Assembly (NCBI RefSeq): GCF_006542395.2
Contig: NZ_CP038231.1
Location: 868,001-932,000 of the forward strand
Direction: 5' to 3'
Origin: Formicincola oecophyllae
GTDB lineage: Bacteria; Pseudomonadota; Alphaproteobacteria; Acetobacterales; Acetobacteraceae
Length of the DNA stretch: 64,000 nt
Shown piece after piece: positions 1-64,000 of this stretch. Each line of letters opens with the position of its first letter. Position 1 is the stretch's first letter. Under the pieces are notes generated by a model. That model had not been told where the DNA came from and did not search any database. It was given only the letters and a program-made list of their open reading frames with translations. Both the position numbers and the translations under genes were made by a program.

Positions 1-783
1 GGCAGCGCCGCCATTCTTGCGTTCCAACTTGCCTGACGCCCAATCAGCGCGCAGGCGTAGCATCTCGTCAGCGGGCAGGTTCACATCAACATAGATGGGG
101 TCAAGACGCGTCACCACCGCGATGGCATCCTGCTGACCTGCCGTCACCAAGGTGCCAACCGTGTAGATGGTGCGGCCAATGCGCCCATCAATGGGGGAGC
201 TGACGTGGCTGTAATTAAGGTTCACCTGCGCTGACGTCACCTGGCCCTGCGCTGCCTCCAAGGCACCGTGGGCTTCACGCGCGCTGGCCAGGGCATTGTC
301 ATATTCTTGCGTGCTGACGGCGTGCGGCCCCAAAAGCCGCCCGTAGCGTGCCAAAAGTAAATCCGCCTGGCGGGCGGCGGCCTGTGCCTTGATCAGCTGG
401 CCCTGCGCCTCTTTAAGGGCAGCTTGATAGGGAACTGGGTAAATCTGGTAAAGTTGCTGGCCCTTGTGAACATCCCCACCCTGTTGGAACGTCATGGCCG
501 TTACCACACCGCTGACCTGGGGGCGGATCATGGCCTGTTCATAGGCATCTGTGCGGCCAGGCAAAGCGATGTCCACAGGAACAGCTTGCTGCTGGACAAC
601 ACTGACCATAACTGGTTGCGGCGGGATAGCCGCCCCGCCATGGCGCTTGCAGCCCCCCACCCCTGCCAAAAGCAGCAGCGCTACCACACAGCGCCCCCAG
701 GGGACGTGACTATTGCCCAGCTTGAACGCCACGTCAGGGTGAAAAAAGGGGCGGACAGGTTGGCGGGATAGCCTGAAACTCAT
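1..783 (-). CDS. RND efflux periplasmic adaptor (HlyD/AcrA family), 3' end outside window
   Basis: Membrane-fusion adaptor that would link an inner-membrane RND pump to an outer-membrane channel. Only the first 261 codons are present; the gene continues past the left edge. The ATG at 783 gives a basic N-terminus, a hydrophobic stretch (about residues 32-43) and a lipobox VGGC with Cys45, so it is probably a lipoprotein. Then come the first half of the barrel-sandwich hybrid (DAYEQAMIRPQVSGVV), an alpha-hairpin region (QGQLIKAQAAARQADLLLA) and the return strand SSPIDGRIGRTIYTVGTLV, which is typical of AcrA/MexA. No strong Shine-Dalgarno precedes the ATG. The pump gene is expected downstream, beyond the left edge. 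The substrate is not predictable. Confidence 0.85.
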   Translation of the reverse strand, partial: MSFRLSRQPVRPFFHPDVAFKLGNSHVPWGRCVVALLLLAGVGGCKRHGGAAIPPQPVMVSVVQQQAVPVDIALPGRTDAYEQAMIRPQVSGVVTAMTFQQGGDVHKGQQLYQIYPVPYQAALKEAQGQLIKAQAAARQADLLLARYGRLLGPHAVSTQEYDNALASAREAHGALEAAQGQVTSAQVNLNYSHVSSPIDGRIGRTIYTVGTLVTAGQQDAIAVVTRLDPIYVDVNLPADEMLRLRADWASGKLERKNGGAA

Positions 784-1153
784 TCAGGGGCGCTCACTTC
801 AACGTAATGGGGGAAGATGCAGACTGGCGCGTAGGAGGGCCTGACAATCCACAATCAGGGGCCTGTGGCCGGGGAACCTCAAAAAACCACTGGGAAAGTT
901 CAGCAGGATTGAATGAGTCAAAACTCACCTAACAGAACTTTCGCCGGACGGCAACCACCTTGCCTCTCACGCTTGCTTGTAGGCCTTAGGTAAGACCTGG
1001 AGATGTTCTGGCAGGAAGGTGACCACCCGGTCAGCATGATTTGGCACCAAAGCGTTTTTTCACACACCCGTCAACCACTTCACAGGCACATGGCCTTGAG
1101 AGGAGGTTGAAACAATTTCATGAGGGCTTCATCTGCAAATGGTCTTTCATACC

Positions 1154-1182
1154 GCCATCATACCACCATGTATAATGATGGC
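1154..1182. promoter_or_regulatory. Inverted repeat enclosing a TATAAT box
   Basis: GCCATCAT (1154-1161) and ATGATGGC (1175-1182) form a perfect 8-bp inverted repeat. A TATAAT hexamer (1171-1176) overlaps the spacer and right arm. This arrangement suits a repressor operator over a promoter, but no good -35 box sits at the right distance, so the role is inferred. Confidence 0.35.
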
Positions 1183-1202
1183 TTCTTAAATGATACTTAA
1201 TC

Positions 1203-1234
1203 CATGAATGTTCTTCTCCATGAGGTTATTCATG
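1203..1234. promoter_or_regulatory. Second inverted repeat in AT-rich spacer
   Basis: CATGAAT (1203-1209) and ATTCATG (1228-1234) are perfect 7-bp arms separated by 18 bases, 20 bases after the previous inverted repeat. Possible regulator site or transcript hairpin. Confidence 0.25.
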
Positions 1235-1357
1235 ATTGGAGGAGTTTTGATTTTTACCTAAAAATAACTTATGAAAATTAATTCAATATTAGAAAAATCA
1301 TTTGCATTTGCAATCAGGGCTTTTCATGTTATGTTTTATTGTAGAATTAACCTAACA

Positions 1358-1386
1358 TTGACATGAAATGCGATTTAGTTAAACAA
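1358..1386 (+). promoter_or_regulatory. Possible promoter of ansP
   Basis: TTGACA at 1358-1363 matches the -35 consensus. The hexamer 17 bases downstream (AAACAA) is a poor -10. It lies about 95 bases upstream of the ansP start, in the right orientation. Confidence 0.3.
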
Positions 1387-1456
1387 TGCTTGTCACACCC
1401 ATATCCAATGAGGCGTGTGGCGCTTATGATGCTTCAAACCAAGGAGTGGCGCCAAT

Positions 1457-3145
1457 ATGACTGGCAAAATGCCTGCTGAAACGGACAATGCTGGCGTGGC
1501 CAGCTCCCCCCCTCAGGCAGGCGCACCGCCAGTTCAATCCTCCGTCCCCCTTTACGAGGGCCCCTTGGTTGAAGCGCTGGACGCTGAAAGCCCGCCCCCA
1601 ACTAAGGGCAAACATCGCAAAACTGCTGAGGGCTACCACAAAGGCCTTTCGCCGCGCCATGTCCAAATGATTGCGATTGGCGGTGCCATTGGCACAGGAC
1701 TTTTCCTGGCCAGTGCGTCACGCTTGCAGCAAGCGGGGCCTTCGCTGGCTATCATCTACGCCCTGTGCGGGTTGGCAGCGTTTATGATCCTGCGCGCCAT
1801 GGGGCAGCTTGTCATGTACCGCCCCAGCAGCGGCAGCTTTGTGACCTATGCGCGTGAATTCCTAGGGGAGGGGGCAGCTTACACCGTGGGGTGGCTGTTC
1901 TTCCTTAACTGGGCCATGACGGGCATTGTCGACATCACGGCTGTGGCGCTCTACATCCATTTTTGGCCTGCCTTCATCGATATTCCCCAATGGGCCTTGG
2001 CACTGGGGGCCATGGTGCTGGTGGGTGCCATCAATATGGCTGGCGTGCGCTATTTTGGCGAAATCGAGTTTTGGCTGGCACTTATCAAGGTACTGGCCAT
2101 TGTCACTTTCTTGGGGGTGGCGAGCTGGATTTTCGGATCAGGCCACCACATTGACGGGCACGCGCCAGGCCTGCACATGATCGCTGATTACGGGGGTTTT
2201 TTCCCCCATGGCGTGGGGCCAGCCCTGTGGCTGCTGCAAGGCGTAGTGTTCGCTTACGCCGCCACTGAGCTTATCGGCATCGCTGCAGGTGAATGTGAAA
2301 ACCCGCAAGAAGTGGTGCCGCGTGCGGTCAACTCCGTCGTGTGGCGCATCCTGTTCTTCTATGTCGGGTCGATCATCCTGCTGGTGCTGGTGCTGCCATG
2401 GTCTGCTTACCAGGCTGGCACCAGCCCATTTGTCACGTTCTTTGGCAAGTTGGGGGTGCCTTACGCTGACAGCGTCATGAACTTCGTTGTGCTGACGGCC
2501 GCCCTCTCCAGCCTGAATTCAGGTCTTTATTCAACAGGGCGCGTTTTGCGGGCCCTGGCCATTGGGGGTTCCGCCCCCCACGCTTTCGCGCGGCTGAACC
2601 GCAACGCGGTGCCTTATGTGGCCATTTTGGCCACGCTAGCCATTTACGTGATTGGCGTGGTGTTAAATTATTTCATCCCCTCCCAAGTGTTTGAAATTGT
2701 CCTCAGCCTATCCTCACTGGGCATTTTGGGCACATGGGCCTGCATCATCCTGTGCCAGCTGCGCTTGCACCATGAAATCAAGAAAGGCCACATTCCCCCC
2801 ACGGGCTTCGCCATGCCCTGGGCGCCTTATTCAGGTTACTTAACATTGGCTTTCCTGGTCCTGGTGCTTGGCATGATGGCGTTTGATTTCCCCGCCGGAA
2901 CCTTCACCATCTGCGCCATTCCGCTGCTGGCCGTGATTTTCTGGGTTGGTTGGAAAATCCTCAATCATTTTAGTGATGATGACGATGATGAGACTGAAGA
3001 GGAGGAGGATGACGATGATGAAGGCACCTTCACCACACTGCCCCCCAAAGCCGTAAAATCACCCCACCACCATATTCACAAGCCTAAAATGCCTGGCAGC
3101 GCGACCACCAGCCCTGCCCCTAAACAAGGGCAGGCACCTAGCTGA
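1457..3145 (+). CDS. ansP: L-asparagine permease-like amino-acid transporter (APC family)
   Basis: Proton-coupled amino-acid importer of the inner membrane. The core matches the E. coli AnsP pattern closely from memory: QMIAIGGAIGTGLFL at the first membrane helix, RPSSGSFVTYAREFLGE, NWAMTGIVDITAVALYIHFW, GGFFPHG and PWSAYQAGTSPFVTFF. About 12 membrane helices are expected. The start ATG follows AAGGAG (1441-1446) at good spacing. At 562 aa it is longer than AnsP (about 500). The extra length is an about 60-residue cytosolic N-terminus rich in Pro/Ala and a C-terminal tail with an unusual run of Asp/Glu (about residues 513-531) followed by a His/Pro/Lys-rich end. It converges with phoU with only 9 bases between the stop codons. 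Exact substrate is inferred from similarity. Confidence 0.85.
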   Translation: MTGKMPAETDNAGVASSPPQAGAPPVQSSVPLYEGPLVEALDAESPPPTKGKHRKTAEGYHKGLSPRHVQMIAIGGAIGTGLFLASASRLQQAGPSLAIIYALCGLAAFMILRAMGQLVMYRPSSGSFVTYAREFLGEGAAYTVGWLFFLNWAMTGIVDITAVALYIHFWPAFIDIPQWALALGAMVLVGAINMAGVRYFGEIEFWLALIKVLAIVTFLGVASWIFGSGHHIDGHAPGLHMIADYGGFFPHGVGPALWLLQGVVFAYAATELIGIAAGECENPQEVVPRAVNSVVWRILFFYVGSIILLVLVLPWSAYQAGTSPFVTFFGKLGVPYADSVMNFVVLTAALSSLNSGLYSTGRVLRALAIGGSAPHAFARLNRNAVPYVAILATLAIYVIGVVLNYFIPSQVFEIVLSLSSLGILGTWACIILCQLRLHHEIKKGHIPPTGFAMPWAPYSGYLTLAFLVLVLGMMAFDFPAGTFTICAIPLLAVIFWVGWKILNHFSDDDDDETEEEEDDDDEGTFTTLPPKAVKSPHHHIHKPKMPGSATTSPAPKQGQAPS

Positions 3146-3154
3146 GCGGGCCCT

Positions 3155-3955
3155 TTAGGGTGCGGAAGGACGAGGGGCAGGTGGCTGTTCTCCTTCCGCG
3201 TCATCGGCCTTCGCGCTCTGCCCGTCCTGGTGGGCTGCCAGGACTTCCCCCGTGATGGAAGCCGTGGTCACCTTCCGGCCTTTAGGGCGTGAAGCTGGCA
3301 TGTTTTCCCCCGTCACAGCATAGAAAACACGCTCTGCGATGTTAGTGGCATGGTCGCCGATGCGTTCAAGGTTGCGCGCCACGAAAAGCAGCTCCGTGCA
3401 GGGGCGGATATTGCGGGCATCCTCCATCATGTAAGTCACAAGCTCACGGAAAAGCGTTGTGTACTGTTCGTCAATCGCACGGTCGGCATGCCAGACCTCA
3501 AGCGCCAGGGTGGGGTTCTGGCCCACCAGCGCTTTGACCATCAAGGCGATGTTCTCAATCACCAGGCGCCCCATGTTGCGCAACCCCCCAAGGGGAATGT
3601 TGCCGCTCTCCTCTGAAACAATGGCGGCGCGCTTGGCGATGGAGGCGGCGTAATCACCTATACGCTCAAGGTCGCCCGTGATTTTCAAGGCCGCCACGAT
3701 TTCACGCAGGTCAGCGCCCATGGGGCTACGCAAAGCCAGCATCCTGATGGCCAGGGCCTCCACGTCACGCTCCAGTGCATCAACGCGCGGATCAAGGGTG
3801 ATGGCTTTCTGGGCTGCCTCTGGCTCATGCTCCGTGATGGCATCAAGGGCTAGGGTCACCTGCTGCTGGGTAATCTCGCCCATCTCAGCCATCATGGCAC
3901 GCAGTTTGTGCAACTCAGTCTCAAAACTGGTCACGGTGTGGGTGTTGTCAGCCAT
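3155..3955 (-). CDS. phoU: Phosphate signalling protein PhoU
   Basis: Negative regulator that links the Pst phosphate transporter to PhoR/PhoB signalling and phosphate homeostasis. It has two PhoU three-helix repeats: the first around ELHKLRAMMAEMGEITQQQ to GDLERIGDYAASIAKRA, the second around NLERIGDHATNIAERVFY. The E-R-I-G-D metal/helix motif is present in both. The ATG at 3955 is chosen because AGGAGA precedes it by about 8 bases and the protein then begins MADNTHTV as usual. The C-terminus carries a roughly 40-residue Lys/Ala/Pro-rich extension. It is the last gene of pstC-pstA-pstB-phoU; no phoB or phoR follows. Confidence 0.95.
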   Translation of the reverse strand: MADNTHTVTSFETELHKLRAMMAEMGEITQQQVTLALDAITEHEPEAAQKAITLDPRVDALERDVEALAIRMLALRSPMGADLREIVAALKITGDLERIGDYAASIAKRAAIVSEESGNIPLGGLRNMGRLVIENIALMVKALVGQNPTLALEVWHADRAIDEQYTTLFRELVTYMMEDARNIRPCTELLFVARNLERIGDHATNIAERVFYAVTGENMPASRPKGRKVTTASITGEVLAAHQDGQSAKADDAEGEQPPAPRPSAP

Positions 3956-4011
3956 GGGATGGCTCTCCTGTTGGGAAGGCTTGGTGGTTGCTGGCGCCCT
4001 GGGGGCGCGCC

Positions 4012-4803
4012 TCAACCAAAGCGGCCAGTGATGTAATCCTGGGTTTGGCGTTGCTTAGGGTTGGTGAAGATCTTGTCTGCTGTATCCACTTCCACAAGGC
4101 GCCCCATGTAAAAAAACGCCACCCTGTCCGCACAGCGGGCGGCCTGTTGCATGGAATGGGTCACGATGGCGATCGTGTAATCATGCTTGAGCTCATCGAG
4201 AAGCTCTTCAATGCGGGCTGTGGAGATAGGGTCAAGCGCTGAGGTCGGCTCATCCAGCAGCAACACCTCAGGCTGGGTGGCGATGGAGCGGGCAATGCAC
4301 AAGCGCTGCTGCTGCCCTCCTGAAAGGCCCGTGGCAGGCGCCTTGAGGCGGTCGCGTACCTCATTCCACAAGGCAACCTTGGTCAGAACGTTTTCAACGC
4401 GTTCGTCCATGTCAGCTTTGCTGACTTTTTCATGCAGGCGCACGCCAAAGGCGATGTTGTCGTAGATCGACATGGGGAAGGGGGTGGGTTTCTGAAACAC
4501 CATGCCGATGCGTGCCCGCAGCACATCCAGGTTGATGTCGCTTTCCAGAATGTTCAGACCGTCAAAGAACACCTCCCCCGTGGCGCGCTGGTTGGGGTAA
4601 AGCTCATAAATGCGGTTGAAGACGCGCAGCAGCGTTGATTTGCCGCAGCCTGAAGGGCCGATCATGGCCGTCACCGTGCGGTCAGGATAATCAATCGTAA
4701 TGTCATGCAAGGCATGGAAATCACCGTAATAGAAATTAAGCTGGCGCGCGCTCAACGCAGCGGGCTTTGCCTGGTGGGGGGCCATGGTGTTGTCCTGCTT
4801 CAT
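4012..4803 (-). CDS. pstB: Phosphate ABC transporter ATP-binding protein PstB
   Basis: ATPase of the high-affinity phosphate importer. Visible motifs are Walker [10 protein letters not shown], the Q-loop region [18 protein letters not shown], signature LSGGQQQRL, Walker [13 protein letters not shown] and the switch His in [12 protein letters not shown]. The reading frame stays open upstream into pstA, but the probable start is the ATG at 4803 (AGGAG about 12 bases upstream); the ATG at 4785, with AGGA 7 bases upstream, is an alternative. Either gives about 257-263 aa, the usual length. It sits between pstA and phoU in one operon. Confidence 0.95.
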
Positions 4804-4847
4804 GATCTCTGGCTGCTCCTGCATGGGGCTGGTGGCGTGCCCGCTTT

Positions 4848-5780
4848 TCAGCTTTTGCGCATGAAGGCGCGCGTGGCAATGTTGATGCCCAGCACAGCCA
4901 ACGTCACCAACAAAGCGCCTGTCCAGGCCAGCCCCACCCAATCAGCGTAGGCGGCGCCGGCATATTGGTAGATCGCCAAGGGCAAGCTGGCCATGGGGCG
5001 CGAAGGGTCAAGCGACCAATCCTGGTTGCCCAACGCTGTGAACAAAAGGGGCGCCGTCTCCCCCCCTGTGCGCGCCAAAGCCAGCAGAAGCCCTGTGGCA
5101 ATCCCTTCCCGCGCTGCGCGCATGCACAAACGCGTGATGACGATCCACCGTGGCGCGCCTAAGGCGGCGCCTGCCTCCATCATGGCTTTGGGCACAAGGC
5201 CCAGCATGTCCTCTGTGGTGCGTACCACCAGGGGGATAGCCAACACCGCCAACGCCAGCGCCCCGGCCCACCCTGAAAAATGGCCAAAAGGCACCACGCA
5301 AAGTTGGTATACAAACAACCCAGCCAAAATCGATGGCACACTCATCAGCAAGTCAGCGGCAAAGCGCGCCACCTTGGTGAAAGGCCTGTGGGGCAGGGCG
5401 TATTCAGCCAGGTAGACGCCACACCCCAAGCCTATGGGCGTGGCAATGGCCATAGCGAGGGCCGTTTGGATGACGCTTCCCAAAATAGCGTTGCCAAGCC
5501 CCCCCACTACGCCTGGGGGCGCCATGGGGCGCAGGAAAACCGCCACACTGAGGCCAGGCAAGCCTTTGATGAACAAAGTCCATAGAATGGAGGCCAAAAC
5601 CAGCACCAGAACCACCGCCGCCATGGTCGCTAAAAAGGTGGCTAACCTGTTTTTGAAGCGCCGCCACGCTGCCCGGCCGCCAGGCTGCCAGCGGTCTGAA
5701 GGGGTCAGCAATTCCTGGCGCACAAGGGCTGCTTCAGTTCCAGCAGGGGGTGGGGCAGATTGGGGCGCGCTGGCGGTCAT
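4848..5780 (-). CDS. pstA: Phosphate ABC transporter permease PstA
   Basis: One of the two membrane subunits of the Pst phosphate importer. An about 50-residue cytosolic N-terminus is followed by a first membrane helix ([20 protein letters not shown]) and the binding-protein-dependent transport permease domain, with the EAA-type loop around [21 protein letters not shown]. The ATG at 5780 shares one base with the pstC stop codon (TGATG) and follows AAGGAGG by 7 bases. An in-frame GTG one codon earlier is less well placed. Translational coupling with pstC is likely. Confidence 0.93.
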
Positions 5781-6754
5781 CACTTTGCCTCCTTAGTCAG
5801 CAGCCGCGCCATCACCAGGCTGCCACAGGACAGCGCCATGAGGATGAAGCCCAGCGCCAAAAGCGCTGAAAGGCCCAGCGAACCTGCTGGGCTTTCAGGG
5901 AATTGCAATGCAATGAGGGACGCCGCCGTGCTGCGCGGCGCAAAAAGCGACCAACCCACAGCCGTGACATTGCCAATGACGAAGGTCACCGCAATGGTTT
6001 CACCCAAGGCACGCCCCATGCCCAACACCAAGGCGCCAATCAACCCGTTGCGGCACCAAGGCAGGATAATAAACCGGATGACTTCCCAACGCGTGGCGCC
6101 AAGGCCATAGGCGCTTTCAACCATCATGGGGGGGACGGCGTTGAACACATCGCACATCACGGCCGTGACGAAGGGTGCCACCATCAAGGCCAGGACAAGG
6201 GCTGTTGTCATCAGCCCCAGGCCAAAGGCTGCACCACCCGTCAACGCCCCTAACAGCGGCACATGGGCTAAGTGGATGTCCAACCATGGCTGCACATGGC
6301 GCGCCATGAAGGGCACAATCATGAAAAAGCCCCACATGCCGAAAATAATAGACGGCACCGCCGCCAAAAGCTGCACAGCCATGGCGATGGGTTTACTGAG
6401 GCGCCGGGGGGCTATAGTGGTCAGCCAAAAGGCTGTGCCGAAAGCCAACGGAACAGCAATGAGCAAGGCCAGAACACTGCTAAGCACAGTGCCAAGAAGG
6501 GGCGCCAAGGCACCATAATGGCCTGCGACAGGATCCCAGGCGCCATCAACCAAAAAGGCGGGGCCGAATGTTCTGAAGGCGTTCCAACCCCCCATGGCCA
6601 GCATGAGGGCCAGCGCGCCCAGAAGCGCCGCCACCAGCAAAGCACAGCTTGTAACGCCCCCCCTGAAGCCATTTTCAATCCAGCCAGCCAGACCAGGGCC
6701 TGACGTTAAGGCGGAACGTTTGGGTGGCGGGGTGGATGGAGTGGCAGTGGCCAT
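5780..6754 (-). CDS. pstC: Phosphate ABC transporter permease PstC
   Basis: Second membrane subunit of the Pst phosphate importer and first gene of the operon here. Six membrane helices are recognisable, with the EAA loop AYGLGATRWEVIRFIILP and the conserved GMGRALGETIAVTFVIGN near the C-terminus. The ribosome site before the ATG at 6754 is weak. The periplasmic binding protein gene pstS, usually immediately upstream, is missing: the next gene is the divergent bioA. I see no clear Pho box in the 6755-6943 spacer. Confidence 0.93.
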   Translation of the reverse strand: MATATPSTPPPKRSALTSGPGLAGWIENGFRGGVTSCALLVAALLGALALMLAMGGWNAFRTFGPAFLVDGAWDPVAGHYGALAPLLGTVLSSVLALLIAVPLAFGTAFWLTTIAPRRLSKPIAMAVQLLAAVPSIIFGMWGFFMIVPFMARHVQPWLDIHLAHVPLLGALTGGAAFGLGLMTTALVLALMVAPFVTAVMCDVFNAVPPMMVESAYGLGATRWEVIRFIILPWCRNGLIGALVLGMGRALGETIAVTFVIGNVTAVGWSLFAPRSTAASLIALQFPESPAGSLGLSALLALGFILMALSCGSLVMARLLTKEAK

Positions 6755-6943
6755 AAGGCAGCATCCCGTGTTTCCAGGTGGGCATCGGGCCGTTCAGTGA
6801 GCCTTAGCGTGCGCTGGGGGCCTTTAACAAGCCTGCCGCCCTACAGCTTTTAAGTCCAGGACCATTCCATACTCAAAAGGTGCATCAAGGCCACAGGCGC
6901 AAAGCTGCGCCTTTCAAGCCCAGGCTTGCGGCTGGCGGGGAAA

Positions 6944-8266
6944 ATGGTTGAAAAACGTTCCATGCCTTTTCAAGCCTCCACCCCGTTCAATGCAGCCCAA
7001 GCAGAGCGACATCTCTGGCTGCCCTACAGCCAAATGCACACCGCGCCAGCTCCCATGGCCGTGGCCTCTGCCCAAGGTTCGCTCATCACACTTCAAGATG
7101 GGCGCCAACTGGTGGACGGTGTGGCCAGCTGGTGGACAGCCAGCCACGGCAGCAGCCATCCCCACATCACCAAAGCCCTTGCTGAGCAGGCCTTGGCGAT
7201 GCCTCACATCATGATGGGTGGCCTTGTCCACACTCAGGCTCAGCGCCTGGCCGCGCGCCTAGCTGCCTTGGCACCAGGGGACCTCAATAGGGTTTTCCTG
7301 TGTGATTCAGGTTCAGTCGCCATGGAAGCAGCCGTAAAAATGGCTTTGCAGTACCACATCAACCGTTCTGATGGTGACACCCAGAAGCGCCGCCACAAAG
7401 TTCTGTTCTTTGAAGGCGCCTACCATGGCGACACCATGGGCATGATGGCCCTGTGCGACCCCACGGAAGGCATGCACCACCTGTTCTCCAACATGCTGCA
7501 GCAGCAGGTCATGGCGCCCCTGCCTGTTGACCAGGCTTCGCTGGAGCGCCTTGAAGCCATTCTTGATAACCAAGGCCACGACATCGCCGCTATGGTGGTG
7601 GAGCCCTTAGTGCAAGGCGCAGGCGGCATGGTGTTCCACCACCCCGAAGTGCTGCGGCACCTGCGCCGCCTTTGCGACAGCCATGGCGTCCTTCTGATCG
7701 CTGATGAGGTATTCACAGGCTTTGGGCGCACAGGCACCTTCTTCGCTTGCGAACAGGCCGCCATCGTGCCCGACATCATGGCCCTTTCCAAAGCCCTGAC
7801 GGGCGGCGCCATTGGGCTTGGGGCCGCTTTGGCGCGCGATAGCGTGTTTGAGGGCTTTTTGGGCGATGACCCTGAAAAAGCCTTGATGCACGGTCCAACC
7901 TTCATGGGCAATCCGCTGGCCTGCGCCGCTGCCAACGCCTCCCTGGACCTGTTTGAGGACCAGCCGCGCCTAGAGCAGGCGCGTGCTGTGGGCGCCGCCA
8001 TGGCCCAGCAGCTTGAACGCTGCCGCAGCCTTGAAAACGTGCGTGACGTGCGCACATTGGGCGCCATTGGCGTGGTGGAGCTGAATGAAACATGGCTGGC
8101 CCGGACCAGCACGGACAAGCTGCGTCAGGCTTTCATTGCTGAGGGCGTGTGGCTGCGCCCCTTCCGCAACGTCATTGCCCTTACCCCCGCTTTCACAATT
8201 GGCGATGAGGAGTTGCGAACGCTCACCAATGCCGTCTGGAACGTGCTCTCTGGTGGGGCGCCGTGA
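6944..8266 (+). CDS. bioA: Adenosylmethionine-8-amino-7-oxononanoate aminotransferase BioA
   Basis: PLP enzyme that uses S-adenosylmethionine to aminate KAPA to DAPA in biotin synthesis. Fold-type I class-III aminotransferase features are clear: RHLWLPYSQM and VASWWTASHGSSHPHI at the N-terminus, substrate loop FFEGAYHGDTMG, LLIADEVFTGFGRTG, and the PLP lysine in ALSKALTGG (about residue 283 from this start). The frame is open from a TTG at 6926; ATG 6944 and ATG 6962 are both possible starts, and 6944 is preferred because a G-rich stretch precedes it. The stop overlaps the bioF start (GTGA), so bioA leads a tight biotin operon. Confidence 0.95.
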   Translation: MVEKRSMPFQASTPFNAAQAERHLWLPYSQMHTAPAPMAVASAQGSLITLQDGRQLVDGVASWWTASHGSSHPHITKALAEQALAMPHIMMGGLVHTQAQRLAARLAALAPGDLNRVFLCDSGSVAMEAAVKMALQYHINRSDGDTQKRRHKVLFFEGAYHGDTMGMMALCDPTEGMHHLFSNMLQQQVMAPLPVDQASLERLEAILDNQGHDIAAMVVEPLVQGAGGMVFHHPEVLRHLRRLCDSHGVLLIADEVFTGFGRTGTFFACEQAAIVPDIMALSKALTGGAIGLGAALARDSVFEGFLGDDPEKALMHGPTFMGNPLACAAANASLDLFEDQPRLEQARAVGAAMAQQLERCRSLENVRDVRTLGAIGVVELNETWLARTSTDKLRQAFIAEGVWLRPFRNVIALTPAFTIGDEELRTLTNAVWNVLSGGAP

Positions 8267-9543
8267 AGGGGGCCACCCTTGACGCCATGGTGGCAGACGC
8301 TTTGGCAAGACGAAAAGCGGCCAACCTCCAACGCCAAACCATGGCCTGGCAGCGCCGCCCAGGCCGGTGCAGGCCAGCCTCTGACCAAAACGGCCCATGG
8401 CTGGTCGACCTTGCCTCTAACGATTACCTTGCTTTGTCCTTCCACCCCCATGTCCGCCAAACAGCCCAACAGTGGCTGGAACGCTGGGGGGCTGGGGCTG
8501 GAGCTTCCCCCCTTGTATGTGGCTGGCATGAGGGTGCGGCACGCCTTGAGCAACGCCTGGCCCATCTCAAGCAGGCAGAGGGAGCGCTGCTATTCAACAG
8601 TGGCTGGCAAGCCAATGCTTGCCTGTTGCCAGCGTTAGACCAACTTTCGCGGCTGCAAACGGGCCAAGGCTTGGCGGTGTTCAACGACCGCCTCAACCAT
8701 GCCAGTCTTCACCATGGGTGCGCTGCAGCAGGGGTGCGGCAAAAGCGCTTCCGCCATAATGATGTGGCCCATTTGGCAACCCTTCTGGAACACCACCAAG
8801 CCAGCCTGCCAGCTGGGGAACGGGGGGGATTGAAAATCATCGCGACCGAAAGCGTGTTCTCCATGGATGGTGACCGTGCCCCACTGCACGCCCTGCGTGC
8901 CTTGGCTGACCGTTGGGGAGCGTTGCTACTGGTGGATGAAGCCCACGCGACAGGTGTTTTGGGGCCAAATGGCACTGGGCTGACCTGCGCCAGCGCGCTT
9001 GAGGGGGGGGTGAAAACCACAAACGCGCCCGTCAAGGTCGACATTACCTTAAGCACGGCCAGCAAAGCCCTTGGCGGGGCTGGGGCCTTCATCACTGGCA
9101 GCAAGGCCTTACGTGAATGGCTGGTCAACAGCGCTTCAGGCTATGTTTACAGTACAGCCCCCCCACCAGCGGCGCTGGGCGCGCTTGAGGGCGCCCTTGA
9201 CCTGCTGCCGACTGCAAAACTGGCCCAGGCACGGGCCGCCTTGGGCCGCAATGCGGAACTGCTGCGCCAGCAACTGCACAGTGCTGGCTTTGAAACAGGC
9301 GCCTCCAGCACGCACATCGTGCCTGTTATGGCTGGCAGTGCTGAACAAGCGTTGGAGATGGCAGTGCTTCTGCGCGACCACGGCTTTTTCACAGTGGCCA
9401 TCCGCCCACCAACTGTGCCCCAAGGGCAGGCTCGCCTGCGCCTTTCCCTCAATGCAGCATTGGAGGATAAAGACCTGGAAAAGCTCTGTACGGTTTTAAG
9501 AATGCACTGTCGCCCAACAGGGAGGCAAGGCCGCCATGGCTGA
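8263..9543 (+). CDS. bioF: 8-amino-7-oxononanoate synthase BioF
   Basis: Condenses pimeloyl-ACP with L-alanine to give KAPA. PLP alpha-oxoamine synthase signatures: LASNDYLALSFHP, the glycine-rich SPLVCGWHEGAARLEQRLA, VDEAHATGVLGPNGTG, and the PLP lysine in STASKALGGAGAF (about residue 268). The GTG start at 8263 overlaps the bioA stop; an ATG at 8287 is the alternative but would cut off the usual N-terminal helix. At 426 aa it is slightly longer than most BioF proteins (about 385). The last 8 bases overlap the next gene. Confidence 0.94.
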   Translation: MKGATLDAMVADALARRKAANLQRQTMAWQRRPGRCRPASDQNGPWLVDLASNDYLALSFHPHVRQTAQQWLERWGAGAGASPLVCGWHEGAARLEQRLAHLKQAEGALLFNSGWQANACLLPALDQLSRLQTGQGLAVFNDRLNHASLHHGCAAAGVRQKRFRHNDVAHLATLLEHHQASLPAGERGGLKIIATESVFSMDGDRAPLHALRALADRWGALLLVDEAHATGVLGPNGTGLTCASALEGGVKTTNAPVKVDITLSTASKALGGAGAFITGSKALREWLVNSASGYVYSTAPPPAALGALEGALDLLPTAKLAQARAALGRNAELLRQQLHSAGFETGASSTHIVPVMAGSAEQALEMAVLLRDHGFFTVAIRPPTVPQGQARLRLSLNAALEDKDLEKLCTVLRMHCRPTGRQGRHG

Positions 9544-10228
9544 CCAGCAAACCACCCTCACCCTGTTTTTCCACCAGGGCTGGAGTTACACCCCCCTTTT
9601 TTGGCAACGGACTTTCCAATGCCTGCCACCAGCTTTGCCTGATGGCCGCAAGCTGCTGCTGATTCCATATGTTGCAGCGCTGGCGCAAAAGCGTGCAGCC
9701 AGGAATCCTTGCGTGGCCATTGGCCATTCTGCTGGTCTCATGGACCTTCTCAGCAAGCCTTCACCAGTTTTTAGCCAATCCTGCCTCGGTTTGGTGGCCA
9801 TCAACAGCTTCGCGCGTTTTGTGGAGGGAGGGGACTTCCCCCAAGGCTTCAAGCAGCGCGTGCTGCAGCGCATGGCCAAGGCACTGCAACGCGACCCAGC
9901 AATTACTGTGCGTGATTTCCGCGCCAGCGTGCAGGATCCTACCTCTCCAGCAGTCCCCCACCCTTCCCAATCTGAGCTGGCGCATGGTCTGACCATGCTC
10001 CTTGAAGAGGACAGGCGCCCCGCATTGGCGCCATGGGTTCAGGCGCGGCGCCTGGCTGTGCTGACAGGTGCCCAAGACCCTTTGCCCCCCGCCCACAGCT
10101 TGGCTGGCCTTGGCACGCCAGAGGAACGCTTTGAGGACGGTGGCCATTTGCTGCCACTGACCCATCCCCAACTTTGCGCGCGCTTCATTGTGCAGGCCAT
10201 CATGAATTGGCGCGACCAGGCGTCATGA
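9536..10228 (+). CDS. Alpha/beta hydrolase in bio operon, probable pimeloyl-ACP methyl ester esterase (BioH-type)
   Basis: Serves, by position, as the esterase that frees pimeloyl-ACP from its methyl ester. The sequence shows an alpha/beta hydrolase triad: nucleophile elbow GHSAG with Ser65, an Asp in LTGAQDPLPP, and a His in GGHLLPLTHP near the end. The early HQGWSY resembles the HGWG oxyanion segment of BioH. At 230 aa it is short for BioH (256) and I do not recognise it as BioH, BioG or BioJ. It overlaps bioF by 8 bases and shares ATGA with bioC, so it is embedded in the operon. Function is inferred from fold and context. Confidence 0.75.
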   Translation: MADQQTTLTLFFHQGWSYTPLFWQRTFQCLPPALPDGRKLLLIPYVAALAQKRAARNPCVAIGHSAGLMDLLSKPSPVFSQSCLGLVAINSFARFVEGGDFPQGFKQRVLQRMAKALQRDPAITVRDFRASVQDPTSPAVPHPSQSELAHGLTMLLEEDRRPALAPWVQARRLAVLTGAQDPLPPAHSLAGLGTPEERFEDGGHLLPLTHPQLCARFIVQAIMNWRDQAS

Positions 10229-11082
10229 ACAGCGCTTCCCTTCATTCAACTGCCCAGTCGCAACGCAAGAGCCATATCAGCCACGCTTTCAGCCAAGCGG
10301 CCAGCTATGACAAGCACGCGCGCGCCCAGCGTTTCGCAGGCCATGAACTGGCCCAACAACTGGCAGCCATGGGCGCCAAGCTTGAAGGAGCGGTGCTAGA
10401 GCTGGGCTGCGGCACGGGCCTGTTCACGGAACACCTCCTGCGCTTGCCCAGGGCGGGGCACCCTCTTATGGCCTGCACTGACCTAGCGCCAGCCATGCTG
10501 GCACGCACGCGCCAGCGCTTTGCCCACCAAGCGCCCGTTGACTTGGACATGGTGTATGCCGTCATGGATGGGGAAAACCCCCAAACCCCCAAAGCCCTAG
10601 CCCACCGCGCTTCACCTCCCCTGCCTGTTGAGGCCACGCAATGGAACCTGATAGCCGCCAATTTATGTGGGCAGTGGTTCGAAGATTGGCCAGGAAGCCT
10701 TGAAGTCCTGGCAGGGCTTCTGGCCCCGGGCGGCGTCATGGCTTTCAGCATGTTGGTTGAAGGGACGTTCGATGAATGGCGCCAAGCCTGCCGTCTGTCA
10801 GGCACGCCCTGTGGCGTTGCCCCTTACCCCACGCTTGCAGCCTTGCAGGGCAGTTGGCCCCTAGGTGGTGAAGGGGTCTGGTGCCCCATGACCTTCAAGG
10901 AGCAGTTCACCAGCGGCCTGGACTTCCTCAAAAGCCTGCGTGCCTTAGGGGCCCATGTTCCGGCAGGACATCACAGCCCAGCCAGCCCAGCCAGCCTTAA
11001 ACGTGCCTTGGCCATGTTTGACCGCACTACCTGCACCATCACCCATCAGTTGGCCCTAGGCGTGTTCAGGAAAGCGCCCTAG
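10225..11082 (+). CDS. bioC: Malonyl-ACP O-methyltransferase BioC
   Basis: SAM-dependent methyltransferase that caps malonyl-ACP so that fatty-acid synthesis can build pimeloyl-ACP methyl ester. Motif I is VLELGCGTGLFTEHL, motif II region is ACTDLAPAMLARTR, and the typical BioC pattern NLCGQWFEDWPGSLEVLAGLLAPGG follows. The N-terminus (ISHAFSQAASYDKHARAQ) is the conserved BioC start. The ATG at 10225 overlaps the preceding stop (ATGA). A 285-aa length is normal. It pairs functionally with the preceding hydrolase: one adds, the other removes the methyl group. Confidence 0.92.
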   Translation: MNSASLHSTAQSQRKSHISHAFSQAASYDKHARAQRFAGHELAQQLAAMGAKLEGAVLELGCGTGLFTEHLLRLPRAGHPLMACTDLAPAMLARTRQRFAHQAPVDLDMVYAVMDGENPQTPKALAHRASPPLPVEATQWNLIAANLCGQWFEDWPGSLEVLAGLLAPGGVMAFSMLVEGTFDEWRQACRLSGTPCGVAPYPTLAALQGSWPLGGEGVWCPMTFKEQFTSGLDFLKSLRALGAHVPAGHHSPASPASLKRALAMFDRTTCTITHQLALGVFRKAP

Positions 11083-11120
11083 CCACGCCACACCCCAAGC
11101 CATGTAAGGACCCCATCACA

Positions 11121-11843
11121 ATGACCCCACTTGAAACCTCAACCCCTTTTCCAGCCTGGTTTGTCACAGGCACGGACACAGGGGTGGGCAAAACATTCAT
11201 CAGCGCTTTGTTGGCGCGTTGTTGGCTGCGCCACTATAGCCAGGTACGCTATTGGAAGGTTTTTCAAACAGGCCTGGCCTTGGAGGAGGGCGACACCCCA
11301 ACCGTGCAAAGCTTGGCCAGCCTGGACAGCCAACAAGTCGTTGTGCCGCGCTGGCGCCACCAGGCCCCCTTGTGCCCCATGGCGGCGGAGCAACGCACGC
11401 CCTCTGGCGCGTCTGACGCGCAGCCACCCATCACCCAGGAAGCCCTGATGATGGTCAATCAAGAGGTGCGTCAGTTGCATCGCCTTGCCCCTGTGGTGGT
11501 GGAGGGCGCAGGCGGCCTGATGGTACCGCTGTGTTCAGGCATCACCATGCTGGACTGGATGGGACGGCTGCGCTTGCCGGTTCTGCTTGTGGCGCGGGCC
11601 AGCCTTGGCACACTCAACCACACGCTTCTCAGCCTCACGGCGTTGCGCCAAAAAGGCCTTGAGGTAGCTGGCGTCATCATGAATGGCCCTGGGGAAGAGC
11701 GTGAGCGCCAGGAGAACCGCACTTTGATTGAGCAGTTTGGTTCGTGCCGCGTCCTTATGGACATTCCTGCCTATGAAGCCATCACACCCAAAGTGGTGGC
11801 GCAGGAAGCCAGCCGCCTTCATGAAGTCCTTTTCACAAGCTGA
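11121..11843 (+). CDS. bioD: Dethiobiotin synthetase BioD
   Basis: ATP-dependent carboxylase that closes the ureido ring of DAPA to dethiobiotin. P-loop FVTGTDTGVGKTFISALL sits at the N-terminus; the substrate loop reads WKVFQTG where the family usually has KPxQTG; VVEGAGGLMVPL is the conserved second nucleotide/DAPA motif. An AAGGA about 11 bases before the ATG supports the start. It is the last gene of the bio operon. No bioB is present in this window, so biotin synthase must lie elsewhere if the pathway is complete. Confidence 0.93.
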   Translation: MTPLETSTPFPAWFVTGTDTGVGKTFISALLARCWLRHYSQVRYWKVFQTGLALEEGDTPTVQSLASLDSQQVVVPRWRHQAPLCPMAAEQRTPSGASDAQPPITQEALMMVNQEVRQLHRLAPVVVEGAGGLMVPLCSGITMLDWMGRLRLPVLLVARASLGTLNHTLLSLTALRQKGLEVAGVIMNGPGEERERQENRTLIEQFGSCRVLMDIPAYEAITPKVVAQEASRLHEVLFTS

Positions 11844-11883
11844 ATTTTGCAGACTGGGCCCAGCCAGCCCACGGGAGGACTGA

Positions 11884-12558
11884 TTATTGCCCTGAAAGCT
11901 CCATGCCAGCTGGCACGGGGTTTTGGGCTGGCGGCAAAGCGTTGCAATCAACCAGGTCCCCCACGCGCAGGTTGGCGCGCGCTGCCGTCCCCGCTGGCAG
12001 TTCCAGCACAGCCATGGATTCGCCTGGGTTAGAGATGATGGCCTGGCTCATCGGGACGGCTTTTTCCTCAATGCCCTTGATGCGGCGGTCGCGGCCGATG
12101 AACAGGATGTCCAACGGCACAAGGGTGTTGCGCATCCACATGGCGGTGTGCTGGGGTTTTTTCCAAATAAACAGCATACCACCCTGAGGGGGGATGGAGC
12201 GGCGCCACATTTCCCCCACTTCCTGCTGGCGCTCTGTCAAGGCCAGCTCCACCTTGAAATGGTGCATCTGAGCCGCCGTCCTGCCGTGGCGGTTGGCAGG
12301 GGCTGAACTTGTGATGGTAAGCGGTGCCATGGGCAGGACGGGCTGAGCTGCCGTGATGGTGTCATCGGCAGGGCCTGTGTCAGTCATGGAAGGCACAGTG
12401 GACGGCACAGCTGAATCATCCTGCCCATCAGGCACACCGCTGGAAACCATATGGCCAGCGCTGGCAGCAGCGCCTGCCGCCAGCGCTGGCCCCTGCCCCA
12501 ACAGTCCCATGGCTATCAAGCCTACCCCTAAGGCCATAGCTGTTCGCATAACGCTCAT
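11884..12558 (-). CDS. Exported DUF192 family protein
   Basis: The ATG at 12558 is chosen over the longer open frame because AGGAGG precedes it by about 7 bases and it begins a signal peptide (MSVMRTAMALGVGLIAMGLLGQGPALA). After a Ser/Pro/Asp-rich linker of about 60 residues comes the DUF192 (UPF0127) domain: HHFKVELALTERQQEVG, GMLFIWKKPQHTAMWMRNT, VPLDILFIG, and a closing LRVGDLVDC. The biochemical role of the family is unknown. Converges with bioD. Confidence 0.85.
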   Translation of the reverse strand: MSVMRTAMALGVGLIAMGLLGQGPALAAGAAASAGHMVSSGVPDGQDDSAVPSTVPSMTDTGPADDTITAAQPVLPMAPLTITSSAPANRHGRTAAQMHHFKVELALTERQQEVGEMWRRSIPPQGGMLFIWKKPQHTAMWMRNTLVPLDILFIGRDRRIKGIEEKAVPMSQAIISNPGESMAVLELPAGTAARANLRVGDLVDCNALPPAQNPVPAGMELSGQ

Positions 12559-12622
12559 TTCATCCCTCCTGCTGGGTAATCCCACCTTACATAAAGCCAA
12601 AATTTGGGAACTGTGGTGGCCA

Positions 12623-13306
12623 TCAGTGGCCCTGTGGGCGGCTGAAAAACGGATTGTGACGCTTTTCATAGCCAATGGTGCTGGGCATGCCATGGCCTGG
12701 TAGCACCATTGTCTCATCAGGCAGCGTGAAGAGTTTGTCGCGGATGGCCTGCAACAATTGCCTACCATCACCATAAGCAAAGTCACTCCGCCCCACTGTG
12801 CCTTTGAAGAGGGTGTCACCTGTGATGACTTTCCGCCCATGGGCATCATGCAGCACGACATGGCCTGGGGTGTGGCCTGGCACATGGTGCACATGCAGCG
12901 GGTGAGCTAGCAGATTCAGGGTTTCACCATCTGTCAGGTAACGGTCTGGGGCAACATTCTCCATGTCCTCAAGGCCACAACTTGCCGCCTGCTGTTCCAC
13001 GCTGGCCAGCAGGGGAGCTTCAGCCTTCAGGGGGCCAAGAATGGGGACGGGACCACCCTGACGCTTAGCCAACGCCGCAGCCAACGCGCGTGCACCGCCA
13101 GCATGGTCCATATGGCCGTGGGTAAGGAGGATGGCCTTCACCCGCAGCCCCTCCAAAGCCTTTAAAAGGGCTGGGACATCACCACCAGGATCAACAATAA
13201 CAGCATCACCCGTATGATCGCTGATGATGGTACAGTTCTGGCGCAAAGGCGTCACTGGCATGATGCGCATGTCCAGGGGGGGAGGGGTCGTGGTTTGGCC
13301 TGTCAT
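12623..13306 (-). CDS. MBL-fold metallo-hydrolase (glyoxalase II-like, YcbL type)
   Basis: Metallo-beta-lactamase-fold hydrolase with a full two-metal site: THGHMDHAGG (HxHxDH), VPGHTPGHVV, TGDTLFKGTVGRSDF and LPGHGMPSTIGYEKRHNPF. The order and spacing match the short glyoxalase II-like proteins (YcbL/GloC) that cleave S-lactoylglutathione or related thioesters. The ATG at 13306 follows GGAG at 7 bases; the frame is also open from an upstream TTG that lacks support. Substrate is inferred. Its 227 aa match the family. Confidence 0.88.
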   Translation of the reverse strand: MTGQTTTPPPLDMRIMPVTPLRQNCTIISDHTGDAVIVDPGGDVPALLKALEGLRVKAILLTHGHMDHAGGARALAAALAKRQGGPVPILGPLKAEAPLLASVEQQAASCGLEDMENVAPDRYLTDGETLNLLAHPLHVHHVPGHTPGHVVLHDAHGRKVITGDTLFKGTVGRSDFAYGDGRQLLQAIRDKLFTLPDETMVLPGHGMPSTIGYEKRHNPFFSRPQGH

Positions 13307-13662
13307 GGTCGTCTCCAACAAAGCGTCAAGTGGGGCCTGCCCGGTTTATCTGGAAGGCAGGCTAAGGGGCATTTTCCCTTCTGGGCAAGGATAAAGCCGC
13401 AAGGGGCGTTGTGGCGGGGCAGATGGGGCACGTTGTGGGAGAAGGCTTTGGGGTGACATGCTCCACCCCACCGGCCATTAATGCCGCAATGGCCCTTTGG
13501 GCAGCTTTTTGACGGAAAACATTGACGCGCCCTTACCAAAAGCCGCAAAATGCCCCATGCTTGCCAAGCACAAGCATCAGCTGCCTGCAGGGAGTTGTCG
13601 TGAAAAATCAAAAAAGAAGATCCAGGGTGAAAATCACAATCAAAAAAACCCGCAGGCAAAAA
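13307..13662. other. Divergent spacer without a gene
   Basis: About 350 bases between the metallo-hydrolase and the CHAP protein. It should hold both promoters. I see no convincing -10/-35 pair and no RNA gene. Part of the right end (13600-13662) may code an N-terminal extension of the CHAP protein. Confidence 0.5.
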
Positions 13663-14505
13663 ATGAGGAAAACCGCCCTGGCAAGCGCCTTAGGGGGGCT
13701 TGGGCTTTTGGGGCTTCTCAACGCGCCAGCGGCCCAGGCCTCCTCCCATGGGCGTCACCACCGTGGCACAGCCCATGCCCACCACCATGTTTGGCGCTGG
13801 CACAGCAGCAACAGCCTTGTTCACTGGGGGCGCCCACACCGTTGGCACCATGTCATTCAATGTGTGGCCTATGTTCACCAGGCCACTTCTTTCCAAATTC
13901 ATGGCAACGCGCGTGACTGGTGGCCACGGGCCGCTGGCCGTTATGAGCGTGGGCAAACCCCAGAACCTGGTGCCGTTCTGGCCTTCCGCCCAACAGCGCG
14001 CATCCCCCTTGGCCATGTGGCTGTTGTACGCAGCCAACTTGACGACCGCACCATTCTGATTGACCAGGCCCATTGGGCCTCCCCTGGCATTGCGCACAAT
14101 GTGCGTGTGGTTGACGTCTCCCCCAACAATGACTGGACGGCTGTCCGTGTGGCGCTTAACGGCAACAGCGCCAGACTGGGCAGTGTCTACCCCACACACG
14201 GCTTCATTTACGAACGCTTCGCCACTGGCTCCACAGCAGCCCCTTACACCCCAGCTGCGCACCAGACGGCCATGCCCATCTCCACAACAAACACAGCCCT
14301 GGTCAACCCTTACAAGGCACGGCGGCAGAATATCGCTGCCTATTGGCGCGCCAGGGCAGCGTACTTGGACACACTGCGCAGCGGCAAGCACGGCCATGAC
14401 CGCACGCCTGTCCGCTACCACCCGACTGCCAACACAGCCTGGCACAGTAACGCAGCCCAAACAGACAACAGCCTGGTTGACGACAGCAACACCCTAGACC
14501 CCTAA
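13663..14505 (+). CDS. Secreted CHAP-domain protein, putative peptidoglycan hydrolase
   Basis: Probable exported amidase/endopeptidase acting on peptidoglycan. From the ATG at 13663 there is a clear Sec signal peptide (MRKTALASALGGLGLLGLLN, cleavage near AAQA-S), then a His-rich segment, then a CHAP domain with the catalytic Cys67 in IQCVAYVHQ and a His in RIPLGHVAVV. A Thr/Asn-rich C-terminal part of about 100 residues follows with no recognisable domain. GTG codons at 13600 (after AGGGAG) and 13627 are in frame and would add a basic leader of 12-21 residues, so the start is uncertain. It converges with rlmH. Confidence 0.82.
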   Translation: MRKTALASALGGLGLLGLLNAPAAQASSHGRHHRGTAHAHHHVWRWHSSNSLVHWGRPHRWHHVIQCVAYVHQATSFQIHGNARDWWPRAAGRYERGQTPEPGAVLAFRPTARIPLGHVAVVRSQLDDRTILIDQAHWASPGIAHNVRVVDVSPNNDWTAVRVALNGNSARLGSVYPTHGFIYERFATGSTAAPYTPAAHQTAMPISTTNTALVNPYKARRQNIAAYWRARAAYLDTLRSGKHGHDRTPVRYHPTANTAWHSNAAQTDNSLVDDSNTLDP

Positions 14506-14535
14506 GGTTTGGAATCCAGGCCAGGGAGAGTGCCT

Positions 14536-14994
14536 TTAACCAGGCCGCCCACTGCGGTGGTAAGGGTGGCCTGTGGCAATAGCCTGCGCCCTGTAGATCT
14601 GTTCTGCCAATAAAATACGCACCAACATGTGTGGCCATGTCAAAGGCCCCAAGGTCAAGACCGCATCAGCACGGCTTAAAACTGGCTGGTCAAAGCCCTC
14701 CGCCCCGCCAATAGCAAAACATAAAGGCCGCCCAGAAGCGCGCCAGCGCTCCAAATCCACGGCCAGCTTTTCGCTGCTGCGCACAGGGCCACCCATGTCC
14801 AACGCCACCAGCAAGGCGTCATCAGGGCAGGCTGCCAGCAGGGCTTCACCTTCGCGGCGCTTGATTTCACCAGCACTGCCCCTGCCCTGGGGAAGTTCAG
14901 TCACAGTCAACTTGGGGGAGAGCCGCGTTCTGTAGCGCTCAAACAGTTCCTGTTCAGGACCACGGCGCATTTTGCCCACAGCAAGCAAACGCAT
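14536..14994 (-). CDS. rlmH: 23S rRNA pseudouridine-1915 N3-methyltransferase RlmH
   Basis: SPOUT methyltransferase that methylates pseudouridine 1915 of 23S rRNA. The trefoil-knot features are plain: [41 protein letters not shown] and the invariant end HPYHR. The 152-aa length is normal. Its ATG lies 2 bases after the rsfS stop codon, so the two are translationally coupled, a common pairing in bacteria. Confidence 0.96.
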
Positions 14995-14996
14995 GG

Positions 14997-15437
14997 TCAG
15001 CGCCCAGCTTTAGGAATGACCACTTCCTCAGCATCCGCCACGTCAAGCGCGCTGTTCCACATGCGCTCCAGCCCATAGGTGGTCCGCCCTTCAGGACTGA
15101 AAAGGTGAATGACGATGTCGCCAGTGTCCAGCAATGTCCAATCACTGCTGTCGCTTCCTTCAGCTGAAGCGCTCAGGGCGCATTCCTCCTTCAGGGCCCG
15201 TTCCAGATGGCGTGCCAAAGCCCCCATATGGCGCCCTGAAAGGGCCGTGGCGATCACCATGGTTTCAGCGAAGCTTGCGCGGCCACGCAAATCAATAATG
15301 GCGATGTTGTCAGCTTTGGCACCATCAAGGGTGGACAGGATGACGTCAAGGCGCCGTTCAACAGCTTGCTCTGCTTTGTTTGAACCCTGCCAGGTGTCTT
15401 CAGGATGGGGGGTGGGAAAAGTGTTCAGGGCTGTCAT
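14997..15437 (-). CDS. rsfS: Ribosome silencing factor RsfS
   Basis: Binds ribosomal protein L14 and blocks subunit joining in nutrient limitation. The domain runs from [23 protein letters not shown] through [18 protein letters not shown] to [29 protein letters not shown]. The ATG at 15437 is preferred although its ribosome site is weak; the frame is open further upstream into nadD without a better start. It lies between nadD and rlmH, the standard neighbourhood. Confidence 0.94.
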
Positions 15438-15487
15438 GCTTGATGTCGAAATGGTCAATTCTCCAATGAAGGCGCAGACCAAGGGCC

Positions 15488-16132
15488 TTACTCTGGCTGT
15501 TGCCGCCTGCGCAATGCTGTGGCTGATATAGGGTTGGGCTGCATGGAAATAAATGTCCAGCCTGGCTTTTCTTGCCTTGGCTGCATGGCTAAGGAAGCTG
15601 GCTGGCAACGGCGGTGCCGCAGCGCTGTAGCTGCACGCCCTTGCAGCGCACGCCGATCAGCGCCAGGGCGGTTGAACACAGCAATAGGAACAGTGTCAGC
15701 AATTTGGCGCCAACTCTTCCATTTATGGAAATTGGCCAGCCCATCTGCGCCCATCAACCAGATGAACTGCGTTCGGGGGTAAAGTTTCTTCAGACGCTTC
15801 AACGTGCGGATGGTGTGGCGTACGCCAAGCTTCCATTCTATGTCTGTAGCGCGGATGCGCGGGGGTGAAGCCACTTCCTGCGCCCAAGCCAGACGCTGCT
15901 TGAAAGGGGCCATGTCACCATGGCCCACCTTGAGGGGGTTCCCTGGGGAAACCATCAGCCATACTTCATCAAGGCGCAAAGCCTTCAAGGCCTCATGGGC
16001 CAGTTGAACATGGCCCCCATGGGCAGGGTTGAAGGACCCCCCCAACAAGCCTATGCGCTGAGCGCGCCCACTGCCACCTAACGCCAAGGCCGGCATGGCC
16101 AGGGCTGCCTTGCCAGGGTAGGTTTCAGCCAC
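15488..16132 (-). CDS. nadD: Nicotinate-nucleotide adenylyltransferase NadD
   Basis: Adenylates nicotinate mononucleotide in NAD synthesis. The nucleotidyl-transferase motif IGLLGGSFNPAHGGHVQLA and the late FISMQPNPISATALRRR (ISST-like) are present, with FIWLMGADGLANFHKW in between. The start is a GTG at 16132 overlapping the end of proA by 8 bases; an ATG at 16096 is an alternative that keeps the whole domain. With nadE at 27-29 kb, two NAD pathway genes lie in this window. Confidence 0.93.
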   Translation of the reverse strand: MAETYPGKAALAMPALALGGSGRAQRIGLLGGSFNPAHGGHVQLAHEALKALRLDEVWLMVSPGNPLKVGHGDMAPFKQRLAWAQEVASPPRIRATDIEWKLGVRHTIRTLKRLKKLYPRTQFIWLMGADGLANFHKWKSWRQIADTVPIAVFNRPGADRRALQGRAATALRHRRCQPASLAMQPRQEKPGWTFISMQPNPISATALRRRQQPE

Positions 16133-17396
16133 GCACCTGGCCGCTGCCGCGCACCTCGTAACGGTAGCAGGTCAACTGTTCAGCGCCCACAGGGCCGCGG
16201 GCGTGGATCTTGCCTGTGGCAATGCCAATCTCAGCCCCAAATCCAAATTCCCCCCCATCGCAGAACTGGGTGGAGGCATTAACCATCACAACAGCACTGT
16301 TGGTGCCATTGATGAATTTTTCTGCCGCCCGCTCATTTTCCGTGATGATGGCTTCCGTGTGGCCACTGCCATAACGGTGAATGTGGTCCAGGGCTTCATC
16401 AAGGCCGCCAACCACACGCACTGACAGCACAGGGCCAAGCCATTCAGTTGCAAAGTCACCCTCCCTAGCAGCTGGCAGGGTGGGCACTAAGTCGCGCGCC
16501 TTTTCATCAGCCTTGAAGGTGCAGCCGGCTTTTTCAAGGTCAGCCACCAGCAGCGGCAGCAGCGCAGGCGCGATGGCTTCATCAATCAAGAGCGTTTCAG
16601 TGGCACCGCAAATCCCAGGCCTGCGCATTTTGGCATTGAGAAGCACTGAACGCGCCATGTCATGGTCAGCGTCCTTGTGCACATAAGTGTGGCACAACCC
16701 TTCGGCGTGGGCGAGAACAGGCACGCGTGCCTCCTGCAGGACACGTTCCACCAGCTTTTTGCCGCCCCGCGGGATGATTAAATCCACCAATCCGGAAGCT
16801 TGCAGTAACGCCCCCACCAAAGCGCGGTCTGTTGTGGGCATGACCTGAACCATGTCAGCGCTCAGCCCCGCTTCCTTCAGCCCCTCTACCATGGCTTCGT
16901 GGAAGGCGCGTGCCGTATGGTGGCTGTCGCTGCCACCACGCAGCAGAACGGCATTGCCAGCACGCAGGCAAAGGGCTGCTGCTTCAGGCCCCACATTGGG
17001 GCGGCTTTCATAAATCATGCCCACAACGCCTATGGGGGCTGAAACACGCTTGAACGACAACCCATTGGGCTGTTTCCAAGCCTCCAGCACACGCCCCACA
17101 GGGTCTGGAAGGTCTGCGATGCGCTCCAGCCCCGCAGCGACACCCTCCAGGCGTTCAGGGGTCATGGTCAGGCGATCGCGGAAAGCAGGGCTGTAATCCG
17201 CAGGGAGGTTTGTCAAGTCACGGTCATTGGCTGCCAACAGCGCCGGACCATGGCGGCGGATGGCACCAGCCATGGCACGGATGGCACCAGCGCGTGCACC
17301 GTCAGTGCTGCCAGCCAAGGCATCTGCGCCATGGCGCGCCTTCTCACCCATGGCCTGCACAATGCGGGTGGCTTCCTCATGCGTCATCGCAGCCAT
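16125..17396 (-). CDS. proA: Gamma-glutamyl phosphate reductase ProA
   Basis: Reduces gamma-glutamyl phosphate to glutamate semialdehyde in proline synthesis. Aldehyde-dehydrogenase-fold motifs include GVVGMIYESRPNVGPEAAALCLRAGNAVLLRGGSD broken over the cofactor loop, and the catalytic Cys in MRRPGICGATETLLID. GGGAG precedes the ATG at 17396. proC lies at 23.6 kb on the other strand; proB is not in the window. The first gene of the proA-nadD-rsfS-rlmH run. Confidence 0.96.
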   Translation of the reverse strand: MAAMTHEEATRIVQAMGEKARHGADALAGSTDGARAGAIRAMAGAIRRHGPALLAANDRDLTNLPADYSPAFRDRLTMTPERLEGVAAGLERIADLPDPVGRVLEAWKQPNGLSFKRVSAPIGVVGMIYESRPNVGPEAAALCLRAGNAVLLRGGSDSHHTARAFHEAMVEGLKEAGLSADMVQVMPTTDRALVGALLQASGLVDLIIPRGGKKLVERVLQEARVPVLAHAEGLCHTYVHKDADHDMARSVLLNAKMRRPGICGATETLLIDEAIAPALLPLLVADLEKAGCTFKADEKARDLVPTLPAAREGDFATEWLGPVLSVRVVGGLDEALDHIHRYGSGHTEAIITENERAAEKFINGTNSAVVMVNASTQFCDGGEFGFGAEIGIATGKIHARGPVGAEQLTCYRYEVRGSGQVRG

Positions 17397-17429
17397 TCCC
17401 TACTCCCTCACTTTATCAGCTTATGACCT

Positions 17430-18524
17430 TCACACATTGAAACGGAACAGAAGGACATCGCCATCCTGAACCACATATTCCTTGCCCTCAATGCGCAAAC
17501 GCCCTTGCTCACGCGCTCCTGCCTCCCCCCCGTGGGTGACGTAATCATCGTAAGCAACCGTCTCGCAAGCAATGAAGCCACGCTCGAAATCATTGTGAAT
17601 CACAGCGGCCGCCTGGGGAGCCTTGGTGCCAGCCGTGATGGTCCAGGCGCGGGTCTCCTTGGGGCCCACTGTAAAGTAGGTGCGCAGCCCCAGCAGGTCG
17701 TAGCCAGCCTTGATGACACGGTCCAGGCCACTGTCAGCCAGGCCCAGCCCCTCCAGGAACTCGGCCCTTTCCCCTTCGGGAAGTTGGCTCACCTCCGCCT
17801 CAATGGCAGCGGAGACCACAACCACGCCGGCGCCCTCGGCAGCGGCCTTCTTGCGCACAGCCTCTGAATGGGCATTGCCAGTGGCTGCTGATTCCTCGTC
17901 AACATTGCACACATAAAGCACTGGCTTAGTGGTCAGGAGCTGCAGCCGGGCCACGGCCTCCTCCTGCCCAGGCTGGACAGCAGTGCGGGCAGGCTTGCCA
18001 GCGCGCAGCGCCTCCACTAAGGGGGCAGCGAGCTCAAGGCTCGCCTTTGAGTCGCGGTCACCACCACGGGCGCGTTTCTCCCAGCCAGCCATGCGCCGCT
18101 CCAGGCTCTCCAAGTCAGACAGCATGAGCTCCGTCTCGATAATGTCAGCATCACGCACAGGATCAACGCCGCCCTCCACATGGGTGACGTCATCGTCCTC
18201 AAAGCAACGCAGAACGTGGATGATGGCATCCACCTCACGGATGTTGGCCAGGAATTGGTTGCCTAACCCTTCCCCCTTGGAAGCGCCGCGCACCAGGCCT
18301 GCGATGTCGACAAACTCCAGGCTAGTGGGAACGATTTTCTGCGATTTGCCCGCTTTGGCCAAAACATCCAAACGCTGGTCGGGCACAGCCACACGGCCTG
18401 TGTTGGGCTCGATGGTGCAGAAGGGGTAATTGGCCGCCTGCGCAGCTGCAGTCTGCGTCAAGGCGTTGAACAGGGTGGACTTGCCCACATTGGGCAGACC
18501 AACGATGCCATTGTTGAATCCCAT
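17430..18524 (-). CDS. ychF: Redox-responsive ATPase YchF (OLA1 family)
   Basis: Obg-family P-loop protein that prefers ATP and binds the ribosome. G1 is GIVGLPNVGKSTLFNALT, G3 is DIAGLVRGASKGEGLGNQFL, the G4 position reads YVCNVDEE rather than NKxD as expected of this family, and the C-terminal TGS domain ends with EGKEYVVQDGDVLLFRFNV. The 364-aa length is typical. It is followed by proA and preceded by pth, a common pairing. Confidence 0.96.
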   Translation of the reverse strand: MGFNNGIVGLPNVGKSTLFNALTQTAAAQAANYPFCTIEPNTGRVAVPDQRLDVLAKAGKSQKIVPTSLEFVDIAGLVRGASKGEGLGNQFLANIREVDAIIHVLRCFEDDDVTHVEGGVDPVRDADIIETELMLSDLESLERRMAGWEKRARGGDRDSKASLELAAPLVEALRAGKPARTAVQPGQEEAVARLQLLTTKPVLYVCNVDEESAATGNAHSEAVRKKAAAEGAGVVVVSAAIEAEVSQLPEGERAEFLEGLGLADSGLDRVIKAGYDLLGLRTYFTVGPKETRAWTITAGTKAPQAAAVIHNDFERGFIACETVAYDDYVTHGGEAGAREQGRLRIEGKEYVVQDGDVLLFRFNV

Positions 18525-18599
18525 TGCCTGCCTGCTCCTGTCCTGATCTCAAATATAATAGATGTGTCAACAACAAGGACCATGCCCTTGGCAGGCCCA

Positions 18600-19178
18600 T
18601 CAGCTGCGCAGCAAGCTCACCTTGCTCATGAAAGCACTGCCATCGCCTGCGGCCAAAAGTGGTGCGGCACGCGCAACAGCGTCCAGCCATGCTTCCAATG
18701 GGGGACGCTCAGCGCTGTTAAAATCCCCCAGCACATGGCCAGTCACGCGTTCACGCGCACCAGGGTGGCCAATGCCCATGCGGACACGTTGATAATTCTG
18801 CACGCCTAGCATTTTATCCATGGAACGCAAGCCATTATGGCCTGCGGCGCCACCGCCTGTTTTGACCTTCATGCGGCCAAAATCAAGGTCAAGCTCATCA
18901 TGGAAGACCGTGATGTCCTCCACGGGGATTTTGTAAAAGGCAGCCCCTTGCTGAACACTTTCACCTGAAAGGTTCATGTAAGTTGCAGGTTTGAGAAGGA
19001 GAATGCGCACCCCCCCAAAACGGCCTTCACTGGCCAGCCCCCTGAAGCGCGCACGCCAGGGTGTGAAGGAAGGCTCCAACGCCTGAATAGCATCCACAGC
19101 CATGAAACCGATATTGTGGCGGTTGCCACGCATAGCAGAACCAGGGTTGCCCAGTCCCACCCACAATTTCATGCCCAT
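18600..19178 (-). CDS. pth: Peptidyl-tRNA hydrolase
   Basis: Recycles peptidyl-tRNA released from stalled ribosomes. Motifs: LWVGLGNPGSAMRGNRHNIGFMAVD with the catalytic His, LLKPATYMNLSGESV, FHDELDLDFGRMKVKTGGGAAGHNGLRSM and the closing RVRMGIGHPG. AAGGGGG lies about 9 bases before the ATG at 19178. It forms the usual rplY-pth-ychF order. Confidence 0.96.
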   Translation of the reverse strand: MGMKLWVGLGNPGSAMRGNRHNIGFMAVDAIQALEPSFTPWRARFRGLASEGRFGGVRILLLKPATYMNLSGESVQQGAAFYKIPVEDITVFHDELDLDFGRMKVKTGGGAAGHNGLRSMDKMLGVQNYQRVRMGIGHPGARERVTGHVLGDFNSAERPPLEAWLDAVARAAPLLAAGDGSAFMSKVSLLRS

Positions 19179-19325
19179 GCCACCATGCCCCCTTCAAGCT
19201 GCGCCTTGGTGGGGCGCCGCACCTAGCGTGGTGGCACGCATGGCAGCGGCAGGGCACCGTTCAAGCCTACCAGCACGCCACAGCGCACCCTGTGCGGCAC
19301 CCCAGGTTGGTTTCCCCCTGCTGAG

Positions 19326-19970
19326 TTATTTCTTCTCAGGCTCAGGAGCGGGGTTGGCGGTCTCCACCTCAGAGGCAGCGCTCTCCTCTTCAGGTTCAGC
19401 CTCCACCTGCGGTGCGGAGATGGAAGCCACCACGAAGTTCTCCTCGTGGACCAGCGGCACCACGTTGGCCGTGCCCTCCAGGTCTTCCCAACGGATATTG
19501 TCGTTGATGTCGAGCTTGCTCAAATCAGCAACGAAGTGCTCTGGCAGATGCTCAACGTCCGTTTGGACGTCAACATTGTGGCGGGCGATGTTCAGGACGC
19601 CACCACGCTTGATACCAGGGCTCTCCTCCTCACCCTTGAAGACCACGCTGACCGGCACAGTGATTTTATGGCCAGGCACCAAGCGCAGGAAATCAATGGA
19701 GATGGGCGCATCTGAAACCGGGTGGAACTGAATAGCGCGGATCAAGGCATGTACTGGGGTGCCGTCCACATCAAAGTTATAGACGCGTGACTGCCAGCCG
19801 CCACGGTGCAGTTCCTTCATGATCTGGCGTGGGTCAAGCTGCACCAGCGTAGGGGCCTGCTTGCCACCGTAAACCACGCCCGGCACTTGGCCGGCGCGCC
19901 TCGTGGCGCGCGCTGCCCCCTTACCTGCATCTGCGCGTCCAGAGACTTCAAGGGATGTCATTTTTGCCAC
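19326..19970 (-). CDS. rplY: 50S ribosomal protein L25, CTC form
   Basis: 5S rRNA-binding ribosomal protein with the general-stress CTC extension. The N-terminal L25 beta-barrel (GKGAARATRRAGQVPGVVYG) is followed by the TL5/CTC domain (PVSVVFKGEEESPGIKRGGV). The C-terminus is an acidic Glu/Ala/Pro tail. The start is a GTG at 19970, supported by AAGGAG 7 bases upstream; an ATG three codons later is less well placed. Confidence 0.95.
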   Translation of the reverse strand: MAKMTSLEVSGRADAGKGAARATRRAGQVPGVVYGGKQAPTLVQLDPRQIMKELHRGGWQSRVYNFDVDGTPVHALIRAIQFHPVSDAPISIDFLRLVPGHKITVPVSVVFKGEEESPGIKRGGVLNIARHNVDVQTDVEHLPEHFVADLSKLDINDNIRWEDLEGTANVVPLVHEENFVVASISAPQVEAEPEEESAASEVETANPAPEPEKK

Positions 19971-20032
19971 AATGGGGCTCCTTAAATAATCGAATAGCCT
20001 GAATGATTAGTGAGCGCTCTCAATAATCTGGG

Positions 20033-20062
20033 CCAGCCAAGCCTCCAGGGGTGCCTGGCTGG
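20033..20062 (-). terminator. Hairpin between pgeF and rplY
   Basis: CCAGCCA (20033-20039) pairs with TGGCTGG (20056-20062) in the 138-base gap between pgeF and rplY. There is no T-run, so a factor-independent terminator is doubtful. Confidence 0.25.
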
Positions 20063-20108
20063 TTGCCTGCCCTAGCTGATTTTAAGCCCAATTACAATCC
20101 AGCCCCCT

Positions 20109-20930
20109 TTAGGCTGGTCGCGCACGAATAGCTGAAAGTTGACGCCCCGTTGGGCCGCCACCTGTTAGGTGGGTGCGGCGGTAACTGAAAAAGCGCCCAT
20201 CACGCACCGTGTCCACCGCCATGACCCGCACAGCGTCCACGCCAGCCAGGCGCAGCCGTAACGCAACATAGGCTGGCAAATTGAACATGAAGTGCCCTGA
20301 CCGTACGGCAGGGGTGAAAAGGTGAGCCGCCGCCTGCTGAGCCACCCCTGGGGTGCCATCCAGCACAGCGCTGCGCATGTCAGCGCCCGTTTCATAGCTG
20401 GCAGGGCCGATGGCAGGCCCTACAACAGCCTGCACAGTGGCTGGCACAGCGCCAAGATCCACCATGGCGGCCACTGTATTCTCCAGAACACCTCCCACAG
20501 CGCCCCGCCAACCAGCATGGGCAGCGCCCACCACAGCACCACCCTCTGTGGCCAGGAGGACAGGAACGCAATCAGCCGTCACCACTGACAACACAAAGGC
20601 TGGGTCATCGCTCACCAAGGCATCCGCTTTTTCCTTGGCCACCGTTTCCCTCCAACTTTCCGTGGCTAAGGCGCCCCGCACTGTGAGCACACGCGCCCCA
20701 TGAACTTGCTCCGCCCCTAGGAGGTGCTCAGGCGTGACACCCAGCCAACTGGCTACCCGCCCCCTGTTGGTTGCGACATTGCTGGCTGCGTCATCAGTCA
20801 GAAGGCCTGTGTTGAGGCTTTCATAAGGACTGTGCGACACGCCCCCAAAGCGATTGAAGAAACCATGCCACAGCCCCTGCGCTTTCCAGGTGTCATCTTG
20901 CAGGGGATCAAGGTGAGGGGTGGTGTCCAT
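20109..20930 (-). CDS. pgeF: Peptidoglycan editing factor PgeF / multicopper polyphenol oxidase family (YfiH)
   Basis: Laccase-domain (DUF152) protein; members have been linked to peptidoglycan editing and to purine nucleoside cleavage. Visible signatures: FFNRFGGVSHSPYESLNTG, GAEQVHGARV, VTADCVPVLLAT, AAHAGWRGAVGGVLE and VGPAIGPASYETG, which carry the His/Cys metal ligands. The ATG at 20930 sits 2 bases after the lgt stop; a TTG two codons earlier is unsupported. Coupled to lgt, as in related alphaproteobacteria. Confidence 0.92.
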   Translation of the reverse strand: MDTTPHLDPLQDDTWKAQGLWHGFFNRFGGVSHSPYESLNTGLLTDDAASNVATNRGRVASWLGVTPEHLLGAEQVHGARVLTVRGALATESWRETVAKEKADALVSDDPAFVLSVVTADCVPVLLATEGGAVVGAAHAGWRGAVGGVLENTVAAMVDLGAVPATVQAVVGPAIGPASYETGADMRSAVLDGTPGVAQQAAAHLFTPAVRSGHFMFNLPAYVALRLRLAGVDAVRVMAVDTVRDGRFFSYRRTHLTGGGPTGRQLSAIRARPA

Positions 20931-20932
20931 GA

Positions 20933-21826
20933 TCAATCAACCTTCCCTTGAGGTTCTAGGCTTTGCTCTGCTGGGGAATCAAGCAAACGTGGCGTGGCGC
21001 CAGCTCCCACGGCCTCAGCCAGGACTGGCGGCCTGCGGAGGGCATGCACAATCAGCCCTAACCCAGCAAGCGCCATGGGGATGCACAACAATTGGCCCAT
21101 CGTGGCGTGTCCTGCCAGGAAGCCAATGTTGGCATCAGGCTGCCTGAAGAACTCGCACCCAGCACGCGCCACAGCGTAACCCAGCAGAAACAGACCTGAA
21201 ATCAGCCCTGGCCTGGCGCGTAAGGCTGGGCGCAGCACGGCACTGAACAGCAGGGCAAACAGCAGAAGGCCTTCAGCACAGGCTTCGTAAAGTTCTGAAG
21301 GATAACGGGGCAGAGGGCCTGCCTGAGGGAAAATCATCGCGCCAGGCCAACCTGGCGCCGCCACCCGCCCCCAAAGCTCACCATTAATGAAATTGGCGCA
21401 CCGCCCCAGGAACAATCCAATGGGCACCACCACGACAATGCGGTCAGAGAAAGCCAGGAAAGACAATTTGCGCCGCCAACAAAATAGCGCCAGCGCCAGC
21501 ACCACACCCAATGCCCCGCCATGGAAGGACATGCCGCCTTTCCAGGTCTCCAGAATGGCCAGGGGGTGGGTGAAGTAAAAATCAGGCCTGTAAAACAGCA
21601 CATAGCCCAAGCGCCCCCCCAGCAGTACGCCCAGCACGGCGTAAAGCATGAAATCATCCACTTCCGCCGAAGTGGCTACGCGCGGCTTCAAGCTGCAAAG
21701 CCACTTGGCCAAAGGCAGCGCTATTAAGAAAGCGGTGATATAAGCCAGTGCGTACCAGCGCACGCTGAGCGGGCCGAGCGTGAAGGCCACGGGATTAAAG
21801 TGTGGGAAAACCAACGGTGCGCTCAT
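20933..21826 (-). CDS. lgt: Phosphatidylglycerol-prolipoprotein diacylglyceryl transferase
   Basis: Inner-membrane enzyme that adds diacylglycerol to the lipobox cysteine of prolipoproteins. Seven membrane helices are expected; key segments are RWYALAYITAF, KGGMSFHGGALGVVLAL (catalytic His) and the family signature GRCANFINGELWGR. Length 297 aa is normal. The C-terminal 30 residues are a soluble extension. Confidence 0.95.
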   Translation of the reverse strand: MSAPLVFPHFNPVAFTLGPLSVRWYALAYITAFLIALPLAKWLCSLKPRVATSAEVDDFMLYAVLGVLLGGRLGYVLFYRPDFYFTHPLAILETWKGGMSFHGGALGVVLALALFCWRRKLSFLAFSDRIVVVVPIGLFLGRCANFINGELWGRVAAPGWPGAMIFPQAGPLPRYPSELYEACAEGLLLFALLFSAVLRPALRARPGLISGLFLLGYAVARAGCEFFRQPDANIGFLAGHATMGQLLCIPMALAGLGLIVHALRRPPVLAEAVGAGATPRLLDSPAEQSLEPQGKVD

Positions 21827-21935
21827 GCCCAGTTCCTTGCTGTGGTGGCGTGAACCACCTGTTTGCCTGCAGTCTGGGCAGATTTCAAAACATGCGGCCC
21901 AAGGCGCCCCAACGCGGCAGGGCTTAAACTAGGGC

Positions 21936-22958
21936 TCAAAGTGTGCGCGGCCCAGCAGGCCCTGCCTGCATAAGGTAGGATTGCACATAACGCCGCACCC
22001 CCTCCTCAAGTGGGGTGAAGGGGGCCTGATAACCAGCTTCCCGCAACGCATCCATGTTAGCCTGGGTGTAGTATTGGTACTGCCCCTGCAGCCGCTGTGG
22101 CATGGGAACGTAGGTGATGGCCTCTGGCCTATCTGCTGCCTGGCAAACGGCGCGTGCCAGATCACTGTAACTGCGCGCCTGGCCAGTGCCGCAGTTGAAA
22201 AGCCCGCAGACGTGGGGATTCCGTAGCAGCCACAGCACCACGTCAACGCAGTCTCCCACCCAAATGAAGTCACGCTTCTGCTGGCCATCGGCCACGCTGG
22301 GGTCGTCAGACTTGAAAAGTGTCAGGGGGCGGCCCGCTGCAAGCTCATCATACTTGACCTTGATGACCGACATCATGGCGCCCTTGTGGTATTCATTGGG
22401 GCCATAGACATTGAAAAACTTCAGGCCAGCCCACTGAGGGGGGGAGGGATGGCCCCTTTCCAGGGCTTGGCACACCCACAGGTCAAACGCCTGCTTGCTC
22501 CATCCATAAAGGCTCGTGGGGCGCAGCCGTTCCAAACCCTCCAAACCATCCCTAAAGTCATTAACAGCACTGCCATAGGTGGCTGCGGAGGAAGCGTAGA
22601 TGAACGGCACGCGTGCTCGCGCGCACCACCGCCAAAGCTGCTGGGGCAGCGCCACATTGGTGCGCCACACCAGGTCGCCATCCTTGGCCGTGGTCTCGCT
22701 GATGGCGCCCAAGTGCACAACAGCACGCAAAGCCGGGGCGCGCTCCAGCCATGTTGAGAGAGCTTCAGGCGCCACCACCTCCAGGGGGGGGTGGGCAGCG
22801 AGGTTGCGCCAGCGCCCAGGCTGCGCCTGTCCTGTGCTCAAAGCGCTGGATGCCCCGCCACCAAGCCAGTCAGCAACAATGGTTTGGCGGTTTTGCGCAA
22901 ACAACCTCTCCTGCAGGCAGGAGCCGATGAATCCAGCACCACCAGTAATCAGTATCAT
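21936..22958 (-). CDS. hldD: ADP-L-glycero-D-manno-heptose 6-epimerase
   Basis: Makes the L-glycero form of ADP-heptose for lipopolysaccharide core. Extended SDR with Rossmann motif MILITGGAGFIGSCL, active-site YGWSK (Tyr-x-x-x-Lys) after YASSAATYG, and NVYGPNEYHKGAMMSV plus RDFIWVGDCVDVV typical of HldD/RfaD. The ATG at 22958 gives the standard N-terminus; an in-frame GTG at 22991 after AGGA would add 11 residues. Shows that this organism makes a heptose-containing LPS core. Confidence 0.93.
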   Translation of the reverse strand: MILITGGAGFIGSCLQERLFAQNRQTIVADWLGGGASSALSTGQAQPGRWRNLAAHPPLEVVAPEALSTWLERAPALRAVVHLGAISETTAKDGDLVWRTNVALPQQLWRWCARARVPFIYASSAATYGSAVNDFRDGLEGLERLRPTSLYGWSKQAFDLWVCQALERGHPSPPQWAGLKFFNVYGPNEYHKGAMMSVIKVKYDELAAGRPLTLFKSDDPSVADGQQKRDFIWVGDCVDVVLWLLRNPHVCGLFNCGTGQARSYSDLARAVCQAADRPEAITYVPMPQRLQGQYQYYTQANMDALREAGYQAPFTPLEEGVRRYVQSYLMQAGPAGPRTL

Positions 22959-23191
22959 GGCCCTTGCATCGCTTATTTTCGCGCTCCCCACAGTTCCTGG
23001 CTGGCATGTGAAACGGATTGCCTAACTCTGTAAACATGACAGGGGCAAAATCTGTTATTCACTACAGCTACATCTTCATGTCACCTTGCGGTCACGTCAG
23101 CTTGGCAACAATAACGTCCTACCAAAGCGCCACCCCTGAACGCCGGCCAGACCAAACCCACTATCCCAACTTTATGTTAAGGAGATCCACC

Positions 23192-23488
23192 ATGGCAGAA
23201 CGTCCACGCCTTTTTGATGACATCACCGGCTTGGCCGGCACAGCCCTTTCCGCCTTCCAAGGTGCCAAGGAGGAATTGGAATCACTGGGCAAAGGTCGCC
23301 TTGAGGAAATCGTCAACCGACTTGATTTGGTGCGCCGCGATGAGTTTGACGCTTTAGCTGAGATGGCCGCTCGCTGCCGCCGTTCAGAAGAGGAGCTGAC
23401 CGCCCGCGTGGCCCAGTTGGAAAAACAGGTGCAGAGCCTCTCCGACCAGGTGAGCGCCCTTTCCGCGACTGAAACAGCCGGGCTCTGA
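23192..23488 (+). CDS. ubiK: Ubiquinone biosynthesis accessory factor UbiK
   Basis: Small coiled-coil protein (98 aa; BMFP/YqiC family) that assists the Ubi complex. The N-terminal amphipathic half (DDITGLAGTALSAFQGAKEE) is followed by the coiled coil VNRLDLVRRDEFDALAEMAARCRRSEEELTARVAQLEKQV. The ATG at 23192 follows a strong AAGGAG (23179-23184); the long upstream open frame is not supported. Confidence 0.88.
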   Translation: MAERPRLFDDITGLAGTALSAFQGAKEELESLGKGRLEEIVNRLDLVRRDEFDALAEMAARCRRSEEELTARVAQLEKQVQSLSDQVSALSATETAGL

Positions 23489-23568
23489 AAACGGAGCGCC
23501 AACCCTGGCCCTGTTTCCCGTAGCTTGCCACCACGACTTGCCTGCCCCTGAAAGGTCGCGCTGCCATC

Positions 23569-24384
23569 ATGACATCTTCCCCCAACACCATTCTGCTGGC
23601 TGGCTGTGGCCATATGGGTTCAGCGCTGCTTCATGGCTGGCTCAAGTCAAAACTGCCCCTGCGCCTTTATGTTCTAGACAGGCATTACCAGCCCCCGGCA
23701 GGCGCCCCTGTGACAGTGTGGCGCACCCTTGCGGACATCCCAGAGGATTTCAGGCCAGACATGGTTGTTCTGGCCGTCAAACCCAAAGGTGCTGACGCTT
23801 TCCTGGAAGCACTCCATGAACGGTTAGGCCGTGGCCTCAGCCACGCTACCCTCCTTTCCGTTGCCGCAGGGCGCAGCTGCGCCAATTTGGCCAAGGCTTC
23901 AGGTGGGATGGCGGTGGTACGCGCCATGCCCAACACCCCAGCTGCCATCGGCGCTGGCACTACAGGCCTTTACAGCGCCCCTGACGTGCCGCCTGCGCGT
24001 GCCGCCTTGGCTGCCCAGCTTATGAAGGCCGTTGGCGCCGTGGTGGAGGTGCCGCATGAAAACGACCTGGCTGCCGTCACGGCCATCTCTGGCTCTGGTC
24101 CAGCTTATGTGTTCCTGTTGGCGGAACTGCTTGAGAAAGCTGGCCAACATTTGGGGCTGAATGCGGAAACAGCCAAGCTGCTGGCGCGCAACACGGTTTA
24201 TGGCGCTGGCGAGATGCTGCATGAGGACCCTTTGAGCGCTGAACAGCTGCGCCGCAATGTCACCAGCCCAGGCGGCACTACTGAAGCTGCGCTCAAAGTA
24301 TTTATGGCGCCAGATGCCTGGCCAGCCACAGTCGAGCGCGCCACGGAGGCTGCCGCGCACCGCGCTGATGAGCTCAGCCAGTGA
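23569..24384 (+). CDS. proC: Pyrroline-5-carboxylate reductase
   Basis: NAD(P)H-dependent last step of proline synthesis. The Rossmann start ILLAGCGHMGSALLHGWL, VVLAVKP, VVRAMPNTPAAIGAGTTG and the C-terminal signature SGSGPAYVFLLAELL through RRNVTSPGGTTEAALKVF are all intact. Length 271 aa is normal. Lies between ubiK and a COQ9/TetR-like gene in one direction. Confidence 0.95.
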   Translation: MTSSPNTILLAGCGHMGSALLHGWLKSKLPLRLYVLDRHYQPPAGAPVTVWRTLADIPEDFRPDMVVLAVKPKGADAFLEALHERLGRGLSHATLLSVAAGRSCANLAKASGGMAVVRAMPNTPAAIGAGTTGLYSAPDVPPARAALAAQLMKAVGAVVEVPHENDLAAVTAISGSGPAYVFLLAELLEKAGQHLGLNAETAKLLARNTVYGAGEMLHEDPLSAEQLRRNVTSPGGTTEAALKVFMAPDAWPATVERATEAAAHRADELSQ

Positions 24385-24452
24385 GCTGCAACCCCCTCCA
24401 AGCTCCTTTGTGAACTGCACCCCCTTAACATTCGCCACCCCAGGACATCACC

Positions 24453-25157
24453 ATGGCTTCACAAGCAAATGCCACGACACCCACCCCCCAGGAAAAACGC
24501 TTGCTGCAGTCAGCTATGGCCTTGGCTGGGGAGCGGGGTTGGCATGGCTTCACCTTAGTGCAGGCCGCTGAACAGGCAGCCATTCCCTTAGCGCAGGCAC
24601 GGGTGTTGTGCCCCTTCAAACCAGTGCTGATGGGCTGGCTTGAAGCCATGGCAGACAGCCGCGCCCTTTCCAACCCCGCTTCAGGCACTGTACGTGAGAA
24701 ACTGTTTGAGCAGCTCATGGCACGCCTGGACGTTTTCCAGGATTACCGCCCAGGTGTTGTGGCGGCGCTGCGGGTAACCCCTCTGGACCCGGCCCTGGCG
24801 ATAACAGGCCTGGTTTCCGGCCTGGGCAGCCTGCGTTGGTTGGCTGACCGCGCTGGATTAGACAGGCGTGGCCTCCTTGGCTTGGTGCGCCTGCAGGCCC
24901 TTGGTATGGCTTGGATGATGACGTTGCGCACGTGGGAACGTGATAAGGGGCCTGACATGGCCCAAACCATGAAAACGCTGGACGAGGGCCTAGAGCGCCT
25001 AGAGCGCAGGGGATTCCTGAAGGCCGCACAGCCAATTGCCGAGCCTGCTGAGCCAGGCGTTCCTGACCACCTCATCATCACTGGTGGCGCAGCCAGCAGC
25101 CCTAAAGGCCAGGATGGTGACGATAGCTGGCCAGATGAGCTGCCCCCAGACCTTTGA
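24453..25157 (+). CDS. COQ9/TetR-like helical protein
   Basis: The first 60 residues look like a TetR helix-turn-helix (LLQSAMALAGERGWHGFTLVQAAEQAAIP), but the rest, with LRWLADRAGL, GMAWMMTLRTWERDKGPDMAQTMKTLDEGLERLER, resembles the COQ9 family of ubiquinone lipid-binding proteins, which shares the TetR fold. The position two genes after ubiK supports a link to ubiquinone synthesis rather than transcription. The last 40 residues are Gly/Pro/Asp-rich and probably disordered. The choice between the two functions is not settled by sequence reading. Confidence 0.6.
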   Translation: MASQANATTPTPQEKRLLQSAMALAGERGWHGFTLVQAAEQAAIPLAQARVLCPFKPVLMGWLEAMADSRALSNPASGTVREKLFEQLMARLDVFQDYRPGVVAALRVTPLDPALAITGLVSGLGSLRWLADRAGLDRRGLLGLVRLQALGMAWMMTLRTWERDKGPDMAQTMKTLDEGLERLERRGFLKAAQPIAEPAEPGVPDHLIITGGAASSPKGQDGDDSWPDELPPDL

Positions 25158-25270
25158 AGGCGCTTTTGCTAGGGTGCCTTCATGGGGTCGAAGGCACGCC
25201 AGGGTTTTCACGTCTTACAAATAAAGTACTTTACCTTGCGCTGTCTGCAGGCTAGAAAGCAGAAGCGCTT

Positions 25271-25345
25271 TGGGGCGTAGCCAAGCGGTAAGGCAGCGGA
25301 TTTTGATTCCGCCATGCGGAGGTTCGAATCCTCCCGCCCCAGCCA
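25271..25345 (+). tRNA. tRNA-Gln (anticodon TTG)
   Basis: A 75-base cloverleaf: acceptor arms TGGGGCG and CGCCCCA with discriminator G and an encoded CCA end; anticodon loop TTTTGATT with TTG reading CAA; T-loop GGTTCGAATCC. The U1-A72 acceptor pair is usual for bacterial glutamine tRNA. Confidence 0.96.
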
Positions 25346-25379
25346 TTTCATTTTCTAAAATCAATTGCTTTTTGCGGGC

Positions 25380-25507
25380 CTTGGCAGTGCTGCCAAGCAG
25401 CCTGCAATGGTCCTTGACCAGCCCTGCGCTGCAGGGCTGATTGGCAAGTCTTATCGTGCTAGGGTGGTTCTTGGCCCAGAAACGCGTCAACCACAAAGCG
25501 TTTCTGG
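25380..25507 (+). other. Three consecutive hairpins between tRNA-Gln and the helicase gene
   Basis: Perfect inverted repeats lie in series: CTTGGCAG/CTGCCAAG (25380-25397, 2-base loop as written), CAGCCCTGC/GCAGGGCTG (25419-25427 and 25431-25439) and CCAGAAACGC/GCGTTTCTGG (25476-25485 and 25498-25507). None is followed by a T-run. They could be tRNA processing/termination structures, a small RNA, or a leader of the helicase transcript. No protein gene is credible in 25346-25608. Confidence 0.5.
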
Positions 25508-25608
25508 TAAGGCGGCCTGATGGAGCGGCAATCAGCCCTCCCAGGTGGGTTTGGCAAATGGCCCCCTAACAAGGCGCCCTCACTCACCAGCTTTGAGAGG
25601 ACAGCGCC

Positions 25609-27213
25609 ATGACAGCAGACCATGAACGCCACCACCATGACCAGACGGACCTTCTAGAACGTGAAGGGGCGCCGACATCTAATGCTCTGCTGGAAGATAG
25701 GCCCAACGTTGGGGATGACCCCTCAGAAGCCATGCTGAATGAGGGCGATGGCCCCTTACCACCCCCCATTCATCTGCGTGGCAAGCCCAACCCTATTTCA
25801 GCGGATGCCTATAAAAGTCTCAACACCCTTCAAAAAGAGGCTGTTGAGCACATTCTGCACATGAAAAAGGGCCAGTTTTACCTCAACGGCCCAGCAGGCA
25901 CAGGCAAAAGTTTCACAGCCTGCACAGCCATTGCCATGCTGATGCGCAAAAAGCGCCGTAAGGGACGCATCCTCATCCTGTGCCCCACCCATATCGCCAA
26001 GTTGCAGTTCACCTTGCGTTTGCCCACAGCGTGGCTAGAAGGGCAGAACCCCCCTGTTGAGCTGCGCACCGTCTCTGCCTTCCTGGGGTCAGGGCCCCAA
26101 GCCGACAAGGTGACGGGGCGCGACCACTTTCCCAAGGGCGCCTTCCGCACGGTGGAGGGTGTGGGCATTGTGTTCGTTGATGAAGTCTCCATGATTGGCG
26201 AATATGAACTTGGGGAGATCTCCAAAGCCTCCAAAGATATCCCCGTTGTCTATTTAGGGGACGCCAACCAGCTTCTGCCTGTCATGAAACGTGCTTCAGC
26301 ACATTTTTTCCATGGTATGGAAACCATCACCCTAACTGAGCAAATGCGCAATTCAGGCCCTGTGCTGAAGCTGTGTGAGGAACTGCGCCGCAAGCTGGTC
26401 TACCCTCAGAAAACCGTGCGCGCCGTCAATGAGTTTGGTGACGTTTCGCAAATCATTGTTCATGAATCGCGCGATGAGATGATTGAATCCTTCCTCATCC
26501 ACCTTAAAAATTCACCCACCCCCTGGGAAAGCACCTACCTTGCCTTCACCAACCTCGCTGTGGAACGCGTCAAGCGGTTGGCCCACCATGCCCTTTACGG
26601 CGATGCCGTCTATTGCGTTGGGGAGTTTTTGCGTCTGGGGCGGCACATCCCAGGCCAGAACGGCAATCCCCATTTGGGCCACCGCGGCAACATCCTGCAG
26701 GTTCGCCAGATCATCGGCCATGAACAGCGGGCAATCACGCGCAATTTCACCACTGAGATTTGGAAGCTTGAGGTTTACAACATCGACATGAAAGTGTCTG
26801 GCGTCATTAAATGCGTGGCGCCTGAGGAGCAGGAGCGCTTTCTGGACTTGCTTGAGGAAATGTACCAGGAATGCAGCCGCCTGTTCAGTGAAAAGCGCAT
26901 GGAAGCTTATGAGGAACTGCGTGACGAGGTTAACCGTCTCAAACAGTTGGCCAACCTCAAATCGCCGTTCTCTCAAACTATTCACAGCGCCCAGGGCCGT
27001 TCCATCCCTCATGTTTTTGTGGACAGCTACAACATAGCCGATTTGGGCCGTGACCGCCGCCGCCTGATGTATGTTGGCTGTTCGCGCACGCAATATGACC
27101 TTCACGTCGTGCGCGTCACGCCAGCCTTGCAGGAGGAGTTCAGGGAGCGGCGCAGCAAACGCCGTGCAGCCAAGCTGGCTGGGGACCTACAGGCTGCGCG
27201 CGCCCTTTGGTGA
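25609..27213 (+). CDS. SF1B DNA helicase, Dda/RecD2-like
   Basis: ATP-driven 5'-3' type helicase. After a His/Asp-rich, probably disordered 65 residues come the SF1 motifs in order: Q-motif region LNTLQKEAVEHIL, motif I GPAGTGKSF, motif II VFVDEVSMIGE, motif III YLGDANQLLPV, motif IV TLTEQMRNS, motif V TIHSAQGRSIPHVFVDSYN and motif VI RLMYVGCSRTQ. The region between IV and V includes an about 110-residue insertion with a charged helical stretch (LDLLEEMYQECSRLFSEKR). Similar proteins occur in phages (T4 Dda) and as stand-alone bacterial genes; no other phage gene is near. GAGAGGA precedes the ATG. Converges with nadE (17-base gap). Confidence 0.82.
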   Translation: MTADHERHHHDQTDLLEREGAPTSNALLEDRPNVGDDPSEAMLNEGDGPLPPPIHLRGKPNPISADAYKSLNTLQKEAVEHILHMKKGQFYLNGPAGTGKSFTACTAIAMLMRKKRRKGRILILCPTHIAKLQFTLRLPTAWLEGQNPPVELRTVSAFLGSGPQADKVTGRDHFPKGAFRTVEGVGIVFVDEVSMIGEYELGEISKASKDIPVVYLGDANQLLPVMKRASAHFFHGMETITLTEQMRNSGPVLKLCEELRRKLVYPQKTVRAVNEFGDVSQIIVHESRDEMIESFLIHLKNSPTPWESTYLAFTNLAVERVKRLAHHALYGDAVYCVGEFLRLGRHIPGQNGNPHLGHRGNILQVRQIIGHEQRAITRNFTTEIWKLEVYNIDMKVSGVIKCVAPEEQERFLDLLEEMYQECSRLFSEKRMEAYEELRDEVNRLKQLANLKSPFSQTIHSAQGRSIPHVFVDSYNIADLGRDRRRLMYVGCSRTQYDLHVVRVTPALQEEFRERRSKRRAAKLAGDLQAARALW

Positions 27214-27230
27214 AGGAGGCTAGGCTAGCC

Positions 27231-29456
27231 TCAGCAGCCCGCTTGGCCAGAGGTGATGCTATCCAATTCGCGCTGCCACAGGGCGGCGTTGCCATCACTA
27301 GGGGCGCGCCAATTGCCACGCGGCGACAAGGCGCCAGCACCCATCACCTTGGGGCCATTCGGCATGGCAGAACGTTTGAACTGTGATGACGCCATGAAAC
27401 GCTGCCCAAAAACACGCAGCCATGCCAGCAGCGCCGGCAGTTCATAAAAACCCTGCCGGGCCTGGGGCCAATCCACTGGCCAGCTGCTCGCCTGGCCATG
27501 GGGGCCTGCGCTCCAGGCCTTTTCCGCCATGAAAGCGATGCGCCTGGGGCCAAAGCCATGGGCCAGCACCTGGTGAAGTGTAAAATCCTGCAGCATGTAA
27601 GGCCCTATGGCCGCTTCCGTGCTTTGGCTGCCAGCATCTGTGCCTGGGATCAGCTCTGGGGAGATCTCCGCCTCGCTGATGGCGGCCATGGCAGCCTGCA
27701 CCTCAACGCTTGCTTGATGATGCGCCGAAGGCCGCCCCAGCCAGGCCACCATGCGCTGCACCACTGTTTTGGGTAGGCCGGCATTCACATTGTAATGGGC
27801 CATTTGGTCACCAACGCCATAAGTGCACCAACCAAGCGCCAACTCTGACATGTCGCCAGTGCCTACCACCAGGCCCTTTTCCTGGTTGGCCAGGCGAAAC
27901 AGGAAATCCGTTCGCAAACCTGCCTGCACATTTTCAAACGTCACGTCATGAACAGCCTCGCCACGTCCGTAAGGGTGGCCCAGGGTTTCCAGCATGGCCT
28001 TTGCAGCTGGCCTAATATCCAGCACGTCGCCCTGCACACCCCAGCCTGCCATCAAGGCATCAGCCCAGCTGCGGCTTTCTGCACCCGTGCCAAACCCTGG
28101 CATGGAACGCGCGATGACCTGGCTGCGCTCCCACCCCAACAGATCGGCCGCTTCACAAGCGACCGCTAACGCCAAGGCGCTGTCCAAACCGCCTGAAACG
28201 CCCAGCACCATGCTTTTGGCCTGTGCTGAACGCAGCCTATGGGCCAGGGCTTGGCTTTGAATGTCAAATATTTCCCGGCAAGCACGGTCAATAATACCAA
28301 AAGCGGCTGTGGCCTCCGCACGGCCAGCGTCGGTGCCATCTGCACGTTGCACCATGGCGATCTCATCACCGCCACGCCCCGTCATGTCCTCATACCAGGG
28401 GAAGCGTGGCACATCGCGCAGCAAGCCACGGTCCTTGGTGCCTGGCGCAAGCGCAAACGTCACCTCGCGCCAACGGGGCTGCCCATCAGCGCGCACCTGG
28501 TGGCTGGGGGTGTGGTAGCCTTGTCGCAGCCGCTCCTGGGCGATGGCAGCCAGGTCCACATCCGCCACAGCCAAGCCCCCTTGGGGATTAAAGCGCGGCC
28601 CCATGGCAAGGAGGGCACCGCGTTCATGAATGGACGTCTGTCCGTCCCAAGCCAAATCGGTGGTGGATTCCCCCGCCCCAGCTGAAGCGTAGACATAAGC
28701 AGCCTGAATGCGGTGCGACTGCGAAGCGCAGAGGGCAGCCCGTGTGGCGCTGCGCCCCACCGTCACAGGGGAGGCCGAGAGGTTGCCTATAACGGTCGCC
28801 CCAGCCAACGCCAGCTCAGTTGAAGGGGGCTGGAGCGCCCACAGATCCTCGCAAAGCTCCACACCGAGTACCAGATTAGGCACGTCAGAAGCACGGAAAA
28901 TCAGGTCAGTGCCAAAAGGCGCCTCCTGACCAGCCAGCTTAATAGTACCAGCCGTTCCAGCGCCTGACAGAAAATGCCTGGTCTCGTAGAACTCACCATA
29001 GCGTGGCAAGTGCGTTTTCGGCACCACCCCTAGCAATTTGCCACGGTGGAAAACAGCTGCGGCATTGTAAAGCCCTTGCCGCCAACGCACAGGAAGACCA
29101 ACAATACCAACGCTCATCAAGTTTTGGCTGCCTTCAAGCAAGTGCGCAAGCGCCTTCTCCACGCGCCCACCCAGGTCAGCCTGCAGATGAAGATCATCCA
29201 AGCTGTAGCCAGTCAGCCCCAATTCAGGGAAAATCACAGCAGCAGCACCATCTGCATGGGCTTGCTTCATGACCTTAAGAGCCGTTGCGGCGTTGGCCTC
29301 AGGATCGCTAAGCACCACAGGGGGACTACTGGCCACCACCCTGGCAAAACCTTGGCTGTAAAGGCACCTGAAGGCGGGATCCACGTTTGCAGGCGTACCT
29401 GCCCCATCGTGCGTAGAAGGCAAAGGGCGCGTAGCTTGGAGGGCCTGGTCTGTCAT
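27231..29456 (-). CDS. nadE: Glutamine-dependent NAD+ synthetase
   Basis: Converts nicotinate adenine dinucleotide to NAD using glutamine nitrogen. The N-terminal nitrilase-type glutaminase has the triad segments FPELGLTGYS (Glu), PKTHLPRYGEFYETRHF (Lys) and LGVELCEDLWAL (Cys). The C-terminal synthetase has the P-loop LGVSGGLDSALAL and the GTGDMSELALGWCTYG stretch. The 741-aa length belongs to the long, tunnel-containing class known from Mycobacterium. The ATG at 29456 with AGGAT 9 bases upstream is preferred to the upstream open frame. Confidence 0.94.
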   Translation of the reverse strand: MTDQALQATRPLPSTHDGAGTPANVDPAFRCLYSQGFARVVASSPPVVLSDPEANAATALKVMKQAHADGAAAVIFPELGLTGYSLDDLHLQADLGGRVEKALAHLLEGSQNLMSVGIVGLPVRWRQGLYNAAAVFHRGKLLGVVPKTHLPRYGEFYETRHFLSGAGTAGTIKLAGQEAPFGTDLIFRASDVPNLVLGVELCEDLWALQPPSTELALAGATVIGNLSASPVTVGRSATRAALCASQSHRIQAAYVYASAGAGESTTDLAWDGQTSIHERGALLAMGPRFNPQGGLAVADVDLAAIAQERLRQGYHTPSHQVRADGQPRWREVTFALAPGTKDRGLLRDVPRFPWYEDMTGRGGDEIAMVQRADGTDAGRAEATAAFGIIDRACREIFDIQSQALAHRLRSAQAKSMVLGVSGGLDSALALAVACEAADLLGWERSQVIARSMPGFGTGAESRSWADALMAGWGVQGDVLDIRPAAKAMLETLGHPYGRGEAVHDVTFENVQAGLRTDFLFRLANQEKGLVVGTGDMSELALGWCTYGVGDQMAHYNVNAGLPKTVVQRMVAWLGRPSAHHQASVEVQAAMAAISEAEISPELIPGTDAGSQSTEAAIGPYMLQDFTLHQVLAHGFGPRRIAFMAEKAWSAGPHGQASSWPVDWPQARQGFYELPALLAWLRVFGQRFMASSQFKRSAMPNGPKVMGAGALSPRGNWRAPSDGNAALWQRELDSITSGQAGC

Positions 29457-29616
29457 CAAGGCTATCCTGCGTTGGAGGGCTGGTGCGGGCCAGTTCAGGC
29501 AAAGAAGCAGGTCAATGCCCACACGCCCTTTCAGGGCGTCTGGCACCTAATCAGCTTATCTGGAGCGCCCGCGACTGGTCAAAGCTATACGTAACCAACG
29601 TACTTAATTGAGGGAA

Positions 29617-30150
29617 TCAAAGGATTTCCTCACGCTGCAGCCAGCAAGGCAAAAGCAGCAACACCATCAGAACGCCAGCATTATAAAGCAATGAAAGCGT
29701 TGTAAGTGACAGCGGCAGCCCCCAGACATAATCAGGCCGGTCGCAGGGTTTGACGGCTTGCAAGGGGCTGTTGAACCATTGGGTAAAGTCAGCGCCCTGG
29801 CTTAAAAGGCCACCATGGCAGGCGGCGAAGGGGCTCTCCCACCAGCCATGCTCAACACCGAAATGCGTCACCCCTATGCCCAGCCCCACTGTCAAGCACA
29901 GCAACATGAGAAACCACATTAAACGCGCTGTGAAAGCTGGACCCAGCCACGCCAGCCCACCCAAAACCAGAACCGCGCGCCAGGGCCAGCGTGCTAGCAA
30001 GCACAGCTCACAAGGTACCAAATTCAGAATATGTTCAGCGTACCAGGCAAAACCCAATGCGAATATGGCTGCCATCAAAGCCAGGAAACCGCACAGGCGC
30101 CAGCTGCCCAAGTTTTGAAGTGATGAGAGAAGGGGATGGTCCTTGGTCAC
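29617..30150 (-). CDS. dsbB: Disulfide bond formation protein B
   Basis: Inner-membrane quinone reductase that reoxidises DsbA. Four membrane helices; the first periplasmic loop has CELC (in LVPCELCLLARWPWR) and the second has cysteines in AACHGG and VKPCDRPDYVWGLPLSL. The start is a GTG at 30150 after AAGGAA. dsbA is not in the window. Upstream spacer 30151-30300 holds no gene. Confidence 0.9.
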   Translation of the reverse strand: MTKDHPLLSSLQNLGSWRLCGFLALMAAIFALGFAWYAEHILNLVPCELCLLARWPWRAVLVLGGLAWLGPAFTARLMWFLMLLCLTVGLGIGVTHFGVEHGWWESPFAACHGGLLSQGADFTQWFNSPLQAVKPCDRPDYVWGLPLSLTTLSLLYNAGVLMVLLLLPCWLQREEIL

Positions 30151-30300
30151 GCGTCACATTTCCTTGACGTTGGGGTGCCTTAGCAGACTGCAAGCTGTCG
30201 CCAGGCTCGAATGGTTGAGGGCTAAAACCCTACCAGCTCCCCGGGCAGTTAGGCGTTAAAGCTTGTTAACAGCAGCGCTCACAGGGCTGCTGTTAGCCTA

Positions 30301-31194
30301 TCAAGGCGTCAAGGAAAGGGGCGCTGAGGTATCAGGCTGGGTGATGGCTGGAGAAACCGGCACGGGTGGAGCCATAGGTGTTGCCGCTGCATCTGGCGGA
30401 GTATTTTCAGGCAGGAGCGATGTGGCGCCATCGTCATCCTGGGCACCACGTGCGCCTCCCTCACCTCCAGCACCACCTGAATAACCGCCACGGCCCATGG
30501 CACTCAGGCGCGGGGCCTCAGCGGGGGCCAAAGGTGCAAGGCGTGGCGCCACAGCGCCACCCTGGCAGGTAATCAGGCGCACAGCGTAAAGGGGGCTGCC
30601 ATAAAGGCCCACAGCGGGTTCAGCGCTGAACATCCAGCCATCATAAGGTGGGGTGATGCGCGCAGGGGTCTCGCTGGCCTCCTTGCCACCAACGGGGGGG
30701 CTTTTCTGGGCCGTAGCGGCATCAAGGGCAGTCTCCTCAAGGTGGAGGCGCACAGCGTTGTCAGCTGGCAGTGTCGGTGGACGTTCCAGGCAGGCAGCCA
30801 CATGTAGGGTCAATGTGCGGAACTGCGCATCGCTGCCGACCGGAATTTGCAGAACATGAGTGCTTGAATCAAGCCTGTCGAGAACACGGACCAAGGCAAC
30901 CGTTCGGCCTTGCCACGTGTCAGCGGGGTAGGTTGAGGGGGGGGCGACACCATAGACGCGCCCATGGGGCCGCGCTGAGGGGGCGGGGCCGGTTCGCTCA
31001 GGCGCAGTTGCTGCGTTCCCCTCTGGCGCCCCCTCACCCAGAAGAGGCGTGGGTGGTGGCAATGCCCCGTCCTCAGCCCAAACAGGCCCTACGGCCAGTA
31101 AGGAAAAGGCCAGCCCTGAGAGTGCCAGCCCCAGACACAAAGCTTTGGGAGGAAAAGGGCCAGTTGGCAGGGCCATGCCCTTGTGAAAAGGCAT
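30301..31194 (-). CDS. Exported DUF2155 family protein
   Basis: Alphaproteobacterial envelope protein of unknown function. The ATG at 31194 follows GGGAG at 7 bases and starts a signal peptide (hydrophobic CLGLALSGLAFSLLAVG, cleavage near VWA). The DUF2155 core is DTWQGRTVALVRVLDRLDSSTHVLQIPVG, LTLHVAACLERPP and PYDGWMFSAEPAVGLYGSPLYAVRLITC. A Gly/Pro/Ala-rich C-terminal tail of about 90 residues is unusual. Usually found next to mla genes, as here. Confidence 0.87.
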   Translation of the reverse strand: MPFHKGMALPTGPFPPKALCLGLALSGLAFSLLAVGPVWAEDGALPPPTPLLGEGAPEGNAATAPERTGPAPSARPHGRVYGVAPPSTYPADTWQGRTVALVRVLDRLDSSTHVLQIPVGSDAQFRTLTLHVAACLERPPTLPADNAVRLHLEETALDAATAQKSPPVGGKEASETPARITPPYDGWMFSAEPAVGLYGSPLYAVRLITCQGGAVAPRLAPLAPAEAPRLSAMGRGGYSGGAGGEGGARGAQDDDGATSLLPENTPPDAAATPMAPPVPVSPAITQPDTSAPLSLTP

Positions 31195-31244
31195 TGTCAG
31201 TCTCCCTTTAATGTGGGGCAGCATGGGACCAAAGCTGAGGGTGC

Positions 31245-31469
31245 TCATGTTGAGTTCTCCCCAGCCTGCCGGTTGGGGTCACCTGTGCATTCCGCCACTA
31301 AAGCTTGCAAGCGGCGGCGCATGAAATCTTCCCCAACATCCAGCGTCAAGGCATCTTCCCAGTATTCACGCAACATGCCGGCAAGTTCAGCTTCATTTTC
31401 AGTCAGAACGCGCACTTTTTCAGCACAGCTCAGCGCGTTGCCCTCCTTGTCAAGCCAAGGGCCCTTCAT
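31245..31469 (-). CDS. Small conserved hypothetical protein
   Basis: 74-aa soluble protein, mostly helical (VRVLTENEAELAGMLREYWED, FMRRRLQALVAEC). Its ATG overlaps the stop of the mlaD-like gene (ATGA), which argues that it is real and co-translated. It resembles small proteins I associate with the same locus in other Acetobacteraceae, but I cannot name a family. It occupies the place where many alphaproteobacteria carry an NDUFA12-like gene. Confidence 0.65.
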   Translation of the reverse strand: MKGPWLDKEGNALSCAEKVRVLTENEAELAGMLREYWEDALTLDVGEDFMRRRLQALVAECTGDPNRQAGENST

Positions 31470-32119
31470 GGAACCTGTGCCTGGGCTGGGTGTTGGCCAT
31501 CCTGGGGCTGTGCCTGCTTGCCGCAGGAGGGCGCCAGAGCTTTCTTCAAAGCCGCCTCCTCTGAAGAAAGGGAACTTGTGAGGGAGAAAATGAACTTGCT
31601 CAGCAGTTGCTCAAGGCTGATGGCGCCTTGGGTTTGGGCGATCATGGCACCAGGCTTTAGCATGGCATCGGCACCACCAGGGGAGAGGGCAATGTATTTG
31701 CTGCCTAGAAGGGAGGTGGAGGTAATGAGGGCAGCACTGTCCACAGGGAGCTTCACATCCGGAGCCACAGTGAACGTGACCTGGGCCTGGTAGGTGCGTG
31801 GGTCGATGCTCATCTTCGTGACGTGCCCCACCACAATGCCCGCCAAGTCGACATCTGAGCCAATGTCCAATCCATCAACACTGCTGAAGGTGGCGTTAAG
31901 CGGGTAGCCATCACTATGTTTATGCTGGCGCCCTGCAACAGCAAGCACCATCATCACCACCAGCAACCCCGCCACGACCAGGCCAGCCAGCAGTTCCAGG
32001 CGCGTTTCACGCTGCATGGTGCTGTAATAGGGGCTGGCCGCTATAGCTGCGTTGGCTTCGGCTTCAAGTTGGTGGCGACTGTCCCTTTTGCCCGCTTCTG
32101 TCGTGGCTGCACTGCCCAT
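31466..32119 (-). CDS. MlaD/MCE family lipid-transport protein
   Basis: Periplasmic substrate-binding part of a phospholipid ABC transporter (Mla). A cytosolic N-terminus of about 35 residues is followed by one membrane helix (LELLAGLVVAGLLVVMMVLAVAG) and the MCE domain (YPLNATFSSVDGLDIGSDVDLAGIVVGHV, VKLPVDSAALITSTSLLGSKYIAL). The ATG at 32119 is preferred (AGGAG about 11 bases upstream); an ATG at 32017 directly before the helix lacks a ribosome site. mlaE and mlaF are not adjacent here. Confidence 0.85.
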   Translation of the reverse strand: MGSAATTEAGKRDSRHQLEAEANAAIAASPYYSTMQRETRLELLAGLVVAGLLVVMMVLAVAGRQHKHSDGYPLNATFSSVDGLDIGSDVDLAGIVVGHVTKMSIDPRTYQAQVTFTVAPDVKLPVDSAALITSTSLLGSKYIALSPGGADAMLKPGAMIAQTQGAISLEQLLSKFIFSLTSSLSSEEAALKKALAPSCGKQAQPQDGQHPAQAQVP

Positions 32120-32459
32120 CCCGCTTCCGTCTCCTCGCTGGCCCACCTGACGACTGCCGGTGTGGCTGTCTTGTGCAAGTTGGGGTGTGGGGTGTCACTG
32201 AACCGGCTGCTTCAAACGCCAGCTGTTGGCGCCCTATCAGCACAGGCCAGCACAAACCACATCTACCACGCCAGCGGTTCAGTGCAAAAACCGCCCACCT
32301 GCATGCCGCAACGTCCTTGCCGGTGGACGCGGCGCAGCCATGCGCGGCGCAGGGGGCGGTTTCGTTGACACAGCCAAACGAGCGGCCCTAACTAGCAACG
32401 TCGGGAACGCGACTGGTGCATTGCTTGTCACGTTCCGAACGCGGGGTCCGGAGGCACAG
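32120..32459. other. Divergent spacer between mlaD-like gene and F0 operon
   Basis: 340 bases without a convincing gene; a frame is open through much of it but has no ribosome site. Contains the candidate atpI promoter listed separately. Confidence 0.55.
32365..32394 (+). promoter_or_regulatory. Candidate promoter of the F0 ATP synthase operon
   Basis: TTGACA at 32365-32370 matches the -35 consensus; CTAACT/TAACTA follows at 17-18 bases as a weak -10. Distance to the atpI start is about 65 bases. Confidence 0.4.
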
Positions 32460-32819
32460 ATGGCCGAGAGCGGGAAAGACCCAAACAGTCTCTCATTCGA
32501 AGCCAGGCTTGCCGCTGCGGAGCGGCGGCACAAACCTCCTGAACCTGCACGTGCCGAAAAGAACCACCATTCCAGCAATGGTTTTGGAATGGCGATGCGC
32601 GTGGCCAGTGATCTCCTTGGTGGGATCCTGACAGGCGCCGGCATTGGGTATGGGCTGGACTGGTTTGCAGGCACCAAGCCTGCGTTCCTGATAGCCTTCA
32701 CCCTGTTGGGTTTTGGTGCCGGCATGATGAATGTCTGGCGGATCGTGAGTGCCCCTCCAAGGGAGGAGGGCGCAGATGACAGAAACGGGAGTGGCAAGCG
32801 TGGCCAGCGGAAAGATTGA
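32460..32819 (+). CDS. atpI: ATP synthase accessory protein AtpI
   Basis: Small membrane protein encoded ahead of the F0 genes, linked to c-ring assembly. The N-terminus is charged (ARLAAAERRHKPPEPARAEK), then two membrane helices (MRVASDLLGGILTGAGIGYGLDW and FLIAFTLLGFGAGMMNVWRI). The ATG at 32460 follows a strong GGAGG at 6 bases; an upstream open frame of about 78 codons has no such support. Its end overlaps the start of atpB by 44 bases. Confidence 0.9.
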   Translation: MAESGKDPNSLSFEARLAAAERRHKPPEPARAEKNHHSSNGFGMAMRVASDLLGGILTGAGIGYGLDWFAGTKPAFLIAFTLLGFGAGMMNVWRIVSAPPREEGADDRNGSGKRGQRKD

Positions 32820-33549
32820 TGCCCTAGGGCAATTTGAACTTCACCCGGTCCTCGGCCATGTGGGCGAGGTTCTGCGCATGCCGCAATCCGTCCTTTACAT
32901 GGTGGTTTCGGTCATCATCATTTGCGCTTTCTTCTTCATGGGGATGCGTTCAGGTTCTGTGGTGCCAGGAAGGCTGCAGGCAGCGGCAGAAATGGGCTAC
33001 GAGTTCGTGCGGGAACTGGCCATCAGCACAATTGGGCCAAAAGGCACTGCCTTCTTCCCCTTTGTGTTCGCGCTGTTCTTCTTCATTCTCGTGGGCAATT
33101 ACCTAGGCCTGCTGCCTTTCTCCTACACATTCACCAGCCACATCGTGATTACGGTTGCCATGGCGCTGGCGGTGTTCTTCATCGCCTTGCTGACGGCGCT
33201 GTATTATCAGGGCATCGGGTATTTCAAGCACTTCATGCCTGAAGGCGCCCCCAAAGCGCTGGCCCCGCTCCTGATCCCCATCGAAATCCTCTCTTACCTC
33301 TCACGCCCCATCAGCCTCTCCATCCGTTTGTTTGCCAACATGGTGGCGGGGCACGTCCTCATGACGGTGTTTGCAAGCTTCACCCTCATGCTGGCTGGCT
33401 TGGGCGCGATTGGCGTCGTGCTGGGTGTTTTCCCCATCGTGGTCAACGTCCTGCTGTTCGGCCTTGAATTGCTCGTGGGCGCTTTGCAGGCTTATGTGTT
33501 TGCGATCCTCACCTGCATGTACATCCAGGAAGCCTGCGCCACCCATTGA
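32776..33549 (+). CDS. atpB: F0 ATP synthase subunit a
   Basis: Proton-channel subunit. Begins with the alphaproteobacterial IDALGQFELHPVLG motif; the essential Arg lies in SRPISLSIRLFANMVAGHVLM, and the last helices read NVLLFGLELLVGALQAYVFAILTCMYI. The ATG at 32776 lies inside the end of atpI and follows GGGAGGAGG. Length 257 aa is typical. Confidence 0.95.
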   Translation: MTETGVASVASGKIDALGQFELHPVLGHVGEVLRMPQSVLYMVVSVIIICAFFFMGMRSGSVVPGRLQAAAEMGYEFVRELAISTIGPKGTAFFPFVFALFFFILVGNYLGLLPFSYTFTSHIVITVAMALAVFFIALLTALYYQGIGYFKHFMPEGAPKALAPLLIPIEILSYLSRPISLSIRLFANMVAGHVLMTVFASFTLMLAGLGAIGVVLGVFPIVVNVLLFGLELLVGALQAYVFAILTCMYIQEACATH

Positions 33550-33612
33550 TTAAGCGTGCTCCCGCTGCATGCTTGTACTGACGCGTGCTTTCAATCCCTC
33601 CCGAATGCCAGT

Positions 33613-33628
33613 TGGCCTGACAAGGCCA
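33613..33628 (+). other. Small hairpin ahead of atpE
   Basis: TGGCCT (33613-33618) and AGGCCA (33623-33628) form a short stem about 25 bases before the atpE start. Many atp operons carry a translation-enhancing leader here because the c subunit is needed in excess; that role is inference. Confidence 0.3.
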
Positions 33629-33653
33629 GACCTGGCTTACAAAGAGAAAGAAC

Positions 33654-33884
33654 ATGACCATGGATCTTCAGTCAGCTCGTGAAATTGGTGCCGGTCTTGC
33701 AGCCATCGGCGTAGCCGGCGCTGGTGTTGGCATCGGCAGCGTGTTCGCCGCCCTGGTTTCCTCCATCGCCCGCAACCCTGCCTCACGCTCACACGTCTTC
33801 GGCATTGGCATGCTGGGCTTCGCCCTGTCAGAAGCCACGGGCCTCTTCGCCCTGCTGATGGCCTTCCTCATCCTCTTCGGCTGA
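33654..33884 (+). CDS. atpE: F0 ATP synthase subunit c
   Basis: 76-aa hairpin proteolipid of the rotor ring. First helix [24 protein letters not shown], polar loop ARNPASR, second helix with the proton-carrying Glu in [26 protein letters not shown] precedes the ATG. The glycine pattern GAGVGIGS is the helix-packing motif of the ring. Confidence 0.97.
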
Positions 33885-33895
33885 GGATCAGAACC

Positions 33896-34456
33896 ATGCG
33901 CCTTTCGCCCCGTTTTGTTCTGTCCGCTGCGACAGCCTTGGCCTTGCCGGGTCAGGCGGTGGCGGAAGGCATGCCGCAGTTCGAACTTGGTAACCCCCTC
34001 ATCTGGGGCCAGGTCTTCTGGGGTGCCATTGTATTCTTCATTTTCTACCTCATCGCGGCTTACCTCATCCTGCCGCGCATGGCGCACATCCTCAAAAGCC
34101 GTGACGAGCGCATTGAGAGCGATCTCAAGCTTGCCCACAAGGCCAAGGATGACGCTGACGCGGCCCATGACGATTTGAAGGCCGCCCAGGAAGAGGCAGC
34201 CCTCAAAGCGCGTTCTCACATTCAGCAAATCCGTGAGCAGGCCTTGGAAGACTCGCGCCGCCAGGCCGCTGAGACCAACGCCCGCCTTGAAGGGCACATC
34301 AAGGATGCTGAGAAGAACATTGATGCCAGCCGCCAGGCGGCGCTCAGCCATGTTGGGCAGATCGCTTCTGAAGCGGCAGCAGCCATGACGAAGCGCCTCA
34401 TTGGTTCAGCCAACCCTGAGGACATTCAGAAAGCTGTGGCCCAGGCCCAGCACTGA
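33896..34456 (+). CDS. F0 ATP synthase subunit b'
   Basis: One of two b-type peripheral-stalk proteins typical of alphaproteobacteria. Signal-like N-terminus (RFVLSAATALALPGQAVA), one membrane helix (VFWGAIVFFIFYLIAAYLIL), then a long coiled coil rich in Ala/Glu/Lys up to residue 170. It follows atpE by 11 bases and precedes the second b gene by 138 bases. Confidence 0.93.
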   Translation: MRLSPRFVLSAATALALPGQAVAEGMPQFELGNPLIWGQVFWGAIVFFIFYLIAAYLILPRMAHILKSRDERIESDLKLAHKAKDDADAAHDDLKAAQEEAALKARSHIQQIREQALEDSRRQAAETNARLEGHIKDAEKNIDASRQAALSHVGQIASEAAAAMTKRLIGSANPEDIQKAVAQAQH

Positions 34457-34469
34457 AATCAGCACAACG

Positions 34470-34505
34470 CCACCCCACACTTCCCATTACTGGGTTGTGG
34501 GGTGG
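34470..34505 (+). other. Strong nested hairpin between the b' and b genes
   Basis: Outer arms CCACCCCACA (34470-34479) and TGTGGGGTGG (34496-34505) are fully complementary; inner arms CCCA and TGGG close a TTAC loop. No T-run follows. It may be an mRNA processing/stability element or an attenuator within the operon. Confidence 0.6.
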
Positions 34506-34594
34506 GGCCTAGCTGAATTTGTTCTTGTCTGGCGCCCTGGCCAGGCAGGTTTGATTCAGCATCAAGGCTGAAGGGATGTTGGGAAGGACCGACT

Positions 34595-35158
34595 ATGTTT
34601 TCAGAACTCATTCATGATCCGCACGCCTGGGTGGCGCTGGCGTTCGTTATCTTCTGCATTCTGCTTGGCCCCAAGATCTGGGCTGCCGTGGCTAAGGCGC
34701 TGGATGCGCGCGCTGATGGCATCAGGGCCAACCTTGATGAAGCCACACGTTTGCGGCGCGAAGCAGAGCAAATGCTTGAAGACGCCACCCGCGAGCGCGA
34801 AAAAGCTAAGGATGACGCCGCCCACTTGATTGAGGCCTCTAAAGCTGACGCTGAAGCCCTGCGTGCCAGTGCGGCCAAGGAAGCAGCCCAAGCCACCAAG
34901 CTTCATGAGCAAATGGCCCAGGACCGCATTCAGGCTGCTGAGCAAGCAGCCCTCAAGGAAATTCGTGATCAGGCCATGAAGATCGCTTTTGAGGCAACGC
35001 GCGGCCTTGTGGCGGAACAGCTTTCCAGCCAGCCAGCCTTGCGTGACCAGCTCATTGAGCACAGCCTGGGGAACTTGAAAAGCGCCCTTCAGGACAACAA
35101 CCAAGCCAACCGTGACGCCGCCAATGGCACCACGGCAGCTGATCAGCACGCAGCCTGA
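34595..35158 (+). CDS. atpF: F0 ATP synthase subunit b
   Basis: Second peripheral-stalk subunit. The membrane helix WVALAFVIFCILLGPKIWAAV is near the N-terminus, followed by a charged coiled coil (LDEATRLRREAEQMLEDATREREKAKDDAA) to about residue 150. GGGAAGGA precedes the ATG. Last gene of the F0 operon; the F1 genes are not here, as expected for this bacterial group. Confidence 0.95.
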   Translation: MFSELIHDPHAWVALAFVIFCILLGPKIWAAVAKALDARADGIRANLDEATRLRREAEQMLEDATREREKAKDDAAHLIEASKADAEALRASAAKEAAQATKLHEQMAQDRIQAAEQAALKEIRDQAMKIAFEATRGLVAEQLSSQPALRDQLIEHSLGNLKSALQDNNQANRDAANGTTAADQHAA

Positions 35159-35171
35159 CAAAACACCGCTG

Positions 35172-35190
35172 CCCACCACGGTATGGTGGG
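35172..35190 (+). other. Small hairpin after atpF
   Basis: CCCACCA (35172-35178) and TGGTGGG (35184-35190) form a 7-bp stem just after the atpF stop, upstream of the main terminator. Confidence 0.35.
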
Positions 35191-35240
35191 TAGGACTGAT
35201 GGGGGTTAAACATCCTTTGCATTCAGTCTACAGTACAGGC

Positions 35241-35269
35241 AAGGGGCCGGCGCATTCCGCCGGCCTTTT
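35241..35269 (+). terminator. Factor-independent terminator of the F0 operon
   Basis: GGCCGGCG (35245-35252), CATTC loop, CGCCGGCC (35258-35265), then TTTT. The stem can extend through AAGG/TTTT wobble pairs. Position 83 bases after atpF fits the end of the operon. Confidence 0.88.
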
Positions 35270-35315
35270 CAATCTTTGGGCATTTTTCCCTGCAACAATC
35301 ACACCACCTTAGGCC

Positions 35316-36167
35316 ATGACTAAGCGCACGCCACCACAGTCACCTTTGCTGACCATCGTCATGCCTTGTCATGATGAAAGCGCCAATGTGGGTCCTGTCT
35401 GCGCTGAATTGGCCAAACGCTACACTGCCGCAAACCCGCTGGCCTTCAACATTGTGGCGGTAGATGACGGCAGCACTGACGACACCTTGGCGCGCCTTCA
35501 CGATGCCGCTGCCCACTTCACCCAAGCCACTGGCGCCCTCATGACGGTTCTGCGTCATGAAAAATGCCTGGGTAAATCAGCAGCGCTGCACACGGCTATC
35601 AAAACGGCTCGCACCCCTTGGATCATCACCCTTGATGGTGATGGCCAGGATGACCCATCTGCCATTCCTGCCCTTTGGGCCAAAGCAACAGCCATGATGG
35701 CCCAAGGGCAGCTTCCTCTGGTGGTGGCGGTGCGTACCAAACGCCGCGATGGGTTATGGCGCCTGCTGGCCAGCCGTTTGGCCAACAAGCTGCGCCAGTC
35801 ATTACTTCAGGACGACTGCCCTGACACCGCAGCGCCTTTGAAGCTTTTCCCGCGTCAATTGTTCCTGATGTTTCCTCAATTCGAGGGGCAGCACCGTTTC
35901 CTACCCGCCCTCGCCAAAAGCCATGGTGCGCATGTGGGTTGTATTGAAGGGCGTCACAGGCCACGCCTGCATGGGTTTTCCAAATACACCAACCTGGGCC
36001 GGGCCAAAGTGGGGGTGGCAGATTTAGCTGGGGTATGGTGGCTGCAGCGGCGTTTGCGTGTGCCGGGCGCTTTTGCCCCTTCGTTGCTGCGCCAACTCCT
36101 GCAATTACACAAGAACCAGCAGCCTCCAGGCACAAAACGCCCTCCTCCCCTTGGCAAGCAGTCTTGA
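35316..36167 (+). CDS. Glycosyltransferase family 2 (polyprenyl-phosphate glycosyltransferase-like)
   Basis: GT-A fold enzyme. N-terminal LLTIVMPCHDESANVGPVC, nucleotide-binding VAVDDGSTDDT and the metal motif ITLDGDGQDDPSAIP resemble dolichyl/undecaprenyl-phosphate sugar transferases such as ArnC/DPM1. The usual C-terminal membrane helices are missing; the C-terminus is basic and Pro/Gln-rich. It directly precedes an ArnT-like transferase that would use a lipid-linked sugar donor, so the two may form one lipid A or glycan modification step. Confidence 0.85.
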   Translation: MTKRTPPQSPLLTIVMPCHDESANVGPVCAELAKRYTAANPLAFNIVAVDDGSTDDTLARLHDAAAHFTQATGALMTVLRHEKCLGKSAALHTAIKTARTPWIITLDGDGQDDPSAIPALWAKATAMMAQGQLPLVVAVRTKRRDGLWRLLASRLANKLRQSLLQDDCPDTAAPLKLFPRQLFLMFPQFEGQHRFLPALAKSHGAHVGCIEGRHRPRLHGFSKYTNLGRAKVGVADLAGVWWLQRRLRVPGAFAPSLLRQLLQLHKNQQPPGTKRPPPLGKQS

Positions 36168-36175
36168 AATTGACG

Positions 36176-38008
36176 ATGCAGCAGAGCCATTCCCCTCAAC
36201 ATCTCGGCGTGCGGTGGTTCTTGCTGCTGTTCCTTGCCGCCTTTCTGGCTGGCTTGCCTGGAAGGGCCGTTTTGCCACCGTTGGACCGTGACGAAGCGCG
36301 CTACATGGAAGCTTCAGAGCAAATGCTGCTTACTGAAGACTTCGTGGACATCCATTACCTCAACACGGAACGTCACCAACAACCTGCTGGACTGTACTGG
36401 CTTGAAGCAGCCAGTACACGCTTAAGCAGGGCCCTCGGCGGTGATGACGTTGTGCGCCAACCGTGGCCTTACCGTTTACCTTCCTTGTTGGCAGGCTGCT
36501 TTTCCATTGCTTTGACAGGCTGGATGGGAGCACTGTTTTTTGGGCGCTTTGGTGGCGTGCTGGCTGCGTTCACTCTTATGGCTGCCCCACTTTTCGCCCT
36601 TGAATGGCGCATGGCCACGCCAGACAGCGTTTTGCTCATGGCTATTCTCTGCGCCCAGGCCATCGTGGTGGGGATTTTGGCGCGCTCTGGTGTTTTGGGG
36701 GAAAGTCACCCAGCAGGGGAACGGGCTGGGGGAGCACGCCCCATCCAATCAGCGACCCGGTGGGAAGCGTGTGGGTTTTGGTTTGCCCTTGGGTGCGGGA
36801 TGATGGTCAAGGGGCCGTTGGTGTGGCTCGCCACCCTTGTGCCTGTTCTGGCCTGGTGCGCCAGCACACGCAGTTTCACTTTATGGCGGGCGCTGCGCCC
36901 CAGCTGGGGGTGGGTTGTTATGCTGACCCCCTGCGCGCCATGGTGCGTTGCCATGCTGTGCCAGCACCATGGTGGATTCTTCACCAATGCTATCGGCCAC
37001 AATCTTTTGGGAAAAATCACCCACAGCCAGGAAAGCCATGGCTTTCCGCCTGGTTACTATGTGTTGCTGTTTTCACTGTGCTTTTGGCCTGGCGCTTGGT
37101 TTTTGGTACGTGGGGTGCCTTTCCTCTGGCGCGAGCGCAGGGTGGGTTGGGTGCGCTACCTGTTGTGCTGGGTAGTGCCTTACTGGCTGTGCTTTGAGCT
37201 TCTCGTCACCAAGCTGCCCCATTACGCTTTGCCGCTTTACCCAGCCCTTGCCTTGCTGACGGCAGGCTGCGCCCTGCAAGGTTGGCAGCGACTGCCCATC
37301 ACAAAGCACCCTGTGGTCACAGCTGTGGTTCACTTCCTGTTTAAATCCTACACCGTTCTTTGGATAGGACTGGGGATTGCTTTCTGCTGCCTGGGCGGGG
37401 TGGCGCTAGCCTATTTCGAACATGTGATCTCCGTGCGGGAGACTCTGGCTTATGCCGGCGCTGTGCCCCTCCTGGGGCTTGGGGTCCTTTTCCTCACCCG
37501 TCATAGAGCTACGCAAGCCCTTGAATGCGTTGTGGGCTGCGCCTTGATCATGGAAGCAGGGTTCTTCATGGCTGTTGTACCGTTGCTTTCCAACCTCAAC
37601 ATCTCAGGTCATGTGGCAGCTATATTGGCACAGCATGAGAGAACAACTTCAATTTCCGCCCAGGGCGCTTCAGCGCGCTGTCAGCACATCCAATTGATAT
37701 CCGCCACAGACCATGAGCCCAGCCTGGTGTTCCTGACTGGCCCCGACACCGTGCTGACTACCCCCACCCATGCTGCCTATGAATTGGCCGCCAGGCCAGA
37801 ATGCCGGGTTGCGCTTGTAGGGGAAAAGGACATGCTTGCTTTCCTACACGCTTTAACAACCAGCACGTCCGAGGGCACCTGGAAGCCCCACATCATGGGG
37901 CATGTGCGGGGGCTCAACTACTCCAAAGGACGTTGGCTTCAGCTTTCCCTCATCACCTTGGCGCCCGCCAACCAGGCTGGGGCGCCAGCAGCGCCCCCCC
38001 AACCTTGA
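36176..38008 (+). CDS. ArnT-like membrane glycosyltransferase (GT83/PMT family)
   Basis: Multi-pass enzyme that moves a sugar from a polyprenyl-phosphate carrier to lipid A or another acceptor. The first periplasmic loop has the catalytic signature LDRDEARYMEASEQMLLTEDFV and the RHQQPAGLYWLEAAS segment; about 12 membrane helices follow, then an about 150-residue periplasmic tail. The ATG at 36176 is chosen as it lies just after the preceding gene (8-base gap) and before the first helix; its ribosome site is weak. Sugar and acceptor are unknown. Confidence 0.85.
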   Translation: MQQSHSPQHLGVRWFLLLFLAAFLAGLPGRAVLPPLDRDEARYMEASEQMLLTEDFVDIHYLNTERHQQPAGLYWLEAASTRLSRALGGDDVVRQPWPYRLPSLLAGCFSIALTGWMGALFFGRFGGVLAAFTLMAAPLFALEWRMATPDSVLLMAILCAQAIVVGILARSGVLGESHPAGERAGGARPIQSATRWEACGFWFALGCGMMVKGPLVWLATLVPVLAWCASTRSFTLWRALRPSWGWVVMLTPCAPWCVAMLCQHHGGFFTNAIGHNLLGKITHSQESHGFPPGYYVLLFSLCFWPGAWFLVRGVPFLWRERRVGWVRYLLCWVVPYWLCFELLVTKLPHYALPLYPALALLTAGCALQGWQRLPITKHPVVTAVVHFLFKSYTVLWIGLGIAFCCLGGVALAYFEHVISVRETLAYAGAVPLLGLGVLFLTRHRATQALECVVGCALIMEAGFFMAVVPLLSNLNISGHVAAILAQHERTTSISAQGASARCQHIQLISATDHEPSLVFLTGPDTVLTTPTHAAYELAARPECRVALVGEKDMLAFLHALTTSTSEGTWKPHIMGHVRGLNYSKGRWLQLSLITLAPANQAGAPAAPPQP

Positions 38009-38205
38009 CCAGATCCCTTACGCCTTTGCACCCTTTGACCACCAAGTTGGTGACAAGGCTGGCTCCTTTGGACACAATGCCCAACACGGTGCATGACTGA
38101 CGAAGCCAGACAGGCAGCCGCCATGCCGTGCCCACGTTCCAAGTCCACCCTTATCACCCTCGCTGGGCAGTCGCCTTTAACGTCCAGCCATGACGAGGCC
38201 CCGCC

Positions 38206-39429
38206 ATGAAGAACCTCTCAGCCATTCTGGCCTTGTCCTTGACCGCAGGCTTGATGGTGGGGGCTGAATTTCTGCCCATTCCCTTGCTAACACCCATGGC
38301 GGCTTCGCTGCACATTAGCCCTGGAACATGTGGGCAATCTGTCAGCGTTTCATCCATATTCGCCATCCTGGCATCGCTGGGGGCACCTCTGTTCGCCGGC
38401 ATGATGAACATGCGCCGGCTTTTAGTGACATTGGCGCTGTTGCTGGTGCTCTCCTTGGGTGTGGGGGCTGTGGCCAACGACCTTTACCTCATCATGGGGT
38501 CACGCGCACTTTTGGGGCTTTCTGTGGGGGCTTTCTGGAGCTTGGCTACCTCACTGGTCATGCGGATGTTCCCGCGCGATGAGGTGGGGCGGGCTCTTTC
38601 CTTCATTTACACAGGCAATGCTTTTGCTGTTTCCCTGCTGCCCGCCATGGCGTCCTTCCTAGGGGGTATTATTGGATGGCGGGCCGTGTTCGCCCTTTTT
38701 GCGCTGCCCTTAGTCGCTGCAACCGTGTGGCTGGGCATGGCTGTGCCAGCGCTGCCGCCTGTGAAGCGTTCAGCCGCCACTTCCATCACGGCCATTCTGC
38801 GGCGCCCCGTGGTGCTGTGGGGCATTGGCGGATTTGTGCTGGCATTTTGCGGCATATTCGAGATTTTTACCTATTGGCGCCCCCTTTTGAGCACCATGGC
38901 CAAAGCCACGCCTGACGACATCTCCATCGCTTTCTTCGCGCTGGGGGTTTCAGCGTTCTTCGGGGCGGCGCTGGCCAACAGAATGGTGCGCGCCTGGTCG
39001 CTTTACGCCACACGCACCATCCTGCCAGCCGTCTTAGCATTGATCACACTTCTATTTCTGGCAGCCGGGCGCCATGTGGGGAGTGCCACTATCCTCATGC
39101 TGTTTTGGGGCCTGGTGCAAAGCATCATTCCCATCACAGCCAGCCTATGGGTGGCTGATGACATCGCTGATGCGCCAGAAGCGGCAGGAGGGTTGATGAA
39201 CGCCTGCATTCAAGGCGCCATCCTGAGTGGTGCTTTCATCGGTGGTGACATGCTGGATCATTTTGGCTGCCAAGGCGTCATCATCGCCTCAGCGGTCATC
39301 CTGGGGCTGAGCGCACTGGTCTTCTGCCGGGAGCTGCTGGTCAAGCGCCCCCAATCAGCAAGCGTCCAAGGGCCAGCTGGCTTGGGCGGCATTCACGCTG
39401 ACGCTCCCAGCCCCACGCAGGAGCTCTGA
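38206..39429 (+). CDS. MFS transporter of DHA1 type (NepI/AraJ-like exporter)
   Basis: 12-helix major facilitator protein, 407 aa. Motif A-like region LGAPLFAGMMNMRRLLVTLALL and RALLGLSVGAFWSLATSLVMRMFP are typical of the purine-nucleoside / arabinose exporters NepI and AraJ. VADDIADAPEAAGGLMNACIQ in helix 11 is also typical of that group. The substrate cannot be assigned. Spacer 38009-38205 shows no gene. Confidence 0.82.
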   Translation: MKNLSAILALSLTAGLMVGAEFLPIPLLTPMAASLHISPGTCGQSVSVSSIFAILASLGAPLFAGMMNMRRLLVTLALLLVLSLGVGAVANDLYLIMGSRALLGLSVGAFWSLATSLVMRMFPRDEVGRALSFIYTGNAFAVSLLPAMASFLGGIIGWRAVFALFALPLVAATVWLGMAVPALPPVKRSAATSITAILRRPVVLWGIGGFVLAFCGIFEIFTYWRPLLSTMAKATPDDISIAFFALGVSAFFGAALANRMVRAWSLYATRTILPAVLALITLLFLAAGRHVGSATILMLFWGLVQSIIPITASLWVADDIADAPEAAGGLMNACIQGAILSGAFIGGDMLDHFGCQGVIIASAVILGLSALVFCRELLVKRPQSASVQGPAGLGGIHADAPSPTQEL

Positions 39430-39470
39430 AAACACGTCAAAGCCAAGCCCAAACCCTGCACGCGCCGGTC

Positions 39471-40625
39471 TCAAAGCAGGCGGGCATATTTCATGAACAG
39501 GAAGGTAATGGCCATAATAATGCAGCAGATGAGCCCAGCATCCACCGTGCCCCAGGCCCCTTGAGACAAGAACATGCCACCTGTGTTCATGCCGAAGAAA
39601 CCGGTCACGAACGTGGCCGGCAGCATAAGGGTGGTGGCAACGGAAACGATATAAAGGCGGCGGTTGGTTTCCTCCCCCTGGTTAGCGCTGAGCTCATCCT
39701 GCAGCGAACGCGCCCGGTCCTGCAGCGCGAACAAATCATCAAGCACCGCGTGCACCTGTTGCCTGCCTGGGTCCAGAAGCTCGTCATCAGCCCATTCAGG
39801 CATGTCCAAGTCTTCCTCATGCAGGGCGCGGTCAATGGGGACGACCACACGCCGCAGTTCCGTGGCGCGGCGGCGCACCTTGCCAACGATGGAGCCAAGG
39901 TGCCCCAGGTCAGGGCTGCGGGTTGTCACCAGCAGGCCATCCTCAGCGGCGTCCAGCTGGTCATCCAGGCTGGCCAACTGCTTGCGCACGGCAACTGTGA
40001 AGTCACGCAAAGCCAGGTCCACCACACCTGCGGCGTCCCGGGGAATGTTGTTGCGGTTCAGGGCCCTGTAGACAATGCCCAGAAGGGGCACTGGCAAACG
40101 GCGTGACGTCAGAAGGAGGCGCTCACGCATGGCAAAATGCCAGGCGCAGATCTCCTGGTCATCCTCAACCATGCCTTCACCGAAAGCAGGCAGCGACCCC
40201 CAAACCACTTCATCGGCTGTATCGAGGTCGACATTGTATTCCGTTTCCGTCAAGGCTTCGCCGGCTTCCTCAGGGAAGCCTGGCAGGTCCGCCAGCACAG
40301 AGCGCGCCATGGGATTGACCGCATTGAAGTGCAGCCACATCCAAGAAGCCTTGTTGAGGATGCCCTCAATCACCTTGGGCTCTGAAGGGTGGGCCAGAAC
40401 CATCCGCACCTCGTCAGGGGTGAGGGGGACGATGTCCCCTTCATGCGTGGCCCTGATAGCCCACAGCAACCCCTGGACAGCATCAGCACTGGCTGCCACG
40501 GCTGGATGGAGCGCCTTCAGCCCAGCCGCTGTGGCCTGGCCAGGGGCCATGGCAGCGCCGCGTGAGGTTTTAAGGGGGGTTTTTGGCACTGAACGCGCTG
40601 TGGCAGGGTCGGCAGATGCGCTCAC
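39471..40625 (-). CDS. CorA-family metal transporter, ZntB-like
   Basis: Membrane channel for divalent cations. A large cytosolic domain (about 290 residues, with long helices such as LDDQLDAAEDGLLVTT and DDLFALQDRARSLQDELSA) leads to two membrane helices at the C-terminus. The pore motif reads GFFGMNTGG, the form seen in ZntB rather than the GMN-FE(x)MPEL of CorA, so zinc transport is likely. The GTG at 40625 is chosen because GGAGG precedes it by 9 bases; an ATG at 40550 has no ribosome site. Confidence 0.85.
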   Translation of the reverse strand: MSASADPATARSVPKTPLKTSRGAAMAPGQATAAGLKALHPAVAASADAVQGLLWAIRATHEGDIVPLTPDEVRMVLAHPSEPKVIEGILNKASWMWLHFNAVNPMARSVLADLPGFPEEAGEALTETEYNVDLDTADEVVWGSLPAFGEGMVEDDQEICAWHFAMRERLLLTSRRLPVPLLGIVYRALNRNNIPRDAAGVVDLALRDFTVAVRKQLASLDDQLDAAEDGLLVTTRSPDLGHLGSIVGKVRRRATELRRVVVPIDRALHEEDLDMPEWADDELLDPGRQQVHAVLDDLFALQDRARSLQDELSANQGEETNRRLYIVSVATTLMLPATFVTGFFGMNTGGMFLSQGAWGTVDAGLICCIIMAITFLFMKYARLL

Positions 40626-41084
40626 GGGAGTTGGCCTCCGGCCTTGCAGGTGGCATAGAATGGGATTGTTGGTTTGCAGGCACAAGCCAGCTAGGGGCCA
40701 GCAAGGCGTTCCACATGGTGCCAAGCTTGCACCATGCCTTGCACCCTCAGCGCTGCACCGAATTGCAGGCGTCAAGCGTGCTTACACAGTCGCTAATCCA
40801 GCATGGGGGACGGCGCCTAAGCCGGAGCAAGCTGTAAGTCCCCAGTTTTTCAAACGGAAATCTAACAGTCCAGCTACCACACTGCAACGGCATGTCATTG
40901 CAGAAACGTTCCTTATGGGATGGAGAGGCGTGCGGGCCCGAAACTTGCGGGGGCAGCAGGCCATAAGCTATCCCAACCATAACCAGTTCCCCACCAACCA
41001 CCTGGGCCGTTTTCCTGGCTGGGTGGGGGCGGCGCTTCACAGGTTGGTTGTCCTTGAACCCCAGGAAATTTTGCAGGAAATCCC
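40626..41084. other. Divergent spacer between zntB-like gene and ahcY
   Basis: About 460 bases. I looked for an SAH or SAM riboswitch ahead of ahcY and could not recognise a conserved core. No protein gene is supported, although frames stay open. The only firm element is AGGAA before the ahcY ATG. Confidence 0.5.
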
Positions 41085-42407
<1,323 letters not shown>

Positions 42408-42784
42408 GGGACGCTTGTTAGCAAGTTGGCCTGCAAACTGGCCTGGGGTTTCTGGTGCCTTCACAAAGGCGCAGGTCATTCCTAGGCCGGGCCTGGTAGT
42501 GGCAGCACAACGAAGCCTTAGGCAACCTTGGCACCCTTGCTAAGCGGGCCAGGTCATCCTTTGTGCAGCGTTCAAATCAGGAGCAAGGGGTTGGGCGATG
42601 GCCCAGCCCCTTTCCTTTTCCCTTACCCATTCTTCAACGTTTCTTGCAGTGTTGCGGCGCAGGCCACAGTAGCTGCAGTAAAAATGAAAAACAGGAAATG
42701 TACGCCAGCACACCATAAAATACTTTGTGGCTGCCTTAACTGTGCTAACGTCATGGAAGCACCAACCCTCAAGGAGGATGTGAC
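42408..42784. other. Spacer between ahcY and DUF3597 gene
   Basis: About 375 bases. Contains the ahcY-side terminator at 42587 and an AT-richer stretch (about 42660-42740) that probably holds the promoter of the DUF3597 gene. No gene seen. Confidence 0.55.
42587..42622 (+). terminator. Factor-independent terminator downstream of ahcY
   Basis: GGGGTTGGGC (42587-42596), loop GATG, GCCCAGCCCC (42601-42610; one G-T pair), followed by TTTCCTTTTCCC. About 180 bases after the ahcY stop. Confidence 0.8.
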
Positions 42785-43174
42785 ATGGGTATTCTTTCCA
42801 ACATCATGGGCAAAATCTTCGGTCATGCTGAAGCTGCCACACCCGCCAAGGGCCCTGCTGGCCAGGATGCCACCAAGGCGCCGGCTGCTGGTGCCGCCAC
42901 AGCGCCCCAGAGCGTTGACGTGGCTGCCGTGCTGGCCAAAATGGCTGCGGAAAAGGGCGAGAAGCTCAACTACGCCACCTCCATCGTGGATCTGCTGACC
43001 CTGCTGGGCATGGACAGCTCTCTTGAGGCGCGCCGTGAGCTGGCTAAAGAGCTGGGCTACACTGGCAGCACTGAAGACACCGCAGCCATGAACACCTGGC
43101 TCATCAAGCAGGTTTATGCTGCCCTGGCCCAGAATGGTGGCCACCTACCCGCCAACTGGCCAGAAGGCAAGTAA
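42785..43174 (+). CDS. DUF3597 family protein
   Basis: 129-aa soluble protein. A short helical N-terminus (MGILSNIMGKIFG) and an Ala/Pro/Gly linker precede the DUF3597 domain (VDVAAVLAKMAAEKGEKLNYATSIVDLLTLLGMDSSLEARRELAKELGY, ending WLIKQVYAALAQNGG). The domain resembles a small helical module found next to LysM-type or stress proteins; its function is unknown. Strong AAGGAGG before the ATG suggests high expression. Flanked by terminators on both sides, so it is a single-gene unit. Confidence 0.88.
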   Translation: MGILSNIMGKIFGHAEAATPAKGPAGQDATKAPAAGAATAPQSVDVAAVLAKMAAEKGEKLNYATSIVDLLTLLGMDSSLEARRELAKELGYTGSTEDTAAMNTWLIKQVYAALAQNGGHLPANWPEGK

Positions 43175-43187
43175 GAGCCTATGGCAA

Positions 43188-43214
43188 CTTGCCTGCCTTG
43201 TTTGGGCAGGCAAG
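43188..43214 (+). other. Hairpin just after the DUF3597 gene
   Basis: CTTGCCTGCC (43188-43197) and GGCAGGCAAG (43205-43214) form a perfect 10-bp stem with a 7-base loop. No T-run follows, but it precedes the terminator at 43235. Confidence 0.6.
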
Positions 43215-43234
43215 CTTGACGATCGGCCCTTTCT

Positions 43235-43276
43235 GAAAACGCCGCTTCCCGCCACCGTGCAGGAAGCGGCGTTTTC
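43235..43276. terminator. Terminator between DUF3597 gene and sucB
   Basis: GAAAACGCCGCTTCC (43235-43249) and GGAAGCGGCGTTTTC (43262-43276) form a perfect 15-bp stem with A-tract and T-tract arms, a layout that can stop transcription from either side. It separates two convergent genes. Confidence 0.85.
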
Positions 43277-43353
43277 AATGGGGTGCTATCACGCCATCCC
43301 TCACACCCATCCTAGCGTCAGGGGAGCATACAACTTTCCCCTGACGACCACCC

Positions 43354-44706
43354 TCACAAACCCAGGAGGAGGCGCGCGGGATCCTCAATCATCTCCTTAA
43401 CGCGCACCAGGAAACTGACGGCCTCCCGGCCATCAACCAAGCGGTGGTCATAGGAAAGCGCCACATACATCATGGGCCTGATCACGACCTGGCCATTACG
43501 TGCCACAGGGCGTTCCTGAATGCTGTGCATGCCCAGAACGCCTGATTGCGGGGCATTGAGGATAGGGGTGGAAAGCAGCGAACCAAACACACCACCATTG
43601 GTGATGGTGAACGTGCCGCCTGTCAGGTCTGACAAAGCCAAGGCGTTGTCCTTGGCTTTGCGGCCGTAAAGCCCCACGGCTTTTTCCAATTGGGCAAAAT
43701 CCATTTTTTCCGCTTGGCGGATGACAGGCACGACCAGGCCACGGGGCGTGCCAACAGCAATGCCCAGGTTAACGTGCGCGTTTTCAACGATTTCTGGCCC
43801 TTGGCCATTGGTTCCTTTTTCATCAATGCGCGCATTGAGGGCAGGGAACTCCTCCAAAGCCACGGTGACCGCACGGGCGAAGAAGGACATGAAGCCCAAG
43901 CGGACATCATGCCTCTTCTCAAACTTCTCCTTGTATTTCGTTCGCAGTTCCTTCACAGCGCCCATGTCAACCTCATTGAAGGTGGTCAAAATGGCGGCTG
44001 TGTTTTGGGCCTGCTTCAAATTACTGGCAATGGTTTGCCGTAGGCGGCTCATAGGGCGGCGGCGCTCGCCTCCAGCCAGCGGCGTGATTGGGGGGGCGGA
44101 GGCTGAGGTCGGCGCCCCAGGCGCCCGGCCAGAAGGTTGCGTGGGCTGTGTAGACTGCATGGGCTGCGAAGCCTGGTTTGCCACAGGCTGATCCTGAAAG
44201 ACCATGCGCACGCCAGCTGGACTTTCCTCCCCTTGGTCGCTTCCAGCCTCCTTCTGGCCATAAGCTTCCTGAACCTCACGCACGGCAGCACGCGCGCTAT
44301 GGACCAACATGTCCACAGCAGCCAACGGGTTGTCCTGGTCAGAGGGGGATTGAGAGGTGGAAGCAGGGCTTTCGGCCTCAGCCCCCTCTGCCGCCACAGG
44401 GGGGGCTTGCTCGCGCGCAGCCCCTTCATCAGCACCGGCTTGGGCAGGGGGGGGTTCAGCGCCATCATCAACCGTGACCACAGAGCCCAGCACTGCCCCT
44501 TCGGGTACTTCCGTTCCAGCTGGCACGTGTTCAGGCCCCAAACGGCCGCTAGCAGGGGCGCTCACATCCATGCTGACCTTGTCGGTTTCAATCTCCAACA
44601 CGGTCTCGCCACGCTCCACCCAGTCCCCCGGCTTGCGCAACCACTGCGCCACTGTGGCCACATTCAGGCTTTCTCCCAAAACCGGAACCTTGATTTCCAC
44701 ACTCAT
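43354..44706 (-). CDS. sucB: Dihydrolipoyllysine succinyltransferase (2-oxoglutarate dehydrogenase E2)
   Basis: Core acyltransferase of the 2-oxoglutarate dehydrogenase complex. The lipoyl domain ([19 protein letters not shown], lipoyl Lys43 in [13 protein letters not shown]) and the catalytic domain ([16 protein letters not shown] to [22 protein letters not shown]) are clear. Between them lies an about 135-residue Ala/Pro/Gln/Glu-rich linker in which only a weak relic of the subunit-binding domain is visible ([14 protein letters not shown], about residues 137-150); the usual GTGxxGRITKxDV half is missing. The ATG at 44706 begins the standard [11 protein letters not shown]. No sucA or lpd gene is adjacent. 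Confidence 0.9.
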
Positions 44707-45322
44707 CGCTTTTCCGTTCATCCTCAGCTGCGGGGAACAATGCCTAACCCCTTCCAAAAGTCAGCCAATGTGGCTGGTTGGGCGCCATTGCCATGCGTTA
44801 ATCCACCATAACCCAACTGCCAGCGCGCTCCTACTGGTGTAGGCGCCCACAAGGCTGGTGCCCCTTAGCCACGATCACGGCTTTGATGGGCTTGCTTGAC
44901 ACGCCTTCTGCTGTTCCGTAATCCCTAAGGACGCCCAGCACAGCTGTTTTGCGGCTGTAGGCAGGGCCTTTGGCCGCCTCCATCCTGGGTGCGCCCTTCG
45001 TTTCTTGGTCACCTTTTCATTTCCTAACCTGGCCAGCCTGCCCATTAGGGTGGCAAGGACATTTTCACGCCATGTCGGTTTTGCCAACACGGGCGCTGAA
45101 ATGTGAGTGTGGGAAACAATTTCTGGCTTCGCATGTATTTGTGTTCCAGCTGTGTTCCAGCCCCACACTATGGTCATGAAATCCGCCAGACTGGGCACCT
45201 TTTGGAGGCACCCGCGGCCAGGCCTGCCTAGCAAGCCTTCACCAGGCCATCTCCCCGCAGGCCGTGCACGTTGATTTCCATTGCCATGCCCCGTCCGGGG
45301 CTTACCAAGGCGCGTAACTTCC
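44707..45322. other. Long divergent spacer between sucB and rho
   Basis: About 615 bases. A minus-strand frame (44875-45441) is open but overlaps the start of rho and has no ribosome site, so I do not call it. The right part probably forms a long rho leader; rho leaders are known sites of autoregulation in E. coli. Confidence 0.5.
44896..44924 (+). promoter_or_regulatory. Candidate rho promoter
   Basis: TTGACA at 44896-44901, 17-base spacer, TAATCC at 44919-44924. It would give a leader of about 390 bases before rho. Confidence 0.4.
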
Positions 45323-46633
45323 ATGCATCTAGCTGAACTGAAGAAGAAATCCCCAGCGGACTTGCTTTCCTGTGCTGAGGAACTCGGCATTGAGAACGCC
45401 TCCGCTCTGCGCAAGCAAGACATCATGTTTGCGGTTCTCAAAACGCTGGCTGAGCGTGGCCAGCCCGTTTATGGCGTGGGGACGCTGGAAATCCTTCCAG
45501 ATGGTTTTGGGTTCCTGCGCAGCCCGGAAGCCAACTACCTTCCAGGCCCTGATGACATCTACGTGTCCCCCCAGCAGGTTCGCAAACTTGGCCTGCGCCC
45601 TGGGGACACCGTTGAGGGGGAGATCCAGGCACCAGGTGAGGGGGAACGCTATTTCTCGCTCCTCAAGGCCAATGCTATTAATTTCCAGCCCCCTGAGGCA
45701 GCACGTTCACGCGTTAATTTCGACAACCTGACCCCCCTCTACCCAGAACGCCGCCTGAAAATGGAAGTGGAAAACGCCACTGAGGAGGCACCCCCTGCCC
45801 CCAACGTGCGCGCTAAAGGCAAAAGCAAGAAAGACACCCGCGACTTCACCCCACGCGTGATCGACCTGGTCTCCCCCATAGGCATGGGGCAGCGCGCCCT
45901 CATCGTGGCGCCGCCGCGCACTGGCAAAACCGTGATGCTGCAAAGCATCGCCTCCTCCATCACGGCCAACAATCCTGACGTCTACCTGATTGTGCTTCTG
46001 ATTGACGAACGTCCTGAGGAAGTGACGGACATGGCGCGCACAGTGCGGGGGGAGGTGGTTTCCTCCACCTTTGATGAGCCAGCCACACGCCATGTGCAGG
46101 TCACGGAAATGGTGCTTGAAAAGGCCAAGCGCTTGGTGGAGCACGGCAAGGATGTCGTCATCCTACTGGATTCCATCACCCGCCTGGCGCGTGCCTACAA
46201 CACGGTTGTGCCGTCTTCAGGCAAAGTGCTGACAGGCGGCGTGGACGCCAATGCCCTCCAGCGGCCCAAGCGTTTCTTTGGTGCTGCGCGCAATGTGGAG
46301 GAAGGCGGCTCCCTGACCATCATCGCCACAGCCTTGATCGACACAGGCTCACGCATGGACGAGGTCATTTTCGAGGAGTTCAAGGGCACAGGCAATTCTG
46401 AGCTCATCCTGGACCGCAAACTGGCTGACAAGCGCACCTTCCCAGCCATTGACATCGCCAAGTCAGGCACCCGCAAAGAGGAAATGCTGGTTGACCGCAA
46501 CGAGCTTTCCAAGATGTGGGTTCTGCGCCGCATCCTGGCGCCCATGGGCACTAATGACGCCATGGACTTCCTTATCGACAAGCTGCGCTACAGCAAGTCC
46601 AACCAGGATTTCTTTGACGCCATGAACACCTGA
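45323..46633 (+). CDS. rho: Transcription termination factor Rho
   Basis: Hexameric RNA-DNA helicase that ends transcription. Domains in order: N-terminal helix bundle ([24 protein letters not shown]), cold-shock-like RNA-binding fold ([32 protein letters not shown]), Walker [13 protein letters not shown], Walker B region [18 protein letters not shown]-loop SSGKVLTGG and arginine finger region. A short charged insert (about residues 160-175, [11 protein letters not shown]) lies before the ATPase core. The ATG at 45323 gives the normal 436 aa. In alphaproteobacteria rho is usually close to mnmE; here several genes intervene. Confidence 0.97.
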
Positions 46634-46664
46634 GGAACCTGGGTTCAAGCACCTTCACCCATCC

Positions 46665-46700
46665 CAGCTTTCTACCACCAGGGTTGGTGGTTGAAAGCTG
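46665..46700 (+). terminator. Hairpin after rho
   Basis: CAGCTTTC (46665-46672) and GAAAGCTG (46693-46700), with ACCACC and GGTGGT continuing the stem inside after one T-T mismatch; 14 pairs in all. No T-run. A second stem CCCCGCC/GGCGGGG lies at 46723-46744. They fall between two convergent genes. Confidence 0.5.
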
Positions 46701-46789
46701 CACGGAAGCGGAAGGAGGGCCACCCCGCCATGGGTTTGGCGGGGAAGGTTGCACGTCCTTCCTCCTTGGCTGGCGGTTCAGTTGCTGTG

Positions 46790-47428
46790 TCAGGCCTGGT
46801 TGCTGAAGGCCTTTACGACCTCAGCCAAGGGCTGGCTGACATGCAGCCCATGCCACAATGGCACGCAACGCGCCAACCCCAGGATAGTTTCGCCTGGGTG
46901 GTGGGCTGCCTCCAAGGAGAGAACAGCTGTGCGCCGCACCAAGACAGTGCCATTCTGCCTGTGGCCGTGGTCAGCCAAGGGCAACTGCACGAAATCGCCC
47001 CCAGCTTTGAGCTGCGCCTGCACCTGGGCCATCACGTTGGTATCCAGATCTGGTCCCAGGCGCTGGCCCATCAAATAGGCTTCTGTTTGCCCATCAAGCC
47101 CATTCTGTCCTGGGTAGGCCGTGATGGCCACCAGGTGGGCTGGGTTCACGTAAAGCTGTGAAAAACCATTGATGTCTTTGAACTGCAACAATTTAAGGCC
47201 GGCTTTCTTCAGCCCTTCCAGAACAGCATCAAGCGCTTTTTGGGCTGTTGGAACACCTGAAATGCGGAAATGCCCTTCTGGAGTGATAACCTCCACACCT
47301 GCGACCATCTCTTGCTGGACATCAGGGGTGGTGCCTGCGGGAAGGGCGAATGTGCCCATGCTGACGATGGATATGGGGTTGACGTAAAGTCCAGGCTTGA
47401 CGGCAATGAAAGCAAACGGGTGTGGCAT
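46790..47428 (-). CDS. Hypothetical protein with YVNP-type internal repeats
   Basis: 212-aa soluble protein that I do not recognise. Two repeats of a pattern like small sensor/regulator folds can be seen: KPGLYVNPISIVSMGTFALP followed by an ALDAVLEGLKKAG helix, and FSQLYVNPAHLVAITAYPG. A third, degenerate copy may be VLVRRTAVLSLEAAHHPGE. The motif (Asn-Pro then Ile/Leu-Val) recalls FlbD/LytTR-like strands, but this is only a resemblance. The ATG at 47428 follows AAGGA by 10 bases. It sits alone between rho and a divergent membrane protein gene. Confidence 0.65.
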   Translation of the reverse strand: MPHPFAFIAVKPGLYVNPISIVSMGTFALPAGTTPDVQQEMVAGVEVITPEGHFRISGVPTAQKALDAVLEGLKKAGLKLLQFKDINGFSQLYVNPAHLVAITAYPGQNGLDGQTEAYLMGQRLGPDLDTNVMAQVQAQLKAGGDFVQLPLADHGHRQNGTVLVRRTAVLSLEAAHHPGETILGLARCVPLWHGLHVSQPLAEVVKAFSNQA

Positions 47429-47619
47429 AGTGTGGGTGTCCTTGCTTTTTGCTGGGGTTTGGCATGAAGTGCCTTTTTCCACCTTAAGGGGCTGGGCGCC
47501 ACCACGTCATGCATTTCATGGTTGGGCGCCATGTTACCAGGAGGGCGCTCTTTCCAGGCCTTGCAGGGTGCGGGCCGCCAAGCCCTGCGCCACCTTGCCG
47601 TAACAGGGATGGGAATTTC

Positions 47620-48042
47620 ATGGCTGAACACACACTTCTGGGGGAATTCTGGGCAGATCTGCCCAGCTTCTATTCCATGCAGAACCTCAACATCGGTGGC
47701 GTCACCATAACATTTGTGGTGTGGATGACGGCGGCCGCGCTAGTTTTGTGCGCGACAGGCCTGGTGGCATGGGGGCTGACCTGGCCTGTGCGGCGCAAAC
47801 CAGGACCAATGGGGTTGGTCAAGGCCCAGAACGCCACCATGGACATCCTCATCCTGCGCACGCGCAACGGCTTGGCGCTGTGCAGCGTGGCCCTGCTGGC
47901 TGTCTGCCTGCTGGGATTATTGCTTGGGCTAGGGGCGACATCTTTTTTCATCATGTTGGACTTGCTGTGCGGTTTGTTCATCACAGCCTTGGCGCTGGGC
48001 TATCTTTGTGGCGCTTTCTGGCCACCTAGCGCTGGCGCCTGA
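47620..48042 (+). CDS. Hypothetical membrane protein
   Basis: 140-aa protein with three predicted membrane helices: ITFVVWMTAAALVLCATGLVA, LCSVALLAVCLLGLLLGLGA and MLDLLCGLFITALALGYLCG. A basic cytosolic loop (RRKPGPMGLVKAQNATMDI) separates the first two. GGGA precedes the ATG at 47620 at about 10 bases. No family recognised. Divergent from the YVNP-repeat gene. Confidence 0.6.
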   Translation: MAEHTLLGEFWADLPSFYSMQNLNIGGVTITFVVWMTAAALVLCATGLVAWGLTWPVRRKPGPMGLVKAQNATMDILILRTRNGLALCSVALLAVCLLGLLLGLGATSFFIMLDLLCGLFITALALGYLCGAFWPPSAGA

Positions 48043-48092
48043 ACACCAAAACCCCCAGCCACGCCTTATGCCCGCCTGCAACGCGGCCCGCT

Positions 48093-48479
48093 TCAACCAC
48101 CCTTGCTATAAGCTGCCAAGACCTGCGCCGCTTGGGTGAAAGCAACTCCCGCCTTCACGCTAACAGACAAGCTCACGGCCGCTGCCACTTCATCAACGCT
48201 CACGCCAGCTTTGCGGGCTTCTTCAGCATGAATGGCCATGACATCCTCTTGCCCCAAACTTGCCGCCACAGCCAAGGCGATGAGTGAACGCGTGCGCCCA
48301 TCAAGCGCCTTGTCCGCATGGGTGGCCAAAACCATGGCGTGAAATCCGCCTGCCATGGCTGGCGCAGCTTCCTCCAAGGCATCACACTGCGCCTTGACGG
48401 CTGCAAGCCCCTTCAGCCCCCCAGGGGGGGCAGCATGATCAGCTTTGGCACTAAGAGACTTTTCATTTGAGTTCGTCAT
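48093..48479 (-). CDS. Carboxymuconolactone decarboxylase (AhpD-like) family protein
   Basis: 128-aa helical protein. The family core is GGFHAMVLATHADKALDGRTRSLIALAVAASLGQEDVMAIHAEEARKAGVSVDEVAAAV. AhpD and related redox members carry C-x-x-C-x-x-x-H here; this protein has Q-x-x-V-x-x-x-H, so both cysteines are gone and peroxidase-reductase activity is unlikely. It may be a decarboxylase-type member or a structural one. ATG 48479 is preferred to an upstream GTG. Confidence 0.82.
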   Translation of the reverse strand: MTNSNEKSLSAKADHAAPPGGLKGLAAVKAQCDALEEAAPAMAGGFHAMVLATHADKALDGRTRSLIALAVAASLGQEDVMAIHAEEARKAGVSVDEVAAAVSLSVSVKAGVAFTQAAQVLAAYSKGG

Positions 48480-48572
48480 GGAGCGCCCCACAAATCAAAC
48501 AATCATGGAAAAGAAAGGGCCGGACAGACTTGTGAAGCCCCACTGGCGCGCCCTCATTCAACCCACAGCCCT

Positions 48573-50036
48573 TCAAAGAGGCATGGTGGGGATGGGCTTG
48601 TTCTCCTTGACCAACTTGCTGTGATGCTGGCCATAGAAGACGTAGATCGCCCCGCCGATGGCCAATCCAATGCCGAAACGCAACCAGGTGGCGCCATCCA
48701 TACCCACCAGAACAACGCTACATGAAATCAGCGCCAGCATGGGGATGAGCCACGCACCGCCTGCCACCTTGAAGGGGCGCTCGACTGTTGGCCTACGGTA
48801 ACGCAGTACGATCACGGCCACGCTCACCACCATAAAGGCCAGAAGCGTGCCAAGCGACACCATGTTGCCCAAAGCTCCGACTGAAAAGAAGGCGGCCAGA
48901 ATGGAAGCCAAACTGGCCAGGGTCAGCACAGCCGCGACAGGCACTCCCTTGGCGTTAGTGCGGGCGAAAATGGGGGGCAGGAGGCCATCTTCAGCCATGG
49001 TCATGATGGAGCGGCTCATCCCAAAAAGGATGCCGTAAATGCCAGCGAAAAAGCCAATGAGAATGCCCCCTTTGACCACCTGCGCCACGATGGGCATGTG
49101 GATGGCGTCCATAGCGGTGGCAGCCGGGCTTGCGTCATGGGCCAGGTTGTGGAAGTTCACCACCCCCACCAGAACGAATGAGAACAGGACGTAAAGCAGG
49201 GTGCAGATGCCAAGGGTGCCTAAAATGCCCAAAGGAAGGTTTTTCTTGGGGTTGCGCGTGTCACGCGCTGCTGATGAGACTAGGTCAAACCCCAGATAAG
49301 CTGCGAAAACCAGCGAAGCGCCGCTGATGACGCCAGACCAGCCATAATGCCCCCACGCACCCGTGTTGGCTGGCAAGAAGGGGTGGTAGTTGGCCAGCTG
49401 GCCGTGGGGCAGGCAGGCCAAAATGAAAATGGTCACCACAGCCACTTTCAGAAGCACGATGATGCTGTTGATGCGGCTTGATTCCTGCACACCCCCCATC
49501 AAGAGGCCCACCATGGCGAAAATGGCCACAACAGCTGGAACACTCATGAAGGCCTTGGCCGTGGTGCCATCAGCCATGTGGACTGGCGTGCCTGTGGAAG
49601 CCACCAGGCGCGGGTCCAGGTAAACGTGCCATTCAGCTAGGAAACTGGCCAAGTAACTTGCCCAACTGCCCGCGATGGCGCCCAGCGTCACCAAATAGGC
49701 CAGGAACAGGCACCACCCAATGCCCCAGGCGATGCCTTCACCCAGGCCAGCATAGGCATAGGAATAAGCGCTGCCAGCGGCATTGGGGAACATGCTTGCC
49801 AGTTCAGCGTAAGACAGGGCAACGAAGGCAGCCACGATGGCTGCAAACAGAAAACTGAGCCCCACAGCAGGCCCCGCATACTGCCCAGCCGCAATGCCAG
49901 TGACGGCAAAAAGACCAAACCCCAAGGATACGCCGATGCCAAGGGCAATGAGCTGCCATGGGCCAAGGACACGGTTGATGCCACTTTGCGTGGCGGCTGG
50001 CTGGGGCGGTTTGATGCGCCAGAAAGCAGATGGCAC
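48573..50036 (-). CDS. APC-family cationic amino-acid transporter
   Basis: Twelve-helix or larger permease of the CAT/YhdG group. The first helix GPWQLIALGIGVSLGFGLFAVTGIAAGQYAGPAV (broken here over the substrate loop), SYAELASMFPNAAGSAYSYAY, AYLGFDLVSSAARDTRNPKKNLP and MSRSIMTMAEDGLLPPIFAR are typical. The GTG start at 50036 follows GGAG at about 8 bases. Arginine/lysine import is the usual role of this group; the substrate here is inferred. Confidence 0.85.
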   Translation of the reverse strand: MPSAFWRIKPPQPAATQSGINRVLGPWQLIALGIGVSLGFGLFAVTGIAAGQYAGPAVGLSFLFAAIVAAFVALSYAELASMFPNAAGSAYSYAYAGLGEGIAWGIGWCLFLAYLVTLGAIAGSWASYLASFLAEWHVYLDPRLVASTGTPVHMADGTTAKAFMSVPAVVAIFAMVGLLMGGVQESSRINSIIVLLKVAVVTIFILACLPHGQLANYHPFLPANTGAWGHYGWSGVISGASLVFAAYLGFDLVSSAARDTRNPKKNLPLGILGTLGICTLLYVLFSFVLVGVVNFHNLAHDASPAATAMDAIHMPIVAQVVKGGILIGFFAGIYGILFGMSRSIMTMAEDGLLPPIFARTNAKGVPVAAVLTLASLASILAAFFSVGALGNMVSLGTLLAFMVVSVAVIVLRYRRPTVERPFKVAGGAWLIPMLALISCSVVLVGMDGATWLRFGIGLAIGGAIYVFYGQHHSKLVKENKPIPTMPL

Positions 50037-50286
50037 GGGGACACTCCGGCTGTCGCTGCCCGGCTGTGCGCCCCTCGGGCTTGATACGTCACCATGATGG
50101 CCGCAAGGCTGTCTGGGACGGGAATTTCAAGTCTGGCAAGGCCATGCCATGGGCGCTACGGGGCAGCCGGGGGCAGCATGTGTTAAGGTTATGCCCTGTC
50201 AGAATGCCGCCCAGCGCCCCGCACCGCAATAGTGAATTGTGTTTAAACTGTGATGATAACCCCAGTCCAAATCTTGGCTGCGGCGC

Positions 50287-50733
50287 TCAATCCCCCTCCA
50301 GCGCTATCAACCAAGCCTTGGTGCGCTCACCCTCAAAAGCGCGGTAACCCCCAACGCCGCGCGCGCCCACAACGCGGTGGCAGGGCACGAACATCAGCAA
50401 CGGGTTAGCACCCATGGCTTGCCCCACGCTTTGCGCGCTGCCGCCGGCACGGGCAGCAACCTGCCCGTAGGTACGGGTCTGCCCATGGGGGATGGAACGA
50501 ACAACGTCCCACACCTTTTTTTGGTAAGCTGTTCCGTAAGGTGGCTTGATGGGGAAGGCAGATAGATCGACCGCCTTGCCGTCAAAATAATCCTCAAGGG
50601 CCTGACAGGCCTTTAAAAGCAGGGGGGTTGGCGTTTGGTCACGCCCCCAGCCTTCATCAACGGCCACCAGGGCACCCTCCTCCTCGCTCAAGGTCAGGTC
50701 ACCCACAGGGGTGTGGCAGGAAAGCTGGGGCAT
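50287..50733 (-). CDS. ogt: Methylated-DNA-protein-cysteine methyltransferase
   Basis: Suicide repair enzyme that removes methyl from O6-methylguanine. The C-terminal domain has the helix-turn-helix (GTAYQKKVWDVVRSIPHGQTRTYGQVAA) and the active-site PCHRVVGARGVGGYR. The ATG at 50733 follows GGAAG at 8 bases; an ATG at 50754 is possible. The N-terminal domain is short, as in Ogt rather than Ada. Confidence 0.92.
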   Translation of the reverse strand: MPQLSCHTPVGDLTLSEEEGALVAVDEGWGRDQTPTPLLLKACQALEDYFDGKAVDLSAFPIKPPYGTAYQKKVWDVVRSIPHGQTRTYGQVAARAGGSAQSVGQAMGANPLLMFVPCHRVVGARGVGGYRAFEGERTKAWLIALEGD

Positions 50734-50853
50734 GGTTTTAACTTCCAATGTCATGTTAAGGGCATTCAACCTTGGCAACCAATTTCACATCATCCCAGCT
50801 GCTGGACAATGTCCCAGCCTGGCCAGGTCCCCTAACAGGCTGTTTAAAACACC

Positions 50854-52233
50854 ATGCCCCTACCCACCACGCAGCAACCTGCCGCCGCTACCACAACTGA
50901 AGGTGATGGCGTGATCTACGCCTTAGCGACAGGGCCTGTGGCAGGCGCCATTGCGGTGCTGCGGGTCAGTGGCCAAGGGTGCGGCGACATGCTGCGCCAT
51001 TTATGCGGCGCACTTCCCCCAGCGCGCATGGCCAGCCTGCGTTCGGTGCGTTGGCGGGGGGAACTACTTGATGAGGCCTTGGTGCTGTGGTTTCCCAGCC
51101 CACGCTCCTACACAGGTGAAGACAGCTTCGAACTGCACCTCCATGCCAGTCCCGCCATCATGGCCCGTGTGGCGGAGGCACTGGAAGGTTTGGGCGCACG
51201 CCAAGCAGAGGCAGGGGAGTTCACACGCCGTGCCGTCATGGCGGGGCGCATGGACATATTGCAGGCTGAAGCCATCGCTGACTTGGTAGCAGCAGAGACC
51301 GAAAGTCAGCGCCAGCAGGCCCTGCGCCAAAAAGAGGGCGTGCTGGGGCAGCTCTACGAACGTTGGACTGAACAGATCAAAAGCCTTCTGGCCAGCCAGG
51401 AGGCCTTGATTGACTTCGCTGATGAGGAACTGCCCCCTGAAACGGAGCAACGCCTCCAACAGGCCCTGCACGCCCTGGCGAGCGAAATGGATGCCCATCT
51501 CAGCAATCCCTTGGGGCGCCTGACCAGGGAAGGGTTACATGTTGTGTTGGCAGGCCCCCCCAACGCGGGCAAATCCAGCCTCCTCAATGCCCTCACAGGC
51601 GATGACACAGCCATAGTGACGGCCGTGCCTGGTACCACGCGCGACCTCCTCCATGCTGACATCGTCATTGAGGGCATGAAGGTGCGCTTGACTGACACCG
51701 CAGGCCTGCGCACCACCACTGACATGGTGGAGGCTGAGGGGGTGAAACGCGCCAAACACGCCTTGGAAGGGGCAGACCTTGTCCTGCGCTTGGTGCCGCC
51801 CCAAGCTGCCCAGCACAAGGGCAGCCAGGTAGAGGCCGCGGAGGATGGAGACAATCACTTCCCACCAGAGCGCACTATCATGGTGATGAGTAAAAGCGAT
51901 TTAAGGCCTGCTGCTCCCCCACCCCCTCCACACGCCCTGTCCATCAGCACTGTAACACCTGGCGGCCTGGAGGGCCTTAAACAATGCTTGGCCCAGCGCG
52001 TGCGTGCCTTAGGGGCGCAGCACCAGGCTTCCGCGTTGCTAACGCGCGCCCGCCACCAAGCTGGCATCCAAGCTGCCAAAACCCACCTTCTCCAGGCGGC
52101 TAGCGCCCCTTTGCCTGAACTGCGCGCTGAGGAATTGCGTATGGGTATGGAGGCCATCGGGCGTGTGACAGGGCGCGTGGGTGTTGAGGATGTGCTGGAC
52201 AGCGTCTTCAGCAGTTTCTGCATTGGCAAGTGA
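50854..52233 (+). CDS. mnmE: tRNA uridine-5-carboxymethylaminomethyl synthesis GTPase MnmE
   Basis: With MnmG it modifies the wobble uridine of several tRNAs. Domains: N-terminal tetrahydrofolate-binding domain (DGVIYALATGPVAGAIAVLRVSG, PRSYTGEDSFELHLHAS), helical domain, G domain (G1 AGPPNAGKSSLLNAL, G2/G3 GTTRDLLHADI to TDTAGLR, G4 MSKSD) and the C-terminal CIGK. Cofactor: K+-stimulated GTP hydrolysis. First gene of the mnmE-mnmG-rsmG-parA-parB run. Confidence 0.96.
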   Translation: MPLPTTQQPAAATTTEGDGVIYALATGPVAGAIAVLRVSGQGCGDMLRHLCGALPPARMASLRSVRWRGELLDEALVLWFPSPRSYTGEDSFELHLHASPAIMARVAEALEGLGARQAEAGEFTRRAVMAGRMDILQAEAIADLVAAETESQRQQALRQKEGVLGQLYERWTEQIKSLLASQEALIDFADEELPPETEQRLQQALHALASEMDAHLSNPLGRLTREGLHVVLAGPPNAGKSSLLNALTGDDTAIVTAVPGTTRDLLHADIVIEGMKVRLTDTAGLRTTTDMVEAEGVKRAKHALEGADLVLRLVPPQAAQHKGSQVEAAEDGDNHFPPERTIMVMSKSDLRPAAPPPPPHALSISTVTPGGLEGLKQCLAQRVRALGAQHQASALLTRARHQAGIQAAKTHLLQAASAPLPELRAEELRMGMEAIGRVTGRVGVEDVLDSVFSSFCIGK

Positions 52234-52258
52234 TGGGCCATGACGCTATTCCCCTGTC

Positions 52259-54268
52259 ATGAACACTGAGCGCACCAAAATAGCCATGATGCAGGGCACA
52301 GCAGGGGCCTCTTCCCAGGGGGGCATTGGCGCAGAGCCAGCGTTGCCGCCAACCCATGACGTGATCGTGGTGGGGGGTGGCCATGCAGGGGTGGAGGCGG
52401 CGGCAGTGGCGGCACGTGCGGGCGCGCGCACGCTGCTTGTCACCCACAGCCTTGCGGCCCTGGGGGAGATGTCCTGCAACCCAGCTATCGGCGGCATTGG
52501 CAAAGGCCACCTCGTGCGGGAGGTGGACGCCTTCGATGGATTGATGGGCCGTGCCGCCGACCAGGCTGGGATCCACTTCAAGCTTCTCAATCGTTCCAAA
52601 GGGCCGGCTGTTCATGGGCCGCGGGCCCAAATGGACAGGCAACTCTACAAACAGGCCATTCAGGCCATGTTGAAAAGCCAACCTGGCCTGGATTTGCTTG
52701 AAGGCTCAGTCGAAGGTCTTTTAGTTGATAGGGAAGCTGGCAAACACCCCAAGGTGCGGGGCGTCACCGTCAGGCCTGGCAAGGGGGCCGAGGATTTGCT
52801 GCCCTTCCGGGCAGAACAGGTTGTGATCACAACGGGAACGTTCCTGCGCGGCACGTTGCACACAGGCCATGAAAGCTGGCAGGGAGGGCGGCTTGGTGCG
52901 CCAGCCGCCCAAAGCCTTTCAGCGGCGCTTGAGGGGTTGGGCTTCACGCTTGGGCGCCTCAAAACAGGAACGCCAGCGCGCCTGGCGCTGGACAGCATTC
53001 AGTGGGAAAGCTTGCAGCCCGACCCTGGCGATGATGAACCAATCACCTTCAGCCCCCTCAGCCCACCGCCCCAGCAGCCGCAGGTGGTTTGCCGCATCAC
53101 CCACACCACAGCTGCCACCCACGCCATCATCCGTGCCAATTTGGAGCGTTCAGCGCTTTATGGTGGTGCCATCAGTGGACGTGGGCCACGCTACTGCCCT
53201 TCCATTGAAGATAAAGTGGTGCGCTTCCCTGACCGTGACAGCCACCAAGTCTTCCTTGAGCCGGAGGGGTTGCCTGGCACAGCTGGCGGCAACGTCGTCT
53301 ACCCCAACGGCATCAGCACATCGCTGCCAGCTGATGTGCAGCTGGCCATGATCCGCAGCTTGCCAGGGCTGGAGGGGGCACGCATCCTCCAGCCAGGCTA
53401 CGCGGTTGAATATGATTTCATCGACCCACGCGCCCTTGGCCCCACCTTAGCCACCAAGGCTGTGTCCGGCCTTTACCTGGCAGGCCAAATCAACGGCACC
53501 ACAGGTTATGAGGAGGCGGCAGCGCAGGGGCTGCTGGCTGGGCTGAACGCGGCCCTCGCAGCCCTAGGGCGGGAACCCGTCACACTTGGGCGCCACCAGG
53601 CCTATTTGGGCGTAATGGTTGATGACCTGACATTGCAGGGTGTGGAGGAACCTTACCGCATGTTCACGTCACGGGCGGAGCACAGGTTGCTCCTGCGCGC
53701 TGACAACGCTGACCTGCGCTTGACCCCACTGGCCATGGCGGCAGGATGTGTTGGGCCTGAACGGCAGGCAGCTTTTCTAGACTATAAAGCTTGCCTGGAA
53801 GGTGCCATGAAACGTGCCCAGGAAGAGACCTTCACGGCTGGGCAACTGGCCGCACAGGGGCTTGAGGCCTCGCGCGATGGCAAGCGGCGCAGCTTGGTGC
53901 GCGCCATCGCCATGGGGGCAGACAAGGGAGCGATTGCGGCACTGGCGCCCTGGTTCCTGGCTTTGCCAGCGCGCGTGCAGGCTCACATTGCCTGCGAAGC
54001 ACGCTACGATGGCTACCTGCAGCGGCAGGAACGCGACATCAGGGCCCTGGCGGCGGACAATTCTTTGAAACTGCCAGCCAACCTTGATTACGGCACCGTG
54101 GGTGGGCTGAGCATGGAAATGCGCGAACGCCTGGAACGGGTGCGCCCCACCACCCTGGGTGCTGCCTCACGCATCCAAGGCGTGACACCTGCGGCCCTCA
54201 CGGCGCTTCTGGCCCATGTGCGCAAGCAAACGCCCCCTTCCCCCACACCATCTGGACAACAGTCATGA
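52259..54268 (+). CDS. mnmG: tRNA uridine-5-carboxymethylaminomethyl modification enzyme MnmG
   Basis: FAD partner of MnmE. The FAD site is [44 protein letters not shown] and [13 protein letters not shown] follow; the C-terminal [17 protein letters not shown] and the final helical domain are present. At 669 aa it is about 40 longer than usual, mainly through an N-terminal extension of about 35 residues before the FAD motif and a Pro/Ser-rich tail. The start ATG lies 25 bases after mnmE. Confidence 0.96.
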
Positions 54269-54912
54269 CAGACCCAGCCCTCCTACCTTCACTGACCAGC
54301 AGGCAGAATGCCCAACTGGAAGCGTTCGCAGCGTTGCTGACCAAATGGAACAGCCGCATCAACCTCATCAGCCCGCGTGACCTGCCCCAGCTGTGGACAA
54401 GGCATATCGGTGATTCATTGCGCCTTGCCCACTTGATCCCCGCTGGCGAACGTGTGGTTGACCTTGGTTCCGGCGGTGGTTTCCCAGGCATCATGACAGC
54501 CGTCATGACAGGTGGCGACGTCACGCTTGTGGAAGCTGACCAACGCAAAGCGGCTTTCCTGCGCGAGGCGGCACGTGTTTGTGAACTACCCCATGTTCAG
54601 GTCGTCAATGAACGCATTGAAAAAGCCGCCCATGGCATCGTGGCACCTGCCCCTGTGGTGACGGCACGCGCTCTGGCCCCTTTGCCACGCCTGCTTGAAT
54701 TGGCAGCCCCTCTTCTGGCGCCAGGTGGGCGCTGCTTGTTCATCAAGGGGCGGCGCGCGCCAGATGAACTGGCAGAGGCCCGCAAAATCTGGGCGATGGA
54801 TGCCAACCTTCTTCAGCCACTACTACCTGCCGCCACCACGGCTGAAAGGGCGCGTGACGACAGCGCCAGTGACGGCTACATTGTTGAAATCAGCGCTCCC
54901 CATCCGCTCTGA
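54265..54912 (+). CDS. rsmG: 16S rRNA guanine-527 N7-methyltransferase RsmG
   Basis: SAM-dependent methyltransferase acting on helix 18 of 16S rRNA. Motifs: [38 protein letters not shown] (SAM loop), [16 protein letters not shown] and the [14 protein letters not shown] segment. The ATG overlaps the mnmG stop codon (ATGA). Length 215 aa normal. Confidence 0.96.
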
Positions 54913-54989
54913 ACGCCACTCTTGGTCAAAAACAGGCTCTGGGGCGCCCCAATCACCCTTGTCCGAGACGGAAAGCGCAGGGAACATCC

Positions 54990-55877
54990 ATGGCCACGCC
55001 CAGCAGCACCAACAGCATGAACCGCCCCAAACCGCTGCCAACAGCCATCATCGCCGTGGTGAACCAAAAAGGTGGGGTGGGCAAAACCACCACCAGCCTT
55101 AACCTAGCTGCCGGTTTGGCGCGCCCTGCGGGGCGGGAGGCGGCCTGCAAGGTGCTGCTGGTTGACCTGGACCCCCAGGGCAATGCCTCCACAGGGCTTG
55201 GCATTGGTTACGACCAGCGTGGCGATGGCACCTATATGGCGTTGACGGGCGACCAGGCCGCAGGGGAACGCGCCCGGATCCTGCCATCGGCCATCGCTGG
55301 GCTTGACGTTATGCCAGCCAGCCCCGATCTGGCTGGCGCCGAGCTTGAAATGATGGCCGACCCCGAACGCACCAGCCGCCTCAAAGGGGCGCTTGGGCGC
55401 GTTAGTGGCGCTTATGACATCATCTTGATTGACTGCCCCCCAGGGCTGGGGCTGCTGCCCCTCAATGCCCTGGTGGCGGCCAACAAGGTCCTGGTGCCGC
55501 TGCAGTGCGAATTCTTTGCCCTTGAAGGGGTGGCCCAGCTGGCGGAGACAGTGGCGCGCGTGCAGCAGAACTTCAATCCCGCCCTGCAGATTGAGGGCAT
55601 CGTGCTGACGATGTTCGACCGCCGCAACAACCTTTCCACCCAAGTGGCGGAGGATGCGCGCGCGCATTTCGGCAGCCTGGTCTACACCACGCAGGTGCCG
55701 CGCAACGTCCGCATACCAGAAGCGCAGAGCCACGGTCGTTCCGTCATGGATTATGATTCACGCTCCGCGGGCGCGTTGGCTTACCAGGCCCTTGCGGCAG
55801 AACTACTGGAACGGTTGAATCAAGGGGCGCCAGGAACTGAACCACACCACGCCCAGCCTGAAAGCGCCCTCGCATGA
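54990..55877 (+). CDS. parA: Chromosome partitioning ATPase ParA
   Basis: Deviant Walker A ATPase: VVNQKGGVGKTTTSLNLAA, second site LLVDLDPQGNASTGLG, and DIILIDCPPGLGLLPLNAL. It moves the ParB-parS complex and drives origin segregation. The ATG at 54990 gives a short Ser/Asn/Pro leader before the P-loop. Stop overlaps parB (ATGA). Together with mnmE-mnmG-rsmG it marks the typical near-origin cluster. Confidence 0.96.
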   Translation: MATPSSTNSMNRPKPLPTAIIAVVNQKGGVGKTTTSLNLAAGLARPAGREAACKVLLVDLDPQGNASTGLGIGYDQRGDGTYMALTGDQAAGERARILPSAIAGLDVMPASPDLAGAELEMMADPERTSRLKGALGRVSGAYDIILIDCPPGLGLLPLNALVAANKVLVPLQCEFFALEGVAQLAETVARVQQNFNPALQIEGIVLTMFDRRNNLSTQVAEDARAHFGSLVYTTQVPRNVRIPEAQSHGRSVMDYDSRSAGALAYQALAAELLERLNQGAPGTEPHHAQPESALA

Positions 55878-56851
55878 CCACAGGCACAGCACGCAAAGGC
55901 CGTGGGCTGGGGCGGGGATTGGCCGCCCTTTTGGGGGAAAGGGTGCAGCAGCCCCCGCAAAGCACCCCTCCAGCGACTATGGCGCCAGCAGGTTCAGCTG
56001 CGCTGGAATCCCCCCCCCTCCCTGCGACACCGACAGTGCCCTGCGCACGCCTGGAGCCTGGGCCCTACCAACCACGACAAACCATGGCTGAAGACGACCT
56101 GGCAGAACTGACGGCCAGCGTGGCGCGCCAAGGCGTCCTGCAGCCCCTTTTGGTCAGGACCAATCCAAAAAAACCAGGGCATTACCACATTGTTGCTGGT
56201 GAGCGGCGTTGGCGTGCGGCGTGCCGCGCCAAGCTTGAAAGCGTGCCAGTCCACATTGTCACCTTGAGTGAGCAAGAGGCCTTGGCAGCGGCTTTGGTGG
56301 AAAACCTACAGCGCGCTGACCTCAACCCACTGGAGGAGGCCGAGGCCCTCCAACGCCTGATGGCAAGCTGCACTGTGGGGCCCGAACGCTTGGCAGAGGC
56401 CATCGGTAAGTCGCGTTCGCATGTGGTGAATATGACAAGGCTCCTCAACCTGCCCGCCCCCGTGCTGGAAGCTTTGCGGTGTGGAGCGATTACCGCAGGC
56501 CACGGTCGTGCCCTGCTGGGCCATGCTGATCCGCTTAAGGGCTTAGAACGCGTTGTCAGCCACGGGCTGAATGTCCGCCAAACTGAAGCCTTGGCCCGCG
56601 CCAGCCAAATGGGCAGCCTTAAAGGGGATATGGCTGGCAAATCATCCAGGAGCACGCCATGGCCTCAACAGCGCCTTCAGGAAACAAGCAAACGTTTCTC
56701 CCGACACTTAGGCGGCCAAGCACAATTGCGTTGCAGCGCCAACGGCACAACGGCTTCACTAGCGCTGCAAGCCGATACCCCACAAAACCTCGCCACCATG
56801 CTTGAAAAGCTTGAAACGCTGCTGGCCAATCCACATTCCCCCACAACTTGA
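55874..56851 (+). CDS. parB: Chromosome partitioning protein ParB
   Basis: CTPase and parS-binding clamp. N-terminal KGRGLGRGLAALLGE, an Ala/Pro linker, then the conserved box PGPYQPRQTMAEDDLAELTASV, GERRWRAACRAKL, ENLQRADLNPLEEAEA and a helix-turn-helix (LAEAIGKSRSHVVNMTRLLNLP). I looked for a parS palindrome (TGTTTCACGTGAAACA-like) across the window and did not find one. Confidence 0.95.
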   Translation: MTTGTARKGRGLGRGLAALLGERVQQPPQSTPPATMAPAGSAALESPPLPATPTVPCARLEPGPYQPRQTMAEDDLAELTASVARQGVLQPLLVRTNPKKPGHYHIVAGERRWRAACRAKLESVPVHIVTLSEQEALAAALVENLQRADLNPLEEAEALQRLMASCTVGPERLAEAIGKSRSHVVNMTRLLNLPAPVLEALRCGAITAGHGRALLGHADPLKGLERVVSHGLNVRQTEALARASQMGSLKGDMAGKSSRSTPWPQQRLQETSKRFSRHLGGQAQLRCSANGTTASLALQADTPQNLATMLEKLETLLANPHSPTT

Positions 56852-56930
56852 AACAGACTGCAAAAACAGGGCTGGGGGCTTGCAGGTCGTTGGAAGGGCT
56901 GCTATGAACATGCTCACCGGCAACGGAAGT

Positions 56931-57006
<76 letters not shown>

Positions 57007-57173
57007 TTTCATGCCGGTTCCTTATTTTGGCCTTCGCTCAACCTGGTGCTTTCATCGGTTGTGTGAAGGCTATTTTTTTGCGCTCCTTATGAAGACAAAC
57101 AAAAATCATCTGTACTCAGCAGTGCGCAGCTTACAGAAACATCGCCCCTTAAAAAGCATCTGGGTGGGAGGTT

Positions 57174-57202
57174 TTGCAGTTTGCCTGTCCGGCAGGTAGT
57201 AT
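57174..57202 (+). promoter_or_regulatory. Candidate promoter of the glycan cluster
   Basis: TTGCAG (57174-57179), 17-base spacer, TAGTAT (57197-57202), about 40 bases before the first gene. The surrounding 57007-57243 is richer in A+T than the coding DNA and contains no gene. Confidence 0.35.
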
Positions 57203-57243
57203 TCTCAGCCTTAATCCAGCTGGTTATTCACAATAGTGTTCCT

Positions 57244-58086
57244 ATGACTGCTCCTAATCCCACCCTAGATTCCCCCCATCAGACAAAGCCCCCCACAACA
57301 GGGGCTGACAAGGGGCAGGTTTTTTCCCTACGCCCTTTGCCAGGCCGCAAAGCCCCCATCATTGCCGTGATCGGTTGTGACGGTTCTGGTAAATCCACCT
57401 TGACTGAGTGGCTTTATGAACAGGCTGCGCAACGCTACCCCACCGCCCTGTGCCATTTGGGTAAGCAAGGGGGCAATCTTGGGCGGCAAGTCATGGCGTG
57501 GCCTATTCTGGGGCCTTTGATTAAAAAGAAATCCCATACTGAACGTGCTAAGCGCAAAAAGGGTGCTACGGCCTCTGCATCTGTTCTTCTCGTGACTTTG
57601 GGATTGCTGCTGAGGCGTTTCGCGCGTTTTTCCAAAATGAAAACGCACCTTGCAAAGGGGGAATGCATCATCACGGACCGCTTCCCGCAACTAAACCGCC
57701 CTGGCCCCATGGATGGGCCGACCTTCCCCAAATTCACAGGCGACAACTTAGCGTTGCGTAGCCTGAAACGGTTTGAGGAACACCTTTACAAATTCATGCT
57801 CAACACGCCGCCTGACATCATCATCAGGCTAGATATTGACTTGGAAACAGCCTTGGCCCGCAAACCAGACCATGACGGCGAACGTCTGGCGTGTAAAATT
57901 GCAGACTTGCCGCACATCAAATTGCAACGCCCTGCGGCCCTGGGGGGTGGTAGCGTCCCCATTGTGGCTATAGATGGAACCCTTCCTTTAGAATCAGTAC
58001 AGGCAAGCGCACTTAAAGTGCTTGATGCAGCCCTTGCCAGCTATGGCCTTTCCCCGGCAGCGCCTTGCAGGAACCGTCACCCTTGA
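57244..58086 (+). CDS. Thymidylate-kinase-like P-loop protein, copy A
   Basis: 280-aa phosphotransferase of the dTMP-kinase fold, not thymidylate kinase itself. P-loop IAVIGCDGSGKSTLTEWLYEQ, a basic helix cluster (IKKKSHTERAKRKKG), the DRx motif in IITDRFPQLNRPGPMDGP, and the late LDIDLETALARKPDHD. The N-terminal 40 residues are Pro/Thr-rich. Together with the next gene it forms a tandem paralog pair at the head of a glycosyltransferase cluster, so a sugar or lipid-carrier substrate is plausible, but no substrate is shown by the sequence. Ribosome site before ATG 57244 is poor. Confidence 0.75.
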   Translation: MTAPNPTLDSPHQTKPPTTGADKGQVFSLRPLPGRKAPIIAVIGCDGSGKSTLTEWLYEQAAQRYPTALCHLGKQGGNLGRQVMAWPILGPLIKKKSHTERAKRKKGATASASVLLVTLGLLLRRFARFSKMKTHLAKGECIITDRFPQLNRPGPMDGPTFPKFTGDNLALRSLKRFEEHLYKFMLNTPPDIIIRLDIDLETALARKPDHDGERLACKIADLPHIKLQRPAALGGGSVPIVAIDGTLPLESVQASALKVLDAALASYGLSPAAPCRNRHP

Positions 58087-58157
58087 CCTTTAGCCCCTCC
58101 CAAACCGCCCCTTCACCACATGCCCTCCAACCCCATGCTGCTGAAGCTGAACAAACC

Positions 58158-58919
58158 ATGGTCGCTGCACCCCTGACGGCTTCCAGCACCACAGGGCGGC
58201 GCGGGGTCTTGGTGGCCTTGGTGGGGTGTGATGGCTCAGGCAAATCCACCCTCAGTCGTCAGCTCATTCAGATCCTTAACCACCCCTCCCAGGAAGGTGG
58301 GGGGTTGGTGCCAGTCAGACATCCTGTACGCTATGGCTACCTTGGCCAAGGTTCTGGCGACCTGGGGCGGAAAATAGCGGCTTTGCCTGGCGTGGGTGGG
58401 TTCCTTGAAAAACGCATCGCCACACGAGCTAAGAAAGCACGCACAAAAGGCGCCAAAATCCCTGGTTTTCCCACTGCCTTGGTAGTGTTCGCCTTTTCAC
58501 TGTTGCGCTTCAAGCGCTTTCTGAAAGTACGGCAGCAGGTTGAGAAAGGCGATTTCGTCATCACAGACCGTTACCCCCAGCAGGAAGTTCCAGGCCATTG
58601 CGATGGGCCAGGGCTTTCAGCTGGCTATAGCCGCAACCCTTTTGTCCGGGGATTGGCAGCCTTGGAGCGCGCTTGGTACGGCTACATGACGTCCTTCAAG
58701 CCTGATCTGGTCATTTTCCTGGATGTGGACGCTGAACGCGCCGTGGCCCGCAAGCCAGACCATGACCTTGAAGCCTTACGCACCAAGGCAGCTATCATGC
58801 CGCAGCTGCGGTTCAGGGGGGCGGCACGGGTGGTTCTGGATGCCCGCAAGCCCCTCTCTGAAGTGCGCAAAGCCGCTCTGGAGGCATTGATGGCGCGCGG
58901 CCTCATCAAAAAGCTTTGA
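58158..58919 (+). CDS. Thymidylate-kinase-like P-loop protein, copy B
   Basis: Paralog of the preceding gene with the same order of motifs: VALVGCDGSGKSTLSRQLIQ, YGYLGQGSGDLGRKIAALPGVG, a basic segment KRIATRAKKARTKGAK, VITDRYPQQEVPGHCDGPG and LDVDAERAVARKPDHD. The frame is open back to a TTG at 58065, overlapping the previous gene; ATG 58158 is a conservative start. The shared KPDHD and DR(F/Y)PQ motifs define a subfamily distinct from true Tmk, which has the DRY/lid pattern without them. Function unknown. Confidence 0.75.
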   Translation: MVAAPLTASSTTGRRGVLVALVGCDGSGKSTLSRQLIQILNHPSQEGGGLVPVRHPVRYGYLGQGSGDLGRKIAALPGVGGFLEKRIATRAKKARTKGAKIPGFPTALVVFAFSLLRFKRFLKVRQQVEKGDFVITDRYPQQEVPGHCDGPGLSAGYSRNPFVRGLAALERAWYGYMTSFKPDLVIFLDVDAERAVARKPDHDLEALRTKAAIMPQLRFRGAARVVLDARKPLSEVRKAALEALMARGLIKKL

Positions 58920-58987
58920 ATTTTTCCGTTTCAAGCCCTTTGCCTTTGGATGTAGCGTGCCACAAACGCAATTGAGGCACGCACTCC

Positions 58988-60091
58988 ATGAAGATCACCT
59001 ACATCATCTCCACCTTGAAGGGCGGCGGGGCCCAAAGCCCGGTCCCCGCCATCATCAAAGCCCTTGAAGCAGAGGGGAACGAGGTGCGGCTGGTGGCATG
59101 CCAGCCCAGTGACGGGCGAGCTATGCCTAACCTCAAACGGGCTGGCATAGTTTGGCGCCTGCTCAATCAAGACAACGTTCCAGTGCCCTTCTATTTTTTC
59201 ACAACGCTTTGGAACTGCCTCAAGTTGCTTTCACAAGACAGGCCAGACGTCATCTGGACATCATTGAGCCGCGCCACAGCCATAGCCCAGATAGCTGGCT
59301 GGCTTCTGAAAATCCCTGTGGTCAGCTGGCAGAACAGCACCAGCTTGCGCAGCTACACGCGCATCATGACCGGCCTTTCCAAATTGTGGGTCGCTGATTC
59401 CTCTGTCGTGGCGCATTACATGCGTGATGAAGGCAAAGTGCCTGCAAAACGGGTTGTTGAATGGCCCATCTACAAAGCGCAAACTTCAGCAGTGCCCCCT
59501 TTGCAGTGGGATGGTGTTGGGCGTTTTCACATTGGCAGTTCAGGACGCCTTCACGAGGTCAAGAACTACCCAGCCCTGATTGAAGGCCTGGCCTTGTTCA
59601 AGCGCCAGAACCCCCAGGCAGCCCAGCAAGTGCACCTGACCATCCTGGGGGAAGGTCCTGAACGCGCCAAACTTGAGGCCCTCGTGCGCCAGCATGGTTT
59701 GGAAAGCAACGTTACTCTGCCTGGCTTCAGCGATGACGTGCCCTCTTTCCTGGAAAGCCTGCACCTTTACCTGCAGCCTTCACGCTATGAGGGCATGTGC
59801 CTGGCGCTTCATGAAGCTATGGCAGCTGGCGTGCCCTGCGCTGCAACGCCTTTCGGCCAAATGAGGGAAAGCCTTGATGGAGGGCGCTGTGGCTTCGTGA
59901 TTGACCCTGCCAACCCTGCACAGTCCATCGCCGCCATTCTGGCTCATGCCATGGCCAACCAAAGCGCGCTGCGCGACATGGCCCTGATTGCCCAGAAAAA
60001 CACCCTCAGCCAGTTCGGACCTGAAGCTTTCCAAAAACGCGCCCAAAACGTGCTGGCCATGATTCAGAAAGCCATCAAGCCCAAACCTTAA
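58988..60091 (+). CDS. GT4 glycosyltransferase, copy A
   Basis: GT-B fold retaining glycosyltransferase, 367 aa. N-terminal acceptor domain starts ITYIISTLKGGGAQ; middle RPDVIWTSLSRATA and PVVSWQNS; the C-terminal donor domain has SSGRLHEVKNYPALIEGL, ILGEGPERAKLEALV, the E-x7-E region PSRYEGMCLALHEAMAAGVP and CAATPFGQ. From residue 170 to 356 the DNA is almost identical to the second copy at 61.2 kb. Probably adds a sugar to a surface glycan; donor and acceptor unknown. Confidence 0.9.
   Translation: MKITYIISTLKGGGAQSPVPAIIKALEAEGNEVRLVACQPSDGRAMPNLKRAGIVWRLLNQDNVPVPFYFFTTLWNCLKLLSQDRPDVIWTSLSRATAIAQIAGWLLKIPVVSWQNSTSLRSYTRIMTGLSKLWVADSSVVAHYMRDEGKVPAKRVVEWPIYKAQTSAVPPLQWDGVGRFHIGSSGRLHEVKNYPALIEGLALFKRQNPQAAQQVHLTILGEGPERAKLEALVRQHGLESNVTLPGFSDDVPSFLESLHLYLQPSRYEGMCLALHEAMAAGVPCAATPFGQMRESLDGGRCGFVIDPANPAQSIAAILAHAMANQSALRDMALIAQKNTLSQFGPEAFQKRAQNVLAMIQKAIKPKP
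59495..60054. repeat. 560-bp direct repeat, copy 1
   Basis: Identical to 61709-62268 as read line by line, except for one base (60039 G versus 62253 A, Arg to His). It covers the C-terminal half of both GT4 genes and is in the same orientation at an offset of 2214 bases. Confidence 0.95.
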
Positions 60092-61014
60092 CGCCGCTCC
60101 CCTTCTGGCATGGCCAGGGGTGGTACGTGTTTATCAGGTGGGACGTTTCCGCTCCCACGGGCTTGGTTCACAAAATCGCCCAGGCTTTCCAAAATTGCCT
60201 TGGGGGGCATGAATTGGTCGTGCCGGTAATCCTGCTGTCCATCCATGGCACGCTCTATAAGCACATCATGCAATTCACCCATCATGCCGTTCATAGTGGC
60301 CAGGGATTTGGCCAGGTCATCCAACCATGTACTGGGCCTGATGACGCGCAACGTGTCGTTGAATGACGTGCGGCGGCTGATGACCTTGCGCATGCAGTGG
60401 AACGCATGCGCACTCATGCCGTTGCCTTTCAAGGCTGATTGGGTGGCTTGGGCCAGATTGTCATTTTCCTTGCGCTGCCATGCCAAAACCCCCTCTGGGG
60501 TGTCTGGCCTGAAGTGGCGCAGTTCAAGCTTGGCCAACCACCAAAAAAGCGGCGATGTAGTCAGCAACAGCCACAAACCGTAATAAAGGGTGGTGTAACG
60601 GCGCCCATTCTTGAAGGCATCCTGCATGTTCCCCATGAGCACAATGGCGCTTTGCAGCAACACAGGGTATATGTGGCGCCTGTCGAAATTGACGAAGCCA
60701 AAACGCAAATGTTTGCAGCGGCCGCGTACATCCTTGAAGGCAAGCTGATCTTCTGGTGTGGCGCTCCCTTGGCGCGCTATACGCCACACCAGCCGCCTGA
60801 AGGCCTTCATGTCCGCGCCACGGTCAAGCAGTTGCCAGCACAACGCATAGCCAGCCTGGATCTCCGCCGCCGTGCAGCGTGGCATGACATTGTCTGGCAA
60901 GACAGCATCGGGGTGGGGTTCATCGTCAATCAAAATGTAGCCATTAAGCTTGTCCAAAATGGCTTTTTTGAAACGCGGCCAATCAAGTTTGACGGATGGG
61001 GGGGCAACGGGCAT
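60088..61014 (-). CDS. Helical protein with CHAD-like signature inside glycan cluster
   Basis: 308-aa protein of unknown function on the strand opposite to its neighbours. Mostly helical, with a hydrophobic stretch (YYGLWLLLTTSPLFWWL, about 144-160) that may be one membrane or buried helix. The C-terminal part carries HAFHCMRKVISRRTSFNDTL (His206, Arg209, Lys210, Arg214) and MMGELHDVLIERAM, which together recall the CHAD domain pattern (H-x-x-R-K...R, then LG-x-x-H/RD) that binds polyphosphate. Basic residues are abundant. It converges with GT4 copy A (4-base overlap) and is divergent from copy B. CHAD assignment is tentative. Confidence 0.5.
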   Translation of the reverse strand: MPVAPPSVKLDWPRFKKAILDKLNGYILIDDEPHPDAVLPDNVMPRCTAAEIQAGYALCWQLLDRGADMKAFRRLVWRIARQGSATPEDQLAFKDVRGRCKHLRFGFVNFDRRHIYPVLLQSAIVLMGNMQDAFKNGRRYTTLYYGLWLLLTTSPLFWWLAKLELRHFRPDTPEGVLAWQRKENDNLAQATQSALKGNGMSAHAFHCMRKVISRRTSFNDTLRVIRPSTWLDDLAKSLATMNGMMGELHDVLIERAMDGQQDYRHDQFMPPKAILESLGDFVNQARGSGNVPPDKHVPPLAMPEGERR

Positions 61015-61213
61015 GGAAACTCATCTTTAAGATAGGGGTGCTGCAACCAACCAAGGGCACAATGGCAGGCAGCGCACCATCGCGTCAGGCCCAGCCATAC
61101 CAGAACAACAGGGCTGGTTGCATCCATTCACAGTGTTTTAACATCCCTTGCACGGAAAGCCTGGAGAAACAGCGGGGTTTCCCAAGCGCCTGCTGGCAGA
61201 AGGTTTCTCCATC

Positions 61214-62299
61214 ATGAAAATCAGCTACCTTATTTCCACCTTTGAAGATGGTGGCGCCGAATTCGCCCTGCCCGCCATCGTCAAGGCGCTTGAAGCCGAG
61301 GGTCATGACGTGCAGCTGGTGGCCTGCAATCGCAGCAATGGCGCAACCATCCCACGTTTGGACAAGGCGGGCATTCGCTGGCAATTGCTGCATGACGCCC
61401 GCCCCCCTTTCCATGCCAGCGTCTGGGCCTTTGCCCGGCTGATGTTGCATAAGCGGCCAGACGTCATCTGGACATCGCTGAGCCGCGCCACGGCGGCAGG
61501 GCAATTGGTGGGCAAATTGTTGAACATTCCCGTGGTCAGTTGGAAGCACAGCGCCAGTCTGCGCCCCCACACACGGCGAATGAGGAACTTCTCCACCCTG
61601 TGGGTGGCTGACTCCCCAGATGTTGCGCGCTTCATGCGCGATGAAGGGCCCCTGGACGCTGACCGCGTTGCCCAATGGCCCCTTTACCAGGCCCAGCCCC
61701 CATCTACCCCCCCTTTGCAGTGGGATGGTGTTGGGCGTTTTCACATTGGCAGTTCAGGACGCCTTCACGAGGTCAAGAACTACCCAGCCCTGATTGAAGG
61801 CCTGGCCTTGTTCAAGCGCCAGAACCCCCAGGCAGCCCAGCAAGTGCACCTGACCATCCTGGGGGAAGGTCCTGAACGCGCCAAACTTGAGGCCCTCGTG
61901 CGCCAGCATGGTTTGGAAAGCAACGTTACTCTGCCTGGCTTCAGCGATGACGTGCCCTCTTTCCTGGAAAGCCTGCACCTTTACCTGCAGCCTTCACGCT
62001 ATGAGGGCATGTGCCTGGCGCTTCATGAAGCTATGGCAGCTGGCGTGCCCTGCGCTGCAACGCCTTTCGGCCAAATGAGGGAAAGCCTTGATGGAGGGCG
62101 CTGTGGCTTCGTGATTGACCCTGCCAACCCTGCACAGTCCATCGCCGCCATTCTGGCTCATGCCATGGCCAACCAAAGCGCGCTGCGCGACATGGCCCTG
62201 ATTGCCCAGAAAAACACCCTCAGCCAGTTCGGACCTGAAGCTTTCCAAAAACACGCCCAAAACGTGCTTCAAGCTTTGCAGAACAGGTTGCGCGCTTGA
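61214..62299 (+). CDS. GT4 glycosyltransferase, copy B
   Basis: Paralog of copy A, 361 aa. The first about 165 residues are similar but clearly diverged (ISYLISTFEDGGAEFALPAIV, RPDVIWTSLSRATAAGQLVG, PVVSWKHSASL), while residues 166-352 are nearly identical to copy A. This pattern fits two enzymes that share donor-sugar specificity but use different acceptors. AAGG lies 11 bases before ATG 61214. Confidence 0.9.
   Translation: MKISYLISTFEDGGAEFALPAIVKALEAEGHDVQLVACNRSNGATIPRLDKAGIRWQLLHDARPPFHASVWAFARLMLHKRPDVIWTSLSRATAAGQLVGKLLNIPVVSWKHSASLRPHTRRMRNFSTLWVADSPDVARFMRDEGPLDADRVAQWPLYQAQPPSTPPLQWDGVGRFHIGSSGRLHEVKNYPALIEGLALFKRQNPQAAQQVHLTILGEGPERAKLEALVRQHGLESNVTLPGFSDDVPSFLESLHLYLQPSRYEGMCLALHEAMAAGVPCAATPFGQMRESLDGGRCGFVIDPANPAQSIAAILAHAMANQSALRDMALIAQKNTLSQFGPEAFQKHAQNVLQALQNRLRA
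61709..62268. repeat. 560-bp direct repeat, copy 2
   Basis: Second copy of the repeat at 59495-60054; see that entry. Recombination between the two would remove 2214 bases, including the CHAD-like gene, and leave one hybrid GT4 gene. Confidence 0.95.
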
Positions 62300-62315
62300 A
62301 GGAGAAACTGGCCCC

Positions 62316-63503
62316 ATGAAAAGTGACACTACCCAGTCATTCAGCCGCCCCGCCAAGCCTTGGCGCATCGCGGTGCTCTACATTGCTGAACCCTACCATT
62401 GCTACCACCTCGCCCCATTGGCCAGCGCGCTGGCAGCCCGGGCGGATTGCACGGTGACGGAATTTGTCAATTTCGATGCCTGCTTGCCTCATATCCAGCG
62501 TATTAGGGCGAAGCTGCGCCAGCCTGAACTGCCCCGCGCCCCCCTGCGCCGCCCCATGGCCGCACGCCTGCTGGAGGCCACACGCCTGCTAGACAAGCAG
62601 CGTGAAGCCATCCTGCGGGCCAATGTCAGCACCCTGGAGCCTTATGACGCCATTGTGACGACGGAATATCCTGCAGCCCTGTTGCGCCAGGCTGGTCTTC
62701 GCCATCCCAAGCTCATCTACTTGACCCATGGCAGTGGCGAACGCCGGGTGGGCGATGAGCATTTGTTGAAGCACTTTGACCTGGCCTTAGTCAGTGGGCC
62801 CAAAACAGTGAACTATTTCTTGCGTGAAGGAATCTGCAAAGCTGGGCAAATCAAGGACATTGGGCTGCCCAAATTCGACCTGGCCGGCCCCCACCTTCAA
62901 AATGCCCAGCTCAAAACGCCAGCACGCGCGAGGGCTCCCCAGAACATCCTCTACAACCCCCATTACAAAAAGAAGCTCAGCGCTTGGCCAAGGGCCCTCA
63001 AAGCACTTCACAGCGCCTTCATGGCCACACGGCGGGATGGGCAAGAACTGCTGATCGCACCCCACGTCAAAATGTTTGATGAAAGCTGGGGGTTATTGAA
63101 ACGCCGCTTCCAAAAGCTAGCCTCCGATCATGTCCATGTGGACACGGGCAGCGTGGCCGCCCTGGACATGACCAACGCCGCCCAGGCTGACATATATGTG
63201 GGGGATGTCAGCAGCCAGTTTTATGAGTTCCTACACACGCCAAAGCCCTGCGTTTTCCTCAACCTCAACCGCCTTCCCTGGCGCGACAACCCTTATTTCC
63301 GCAACTGGACGCTGGGGGACGTGGTTGAGGACCCAGACGCCATCATGGACGCCATCAACGCAGCGCCTGCGCGCCACCACCTTTACAAAGCACAGCAGGA
63401 AGAGATGCTTCAGGAGACATTCGGGCCATGGCCCCTGCTGGGTGCTTCTGAACGCGGCGCCAGCACCATCTGCACCTTCTTGAAGGCCACACGCCAAGGC
63501 TGA
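62316..63503 (+). CDS. CDP-glycerol glycerophosphotransferase-like protein
   Basis: 395-aa GT-B-like enzyme related to teichoic-acid and capsule phosphotransferases. Typical features: LIYLTHGSGERR, DLALVSGPKTVNYFL, LYNPHYKKKLSAW, and the C-terminal nucleotide site ADIYVGDVSSQFYEFLHTPKPCVFLN. The ATG at 62316 follows AAGGAG by about 12 bases. It lies 16 bases after GT4 copy B, so they are probably co-transcribed. The product may add a polyol-phosphate or sugar-phosphate to the cell-surface glycan; this is inferred. Confidence 0.8.
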   Translation: MKSDTTQSFSRPAKPWRIAVLYIAEPYHCYHLAPLASALAARADCTVTEFVNFDACLPHIQRIRAKLRQPELPRAPLRRPMAARLLEATRLLDKQREAILRANVSTLEPYDAIVTTEYPAALLRQAGLRHPKLIYLTHGSGERRVGDEHLLKHFDLALVSGPKTVNYFLREGICKAGQIKDIGLPKFDLAGPHLQNAQLKTPARARAPQNILYNPHYKKKLSAWPRALKALHSAFMATRRDGQELLIAPHVKMFDESWGLLKRRFQKLASDHVHVDTGSVAALDMTNAAQADIYVGDVSSQFYEFLHTPKPCVFLNLNRLPWRDNPYFRNWTLGDVVEDPDAIMDAINAAPARHHLYKAQQEEMLQETFGPWPLLGASERGASTICTFLKATRQG

Positions 63504-63593
63504 CGCGCTATCAAGCTGGTGGCAACGCCATCAGGTGGCCCTTCAGATTGTTACACAGTCATCTTTTAGGCTAGAATGGGGCAAAGAGGGTAG

Positions 63594-64000
63594 ATGCCAG
63601 CCCTCACGCCTGAACCCCAAGCTGATTGGTTTGCCTTGATGACTGCACCCATGCCACGCCTGAGCCTGGTTGTGCCTGTGTACAACGAGGCCGCCAATGT
63701 GCCAGCGTTGGTTCAGGGTGTGGAGGCCGCCTTCAACAAGGCTGGGCAAGGACAAGCGTGGGAGATGATCATCGTTGATGACAACTCCCCTGATGGCACA
63801 GCTGAAGTGGCGCGTGCCATAGCAGCCACCAACCGGCAGCTGCGGGTCATCAAGCGCATAGGCAGGCGCGGCCTCTCCTCTGCTGTGATGGAGGGCTTCC
63901 TTTCCTCCTCTGCACCCTACGTGGCTGTGATGGACGGCGATGGGCAGCATGACGAGGCTTTGTTGCCCACCATGCTGGAGAGGCTGGAGAACGGCGCTGA
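63594..64000 (+). CDS. GT2 glycosyltransferase, dolichyl-phosphate mannosyltransferase-like (partial)
   Basis: N-terminal 135 codons; the gene runs past the right edge. PRLSLVVPVYNEAANVPALV, IIVDDNSPDGTAEVA, IGRRGLSSAVMEGFL and VAVMDGDGQHDEALLP match the polyprenyl-phosphate sugar transferase group. ATG 63594 follows AGAGGG closely; ATG 63639 is an alternative without a ribosome site. Continues the surface-glycan cluster. Confidence 0.85.
   Translation, partial: MPALTPEPQADWFALMTAPMPRLSLVVPVYNEAANVPALVQGVEAAFNKAGQGQAWEMIIVDDNSPDGTAEVARAIAATNRQLRVIKRIGRRGLSSAVMEGFLSSSAPYVAVMDGDGQHDEALLPTMLERLENGA

Follow-up and report, generated by a model that had tools for sequence, protein, structure and literature searches.

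Tandem thymidylate-kinase-like proteins of Formicincola oecophyllae, members of the YghR/YghS/YghT family, as candidate sphingolipid head-group kinases

What do two tandem genes for thymidylate-kinase-like proteins, here named KA and KB, do beside glycosyltransferase genes in Formicincola oecophyllae? The two genes lie in a stretch of 64,000 nucleotides, hereafter the window, in the genome labelled G000 (Table 1). An earlier note on this DNA proposed that their products phosphorylate a sugar, heptose or polyol on a growing glycan.

Table 1. Features of the window and of the rest of the G000 genome. Positions with the prefix C1 lie outside the window.
Feature	Position	Strand	Observation
tRNA-Lys	56931-57006		upstream of KA
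KA	57244-58086	+	P-loop kinase of the Tmk family, YghT-type; start at the first ATG
KB	58158-58919	+	P-loop kinase with Tmk fold; outside the KA clade, like YghR and YghS
GT4 glycosyltransferase, copy 1	58988-60091	+	relatives of 32-39% identity in 7/79 related loci
Helical protein, CHAD-fold model	60088-61014	-	homologue in flanks of 50/79 related loci
GT4 glycosyltransferase, copy 2	61214-62299	+	Pfam match
CDP-glycerol glycerophosphotransferase-like gene, weak	62319-63503	+	PF04464 at 19.5 bits, below the cut-off of 22.1
Flippase-like protein	C1:941128-942462	-	about 14 kb downstream of KB
Tmk proper	C1:116545-117135		130 bits
SPT, ACP, ligase, epimerase-like gene	C1:6391-10940		one cluster
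CpgB-like kinase, metallophosphatase, LptF/LptG pair, fatty-acid hydroxylase, NTP transferase, GINT1_N-type protein, inositol monophosphatase	C1:29980-39448 (L135:5980-15448)		second LptF/LptG-like protein identified by BLAST only
Ceramide synthase	C1:1829173-1830312		YghO-type profile

KA and KB are intact, open, tandem reading frames, and their products share 37% identity across 242 columns (E = 7e-47). The ATG taken as the start of KB is the sole ATG 5' of its P-loop, while the longest reading frame begins with a TTG at 58065 and overlaps KA; the query used in searches and models had the Met removed (58161-58916, 252 aa). As the earlier note had described, both proteins carry GCDGSGKST and ARKPDHD together with DRFPQ or DRYPQ, and a basic helix region is present at residues 102-128 of the KB model, with a hydrophobic run first and an Arg/Lys-rich end, which might touch the membrane. 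Among 64 KB and 47 KA rows, D-R-[YF]-P-Q is invariant, as is R-K-x-D-H with the exception of one Glu; the conservation of the P-loop is partly by construction, because relatives were retrieved with a P-loop pattern.

The description of the two proteins as non-standard thymidylate kinases (Tmk) was also confirmed. Against PF02223 (cut-off 27 bits), KA scores 25.5 and KB 29.9 bits, the latter barely above, and against the dTMP-kinase equivalog TIGR00041 both fail by far (31.4 and 33.6 bits, cut-off 83.25), with no close match to a characterised thymidylate kinase. The genome possesses a separate Tmk gene, its sole PF02223 match at E <= 0.001. When solved structures were searched by sequence, no Tmk was found at E <= 0.01 for KA alone, and the KB profile gave weak Tmk matches (best 3.5e-08). 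DAGK_cat is absent among the families matched by KA and KB up to E 10, and no relative of either was found in one protein scan of viral contigs.

The AlphaFold2 model of KB (pLDDT 90.3, 64 sequences) has thymidylate kinases as its best PDB matches (Z about 16 over some 173 residues, 18-29% identity in the alignments listed); the best 50 PDB rows are all thymidylate kinases, and no sugar kinase or LpxK is among the matches listed. The features of the nucleoside monophosphate (NMP) kinase fold, namely P-loop, DR motif and basic LID, are thus shared with Tmk, in KB by the model and in both proteins by motif counts. Nearly every KB and KA row retains the P-loop Lys, the DR pair and the R-K-x-D-H...K of the LID; in type II Tmks the catalytic basic residues are located in the LID. 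On the acceptor side the proteins differ. The Arg of the Tmk REPGG loop holds the dTMP phosphate, whereas, once the KB profile is aligned by HMM with Aquifex Tmk, this position is Leu or Met in 64/64 KB rows and Leu in 47/47 KA rows; the alignment to P. falciparum Tmk differs at this loop, with its Arg opposite Gly. After the DR motif, KA and KB have PQ..E..G..DGP where Tmk has base-reading residues. R116, the Arg that follows the FS motif, is invariant, and Phe or Leu occupies position F112, as in the Tmk base pocket. Since the catalytic residues are kept and acceptor-side residues are changed, KA and KB are predicted to be active kinases that should use an acceptor other than that of Tmk.

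To which family do they belong? A tblastn search of plasmid records matched 12 records, including E. coli YghR/YghS/YghT, Pseudomonas veronii, Rahnella, Novosphingobium and Acetobacter, and five of the 12 loci were examined. The three E. coli proteins share the motifs and are 33-41% identical to KA or KB. When 84,980 genomes were scanned, 246 related stretches were recovered, and the best-scoring 79 of them make up the census used below; one Commensalibacter bin contributes two of these loci (L036, L038), as does one Nitrotoga (L068, L084). The family tree and the table of gene neighbours proposed as a check in the earlier note were built from this material, and by shared motifs and position inside the tree KA and KB are members of the YghR/YghS/YghT family. 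In the maximum-likelihood tree (145 rows), a KA clade of 57 rows (support 100/98) holds YghT and the window's KA, whose exact position in the clade is unsure owing to a long branch (2.14). KB rows lie outside this clade, and a duplication in beta/gamma types into KBs and KBr (YghS and YghR types, respectively) comprises 44 rows (100/100). Because members of the KA clade come from Acetobacteraceae, from sphingomonads and from beta/gamma types as well as from one Myxococcota MAG, the clade is old and a recent tandem duplication of KA and KB is ruled out. The tree thus indicates a family that is real and old.

Both types are present in 59/79 loci. A single reading frame of 467-520 aa spans the kinase pair in 14 Bombella/Saccharibacter-type loci, and its halves group with KA and KB respectively (6 of the 14 loci are in the tree); a KBs-KBr fusion was found in two Nitrotoga loci. 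In the alignment of the fused KA-KB proteins, all 12 single KA rows were aligned to the C-terminal half. The fusions and the shared presence suggest that KA and KB work together. In a Myxococcales MAG (L092), KA, KB and a flippase-like gene occur together, with ceramide synthase in the same bin; this locus is due to either horizontal transfer or a binning error. The subfamily had been said to lack a described function, and its E. coli members are indeed annotated as 'putative ATP-binding protein'. The open-licence literature yielded no study of the function of the KA/KB family, no title or abstract opening about sphingolipids among 12 papers naming yghR, yghS or yghT, and no paper joining dTMP kinase, sphingolipid, ceramide and gene cluster.

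The neighbours of KA and KB in the window agree with those given in the earlier note, i.e., two GT4 genes and a CDP-glycerol-transferase-like gene, to which the reverse-strand gene for a helical protein, unmentioned there, is added. The tRNA-Lys gene upstream of KA is preceded by parA-parB-like genes (read by eye). Beyond the window follow GT2-type and phosphoethanolamine-transferase-like proteins (both well under NCBI cut-offs), several GT-C-looking proteins (by eye), a histidine phosphatase, and the flippase-like protein, which has a weak MatE match and is related to E. coli YghQ. The two GT4 copies are about 90% identical in DNA across 819 aligned bases with divergent ends, and two GT-C-like neighbours (L012:6694-8391 and 8388-10112) share 93% identity over 1560 bases, again with divergent ends, a pattern such as would be left by gene conversion or recent duplication.

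Across the 79 loci, partners were called by BLAST to a few reference proteins within the flanks, so that divergent partners are missed and short contigs depress the counts. A flippase-like protein was called in 47/79 loci, 34 of them with at least 35% identity (the 13 calls below 35% may be other MOP proteins), and a flippase-like or CHAD-type protein in 61/79. The conserved link to glycosyltransferases, whose absence in other genomes the earlier note had named as evidence against its proposal, was for the most part not seen: a GT4 gene like those of the window occurs in 7/79 loci (L043, L061, L062, L078, L084, L087, L090; alphaproteobacterial and other lineages), and a PF04464-like CDP-glycerol-transferase-like gene in 0/79 by BLAST within the flanks, the latter gene being probably local to this genome. 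The association of KA and KB with glycosyltransferases is therefore weak. As the Bombella-type locus of genome G032 has the kinases, the CHAD-type protein and the flippase without intervening genes, those of the window that concern glycans may have been inserted later and locally; however, GT4 relatives accompany the kinases in some other lineages.

Other genes near the kinases point to lipids. One or more of SPT, CerR, ligase and YghO can be found in the flanks of 9/79 loci, all nine with SPT, and SPT is present in the flanks of three of the five plasmid-collection loci examined (E. coli, Rahnella and P. veronii). The kinase clusters of these three contain fatty acyl-AMP ligase, epimerase-type reductase, ACP, SPT, YghO and LptF/LptG-type genes, which correspond to the ceramide genes aasR, epi, acpR, spt and aca/yghO as recorded for E. 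coli BL21(DE3) in passages of PMC9386255. LptF/LptG genes are near the kinases in a few loci only, and Acetobacteraceae and sphingomonad loci have no ceramide genes within the flanks. Full-length E. coli loci resemble the one described here in having the flippase YghQ and a CHAD-type neighbour, whereas the kinases stand beside the ceramide genes in E. coli and the ceramide genes lie elsewhere in the genome of the window. In beta/gamma loci, an aspartyl/asparaginyl-hydroxylase, presumably LpxO-type, is located near KBr (L009:12723-13472 and seven genome loci), and PAP2 phosphatases and a PEMT-type methyltransferase recur; these enzymes may modify the same lipid as the kinases.

The reverse-strand gene of the window models as a CHAD fold. 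Its model (pLDDT 91.1) has five best matches with Z 11.7-12.6 over 203-240 residues, three of which are titled CHAD (6qv5, 6qva and 6qv7); the other two, 3e0s and PptA (6rn5), we take to be CHAD proteins as well. The match to YgiF reaches Z 9.1, and the best other row 8.6. For helical proteins a Z below 13 is borderline, and the Foldseek E is only 0.03. Pfam gave no family at cut-off for this protein (only an unrelated family at E 0.17), and a sequence search of solved structures gave no match up to E 1. According to passages of PMC6537752, YgiF contains CHAD and the CHAD fold binds polyphosphate. The conserved basic residues R97, K101, H114, H206, R209, K210 and H249 are at most suggestive of such binding.

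Our reading draws on co-occurrence with ceramide synthase, searched for with a profile of YghO-type proteins. It was found in 24/25 genomes of a first set, the miss being G017, which has a distant kinase relative only, and in 48/50 of a second set. With G017 left out, 72/74 genomes with close kinases have it (G000, G032 and 72 locus genomes; loci L023, L026, L031, L036, L038, L057 and L084, 7/79, are excluded from this count); these genomes are related and were picked as best-scoring loci, and some labels denote one genome (e.g., G107 and G060), so the counts are not independent. The two misses are a Crenothrix MAG (L070) and an alphaproteobacterial MAG (L086), and the latter bin may be wrong, because L081 and L086 have identical kinase rows in the tree. 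In samples picked irrespective of the kinases, ceramide synthase was present in 10/10 Acetobacteraceae with close kinases versus 51/140 others (n=150; Fisher p 8e-5) and in 5/5 versus 38/393 across the phylum (n=398; p 1e-5), where the two samples share members and the p-values ignore relatedness; of the first-look candidates a part was scored per genome, up to 18 in the Acetobacteraceae kinase search and 6 and 4 in the phylum sample. SPT follows the same pattern: 13/13 kinase-bearing genomes have it at E <= 3.6e-145, whereas in 8/8 controls, relatives free of both kinases and synthase, the values lie between 1.0e-54 and 1.7e-71. Kinases and ceramide synthase co-occur in a near-strict manner, and the association with sphingolipid synthesis is strong, the strongest of those found. 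Since ceramide synthase also occurs without the kinases, they are not needed for ceramide itself. Among genomes with distant kinases only (E 6.6e-17 to 6.2e-38), one of seven has ceramide synthase (G133; G017, G112, G123, G363, G479 and G490 do not), and the wider family therefore has a different role.

G000 has the proteobacterial sphingolipid pathway genes for SPT, ACP, acyl-AMP ligase and ceramide synthase, at sites distant from the window; SPT scores 595 bits (NCBI cut-off 500) and the ligase 840 bits (cut-off 600). A further locus with a CpgB-like kinase and an LptF/LptG pair is conserved in G032, where it adjoins spt. It also holds a fatty-acid hydroxylase, a GINT1_N-type protein, which is of the glucosamine inositolphosphorylceramide transferase type, and an inositol monophosphatase; this gene set is a hint that acetic acid bacteria have inositol-type phosphosphingolipids. 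A short-chain dehydrogenase (L119:8036-8845), with a look-alike in G032 (L120:10891-11787), adjoins the lone ceramide synthase in both genomes and could be a ceramide or 3-ketosphinganine reductase.

Taken with the predicted change of acceptor, these results lead us to propose, with a probability of about 0.6, that a sphingolipid or glycosphingolipid receives phosphate on its head group from KA and KB. Ceramide would be made from genes elsewhere (SPT, ACP, acyl-AMP ligase and ceramide synthase), and at times a GT4 enzyme would put a sugar on the ceramide-based lipid. KA and KB, probably paired and located on the inner face of the inner membrane, would then move a phosphate of ATP onto the head group or its sugar; the flippase-like protein would turn the phosphorylated product over, LptF/LptG-like permeases would carry it to the outer membrane, and the ligand of the CHAD-fold protein would be the phosphate-rich head group or polyphosphate. 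An envelope role, as the earlier note implied, is thereby supported. A precedent for such chemistry, with no kinship implied, is the lipid A 4'-kinase LpxK, also a P-loop enzyme, whose glycolipid substrate is phosphorylated at the inner membrane.

Comparable systems are described in Caulobacter. Passages of PMC11324152 report a phosphosphingolipid cluster with ceramide genes, a potential flippase and LptF2/LptG2, as found here; its CC_1166 and our flippase-like protein are alike by description only, and the word 'thymidylate' is absent from the main text. According to passages of PMC11087976, SPT and ceramide synthase act inside the cell and CerR in the periplasm, and the flippase had not yet been identified; the flippase-like protein near KA and KB is a candidate for it. 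The ceramide kinase CpgB would share a pathway with KA and KB, namely phosphorylation of a ceramide-based lipid, but it is described in PMC10331486 as an LCB5/DAGK-type enzyme, a family other than theirs. KA and KB as CpgB homologues are ruled out by this domain and by the separate CpgB-like gene in G000.

Other roles have to be weighed against head-group phosphorylation. The proposal of the earlier note, in which the kinases serve a surface glycan that has no relation to sphingolipids and act on its sugar, heptose or polyol, appears unlikely: the GT4 genes beside the kinases in seven loci of several lineages speak for it, as do the neighbours, polysaccharide-like by eye, of the longer G017 protein that contains a distant relative, but 72/79 loci have no window-like GT4, none stands between the genes of the minimal G032 locus, and the co-occurrence with ceramide synthase would be left unexplained. 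Its glycan part loses the conserved glycosyltransferase link, while a phosphorylated glycosphingolipid would fit both readings. Distinctly unlikely is that KA and KB are ceramide kinases proper, which convert ceramide to ceramide 1-phosphate (C1P) and replace CpgB. With a CpgB-like profile of three rows, such genes were found in 17/24 kinase-bearing genomes and 0/6 controls, and 7/8 beta/gamma kinase-bearing genomes had no match, all seven with KBs and KBr, which favours a replacement and is no more than a hint that lipid kinases are kept constant in number. However, absence by a profile of three rows is weak, a CpgB-like gene is also present in 10/10 kinase-bearing Acetobacteraceae examined, G000 included, and in P. 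veronii a DAGK_cat gene sits inside the same cluster. Because G000 has its own CpgB-like kinase, the step of KA and KB there should differ from C1P formation.

An NMP kinase that supplies a nucleotide-activated head-group donor would agree with the Tmk fold and with R116 and F112, and CpgD makes CDP-glycerate according to PMC12275187. However, the REPGG Arg is replaced throughout, and such an enzyme would have no need for two or three paralogs per genome; we regard this role as improbable. Very improbable is that the proteins are ATP-binding regulators or assembly factors of a sphingolipid export machine without lipid kinase activity, as the association with flippase-like and CHAD-type proteins and, in few loci, LptF/LptG would allow, since the Tmk-type phosphoryl-transfer residues are kept in both paralogs. 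Within the preferred head-group phosphorylation, a speculative and improbable extension is a relay, proposed because NMP kinases of the same fold transfer phosphate onto phosphate: KA and the KB(s) would build di- or oligophosphate sphingolipid heads, which the CHAD-type protein would read or shield before flipping. If true, membranes would contain a new class of lipid, the oligophosphate sphingolipid, with YghR, YghS and YghT as its enzymes in most E. coli.

Finally, we also examined the distribution of these genes in E. coli. Among 5426 complete genomes, spt is present in 4088, yghT in 4685 and the flippase gene in 4573, of which 4121 match along 80% or more of the query. In K-12 MG1655 (L130:13044-18824), the site of the ceramide genes of other E. 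coli strains is occupied by an IS5, with yghO on one side and a shortened yghQ (1068 bases versus 1350 in L008) on the other, and the annotated frame of yghO extends 70 bases into the IS5. No ceramide genes are annotated in the K-12 stretch around the IS5, while yghR, yghS and yghT remain; this loss may explain the lack of a K-12 phenotype. The L008 record (NZ_MG591698.1) is labelled as an E. coli plasmid and carries the hyb operon, gss and pitB; as these lie on the K-12 chromosome, it is probably a piece of chromosome. With the reading given here, a role is proposed for four E. coli genes that had none (yghQ, yghR, yghS and yghT), and the family offers candidates for two open points of bacterial sphingolipids, the head-group chemistry outside Caulobacter and the flippase. 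Because spt and yghT are common in E. coli, the question would be testable in a common laboratory strain.
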